Below, piece after piece: positions 1 through 22,681 of a stretch of DNA of 22,681 nt. Made by a program: the position numbers and the translations under genes. The notes beneath the pieces were generated by a model that saw only the letters and a list, made by a program, of their open reading frames with translations, ran no database searches and was not told where the DNA came from. Each line of letters begins with the position of its first letter. Within the stretch, counting starts at the first letter, position 1. Source of the DNA: Tubiluchus corallicola (lineage: Eukaryota; Priapulida; Priapulimorpha; Priapulimorphida; Tubiluchidae); assembly GCA_030141605.1 (NCBI GenBank), contig JAQGDQ010001877.1:1-22681 (forward strand), written 5' to 3'.

Positions 1-497
1 ATAGACATACACATTTACAATGGTTACATATACAATATCTAGTGAAAGGGCCTACAATGAACGTAATACAAATAAGAAATACTGCACAGGAAAAGCCTCA
101 AACACTGTTCACTTATATACGAAGGTAAATGTGTTGCGGGCAATCAAGAAGCAGGACTTGTTAGATTGTCCCCATTTAGCCTGCCGTTACAAAACGTTTC
201 TCAAACAAGTTGTCTAACTGTTAGATTATAAAATATTTTTTGTGTCCTTCACGATCGTGCGTGCACACGTATGTGCTCATGCGCACGCGCGCACACATTA
301 AAGAGATGTATATACGCTTCCAACAATAAACTTCATAAGTAATTCAATGAAGAAGGCATCGAAAAATTGTAAGCCAAATCTTTTTTGAATATAACTAAAC
401 ATGACGCACGTACATGTAGTTTCATTTTGAGAGCTATAAGATTTAGGAGAAATTCGTTCACTAAACAAATCAATTAATAAAATCTTAACACTTAAAT
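1..497. other. AT-rich intron sequence, no gene seen
   Basis: No exon of the ZNF143-like gene (finger 6 would be next) or other coding match was found. The only notable stretch is about 255-297, an alternating purine-pyrimidine run rich in CA and CG (ATGCGCACGCGCGCACACAT within it) that could adopt Z-DNA. Confidence 0.5.
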
Positions 498-515
498 GGT
501 TCTAGACATTGTAAA

Positions 516-1109
516 CCTAGCCACTGGGGGGAGCAAGCCAGCCCAACTCAGTGCCGGTCCCAAGCCCGGATAAATAGGGAGGGTTAGGGTGAGGAAGGGC
601 ATCCGCCTGTAAAAACTGCGCCAAAACGTTCTATGAATGAGATATCCACAAAGAAGTGGTCAGACCCGCTCTAATCTATGGGCTGGAAGACCGAAGAGAA
701 GAAAATGGATGTGGTGGAGATGAGGATGTTGAGATGGATGGTGGGAATAACAAGAAAAGATAAACCCAGAAATAATAATATCAGAGGAACAGTAAAAGTA
801 GTGGAAGCCTCGCAAGATTGCGATGGTATGGACACCTGAAAAGAAGAGTCGGTGAAGATCATGTGGGAAGGGAGGTCATGGAAATGGAAGTGCTGGGAAA
901 TAGAAGAAGAGGACGACCCAAGCTGAGATGGATTGAATGTATTAATGGAGACCTCAGAGAGAAGAACATAAATGAAGAGATGGTCAACAACAGGAATGCG
1001 TGGAGAAGACTCATTCAAAATGGCGACCCTGCATAGGGAAAAGCTGGGAAGAAGAAGAAGAAGAAAAAGAAAGACATGAAATAAATGTTGGAAAAGCTGG
1101 GAAGAAGAA
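516..1109 (+). mobile_element. Internally deleted RTE-like retroposon, copy 1
   Basis: Imperfect target-site duplications flank it: GGTTCTAGACATTGTAA at 498-514 and GGTTCTGGACATTGCAA at 1110-1126. A GC-rich 5' block (CAACTCAGTGCCGGTCC) is fused to a region encoding the decayed C-terminus of a LINE reverse transcriptase: VEMRMLRWMVGITRK, then after a frameshift MRWYGHLKRRVGEDHVGREV and RRRGRPKLRWIECI. This MLRW, RWYGH, GRPxxRW pattern is typical of RTE-like non-LTR elements. It ends in a (GAA)n-type tail that has been partly duplicated. About 590 bases, non-autonomous, antisense to the ZNF143-like gene. Confidence 0.8.
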
Positions 1110-1313
1110 GGTTCTGGACATTGCAACTGTTAAAAAACTGAAGCAGCTTAATTAAGGCAGGTGTAGCTTAATTTGAAGCAAATAATTCAACAGACAAAAC
1201 AGGTTATTGTAGAGTTTCCCACAGATTTCAACATACAAGGACATTCTAATTACTCTCTATAATAATACAAGAAACACCAGCGCCATCTGCAGATTCATGA
1301 AAACAATCATTAC

Positions 1314-1493
1314 CGGTATGTATTCGCATGTGATTCCGATGGTTTGTTGCACTAGAGAACCTGCGACCGCATCCGAGCTGATCGCACGCATACGGCCGTT
1401 CACCCGTGTGCGTCCTCATGTGAACTTTGCGAATGTTAGACGTGGTGAACGAACGATCGCATCCCTCAACTGTACATCTAAATGGTTTCTCTC
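1314..1493 (-). CDS. ZNF143: ZNF143-like coding exon 7 (fingers 4 and 5)
   Basis: Acceptor GCGTTTACAG|GAGAGA and donor CATACCG|GTAATG, phase 1 to phase 1. It encodes [36 protein letters not shown] and a fifth finger ending [11 protein letters not shown]. Both fingers have complete Cys2-His2 sets and match fingers 4 and 5 of Staf proteins. No continuation (finger 6) is visible between 1 and 1313, so the next exon is outside the window. The acceptor and first 20 or so coding bases are the source of the 41-bp array just upstream. Confidence 0.93.
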
Positions 1494-4400
1494 CTGTAAA
1501 CGCAAAATACAATACATCTAAATGGTTTCTCTCCTGTAAACACAAAAATACAATACATCTAAATGGCTTCTCTCCTATAAACACAAAAATACAATACAGT
1601 CAAATGGCTTCTCTCCTATAAACACAAAAATACAATACAGTCAAATGGCTTCTCTCCTATAAACACAAAAATACAATACAGTCAAATGGCTTCTCTCCAA
1701 TAAACACAAAAATACAATACAGTCAAATGGCTTCTCTCCAATAAACACAAAAATACAATACATCTAAATGGCTTCTCTCCAATAAACACAAAAATACAAT
1801 ACATCTAAATGGTTTCTCTCCTGTAAACACAAAAATACAATACATCTAAATGGTTTCTCTCCTGTAAACACAAAAATACAATACACTCTAAATGGCTTCT
1901 CTCCAATAAACACAAAAATACAATACACTCAAATGGCTTCTCTCCTGTAAACACAAAAATACAATACATCAAATGGCTTCTCTCCAATAAACACAAAAAT
2001 ACAATACATCTAAATGGCTTCTCTCCACTACACATACAAAAACTATACACCGAGATTCCTTCTCGTTGATAAAAAACATGAACAAACTGTTTCTAACTCA
2101 GTACCTCTTCTTTAAAAAGAAAAGTATCTGTTAATTTTTTTATCAGAAATTTCACTAAAATGCTGGTCTGATGTATGTCATTCATTAAAAAGAACAAGAA
2201 TGATACTCTAGATATTTTGATCACACAGGTCATTGCAAAGCACAGATAAAAATGAGTTTTGCTTTTCATGAAAAAAAACTATAAAACTTCGTTTTCATTT
2301 GATAATTTGTACAAATGCAGATTTTGCTACATTAACCATCATTGTTTACTGTATTGTGCTCAATTAAGTCACACTGAATAATAAAAAACCTAGCCGTCAC
2401 ATTACCTTCTTTCTGTCTGGCTAAATCTTGACTCACTGTCTTGCCAAGTAACTGAATCAAAACACTACAGACACAAAATGAGACAACAAAACACCAAACA
2501 AACATCTAAATGGCTTCTCTCCAATAAACACAAAAATACAATACATCTAAATGGTTTCTCTCCTGTAAACACAAAAATACAATACATCTAAATGGTTTCT
2601 CTCCTGTAAACACAAAAATACAATACATCTAAATGGTTTCTCTCCAATAAACACAAAAATACAATACATCTAAATGGCTTCTCTCCTGTAAACACAAAAA
2701 TACAATACATCTAAATGGTTTCTCTCCAATAAACACAAAAATACAATACATCTAAATGGCTTCTCTCCACTACACATACAAAAACTATACACCGAGATTC
2801 CTTCTCGTTGATAAAAAACATGAACAAACTGTTTCTAACTCAGTACCTCTTCTTTAAAAAGAAAAGTATCTGTTAATTTTTTTATCAGAAATTTCACTAA
2901 AACGCTGGTCTGATGTATGTCATTCATTAAACAGAACAAGAATGATACTTTAGATATTTTGATCACAGGTCATTGCAAAGCACAGATAAAAAATGAGTTT
3001 TGCTTTTCATGAAAAAAAACTATAAAACTTCGTTTTCATTTGATAATTTGTACAAATGCAGATTTTGCTACATTAACCATCATTGTTTACTGTATTGTGC
3101 TCAATTAAGTCACACTGAATAATAAAAAACCTAGCCGTCACATTACCTTCTTTCTGTCTGGCTAAATCTTGACTCACTGTCTTGCCAAGTAACTGAATCA
3201 AAACACTACAGACACAAAATGAGTTTACGAATTTTCAATGGAATCACCTGTATGAATTCAATTGACTCACCTGTATGAATTCAATTGACTCACCTGTATG
3301 AATTCAATTGACTCACCTTTATGAATTTAATTGACTCACCTGCACGAATTCAATTGACTCACCTGTATGAATTCAACTGACTCACCTGTATGAATTCAAT
3401 TGACTCACCTGTATGAATTCAATTGACTCACCTGTATGAATTCAATTGACTCACCTGTATGAATTCAATTGACTCACCTGTATGAATTCAATCGCCTCAC
3501 CTGTATGAATTCAATTGACTCACCTGTATGAATTCAATTGACTCACCTGTATGAATTCAATTGACTCACCTGTATGAATTCAATTGACTCACCTGTATGA
3601 ATTCAATTGACTCACCTTTATGAATTTAATTGACTCACCTGCACGAATTCAATTGACTCACCTGTATGAATTCAATTGACTCACCTGTATGAATTCAATC
3701 GCCTCACCTGTATGAATTCAATTGACTCACCTGTATGAATTCAATTGACTCACCTGTATGAATTCAACTGACTCACCTGTATGAATTCAACTGACTCACC
3801 TGTATGAATTCAATTGACTCGCCTGTATGAATTCAACTGACTCACCTGTATGAATTCAATTGACTCACCTGTATGAATTCAACTGACTCACCTGTATGAA
3901 TTCGAATGTGTTTTTGAAGATCTCCAGATGTCTTGAAGCCTTTATTGCACCGCTCGTCGGGACACTTGTAAGGTTTTTCTCCAGTGTGAACACGCAGGTG
4001 ACTTTTCAGCCCGTAGCCAGTAGAGAAAGTCTTACCGCAGCCTGGGATTTCACATTTAAATGGCCTGTACCCTGTATGTACTCTTTCATGAACCTGTAAC
4101 AAACCATACACGGGTGAGTCACATTTAAATGGCCTGTAGCCTGTGTGTACTCTTTCATGAACCTGTAACAAACCGTACACGGGTGAGTCACATTTAAATG
4201 GCCTGTACCCTGTACGTACTCTTTCATGAACCTGTAACAAACCGTACACAGGTGAGTCACATTTAAATGGCCTGTACCCTGTATGTGCTCTTTCATTTAA
4301 ATGGCCTGTACCCTGTATGTACTCTTTCACGAACCTGTAACGAAACATACACGGGTGGGTCACATTTAAATGGCCTGTACCCTGCATGTACTCTTTCACG

Positions 4401-7400
4401 AACCTGTAACGAAACATACACGGGTGGGTCACATTTAAATGGCCTGTACCCTGCATGTACTCTTTCATGAACCTGTAATACACAGGTGGGTCACATTTTC
4501 ATGCACCTCTAACAAACCATAGCCAGGACAATCAAACGTTCGTGCACCCGTATCATACCTTTGCCTGGTGAGTTATCTAGTAAATTGCAAGCAAAATAAC
4601 CAGTAAATGACAAAATTACATTTGGATAAACATTTAATGAATGGCATAGTAGTCAGCAAGAAAAGCTAAAAGCATCTATTGACTGTCACAGCTAAAAAAA
4701 GATCTAATAAACTGCAAAGCAAACCCGATGATTGGTCAAGAACATTTGATGAATGGTGGAAGAGTATCTGCTAAAAGAACACCAGACAAATGCCATAATA
4801 AGTCATAAATTAATGCACTACAATGCATAAAAACAAATACATAAAAGAACATGGAAAAATAACAGCTGGAAAATGGCAATAGAACATCAGGTACATAGCA
4901 GAACAGCTGGAAAATGGAAAAAAAGAACATTAGGTAGATAGCAGAACAGCTGGTAAGCGGTAAAATAACATCAGGTAGATAGCAGAACAGCTGGAAAATG
5001 GTAAAAAGAACATTAGGTAGATAGCAGAACATGGTAAAAGAACATCAGGTAGATAGCAGAACATCTGGTAAATGGAAAAAGAACATCAGGTAGATAGCAG
5101 AACAGCTGGAAAATGGTAAAAGAACATCAGGTAGATAGCAGAACAGCTGGTTAAATGATAAAAGAACATCAAGTAGATAGCAGAACAGCTGGAAAATAGA
5201 AAAAGAACATCAAGTAGATAGCAGAACAGCTGGAAAATAGAAAAAGAACATCAGGTAGATAGCAGAACAGCTGGTAAATGGTAAAAGAACATCAGGTAGA
5301 TAACAGAACAGCTGGTAAATGGTAAAAGAACATCAGGTAGATAGCAGAACAGCTGGAAAACAGTAAAAGAACATCAGGTAGATAGCAGAACAGCTGGAAA
5401 ACTATAAAAGAACATCAGGTAGATAGCACAACAGCTGGAAAATTATAAAAGAACATCAGGTAGATAGCAGAACAGCTGGTAAGCGGTAAAATAACATCAG
5501 GTAGATAGCAGAACAGCTGGAAAATGGTAAAAAGAACATTAGGTAGATAGCAGAACATGGTAAAAGAACATCAGGTAGATAGCAGAACATCTGGTAAATG
5601 GAAAAAGAACATCAGGTAGATAGCAGAACAGCTGGAAAATGGTAAAAGAACATCAGGTAGATAGCAGAACAGCTGGAAAATAGAAAAAGAACATCAGGTA
5701 GATAGCAGAACAGCTGGAAAATAGTAAAAGAACATCAGGTAGATAGCAGAACAGCTGGAAAACTATAAAAGAACATCAGGTAGATAGCACAACAGCTGGA
5801 AAATTATAAAAGAACATCAGGTAGATAGCAGAACAGCTGGAAAATGGTAAAAGAACATCAGGTAGATAGCAGAACAGCTGGAAAATGGAAAAAGAACATC
5901 AGGTAGATAGCAGAACAGCTGGAAAATGGTAAAAGAACATCAGGTAGATAGCACAACAGCTGGAAAATGGTAAAAGAACATCACGTAGATAGCAGAACAG
6001 CTGGGAAATGGTAATCAGCACCTGGTTAACTGTAAAATATAAACCATGCAAGTGTTGATTTGTCAAGTGCAAGAGCATTACCTTTACATGGTGTGCCGTA
6101 GTGTACAGTTTTCCACAGCCTTCATAATCACAAATATAAGCTTTTTCTCCTAGTGCCATGGCTCGAACGCTTCCGTGTGGTTGAGTTTGACCGTATGTCT
6201 TCGAGGGTGACGACTTGGAAGAGTGCTGGTAAGAAATGAAAACAATGCTTGGTAGACGACATATACCACATAACATCACCAGGTACATTCCATGTTAATT
6301 AGTTATTTATCTACCTTATGTATGTACTTTGTAATTTACAAGAAACAAGAAAGTAGTAAATTTGTAAGTTAGTAAATTTGTAAGTTTATTAAAAAAATAC
6401 ATTAATTAATAAATACATCAATAAATAGTGACTAGAGAGCAGTTTAGCCATTATAGTATCTTATCACTCACAGACTTTCCATCTGAAAACAAACCTAACG
6501 GGTAAGTACTAGATGATATTAGCTAACGGGTAAGTACTAGATGATATTAGCTAACAGGTAAGTACTAGATGAAATTAGCTAACAGGTAAGTACTAGATGA
6601 TATTAGCTAACAGGTAAGTACTAGATGATATTAGCTAACAGGTAAGTACTAGATGATATTAGCTAACGGGTAAGTACTAGATGATATTAGCTAACAGGTA
6701 AGTACTAGATGATATTAGCTAACAGGTAAGTACTAGATGATATTAGCTAACAGGTAAGTACTAGATGATATTAGCTAACAGGTAAGTACTAGATGATATT
6801 AGCTAACAGGTAAGTACTAGATGATATTAGCTAACAGGTAAGTACTAGATGATATTAGCACCTGGTCTAGTTTTATCTACAGTAGTTTAACATTGTCTAA
6901 ATAAAATATTTAGCTAAATGCTGAAAATGTGAAGTAGTAAGCATCATGTGAATGGTTGATATAAATACAGTTACTTTAACAACAAAATCACTAAACCTGG
7001 AAATCATTGATTTTAGGAAATTTCCTAAACTGGATCATTGATCAGTTCAGCTTATTGATTAAATATAGTCGACCCTCGTTAAACCGGACCCCGTTAGCCC
7101 GGATATCGGATAAGACGGACGTCATCCGTGGTAAAGGAAACTGACCGATTTCCGTCCGAGCCGGAGCGCTAAACACAACACGGCCTACCAACTGTACAAT
7201 CATTTCTTTATCCTCACAGGTTAACTATTTTAAAGTAATATACAGTATAGTATATAGTGCAATGTATATAGGCCTTATTAAGGTGATTATTCCTGTATAA
7301 TATGGACCATATATAGGCATATCGGATAAATCGGACAATCGGCTAAACCGGACCACCCACCCACCCCCAATTAGTCCGGTTTAACGAGGGTTGACTGTAA

Positions 7401-10400
7401 CTAGAGCATAGCGTTTACCTCACTTGTGACAATAGCATTAGCAAGTTGTTCATCAAGATCAGCATGTGAGATATATGCAGTTGATCCATCCTCTAATTGT
7501 ACAGCATGTAAACCATCTGTAAAATTGATCAAATTTTTCACAAACTGTTTAATCACACCATCTATCAAGTATCAAACACGCTGCAAATGACAAATTAGCA
7601 AACGTTTCTAGTTTTCGCTAAAACTGAAGTTATTAGACATCATGTAATCTCAGCAGGACAGACATCGCACAATCTCAGCAGAACAGACATCGCACAATCT
7701 CAGCAGAACAGACCAGACGAATAATTGTGAACTGCTGACACAGACTGCCTTAACCTGTCAAACTACTGCAAGACAAACTGAAACGTTATAGCAATGATAT
7801 TTCTATTAGTGAGACATGTTACGGTTTTAGGAATGAAATCTCAAGCAACTACAAAGATACAAATTGAACAGTACCACCAGTGCTACTGTCTGAGTCGTTT
7901 TTGTTAAAATGCACGTTGCAAATCATGCTGCAGTACAAAACGCAAAGCAAAGTTGTAACATCAAAACCTCGAGAATCCTGAAAAATGCTAGTGATAAATT
8001 TATTACATATAAGTTCTATTGGGGATCCTTTCAGTCCCAAATTATTTTTTTAATAAGGAAAATTTTTTTGGCTTGGTACTTTTGTTCAGTATGTTCATCT
8101 TGTTTACACATAATAATTATTTTTTTCTACCTGTGCCCCCGTGCTAAATATAGCCTGTATCCCACGGGATACATTGGGATTCAATGGAAGTATAAAATGT
8201 GCTTCATTTTGCAACTGCTGATAATTTTTTAAAGTATTTAAGACATTCAGTATGCACGCTATGCTGATCTGTATAAAGTCGTCTCTAAAGTACTGTACCT
8301 TGCGCAGTTTTATATGCTATGTAGATTTTCTAGTTTGCCCTTTTATCACCATTTTTAGTCGATTGTTATTGGCTTAAATCAAAATAACTATTAACAGATC
8401 AAATAAATGTCAGTTTTAAAATTTTATTCATTTTAAAGGCAGAAAATATTCTCGTATCCCACGGGATACAACGGGTATGAAAGGGTTAAACTAGAAAAAT
8501 TGCCATTGTTCTGCATAAGAAATAACATACCAATACTTGTAGCACTTCCGTGTATGTAAGCCGTTGCTCCGCTGTCTAATAATATGGATTCACCAGAGGC
8601 AAGTGAGGATCCTGGGCTCTGATTCAATATGTCCTTGAATCTTTTGAATGCACTAAAATCTTTTGTCACTGCTTGTAGATACGCAGTGCTGCCATCTTCT
8701 AGCAAAACTTCCAGTTTTTCTGATGAGCCTGTTTGTTAAAGAGATACACCTGTATGGACATGCAGCTAATACAAAATTATAGGTAAAACTGGTGAGGGTG
8801 ATATGAATGGTTCAATGTTCAGTGGTTGAGTGGCTACAGTGTACGCTTAGTACAGGGGTGTGCAAATTATCTGACTAGCCAGGTCCACATTAAACTTTTC
8901 CCGCAATTCCTGTGGGCCACAGGCAGTTTGATCAAGGAGCCAAGTACAGAAAGGCCTAATAACGATTTTTTTTGCATCCGACCTGCGTACATCATTACTA
9001 CTACACTCAAGAAACTATTTTAGAAGTTATTAAAATTTATATTACAAACCATATATTTCAACTTTCAGGACAGATAGTGGTAATTTCAGTACAATGCATA
9101 TTAGTAATGTGTATCACACAGTCTGTGTAGTACAGTGACATTAAGCTACAACCGTCTTGTAAGGGTTAATGGCATCCGATCTAGTAGAAAAAACTACCCG
9201 CACTATCTTTGGGATCGTGGCACGGACTTCAGCTGGATACACTCAATTAATCGCCCGGGCTGCATTTCCATTAGGTTGACATATCACTTCGCGGGCCGCA
9301 CTTTCATTAGGTTGACAAATCTCTTCGCGGGCCGCATTTTCATTGGGTTGACATATCACTTCGTGGGCCGCATTTTCATTAGGTTGACATATCACTTCGC
9401 GGGCAGCATTTTCATTAGGTTGACATATCACTTCGCGGGCCGCATTTTCATTAGGTTGACATATCACTTCGCGGGCCGCATTTTCATTAGGTTGACATAT
9501 CACTTCGCGGGCCGCATTTTCATTAGGTTGACATATCACTTCGCGGGCCGCATTTTCATTAGGTTGACATATCACCTCGCGGGCCGCATTTTCATTAGGT
9601 TGACATATCACCTCGCGGGCCGCATTTTCATTAGGTTGACATATCACTTCGCGGGCCGCATTTTCATTAGGTTGACATATCACTTCGCGGGCCGCATTTT
9701 CATTAGGTTGACATATCACTTCGCGGGCCGCATTTTCATTAGGTTGACATATCACTTCGCGGGCCGCATTTTCATTAGGTTGACATATCACTTCGCGGGC
9801 CGCATTTTCATTAGGTTGACATATCACTTCGCGGGCCGCATTTTCATTAGGTTGACAAATCTCTTCGCGGCCCGCACTTTCATTAGGTTGACATATCACT
9901 TCGCGGGCCGCACAAATTCTCTCGGCGGGCCGCAAGTGGCCCGCGGGCCGCAATTTGCACACCCCTGGCTTAGTAGATGGATGGGTGACTTCTGTTTCCC
10001 AATATCTATAGCATCCGGGCTAACGGGGTCCGGTTTAACGAGGGTCGACTGTATAGATCTTTAAACATTTACCAACCTTCATCAATAGATGTCATCGGGC
10101 CAAGATAAGCCGCCATGGAGCCGTCGGCAAGCGCAACGGCGTGAAAGTCCGAGGGAAGCTCTTGAGCAATTTCAATCGCCACTGCCTTCGCGTTCAAATC
10201 ATCTGCAGCATCCAGTGTTGTATCCATGACAACGGGTTTCTCGTCACTATCCACTACATTACTTGGTATTTTTACCTAGGAAGAAAAATGCTGTGAGTGA
10301 AATTGTAACACAGTCTAATTTGAACCACCAATAAAAACGTACTAAATAATACTTTATTTACACCAAAATAAAACAAAACGACATTTTTCAAGCTATTAAC

Positions 10401-11638
10401 CCTTTCAGTCCCAAATTATTTTTTTAATAAGAAAAATTTTTTTGGCTTGGTACTTTTGTTCAGTATGTCCATCTTGTTTACACATAATTATTTTTTTCAG
10501 CCTGTGCCCGCGTGCTAAATATAGCTTATATCCCACGGGATACATTGGGATTTAATGGAAGCATAAAATGTGCTTCATTTTGCATTTTGCTGATAATTTT
10601 TTAAAGTATTTAAGACATTTAGTATGCACGCTATGCTGATCTGTACAAAGTCGTCTCTAAAGTACTGTACCTTGCGCAGTTTTATATGTTATGTAGATTT
10701 TGTAGTTTGCCATTTTATCACCATTTTTAGTCTATTGTTATTGGCTTAAATCAAAATAACTATTAACAGATCAAATAACTGTCAGTTTTAAAATTTTATT
10801 AATTTTAAAGGCAGAAAATATTATCGTATCCCACAGGATACAACGGGTATGAAAGGGTTGAATACAGCAATTTTCATCTGTCATGTATGTTTCAATCGTA
10901 GCAGTTGAACGATGGTAATTTTTGCTAAAACTTCAGTGCTTTGCATATCATCATCATCACCATCATATCATCATCATACGCCCGTCACGTCTATTGTAGA
11001 CATTGGGCCGGCAGAATTCTAAAATAAAAGAAATCTGCCTTCAGACAGGTAAACGCAGCAGTAATCCAGCAAGAAAAACTAGACACTGCTATGCCAGTGG
11101 CTTGTCAGCACCACTTCCGTTTGCACATCAGTCATTTCACGAACATCATGATGCAAATTCATGTCAGTTTTGTGCCAAACATTCCATCCGATGTAGCAAA
11201 AAGTAACAAATGCAAAATTTCACGTGCAACAAATTTCTACCTCAAAACCAATCAGAAATCACTCAGATTTTAGTTTAGGAGTATCACGTGGCAAAAAGAC
11301 CACTGGTCACTATACGTTGAGTGGCAAAAAGACCACTGGTCACTATACGTTGAGTGGCAAAAAGACCACTGGTCACTATACCTTGAGTGGCAAAAAGACC
11401 ACTGGTCACTATACCTTGAAAACTTTTGAAAGCATTTAAAAAACAAATTTGCATAAGACAAATTAACAAAAGAAATAAACAAAATTGAAGTGAATTTTAT
11501 CTAAATTTGCCATAGTCATACCTCTTGATACACGTGATCAGATAAAGCGCTGACGGTGGCGCCACTGTGCGCTATTGATGGCAGTGGTATGCTGTCATCA
11601 ATGTCCACTTCACCATCTCCTGCTATTTCCACCTCCAT
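1314..11638 (-). CDS. ZNF143: ZNF143/ZNF76-like C2H2 zinc-finger transcription factor (7 coding exons, 3' end off window)
   Basis: Joined exons, in order: 11638-11522, 10275-10077, 8728-8531, 7516-7419, 6225-6082, 4093-3892, 1493-1314. They total 1138 coding bases with every junction in phase. Four acidic motifs of the type VxLxDGSxAY lie in the N-terminal half, then fingers containing [34 protein letters not shown] and [18 protein letters not shown]. This order and these finger-core sequences are diagnostic of the Staf family (ZNF143 and ZNF76). Those proteins bind SBS elements in snRNA and many mRNA promoters and activate Pol II and Pol III transcription through DG-x-AY repeats. Fingers 1-5 of the usual seven are visible; fingers 6-7 and the C-terminal region must lie left of position 1. 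Invertebrates usually have one member, so ZNF143 versus ZNF76 cannot be separated. Family assignment is near certain; exact exon edges are inferred from splice consensus and phase. Confidence 0.95.
1475..2034 (-). repeat. 41-bp minisatellite built from the exon 7 acceptor (block 1)
   Basis: About 13 copies beyond the exon, unit about 41 bases. On the minus strand each copy reads intron tail TTTTTGTGTTTACAG, then GAGAGAAACCATTTAGATGT, the first coding bases of exon 7. Copies come in three acceptor states: CAG (intact), TAG (usable) and TTG (AG destroyed). In order from the exon: CAG, then TAG x3, TTG x3, CAG x2, TTG, CAG, TTG, with a diverged final copy. Since 41 is not a multiple of 3, use of neighbouring acceptors would shift frame. 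Confidence 0.9.
2020..2482. repeat. Segmental duplication, copy 1
   Basis: The sequence from the last 41-bp unit through ACACAAAATGAG recurs at 2762-3223 at an offset of about 742 bases. There are only scattered substitutions and small indels (for example CACACAGG versus CACAGG), so the duplication is recent. Confidence 0.95.
2505..2772 (-). repeat. 41-bp minisatellite from exon 7 acceptor (block 2)
   Basis: Seven further copies of the unit in 1475-2034, with acceptor states in order TTG, CAG, CAG, TTG, CAG, TTG, diverged. It is part of a segmental duplication whose non-repetitive flank is also present twice. Confidence 0.9.
2762..3223. repeat. Segmental duplication, copy 2
   Basis: Near-identical to 2020-2482. 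It ends directly before the 23-bp donor array. The duplicated unit carries a 41-bp acceptor block with it, so decoy acceptors were multiplied a second time. Confidence 0.95.
3233..3897 (-). repeat. 23-bp minisatellite built from the exon 6 donor site
   Basis: About 29 copies of a 23-base unit which on the minus strand reads GAATTCATACAGGTGAGTCA plus ATT. The true exon 6 end is CGAATTCATACAG|GTGAGTCA, so the array repeats the last coding bases and the 5' splice site. Nearly all copies keep CAG|GTGAGT. Marker variants (CTTTAT with GAATTT, then TGCACG) recur 299 bases (13 units) apart, showing block duplication. Confidence 0.97.
3892..4093 (-). CDS. ZNF143: ZNF143-like coding exon 6 (end of finger 1, fingers 2 and 3)
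   Basis: Acceptor GTTTGTTACAG|GTTCAT and donor CATACAG|GTGAGT, phase 0 to phase 1, 67 codons. It begins [14 protein letters not shown] (His pair of finger 1), then finger 2 with [19 protein letters not shown] and finger 3 with [14 protein letters not shown]. All Cys2-His2 ligands and the TGEKPY linker are intact. Both edges of this exon are copied many times in adjacent intron DNA: its acceptor with the first 43 coding bases in a 69-bp array, and its donor in a 23-bp array. I chose the acceptor at 4093 because it is the last before the intact finger, but acceptors at 4162 and 4231 are in frame and could also be used. Confidence 0.93.
4050..4530 (-). repeat. 69-bp minisatellite built from the exon 6 acceptor
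   Basis: About six and a half clear 69-base copies plus a degenerate one near 4500-4530. Each minus-strand unit has GGTTTGTTACAG or CGTTACAG followed by GTTCATGAAAGAGTACATAC and the next bases of exon 6, then GACTCACCCGTGTA of intron. Candidate acceptors (first exon base) lie at 4093, 4162, 4231, 4334, 4403 and 4472. One copy (4260-4294) has lost its acceptor through a 35-base deletion. The unit length is 3x23, so the two acceptors nearest the exon stay in frame. Confidence 0.95.
4531..4845. other. Intron sequence, no feature
   Basis: AT-rich sequence between the acceptor array and the 40-bp array. I see no coding match or element. Confidence 0.5.
4846..6012. repeat. 40-bp intronic minisatellite
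   Basis: About 28 copies of a 39-41 base unit, on the plus strand GAACATCAGGTAGATAGCAG plus AACAGCTGGAAAATGGTAAA. It holds an E-box palindrome CAGCTG and a CAGGTAGAT core on the plus strand. Variant blocks (CTGGTAAGCGG followed by a short unit) recur 526 bases apart (4950 and 5476), so higher-order duplication has occurred. It fills most of intron 5 but does not include either splice site of that intron. Confidence 0.95.
6082..6225 (-). CDS. ZNF143: ZNF143-like coding exon 5 (linker and first half of zinc finger 1)
   Basis: Acceptor CATTTCTTACCAG|CACTCT and donor GTAAAG|GTAATG, phase 0 to phase 0, 48 codons. It starts [16 protein letters not shown], a Ser/Thr-rich linker, then [20 protein letters not shown] and HVK. 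The two zinc-binding Cys are here; the two His of the same finger are in the next exon, so an intron splits finger 1. The open frame runs on into a 40-bp tandem array in the intron, which is not coding. Confidence 0.93.
6496..6859. repeat. 28-bp minisatellite with perfect antisense 5' splice sites
   Basis: About 13 nearly identical copies of a 28-base unit, plus strand AACAGGTAAGTACTAGATGA then TATTAGCT. Most copies have CAGGTAAGTA, the full consensus 5' splice site, on the strand opposite to the host gene; a few have CGGGTAAGTA. In the sense intron RNA the unit reads TACTTACCTG, the same as the 5' end of U1 snRNA. Confidence 0.97.
6860..7065. other. Intron sequence, no feature
   Basis: AT-rich; nothing recognised apart from a TTTAGGAAATTTCCTAAA palindrome at about 7012-7029. 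Confidence 0.5.
7066..7397. mobile_element. pogo/Tigger-like MITE
   Basis: Terminal inverted repeats of about 24 bases: left TAGTCGACCCTCGTTAAACC, right ending in the complement of CAGTCAACCCTCGTTAAACC. It is flanked by TA at 7064-7065 and 7398-7399. CAGTYRACCCTCGnTAA termini with TA target duplication are typical of the pogo group of Tc1/mariner elements. At 332 bases there is no transposase. It lies 21 bases past the donor of exon 4. Confidence 0.85.
7419..7516 (-). CDS. ZNF143: ZNF143-like coding exon 4 (fourth DG-x-AY repeat)
   Basis: Acceptor CAATTTTACAG|ATGG and donor GAG|GTAAAC, phase 1 to phase 0. The 98 bases encode [20 protein letters not shown] followed by a short helix-like acidic segment ending [19 protein letters not shown] is almost identical to repeats in vertebrate ZNF143. 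The exon is too short to stand out as an open frame and was found by reading the minus strand for the repeat motif. A pogo-like MITE ends 21 bases past its donor. Confidence 0.92.
7646..7713. repeat. 25-bp tandem repeat, 2.7 copies
   Basis: Unit AATCTCAGCAGAACAGACAT plus CGCAC, with one mismatch in the first copy. It is intronic. No splice motif is seen in it. Confidence 0.95.
8026..8485. mobile_element. piggyBac-like MITE, copy A
   Basis: Closely related to 10400-10857. The right end is GGGTATGAAAGGG followed by TTAA (8486-8489); the left end, CCTTTCAGTCCC, has lost its TTAA. A subterminal near-palindrome GTATCCCACGGGATAC occurs near the right end, and a similar TATCCCACGGGATA lies internally (about 8158-8172). 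CCCTTT termini with TTAA targets are typical of piggyBac elements. No transposase. Confidence 0.8.
8531..8728 (-). CDS. ZNF143: ZNF143-like coding exon 3 (second and third DG-x-AY repeats)
   Basis: Acceptor AACAAACAG|GCTCATCAG and donor ATTG|GTATGT, phase 1 to phase 1. It encodes about 65 residues holding two activation repeats, [15 protein letters not shown] and [15 protein letters not shown], separated by a lysine/phenylalanine-containing linker. The LEDGSTAY core matches the repeated transactivation motifs of vertebrate ZNF143. A piggyBac-like MITE starts 41 bases past the donor. Confidence 0.92.
8853..9967. mobile_element. hAT-type (Charlie-like) element with an internal 36-bp array
   Basis: Terminal inverted repeats CAGGGGTGTGCAAATT and AATTTGCACACCCCTG, with a perfect 8-base target duplication GCTTAGTA at 8845-8852 and 9968-9975. 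These features define a hAT element; the GGGCCGC-rich ends resemble Charlie-type families. No transposase is encoded. About 18 copies of a 36-base unit fill 9270-9915, whereas the sibling element at 18418-18695 has one copy. The long open frames here (309 and 239 codons) simply read this 12-codon repeat. Confidence 0.92.
9270..9915. repeat. 36-bp CpG-rich minisatellite inside the hAT element
   Basis: Unit ATTAGGTTGACATATCACTT then CGCGGGCCGCATTTTC, about 18 copies, very homogeneous in the centre with variant copies at both ends. Each unit has three intact CpG sites, unlike the AT-rich surroundings. The unit length being a multiple of 3 keeps open frames on both strands. Confidence 0.95.
10013..10051. 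mobile_element. pogo-like element, solitary right end
   Basis: GGTCCGGTTTAACGAGGGTC then GACTG, followed by TA, matches the right terminus of the MITE at 7066-7397, and ATCCGGGCTAACGGGG matches the inside of its left end. No opposite end is seen nearby, so it is a fragment. It lies about 25 bases past the donor of exon 2. Confidence 0.75.
10077..10275 (-). CDS. ZNF143: ZNF143-like coding exon 2 (first DG-x-AY repeat)
   Basis: Acceptor TTTCTTCCTAG|GTAAAA; the frame reads [16 protein letters not shown] and continues to a first activation repeat, [16 protein letters not shown], then TSIDEG. Two donors are possible: GAAG|GTTGGT at 10077, or a better-looking GTAAAT four bases further on. Only the first restores frame with the next exon (leftover G joined to GC gives Gly), so I chose it. 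Phase 0 in, phase 1 out. A pogo-like transposon end begins about 24 bases past the donor. Confidence 0.88.
10400..10857. mobile_element. piggyBac-like MITE, copy B
   Basis: TTAA (10396-10399), then CCCTTTCAGTCCC at the left and GGGTATGAAAGGG at the right, followed by TTGA (a mutated TTAA). It is closely related along its length to 8026-8485, with short indels. No coding capacity. It lies in intron 1 of the ZNF143-like gene. Confidence 0.87.
10946..11010 (+). repeat. CAT microsatellite with possible LINE tail
   Basis: An interrupted (ATC)n tract at 10946-10977 is followed by CGCCCGTCACGTCTATTGTA and GACATTGGGCC. That resembles a short conserved 3' segment seen next to such tracts in some RTE-like retroposons. 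The match is from general recall and weak. Confidence 0.35.
11288..11418. repeat. 33-bp tandem repeat, 4 copies
   Basis: Unit GTGGCAAAAAGACCACTGGT plus CACTATACSTTGA. The core GACCACTGGTC is an 11-base palindrome. Being a multiple of 3 the array stays open in several frames (for example [11 protein letters not shown] repeated), but nothing suggests it is translated. It is in intron 1. Confidence 0.95.
11522..11638 (-). CDS. ZNF143: ZNF143-like coding exon 1 (start codon exon)
   Basis: The 39 codons begin [20 protein letters not shown] and end DHVYQE before the donor GAG|GTATGA, phase 0. The ATG at 11638 has G at -3 and G at +4, a good initiation context, and an in-frame TAA lies 21 bases upstream, so translation cannot start earlier in this exon. 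A pyrimidine-rich stretch followed by CACCAG just upstream (about 11644-11665) looks like a 3' splice site, which would leave only TGGTC as 5' UTR here and imply an upstream non-coding exon. The peptide is acidic, as expected for the activation region, but this N-terminus is not itself conserved. Confidence 0.8.
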
Positions 11639-11761
11639 GACCACTGGTGTGGGAAATTAAAAACCTAGAGTAGAACTCCACGACTGTTATGTGATCATTG
11701 CGGAAGAACTGAAAATGAAATGACTTATGAAAAGCCGACATTATTCCTCTTGTCCTTAAAC

Positions 11762-12250
11762 CAGGGATGAGAATGACAAATTGCAAAAAACTCTGAAACA
11801 GGCCGGGGGTTTGGAAGCCCCCATGGGGGTTCAAGGAGGCGAAGCAACAAATAGCAATTTTGTGACCATAGAGAACCTCTAAGTGGACTTAAAATATCAA
11901 TTACCTTGTTTCGTGCATAATTTAAAATACCCAACTATCAAGGATACATGATACCTAATTGTCTCAAAAATGCCTAAGTACTGGCTGCTCCTATGCAAAA
12001 GTATATAAAAACTGTCTGCAATTGACTCAAATAACTCCACACAATTGATTCTATATTTTTATACATAGTGGTTACACTGATGTACGTGATGTAAACAAAG
12101 TGACATCCTGCCACCTAGCGATCAGCTTGTGAAATAATGTACTGGGTCCGTAAAAATTTTCTCAACGAATTCACGCGATTTACAAAAATGGCACTACTGG
12201 TCTTCCAAAAACTCGGAATTCCGCCTATCCGCGGAAAATTCTCATCCCTG
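11762..12250. mobile_element. hAT-type MITE with CAGGGATGAGAAT ends
   Basis: Left end CAGGGATGAGAATGAC, right end ATTCTCATCCCTG, and a perfect 8-base target duplication CCTTAAAC at 11754-11761 and 12251-12258. The length is 489 bases. No transposase; the short open frames within it have no recognisable product. Confidence 0.9.
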
Positions 12251-12258
12251 CCTTAAAC

Positions 12259-12844
12259 AGAGGCAAAGTTCCCTGGTTCGTGCCCATAATGCACAGCAAA
12301 TAAATACTGGTAAATTCCTACTTTCAATTTTTATTTCAAACCTTTCAAAGCGTTACAGGGCCATTTATCTTTGTTGACAAGTATATTTCTTGTTCTTTGT
12401 TGGAGCTAGCACTAAGCTGACAACTAGGACACTGATTACTGAAGTTTTGGTTGTTTTAAAAATAACACAAAGAGCTGAGACACTCAGCAACTAACAGGCA
12501 GTCACTAAATTAACTCTCTGGCTAGCTCACAGTAGTAGTAAGTCATTTATTTATCAACTTTTACACTAAATATAACAACATAATTTAGTATGAGGGTATT
12601 AGTGATATGACTGATATGACAATATATTTTACAAACTATATAAAAAAAGATTAAGCAGCTTATGACCAATAATAGACCTCCACAAAATGTGCCAGAATCT
12701 TAACCAGACGTCGAACACTAAACCTGAACTTTGGTGTACTTTTATAGGCTTCAACTTTTAACTGCTGTGAACAATGTAATGCACTAAGCTACGTTATTGG
12801 GCAAAACCCCAACATAAAATTTGATTTTTATGAAAAGTATCAAC
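12259..12844. other. Intergenic or intronic sequence, no feature
   Basis: AT-rich; no coding match, RNA gene or element ends recognised. Confidence 0.45.
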
Positions 12845-12946
12845 TTCCTGGAATCATCCATGGCTGAGAAAACACATGTTCCTGGAATCATCCACGGCTG
12901 AGAAAACACGTGTTCCTGGAATCATCCACGGCTGAGAAAACATGTG
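12845..12946. repeat. 34-bp tandem repeat, 3 copies
   Basis: Unit TTCCTGGAATCATCCAYGGC plus TGAGAAAACACRTG, three copies with a few differences. Confidence 0.95.
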
Positions 12947-12972
12947 TCACCTGCTGGTTATGTGAAGATTAT

Positions 12973-13205
12973 AGAAGTACCGCACCGCTTTCCTTTGGAC
13001 TACACCAGGGAGGAAGAGAGGGGGTTCCTGTTGTCTGGGGAACTCAGGCTCTGCATACACCTTGCCCAGGCGTGCGCCCTGGAGACGTTCAAGGATCGCA
13101 CTGCTCAGCCACAGTCGACGCTGCAGCTCCATTAATGTGATCAATAACTGACTCTCTTGGCGCACACTCCATTGTCTTCCGAGACAGAAGGATGCCAACC
13201 AACCA
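12973..13205. mobile_element. GC-rich inserted segment bounded by 14-bp direct repeats
   Basis: The identical 14-mer TATGTGAAGATTAT lies on both sides (12959-12972 and 13206-13219), as left by a retroposon insertion. The segment ends CCAACCAACCA on the plus strand. It is much richer in GC than its surroundings and is open on both strands. The plus frame includes RFPLDYTREEERGFLLSGEL; the minus frame includes MELQRRLWLSSAILERL. I recognise neither as a known protein. The TGTCTTCCGAGACAGAAGG block resembles a dispersed animal repeat, but I cannot name it. An exon of an unknown gene remains possible. Confidence 0.5.
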
Positions 13206-13460
13206 ATATGTGAAGATTATGACAGCATGCTGAATTTTTATTCCTGCACTGCGCATAGTAATATTAACACAGGATTAGTGCAGCTCTTTCAAATTGTGAA
13301 AGGATCAAATCCGCACAGATTGACCCAAAAAATAACCTTTGGATGACCTTTACCTATACCCGGCCTTAAAAATTGGAAAACTTATGCAACTCAAATTGCT
13401 TTCTTGTGAAATTTTGCCCACATAACTTATTGTTTGGGTACCAGAAAATTTACTGCTTAA

Positions 13461-13913
13461 CTCCTTTAGGACCGTAAGCATTTGCTTACTCCCCACACAA
13501 TGGTGTATACATACAAGGTGAATTTGGTTACCGTAGACAAATTAAAAACAACTTTTGACTAAAAAATTGTAATAGTATCACTTGTGAAATTAAAAATTTC
13601 AACTCTTTAGACACAACTCTGCACAGCAGATGGTTCTCTCAGGTTGCAGCAAGCAGGGGATCAATAAAATAGTATGGACGATCGCGCACGTGTACACCAG
13701 ACTAAGCTACTCAATTTTTTCAAAAGTTTTTCTTAATTTTATCCAATTAAAAAACTCATAAATGTTTAAACAGACAGCTCGATTGAATAGCCCAGATTCT
13801 CATGAACAGAACAGTACCTAATTTGTAATAATTTAGCTATGTCTGTGCTCATACAGTAACAGAAAGTCATATGTCTTACAAGACCTATTTTGAATGATGT
13901 GGTACTGAAAGAG
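13461..13913. mobile_element. piggyBac-like MITE, second subfamily
   Basis: TTAA on both sides (13457-13460 and 13914-13917). Ends CTCCTTTAGGACC and GGTACTGAAAGAG are inverted repeats with three differences. Length 453, close to the other two MITEs, but the interior differs. A near-palindrome GTAAGCATTTGCTTAC directly follows the left terminus. No coding capacity. Confidence 0.72.
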
Positions 13914-13917
13914 TTAA

Positions 13918-14640
13918 CCAACCAACCAACTAAATCTCAAAAATTATAGTCATCATGAAAAAGAAAACTTTAAAAACCAAAAAGTGTAAATCTGTTAAAC
14001 AAATTCTGGATTTATCAACCAAGCCAAACATAATAGTGTATTGGTTAGGTGAGCTGCCACATGAATTATTATGATAGTTTAAGCCTCGGTATGATACCTC
14101 TGAACAAAGCAGTGCACTCAAAACTTGGCAATGTAGCTTACAGATGTACAGGCTGAACCAGTAGATCCACAGAGTACAGGGTAACTATAAATTAATTAAT
14201 TTCCAAAAGACAAGTTAGTATTTTAATTTGGTGAAAGCTGTTTCTAACTACCGTACCAAACATATAGATATAAATATTTTTACCTGTTGAGAAATTGCAT
14301 AAAATTTTATTACTATCAATACTATCACAAATACTTATTTGCAGGTTTGTTGAACATTACTATTACTAGTATTATTAATAAGTAATAGTAATAGTATTAA
14401 AGTATTATCAATTATGCTGGGCCCACTAGACCAGCAGCGAATCGTCAGCAGCCATGTCTGAGGCATTTTTGATTTGAAGCGACTTCGTACCAAAGACCAA
14501 TTAAATGCATTTTGAGCGAAAACACCAAATGTATTAAACAGTGATTTAATCAAAAACTGTAAAGTGTAAAGGCACGTGAAAAATCAAAAGCGAATTTAGC
14601 AGACAAAATCACTTACACAATGCACACTGGGACATTCCTG
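13918..14640. other. AT-rich sequence with a small inverted repeat
   Basis: No gene recognised. A perfect 11-base inverted repeat TTACTATTACT / AGTAATAGTAA sits at 14357-14391 with a 13-base loop. It is too AT-rich to call a terminator or RNA. Confidence 0.5.
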
Positions 14641-14662
14641 TCCACAATTCCTGTAAACCAAA

Positions 14663-14743
14663 ATGGCGAGCAATAAAGATTTTGGGAATTTGTTAGTGAA
14701 CGACGCACCGCTTGTAAACATCACTGACAAGAGAGGAAGATAA
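14663..14743 (+). other. Possible start-of-gene context with YY1-like motif
   Basis: AAAATGGCG at 14660-14668 matches the YY1 motif often found at animal start codons. The ATG begins a 26-codon frame, MASNKDFGNLLVNDAPLVNI then TDKRGR. A donor-like CTT|GTAAAC lies within it. No continuing exon was found on the plus strand, so this is only a weak hint of a promoter or first exon. Confidence 0.15.
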
Positions 14744-14744
14744 C

Positions 14745-14803
14745 TTATGCGGATATGCAGTTGCGCATACCGCATTCCTCCGTGTTTGCAGATGCAAACA
14801 CGG
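14745..14803. repeat. Pair of adjacent hairpins
   Basis: 14780-14803 is a perfect inverted repeat, CCGTGTTTGCA / TGCAAACACGG, with a two-base centre. Just upstream, TGCGGATATGCA and TGCGCATACCGCA form an imperfect hairpin. The repeated GCGGAT text nearby suggests a transposon subterminal region, but no ends were identified. Confidence 0.6.
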
Positions 14804-15489
14804 ATGGATAGTTAATTTGTTGCGGAATACGGATTGGGGTGGCTATGCCACTTTTGCGGATTTTACTCAAAGATGAGGCACATACGCAAGTCCTGCCAAA
14901 AATTTTTTCTAATTTCAAATACAATTTTTAGAATGACAAAATCGTGGCTAATTTAGATAATAACAATAATTCAATTATTTGGTGTGCTTTCTACAGTAAC
15001 GAAATATATAATTGCTGATTTTCAAAATCTCATGTGTGGTTTTGCGGATGCGGATAGATTAGAAAGTTTTACCCACTCTCTGTCATTGACTAATGCTTAT
15101 AACCACAGACACATGCTCTCAACTCGCGACGAAATGGGCGAGCCACAAATAATTAGGGATGAGCATTCTCTACCAGACAGCAAATTCGAATCGAATGAAA
15201 TTTATGACTTTGATCAGTATTTTGAATTCGAATTAATATAGGAAGATTTTCGAATAAGTGTTCGACCACTTGTAAAATTGGTCTTACAAAGGTCATGCGT
15301 TTTATTCGCTTTTGTTCTGCAGTAAACTACTAATAATTTATTTAAAATTGTCTATAGAAATCACAGCTAAATTATGCTAAATGCATGATGTTTCAATCAT
15401 TTAACTGATAAAGAACGTATGTGATTGAATTACTCGGAATCTATAGTTTTAGGTTAAGTCATTTTATTATAAGTTAAGACATTTTATTA

Positions 15490-15960
15490 ATTTTTCTATT
15501 TTGAAAATGGTCTACCATGCATTAGTCTATCCGTACCTCCAATACTGTGTGTTGTCATGGTGGCAAACAAAAAATACTTATTACAACCACTATTAACAGT
15601 TCAGAATAAAGTAGTTAAATATATGACCTTCACCAATTACAGAGACCATGCAACACCATAGTGCATACACCTTAGTTTATTGAAAATAGAAGATATTTAT
15701 AATCATGAATTATTTAAATTCATGTATATGTATAATAACTGGCAGTTGCCTGAATTATATACTAACTACTTTACCTTAATCAAAGATGTTCACTCTCACT
15801 ATACTAGGTCTTCCAGTATGGGACATTATTTTCAAACACGATTTAACACAGCGTATGGCTTAAATACCTTACAAATGGATTACAGTACAATGGAGTTATT
15901 TTGTGGAATAGCGTGTCCAAGGCAATCATTTTTAATTTGTAAATATTCAATGGCATAGAA
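15490..15960 (+). pseudogene. Decayed non-LTR retrotransposon reverse-transcriptase C-terminus
   Basis: Frames encode YHALVYPYLQYCVLSWW, then after stops and shifts KIEDIYNHELFKFMYMYNNW, LPELYTNYFTLIKDVHSHYT and RSSSMGHYFQTRF, then in another frame LWNSVSKAI. The order AL-YPYL-YC, KLEDIY...FMY, HSYxTR and LWNS is the usual C-terminal end of LINE reverse transcriptases in animals (Jockey/CR1 group and relatives). At least two frameshifts and several stops show it is dead. Clade assignment is uncertain. Confidence 0.75.
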
Positions 15961-16372
15961 TACCAGAAGTTTTTTCCCTTTTTTGAGCACGTGTGTCTTT
16001 TTGCACTAATGCTTTTCTTTTACTAATAGGTATCTTTACAACTTTTGTTACTTTATTAATAAAATGTATAAATCAATTAAAATGAAATTATTCATTCATC
16101 GCAGCCTGTATCTATATCTGTTTCCACTTGGAAAATGCTCTTAGCTTATAACCAGCAAATACCAGTGATACAAAAATTTTTTGAATGTATTATTGTAGCA
16201 TTAATTTTGTTAATGAATCACATATTCTTATAATTTGCCCCCTCCCTCCTCATAGCCATCTTTAATGATGGCGACATTACTACCATCAATTATATTTAAA
16301 TGTTCTATACAATTATAGTTATTACTACAAGTATAATGTATAATTTAATCTCTTCTCCCCACTTAAATTTGG

Positions 16373-16388
16373 ATATATATATATATAT
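16373..16388. repeat. TA microsatellite
   Basis: Short (AT)n tract about 16 bases long. Confidence 0.8.
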
Positions 16389-16868
16389 CTTTGGATATAC
16401 AAGTAAGCAATATGGCGCATTGTAATACAAGTACATGGTACATTGACAGATAATCACATAATTCATATTCGATTCGTAGCTATGTAAAAAAACTTTCTCA
16501 CTCTTTAAGGCTCACTCAAAATCGTAATTACATATTATGTTTTCCTTTCTCAACTTTCAGGTTTATTGCTCTTATACCATTGCTATTATTACATCATTTA
16601 CTTCATCCTTATTTACATTCAGTTATCTACAGCAGCATGCATAACTATAATCATTTTCTCATTTAAGTAAGGTGAGTGTGTTAATGTCCGTATTGTCGTA
16701 CACTCACCTCGCACTACTCAAATTATTTTATTTAAAGTTTATTAATGTGTTTGATATCGTATAATTGTTGTGTGAAATAAAATTCATAGTTTTCGGTTCG
16801 AATAGAATAGGAATTAAAAAACCGTAACGTTCGAACACGAACGATGGACGCTCACACTTACTAATAAT

Positions 16869-17614
16869 TATTGTTCTTGGACAGTTTCCTTTTCATCTAT
16901 CAAACAGTTCAGTGGATACTGCCTTCTGTAGACCATACTTATACAAAATTTATTGCCGCAGTCTTGTGTTATTGTATTTTTGTTGTTTTGTTTCACAAAC
17001 AATTAACAATACAATTAGAAAATTGGAATGTTTCTACTGTACAGCAGTAGCACTCTGTTTCTTGATGATGACTGGCAGTGTGATGTAGAATCACTGGAGT
17101 TTTTTAATAAAAAGTTTATAAAATTTATTGTATATTGCTTGTTTATGAGACGGATGTTGTTCTTATTACAAAGAATTTTTCAAGTGAGCACAGTAGTAGA
17201 AATGCCAGCCATGAATATCATCAAAAATAATAACATTAAAATTGTGGAAAGAAACGTGAATCATGTAACAATAGAAACTGCTACTATAACCAAGTGTCGT
17301 GCCGAATGTGACGATTAAACCTGGTGACAACTAACGGTCAGTCATATACCTATTACAAATAATTGTCAAAGTAATATGGTAGTGAAAAATCAAAAAGAAA
17401 ACTCTAGCAACTGTTTTAGTTCAAATACTTTAATCTTTAGAAAATAATTTTTACAAAAAATTTAAGAATTACAAATATATGTCACATAAAATAGATCTCC
17501 AGATGCACAATTTAGTACAAAAAGAAATTTCCCACGTGGCATTTGCTAATCATCAAAAATTATGCTTTGTTAAAATGGTACAAATTCTAAATGATGGACA
17601 GTACAAAAAAACTT
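16869..17614. other. AT-rich sequence, no gene supported
   Basis: A 96-codon plus-strand frame (17028-17318) starts MFLLYSSSTLFLDDDWQ but matches no family I know. It has AT-driven composition and no clear splice or promoter context, so I do not call it a gene. Confidence 0.4.
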
Positions 17615-17712
17615 ATAATTTATGTAGCCTACATATATAGGGTTCCACTTGTATAGTAAACACATAATTTATGTAGCCTACATATATAGGGTTCCACATG
17701 TATAGTAAACAC
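17615..17712. repeat. 49-bp tandem duplication
   Basis: Two copies starting ATAATTTATGTAGCCTACAT, nearly identical (CACTTG versus CACATG). Confidence 0.95.
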
Positions 17713-18332
17713 ATTCTACATGCAGCAGCAGCATTGCAACTGAAAATTTTCTTTTATCGCAACAATTACAACTTAACACAGCATGCAAACTCAAACAGCA
17801 TTATAATAAGTGAGTGTACCCCCACTGCATGCAATAAAATAATAAATTAATAATTATGATGTTGAAAGTAAGAACAGTAATTGTAAAATCACAACCAAAC
17901 GACTGCAAAGCTGCAGAAACTGATACCAGACATATGTACGGCAAACAGAATATTAGTCTGTGAATCACAGTAAACAAAACACAAACAGTATAAATTGAGA
18001 AAAATACAGGCACAGCACATAAAATTTCAATATTTACAATAACCGGTTAATACTTTAGATACAAACTGAATCTGAATAGATAATTACTAAACTTCTAGGC
18101 ACCATAACTATTATAGAAAAAGTCTGACTATGTACCAAATACAAGTTATGTGTCACTATTGCTTGGACACCATCCATGATTTAAACACAAACAAAGTCTG
18201 CTAACTTAAACTATTATAAGAAGTAGTGTTTATGTACAAAATTTGTGGGCAAGAATACTACTTCTTCTGTTGCTAACTTACGCGTATTCAAACTCTTTGA
18301 TATTTCACAAAACCTTGCGTGTGAGAAACTTG
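17713..18332. other. AT-rich sequence, no feature
   Basis: No coding match. A 70-codon minus frame rich in hydrophobic residues (17801-18013) is not recognisable and lacks support. Confidence 0.4.
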
Positions 18333-18417
18333 CCATATTGGATAACTAGAATGTACACTGCTGAATGATTAAACTGGACAAGGTGACATAAATGTTGCTG
18401 TTAAAGTCAAACTAAAC

Positions 18418-18695
18418 CAGGGGTGTGCAAATTATCTGACTAGCGGGGCCACATTAAACATTCCCGCAATTCCTGTGGCAAATTTACATTAAAAACCAAA
18501 TATTTCATCATGTCCGACAGCGACATTAAGTGACAACGGTCTTGTAAGGGTTAATGCCATCCGATCTAGAGGAAAAAACTACCCACACTATTTTTGCGAT
18601 ATTGGTGCAGACTTCAGCTGGATTGCATGGGCTGCACTTTCATTACGTTGACAAACCTCTTCGCGGGCCACACAAGATCTTTCGGCACACCCCTG
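18418..18695. mobile_element. hAT-type MITE, short sibling with one 36-bp unit
   Basis: Ends CAGGGGTGTGCAAATTATCT and GGCACACCCCTG; target duplication AACTAAAC (18410-18417) / AACTAAAA (18696-18703). It shares its left half and the CGGTCTTGTAAGGGTTAATG block with the element at 8853-9967 but has only one 36-base unit. The paralogous site in the second duplication copy (about 19238) lacks the insert, giving a direct empty-site control. Confidence 0.92.
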
Positions 18696-18772
18696 AACTA
18701 AAACATGACTATAATATAAGCTTTTCACAAGTTTAACTCCTACTGTCATTATGAATATTCAATTTATTTTAT

Positions 18773-18905
18773 TATAAACTTACTGTAAAACTTGTTTCTT
18801 AAGATTTTTTACCTCTTCATTGTTACCAGTATTAAATTTGAAGAACCGCCATTTTCCTTGTGCGAGACAAATGACGTTATGAGTATGGTCACGAGGAAAC
18901 CATAG
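18773..18905. repeat. Inverted-repeat arm X
   Basis: Reverse complement of 19270-19402 with small differences. The pair forms a long inverted repeat of about 130 bases with a 360-base spacer. It overlaps the candidate first exon. Confidence 0.9.
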
Positions 18906-18990
18906 ATCGGTAATAGAACATCGATAACCAAAGACGCTTTCTGTACCTCGCTCGCTCACTTGTGCCAAAGATGCGAAAATGGCTTTCAAA
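18813..18990 (-). other. Candidate non-coding first exon/promoter of the ZNF143-like gene
   Basis: On the minus strand this stretch has a TGACGT half-CRE (18872-18877), a YY1-like AAAATGGCGG (18846-18855) and a donor-like GAAGAG|GTAAAA whose last exon base would be 18813. It is downstream of the RNF170-like stop and upstream of the ZNF143-like start exon, which itself seems to have a 5' UTR acceptor. An open frame of 69 codons crosses it, but I recognise no protein. A damaged inverted copy of its 3' part lies at 19270-19402, where the donor GT reads AT. The assignment is inference from position and motifs; transcript data would be needed to confirm it. Confidence 0.3.
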
Positions 18991-19152
18991 ATATGTCAGA
19001 AAAAGGCAAGTTATTTAATTTTCAAGTTTCTTTTGTTTAATAATAACTATGAATTCTTTGTGTAATCACAATATAATACATTAAAAAACTTCAATATCTT
19101 TGAATTTTTTGAGAAATTTATTTTTATAAACCATTTTTCTCATAGTTTTTCT

Positions 19153-19481
19153 CATATTGGATAACTAGAATGCACGCTGCAGAATGATTAAACTGGACAA
19201 GGTGATATGAATCTTGCTGTTAAAGTCAAACTAAACCATCACTATAATATAAACTCCTACTGTCATTATCTATGGTTTCCTCGTGACCATACTCATACCT
19301 CATTAGTCTCACACAACGAAAATGGCAGTTCTTCAAATTTAATACTGGTGACAATGAAGAGATAAAAATCTCAAGAAACAAGTTTTAAAGTAAGTTTATT
19401 AAAAACTTCAATATCTGTTGGAGTTCTATAGGCCTTTGAATTTTTTGATAAATTTATTTTTATAAATCATTTTTCTCATTT
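19153..19481. repeat. Tandem segmental duplication, copy 2 (A'-inverted X'-Y')
   Basis: A' is direct with respect to copy 1 up to TACTGTCATTAT, then X' (19270-19402) is inverted, then Y' is again direct with a short insertion (TTGGAGTTCTATAGGCC). In X' the donor-like GAAGAG|GT of copy 1 reads GAAGAGAT. Confidence 0.85.
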
Positions 19482-20212
19482 TGTACCCAATGGCAGTGTT
19501 TGGGTAACTGGTCAATAAAACACGTTTGCACGGCACTTAAACCACGTACTAGTGCTCAACTCTGACAGTTCAACATCATCGAGTGAATGACCACACATTA
19601 CTACTTCTACGATAGCAAAACCTAGCCACTGGGGGGGGGAAGCCAGCCCAACTCAGTGCCGGTCAGAAGCCCGGATAAATAGGGAGGGTTAGGGTCAGGA
19701 AGGGCATCCGCCTGTAAAAACTGCGCCAAAACCTTCTATGAATGAGTCGGTGAGTGCAAAGAAGTGGTCAGACCCGCTCTAATCTATGGACTGGAAGCAG
19801 CTTCTCTAAAGAAGACAGAAGAGAAGAAAATGGGCATGGTGGAGATGAGGATGTTGAGATGGATGGTGGGAATAACAAGAAGAGATAAAATTAGAAATAA
19901 TAATATCAGAGGAACAGTAAAAGTAGTGGAAGCGTCGCAAGATTGCGATGGTATGGACACCTGAAAAGAAGAGTCGGTGAAGATCATGTGGGAAGGGAAG
20001 ACAACAGGAATGCGTGGCGAAGACTTATTCACAACGGCGACCCCGAATAGGGAAAAGCTGGGAAGAAGAAGACTACTTCTACGGTAGGAATAAAAACTGA
20101 TTATATGGATGATGTCTGTTTACAAGAATAAGACTTCTGACACACAACATGCTTAATAGGTACTGGTAAGACTGGGCATAATAACATAGGAACATCGTGG
20201 TTCTACTTCGTA
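19453..20212 (-). other. Probable RNF170-like 3' UTR region
   Basis: After the stop no AATAAA appears on the minus strand until 19458-19453, so the 3' UTR may run about 750 bases and would include an RTE-like retroposon in antisense. A second AATAAA lies at 19400-19395. The end point is a guess from the hexamer alone. Confidence 0.25.
19619..20071 (+). mobile_element. Internally deleted RTE-like retroposon, copy 2
   Basis: Flanked by ACTACTTCTACGATAGCAA (19600-19618) and ACTACTTCTACGGTAGGAA (20072-20090), an imperfect 19-base target duplication. It has the same 5' block and LINE C-terminal remnant as 516-1109, with a 5' part reading RPALIYGLEAASLKKTEEKK that copy 1 has partly lost. It lacks the roughly 110-base segment encoding the GRPxxRW motif. 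Ends with a GAAGAAGA tail. Confidence 0.82.
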
Positions 20213-20304
20213 TCACAATGCACCACGATCGGCCAAAAAGCGCCTGTATATTATGGAGACGTAAACGGCTAGCAACAGCAGCACAAATATGTCGTCGAGG
20301 AAAC
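20213..20304 (-). CDS. RNF170: RNF170-like terminal coding exon with stop
   Basis: Acceptor TTCTTTTTACAG|GTTTCC. With the G left from the previous exon it reads [21 protein letters not shown], then RFLADRGAL and TGA (20215-20213). FLDD followed by a hydrophobic helix and a short basic tail is the expected end of RNF170. The exon is only 92 bases and was found by searching the minus strand for the FLDD motif expected after FGILG. Confidence 0.9.
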
Positions 20305-20748
20305 CTGTAAAAAGAACGAAGTTGAAATTAGCAAGTAACTATGTCACACAACAACTTCTAGTGTTAAAACTAAACTCTCTGTTCGACTGCGCAATAAATT
20401 ATGTTCATGTTTTAGTGGCAGCAAATTTCTGACACATTAGAGCTTTAGATTCGAAGAGAACTAGAATAATGAAAGAAACTAGACGGTTTAGTCTAGTGGT
20501 AACGCGTTTGCTTTCCGTCTGGAAGGTCGTGAGTTCGAACCAGTGGCCGGGTCATACCAAAGACTTTAAAAATGGTACATGCTGTTGCCCTGCCTCACGC
20601 GTGGTATTTAGGGTAAAAGTGGGGTAATAACAGTTTCTGTTATGTAATTGTAGGTTGTTATTTATAGTCGGCGATAATAGCTCTTTGAGCTTATGTTAAT
20701 TGTTGACCCAAAAGCCAACTTTAAATAAAGATTATTATTATTATTATT

Positions 20749-20829
<81 letters not shown>

Positions 20830-21507
20830 GTCGTCATCATCATCATCATCATTATTAAACTTATTAGTAAAGAAATTGCAAATAATAATGTTCTACAAAT
20901 GGTTGCCTTTCTGTAGCTTGACTGCCAGGGAAAGCTAACTTATAGTTCTAGGTGACACAATACATTCAAAACACATGAAAAACCCATCTTATGCTGCTGA
21001 TTCACTATTGGTTACAAATAACAAACATTAAATTGGTTCTAATGCACCCGTAAAGGCTTCAAATGCAAAACGTTCTTCAGAAGTCCTGATACAAGCATCA
21101 TACAACAAAATATATTTTTTCAACACAAAATGCCTAAGTTAATGCTTGCTTATTTATCATAAATATTGTGTTGTCCATTCTGACAACTTTTTCTAGAGAC
21201 AAATCGAAATTCTAACATTAGTTAGGATTTTTCGTATAAACCATCATTAAAACAAAAAAAAACTAAAATTTCTGATAAAATTTATACAGTTTTGAGACAC
21301 ATAGTAAATGAATAAACAGAAATACTTACCTAAGATACCAAAAACAGCCTCTGGAAGGATATCTAATGGTGAAAGAAGGTATAACAATGCAGCCAGGAAA
21401 CACAGTATTAATCTCAGTCGGAACATCGCCATTAAACCTCCAACAGAGAAAAATTCATTCACGGCATGACGTAGTAACGTTGGCAAATCATTTAGGTAGT
21501 CCCACAC
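20213..21507 (-). CDS. RNF170: RNF170-like ER membrane E3 ubiquitin ligase, C-terminal exons (5' part off window)
   Basis: Two exons (21507-21330 and 20304-20213) join in phase 1 to give the C-terminal 89 residues of an RNF170-type protein. RNF170 is a RING E3 of the endoplasmic reticulum membrane that, with erlins, targets activated IP3 receptors for degradation. Visible here is the DUF1232-like C-terminal module: [20 protein letters not shown], a hydrophobic helix, the hallmark [19 protein letters not shown], a second hydrophobic helix and a basic tail. The RING domain and first membrane segment must lie right of the window. The gene is upstream of, and in the same orientation as, the ZNF143-like gene. 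Confidence 0.93.
20482..20750 (+). mobile_element. tRNA-derived SINE
   Basis: An A box TAGTCTAGTGG (20489-20499) and a B box GAGTTCGAACC (20531-20541) form a Pol III promoter of tRNA type. A conserved-looking central part GGGTCATACCAAAGACTTTA follows, and the tail runs into AATAAAG(ATT)n. The architecture is that of an animal SINE with tRNA head and ATT tail; the centre resembles a widespread metazoan SINE core, but I cannot name the family. It sits in the last RNF170-like intron, antisense to the gene. Confidence 0.8.
20731..20859. repeat. ATT/ATC microsatellite
   Basis: The SINE tail (ATT)n changes to (ATC)n of about 30 units, interrupted once by CGTCGTC, and ends in ATTATT. It probably grew from the SINE tail. 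Confidence 0.95.
20860..21320. other. Intron sequence, no feature
   Basis: AT-rich intron of the RNF170-like gene between the microsatellite and the exon donor; nothing recognised. Confidence 0.5.
21330..21507 (-). CDS. RNF170: RNF170-like penultimate coding exon
   Basis: Acceptor TTTCTGCTCAG|GTGTGG and donor CTTAG|GTAAGT, phase 0 to phase 1. It encodes [35 protein letters not shown], a hydrophobic helix [10 protein letters not shown] and [14 protein letters not shown]. The [14 protein letters not shown] and SPLDxxPEAxFGILG blocks are the conserved core of the RNF170 C-terminus. A 45-bp minisatellite begins about 30 bases upstream of the acceptor. Confidence 0.94.
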
Positions 21508-21539
21508 CTGAGCAGAAAAAATAATGCGTAATCGTTACA

Positions 21540-22681
21540 ATAATTGTACATAACACACAACACTTATACTGGTAATCATTACAATAATTGTACATAAGCA
21601 CACAATAATTGTACATAACACACAACACTTATACTGGTAATCATTACAATAATTGTACATAAACGCACAACACTTATACTGGTAATCATTACAATAATTG
21701 TACATAAACGCACAACACTTATACTGGTAATCATTACAATAATTGTACATAAACACACAACACTTATACTGGTAATCATTACAATAATTGTACATAAACA
21801 CACAACACTTATACTGGTAATCGATACAATAATTGTACATAAACACACAACACTTATACTGGTAATCGTTACAATAATTGTACATAAACGCACAACACTT
21901 ATACTGGTAATCATTACAATAATTGTACATAAACACACAACACTTATACTGGTAATCGTTACAATAATTGTACATAAACACACAACACTTATACTGGTAA
22001 TCGTTACAATAATTGTACATAAACGCACAACACTTATACTGGTAATCGTTACAATAATTGTACATAAACGCACAACACTTATACTGGTAATCGTTACAAT
22101 AATTGTACATAAACGCACAACACTTATACTGGTAATCGTTACAATAATTGTACATAAACACACAACACTTATACTGGTAATCATTACAATAATTGTACAT
22201 AAACACACAACACTTATACTGGTAATCGTTACAATAATTGTACATAACACACAACACTTATACTGGTAATCATTACAATAATTGTACATAAACACACAAC
22301 ACTCATACTGGTAATCATTACAATAATTGTACATAAACACACAACACTTATACTGGTAATCATTACAATAATTGTACATAAACGCACAACACTTATACTG
22401 GTAATCATTACAATAATTGTACATAAACACACAACACTTATACTGGTAATCATTACAATAATTGTACATAAACACACAACACTTATACTGGTAATCATTA
22501 CAATAATTGTACATAAACACACAACACTTATACTGGTAATCAATACAATAATTGTACATAAACACACAACACTTATACTGGTAATCGTTACAATAATTGT
22601 ACATAAACACACAACACTTATACTGGTAATCATTACAATAATTGTACATAAACACACAACACTTATACTGGTAATCGATAC
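21540..22681. repeat. 45-bp minisatellite in the RNF170-like intron, continuing off window
   Basis: About 25 copies of a 45-base unit, plus strand AATCATTACAATAATTGTAC then ATAAACACACAACACTTATA and CTGGT. Variants include ATT/GTT/GAT/AAT in one position and CACAC/CGCAC in another. A 35-base partial unit occurs near 21594. The multiple-of-3 length creates minus-strand open frames of 240 and 358 codons reading YNYCNDYQYKCC repeats; these are not proteins. The array starts about 30 bases upstream of the exon acceptor. Confidence 0.97.

Follow-up and report, generated by a model that had tools for sequence, protein, structure and literature searches.

The tandem arrays that cross three splice junctions of a ZNF143-like gene in the window (the whole stretch of 22,681 bases analyzed here) are probably mirages, that is, ordinary minisatellites that would have been born across splice junctions and tolerated there, with the exon-proximal copy working. 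The basis for this reading is observational: the anatomy of the arrays, the coding content of their units, the many decoy sites that score as well as or better than the real ones, the recurrence of such arrays at other coding exon ends, and their turnover.

The host gene lies on the minus strand, as do the exons, boundary arrays, and duplicated segments given below, and was identified as ZNF143-like by Pfam matches and protein homology. In the gene model, exon 5 (6082..6225) encodes the opening part of finger 1. Exon 6 (3892..4093, 202 bp), with zinc-finger Pfam matches and a translation ending in ...HIRIHTG, starts in phase 0, ends in phase 1, and has arrays on both sides. Exon 7 (1314..1493, 180 bp, gene model) has its start duplicated within 41-base arrays. 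A normal splicing of the transcript is assumed throughout. An Rfam search of the whole window gave no match, and neither did a COX1 search aimed at placing the host; a search of genome contigs yielded 35 loci from prokaryote-labelled records, uninformative for taxonomy. Among the ZNF143 protein matches listed, with candidates limited in length, the best identity is 57% (Priapulus), and it is at most 42% over residues 80–260. Branchiostoma is absent among the best 120 of 7126 and of 623 such length-limited proteins (some of them nameless), and because no close ZNF143 relative occurs among the matches listed, the animal is probably something other than a lancelet.

Intron 6 starts with a 5′ boundary repeat, a 23-base donor array (3234..3903; 29.1 copies of GTGAGTCARTTGAATTCATACAG in TRF, with unit alignment and donor scores), and ends with 3′ boundary repeats, a 41-base acceptor array in two blocks, one exon-proximal (1473..2026, 13.5 copies) and the other farther away (2498..2791, 7.2 copies), both from TRF and acceptor scores. 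On its other side, exon 6 is preceded by another 3′ boundary repeat, a 69-base acceptor array (4050..4478; TRF rows 4050–4296 and 4294–4478, with acceptor scores), one copy of which has grown to 103 bases. Coding bases are present in every unit of the three types. The 23-base unit is made of 11–12 bases of the exon 6 end and 11–12 intron bases, the 41-base unit of 20 intron bases and 21 bases of exon 7, and the 69-base unit of ∼28 bases of the intron 5 end and ∼41 bases of the exon 6 start. The original prediction had described such a layout, with arrays of 23, 41, and 69 bases that include splice junctions and coding bases, a donor array and an acceptor array at the two ends of intron 6, and exon 6 flanked by arrays; the TRF rows, the unit composition, and the gene model all agree with it.

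A segmental duplication within intron 6 divides the 41-base array into its two blocks, with copy A (2009..2482) between the two blocks and copy B at 2751..3223 (469 of 475 aligned columns identical). The unit alignment reveals point variants among the array units, and the 41-base unit has 18 decoys, 8 of which no longer have the acceptor AG. In the 69-base unit, the intronic part is similar to the exon 6 donor region in inverted orientation (2 of 20,000 shuffles, or ∼0.01 after 90 comparisons), a likeness that plain slippage leaves unexplained and that counts against the mirage reading. Five further arrays of the same gene, detected with TRF, cross none of its junctions (4861–6014, 6495–6859, 7646–7713, 9256–9912, and 11288–11419). 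The contig itself terminates within a 45-base array.

Scored with a generic matrix, the decoy sites are close to the real ones. At the exon 6 donor, the real site scores 13.3; 26 of the 27 further GT sites in the same register score 12.4–13.3 and one scores 8.5, while one additional copy of the donor array has GC in place of GT. The exon 6 acceptor scores 8.0 versus 7.1–9.1 for five decoys, and the exon 7 acceptor 9.1 versus 9.2–11.0 for ten decoys. An open frame is kept by none of five donor decoys tested, by one of ten exon 7 acceptor decoys (+81), and by two of five exon 6 acceptor decoys (+69 and +138); therefore, most of the tested alternative uses would disrupt the protein. With 28 scored donors versus 11 scored acceptors, nearly all alike, and with wrong choices that, where tested, would mostly break the frame, intron 6 offers a natural setting in which to test spliceosomal choice of the exon-proximal site among equals.

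In the mirage reading, a stretch of 20–70 bases over a splice junction would have been duplicated in tandem and the duplicate then multiplied via slippage or unequal exchange, with the surplus copies all on the intron side. The exon-adjacent copy would remain functional and splicing correct. The array would be nearly neutral, since the exon-adjacent copy functions and the transcript can still be spliced. Further, as the exon ends with AG and the intron starts with GT, each unit of the donor array is a GT...AG module; the use of a wrong donor may thus be repaired by a second splicing step that removes the surplus modules.

Such arrays are not restricted to the ZNF143-like gene. We searched the genome for triplicated CAGGTGAGT and counted families among the matches listed. 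The counts cover roughly the first 100 matches from each of two sets, of 140 and 348 (ending at contigs C1517 and C676). C467 with C1517, C939 with C1149, the two places in C555, the two in C357, and C507 with C557 and C676 were each lumped as one family. Exon ends were assigned from the flanks for the CAGGTGAGT families, and the CAGGTAAGT families were counted from array rows alone. For CAGGTGAGT, there are at least ten array families. Six of the ten, the window's included, begin at the very point where an open frame ends, and their exonic parts measure 7–36 bases; three have no convincing coding exon. The exon-end families include a dynein (PF08393, E 2.9e-8; DNAH9, E 1.4e-10), an MROH gene (PF23210, E 7.7e-5, with 21.6 bits under the Pfam cut-off of 27), and, with weak homology, a sulfotransferase. 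C467 and C1517, either alleles or paralogues, share 170 of the 174 bases before the donor and have different first array units. Because of this difference and of the segmental duplication in intron 6, we conclude that boundary arrays turn over. Some contigs (C917, C555, and C357) carry inverted copies of themselves.

In myosin genes, taken as an unbiased set, no array of at least three copies with a period from 15 was found by TRF at an exon edge in 20 loci (26 of 93 exon matches, too few to give a rate below a few percent); since none of the 20 loci had one, arrays at junctions are generally infrequent. Two short repeats in these loci lie close to an exon edge, one of 14 bases (2.1 copies, L088 260–288) in the tract preceding an acceptor, and the other of 25 bases (2.0 copies, L074 1525–1572) ∼30 bases from an exon match. 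A 68-base two-copy repeat in a second zinc-finger gene (L044, C2089) was rejected as a boundary array because it starts at the stop codon and not at a splice site.

Are junctions hit more often than other sites? Per site, donor words occur in arrays 2.9–3.3 times as often as control words, i.e., the same words read backwards (Fisher 0.006–0.016, from the rows listed, with site numbers scaled by contig number and not by length), and the factor would be ∼5 if the whole excess belonged to real donors. The donor families number 18; the C507/C557/C676 family shares its unit with C939/C1149 and is thus counted twice, so that 17 remain without it and 16 when the discovery locus is also removed. The enrichment test proposed in the original prediction is positive in a motif proxy, with a roughly threefold rate per site; the proxy consists of words and not of annotated exon edges. 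Such a rate exceeds uniform random birth and to that extent speaks against the mirage reading. On the other hand, the control words yield 6 array families per 3431 sites (0.17%), versus a genome array occupancy of 0.16% in a 148.5-kb sample; the agreement indicates that minisatellites commonly arise in this genome as a background process. The sample consists of 15 stretches analyzed with TRF, one of them chosen around a zinc-finger match and three adjoining an earlier stretch, and serves for array density only.

A process specific to junctions (R-loops, a polymerase paused at 5′ splice sites, or re-integrated splicing by-products) that raises the rate of tandem duplication would account for the donor excess, but we consider it rather doubtful. 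The occupancy of the sample predicts 4.0 CAGGTGAGT arrays, versus at least ten families observed (P 0.008); however, genes may be array-rich in any case, as the five non-junction arrays of the window's gene illustrate, and with an array density in genes twice that of the sample, ten families are not unusual (P 0.28). The exon-end share of the families (6 of 10) is also close to the excess share of CAGGTGAGT sites over control (55%). With these values, the original claim that random minisatellite birth is hard to invoke is not demonstrated. For three junctions affected in one gene, when eight seed units are placed at random along the gene, three or more fall on a splice boundary with a probability of 0.006, a value weak alone because it was computed after the fact in a window chosen for its oddity. 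The families without a convincing coding exon, the myosin loci, and the scaling of the counts weigh further against such a process. The roughly threefold donor excess leaves a junction-specific cause and array-rich genes unseparated. It is conceivable, and we propose it tentatively, that splice junctions are favored birthplaces of minisatellites here, with AG|GT copies forming GT...AG modules that splicing can remove and that would be shielded from selection.

The arrays could also be intermediates of an ongoing process (the Rogers model) in which tandem duplication of AG|GT creates an intron or shifts its boundary, a mechanism suggested for globins (PMC3087553) and compatible with donor units that all span GT to AG and with the few decoys that leave the frame open. 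Most decoys tested do not, and all the arrays sit inside existing introns, with no new intron position demonstrated, so that the initial view of a frozen intron gain appears unlikely. An assembly artefact, which the short contig ending in an array and the inverted self-copies might suggest, is the least probable source, given the point variants among units, the like anatomy in independent contigs and genes, and the related yet different arrays of C467 and C1517.

Should the enrichment of junction arrays be real, this genome would permit bulk measurements, instead of single-gene ones, of cryptic sites, of the lengthening of introns, and of their possible gain. If a gene-matched control abolishes the enrichment, mirages would be minisatellites landing on a boundary by chance. 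And if junctions are favored birthplaces in a host that is probably not a lancelet, mirages would be general among animals and would keep decoy splice sites in constant supply.

The original prediction knew of no named system of this kind, but the phenomenon is already known: minisatellite-like tandem duplications over exon–intron boundaries are described as mirages in amphioxus Adh3, the globins BflGb6 and BflGb9, troponin C, and PGBD5 (PMC3087553, PMC3902484). Among titles and the openings of abstracts (preprints excluded), we found no genome-wide survey of boundary arrays. Amphioxus mirages are reported at 5′ and 3′ boundaries, with units of 10–160 bp, splice signals in many repeats, and regular splicing undisturbed (PMC3087553). 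Haplotype length variation or somatic instability is a further trait of this class. The present arrays are alike in unit size (23, 41, and 69 bp), in both boundary types, in their coding bases, and in affecting several genes. They differ in occupying both ends of an intron and both sides of an exon, in copy number (∼29 versus the 6 and 3 given for BflGb6), and in a host that is probably not a lancelet. In the Rogers model of intron gain by tandem genomic duplication, as presented for potato RdRp (PMC4974935), the tandem copies likewise contain AG|GT; there the duplication is said to yield a new intron, whereas here the copies lie inside an existing one. UBC has tandem repeats with dual-specific AGGT splice sites (PMC10809524). 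The units here are similarly delimited by AG|GT, with potential 5′ or 3′ sites and possible recursive splicing; the UBC repeats are described as coding and their sites are reported to be used, whereas here the surplus copies are intronic and the sites predicted from sequence.

The window is a whole contig (22,681 bases) from a genome of 343.5 Mb that is an animal's, judging from its genes. The minus strand carries a ZNF143-like gene; the seven coding exons read from it encode repeated motifs ahead of tandem C2H2 fingers (Pfam). The product has ZNF143/ZNF76 as relatives; among the matches listed, the best ZNF143 relatives are those of Priapulus (57% identity), Strigamia (56%), and Pinctada (54%), and residues 80–260 reach at most 42%. 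No lancelet is named in either best-120 list, which is no proof of absence, with length-limited candidates and some nameless entries.

Exons 6 (3892–4093) and 7 (1314–1493), both on the minus strand, are bordered by arrays detected with TRF: a 23-base array of 29.1 copies (3234–3903), a 69-base array in two rows (4050–4296 and 4294–4478), and 41-base arrays of 13.5 (1473–2026) and 7.2 copies (2498–2791). In sense orientation, GTGAGTCARTTG followed by the final 11–12 exon-6 coding bases makes up the 23-base unit; the 41-base unit joins the final 20 bases of intron 6 to the initial 21 of exon 7, and the 69-base unit joins the end of intron 5 to ∼41 exon-6 bases. TRF and the reading of the units thus bear out the original prediction that intron 6 has a donor array at its start and acceptor arrays at its end, with exon 6 flanked by arrays on both sides. 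A segmental duplication (2009–2482 vs. 2751–3223; 469 of 475 columns identical) parts the two 41-base blocks. With eight seed units placed at random over the gene, at least three fall on a boundary with P 0.006 (Poisson and simulation), a value weak taken alone because the window was picked for its oddity.

A reverse-complement likeness to the exon-6 donor region (CATACAGGTGAGTCA) is seen in the intron-derived stretch of the 69-base unit (TGACTCACCCGTGTATG), with a score reached in 2 of 20000 shuffles (∼0.01 after 90 unit comparisons). The similarity of this stretch to the reverse-complemented 23-base donor unit gives inverted repeats either side of exon 6 (3234–3903 and 4050–4478). This may reflect a template switch between the exon-6 ends, or chance.

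Other arrays are present in the window. A 28-base array in intron 4 (6495–6859; 13.0 copies) has in its unit a perfect donor CAGGTAAGT antisense to the gene, which would be either part of an antisense exon or a donor-like word favored without a junction. A 41-base array in intron 5 (4861–6014; 28.5 copies) lies near the exon-5 donor, the donor itself being outside. A 45-base array (21602–22676; 23.9 copies) reaches the contig end, just after an exon with DUF1232 similarity (∼21332–21510; PF06803, E 2.7e-6), presumably RNF170-like. At 8853–9967, a 36-base array sits within what looks by eye like a DNA-transposon relic, its inverted ends being GGGGTGTGCAAATT...AATTTGCACACCCC; another such relic lies at ∼18418–18695.

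Genome-wide, three copies of CAGGTGAGT with gaps of 6–36 bases give 140 matches vs. 8 for the word read backwards, the search tool's built-in control (single word, 2702 vs. 1218); CAGGTAAGT in triplicate gives 348 vs. 29 (single, 5468 vs. 2250). Among the ∼100 matches listed for each word, at least 10 (CAGGTGAGT) and at least 8 (CAGGTAAGT) array families occur; the complete control listings hold five arrays for one word and, for the other, a single family at three places. For these listed matches, with donor sites scaled by contig number, at least 18 families per ∼3135 donor sites (0.57%) compare with 6 per 3431 control sites (0.17%), a ratio of 3.3 (one-sided Fisher 0.006), or 2.9 (0.016) once the discovery locus is dropped along with a family shared by the two words. 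CAGGTAAGT also recurs every 80–174 bases at C9:4813–5958 and every 302 bases at C2:1253027–1253639 (both on other contigs), in units longer than the search covered.

The threefold excess at donor words points to junctions being struck, or retained, more often. It could instead come from array-rich gene regions, since control-word sites also lie outside genes. Arrays occupy 0.16% of a 148.5-kb sample (seven arrays), in agreement with the control rate, which predicts 4.0 CAGGTGAGT arrays across the genome against at least 10 families seen (P 0.008); at twice that occupancy P is 0.28, so genes with double the array density would suffice. In this genome, minisatellites arise at a high background rate, enough for some to fall on junctions.

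Sense-upstream flanks were read at 11 places and the window, covering 10 CAGGTGAGT families. Six of these, the window included, begin precisely where an open frame ends, with 7–36 exonic bases in the unit. The others of this group, named by contig, are C338 (MROH-like; PF23210, E 7.7e-5, 21.6 bits, short of the 27 set as curated cut-off), C173 (axonemal dynein heavy chain; PF08393, E 2.9e-8; DNAH9 chain, E 1.4e-10), C467 with C1517 (sulfotransferase-like by a PDB match that is weak, E 0.25, and outranked by two unrelated ones, with no family in the Pfam search), and C1357 and C555 (open frames that Pfam and other searches place in no convincing family). The array of C939 and C1149 lies ∼30–50 bases past a Kunitz-like exon (PF00014 at E 0.002, under its cut-off, from a scan of C939), and the flanks read at C161, C597, and C679 have no convincing coding exon. 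Six of 10 matches the expectation for arrays placed blindly on CAGGTGAGT sites, because 55% of these sites are excess over control. No array of three or more copies occurs at an exon edge in 20 myosin loci (26 exon matches).

The myosin loci do have two short repeats, each of two copies, near an exon edge. The zinc-finger locus L044 (contig C2089) has at 7380–7512 a 68-base two-copy repeat that starts at the stop codon of the zinc-finger open frame and opens with sequence similar to a finger linker. Within each of contigs C917 (myosin matches 20757–21788 minus vs. 92822–93853 plus), C555, and C357, one stretch recurs inverted, perhaps through palindromic assembly errors.

By a generic splice-site matrix, the array copies besides the real exon-proximal sites (decoys) score strongly. 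The real exon-6 donor scores 13.3; among 27 further same-register GT sites listed, 26 score 12.4–13.3 and one 8.5, and one further copy, GCGAGT, lacks the GT. The exon-6 acceptor scores 8.0 (five copies, 7.1–9.1) and the exon-7 acceptor 9.1 (10 copies, 9.2–11.0); the acceptor AG is lost in eight of 18 decoy copies of the 41-base unit. The open frame is kept by none of five donor decoys tested, one of 10 exon-7 acceptor decoys (1574, +81), and two of five exon-6 acceptor decoys (4162, +69; 4231, +138), so that decoy use is predicted mostly to break the protein.

In the preferred mechanism, such arrays would arise by tandem duplication across a junction, grow on the intron side, and be tolerated by splicing: the duplicated exon side would be absent from the mature message while the exon-proximal site is used, and selection would eliminate growth within the exon. 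Because GT opens and AG closes each donor unit, use of a wrong donor would add whole GT...AG modules that a later step may remove.

The further claim that no named system of this kind exists is refuted: boundary arrays are already published (PMC3087553; PMC3902484), in amphioxus under the name mirages. PMC3902484 adds PGBD5 and troponin C as further cases, and in both papers splicing is reported to be undisturbed. PMC10809524 documents AGGT sites that act as 5' or as 3' splice sites, and introns embedded in tandem repeats.
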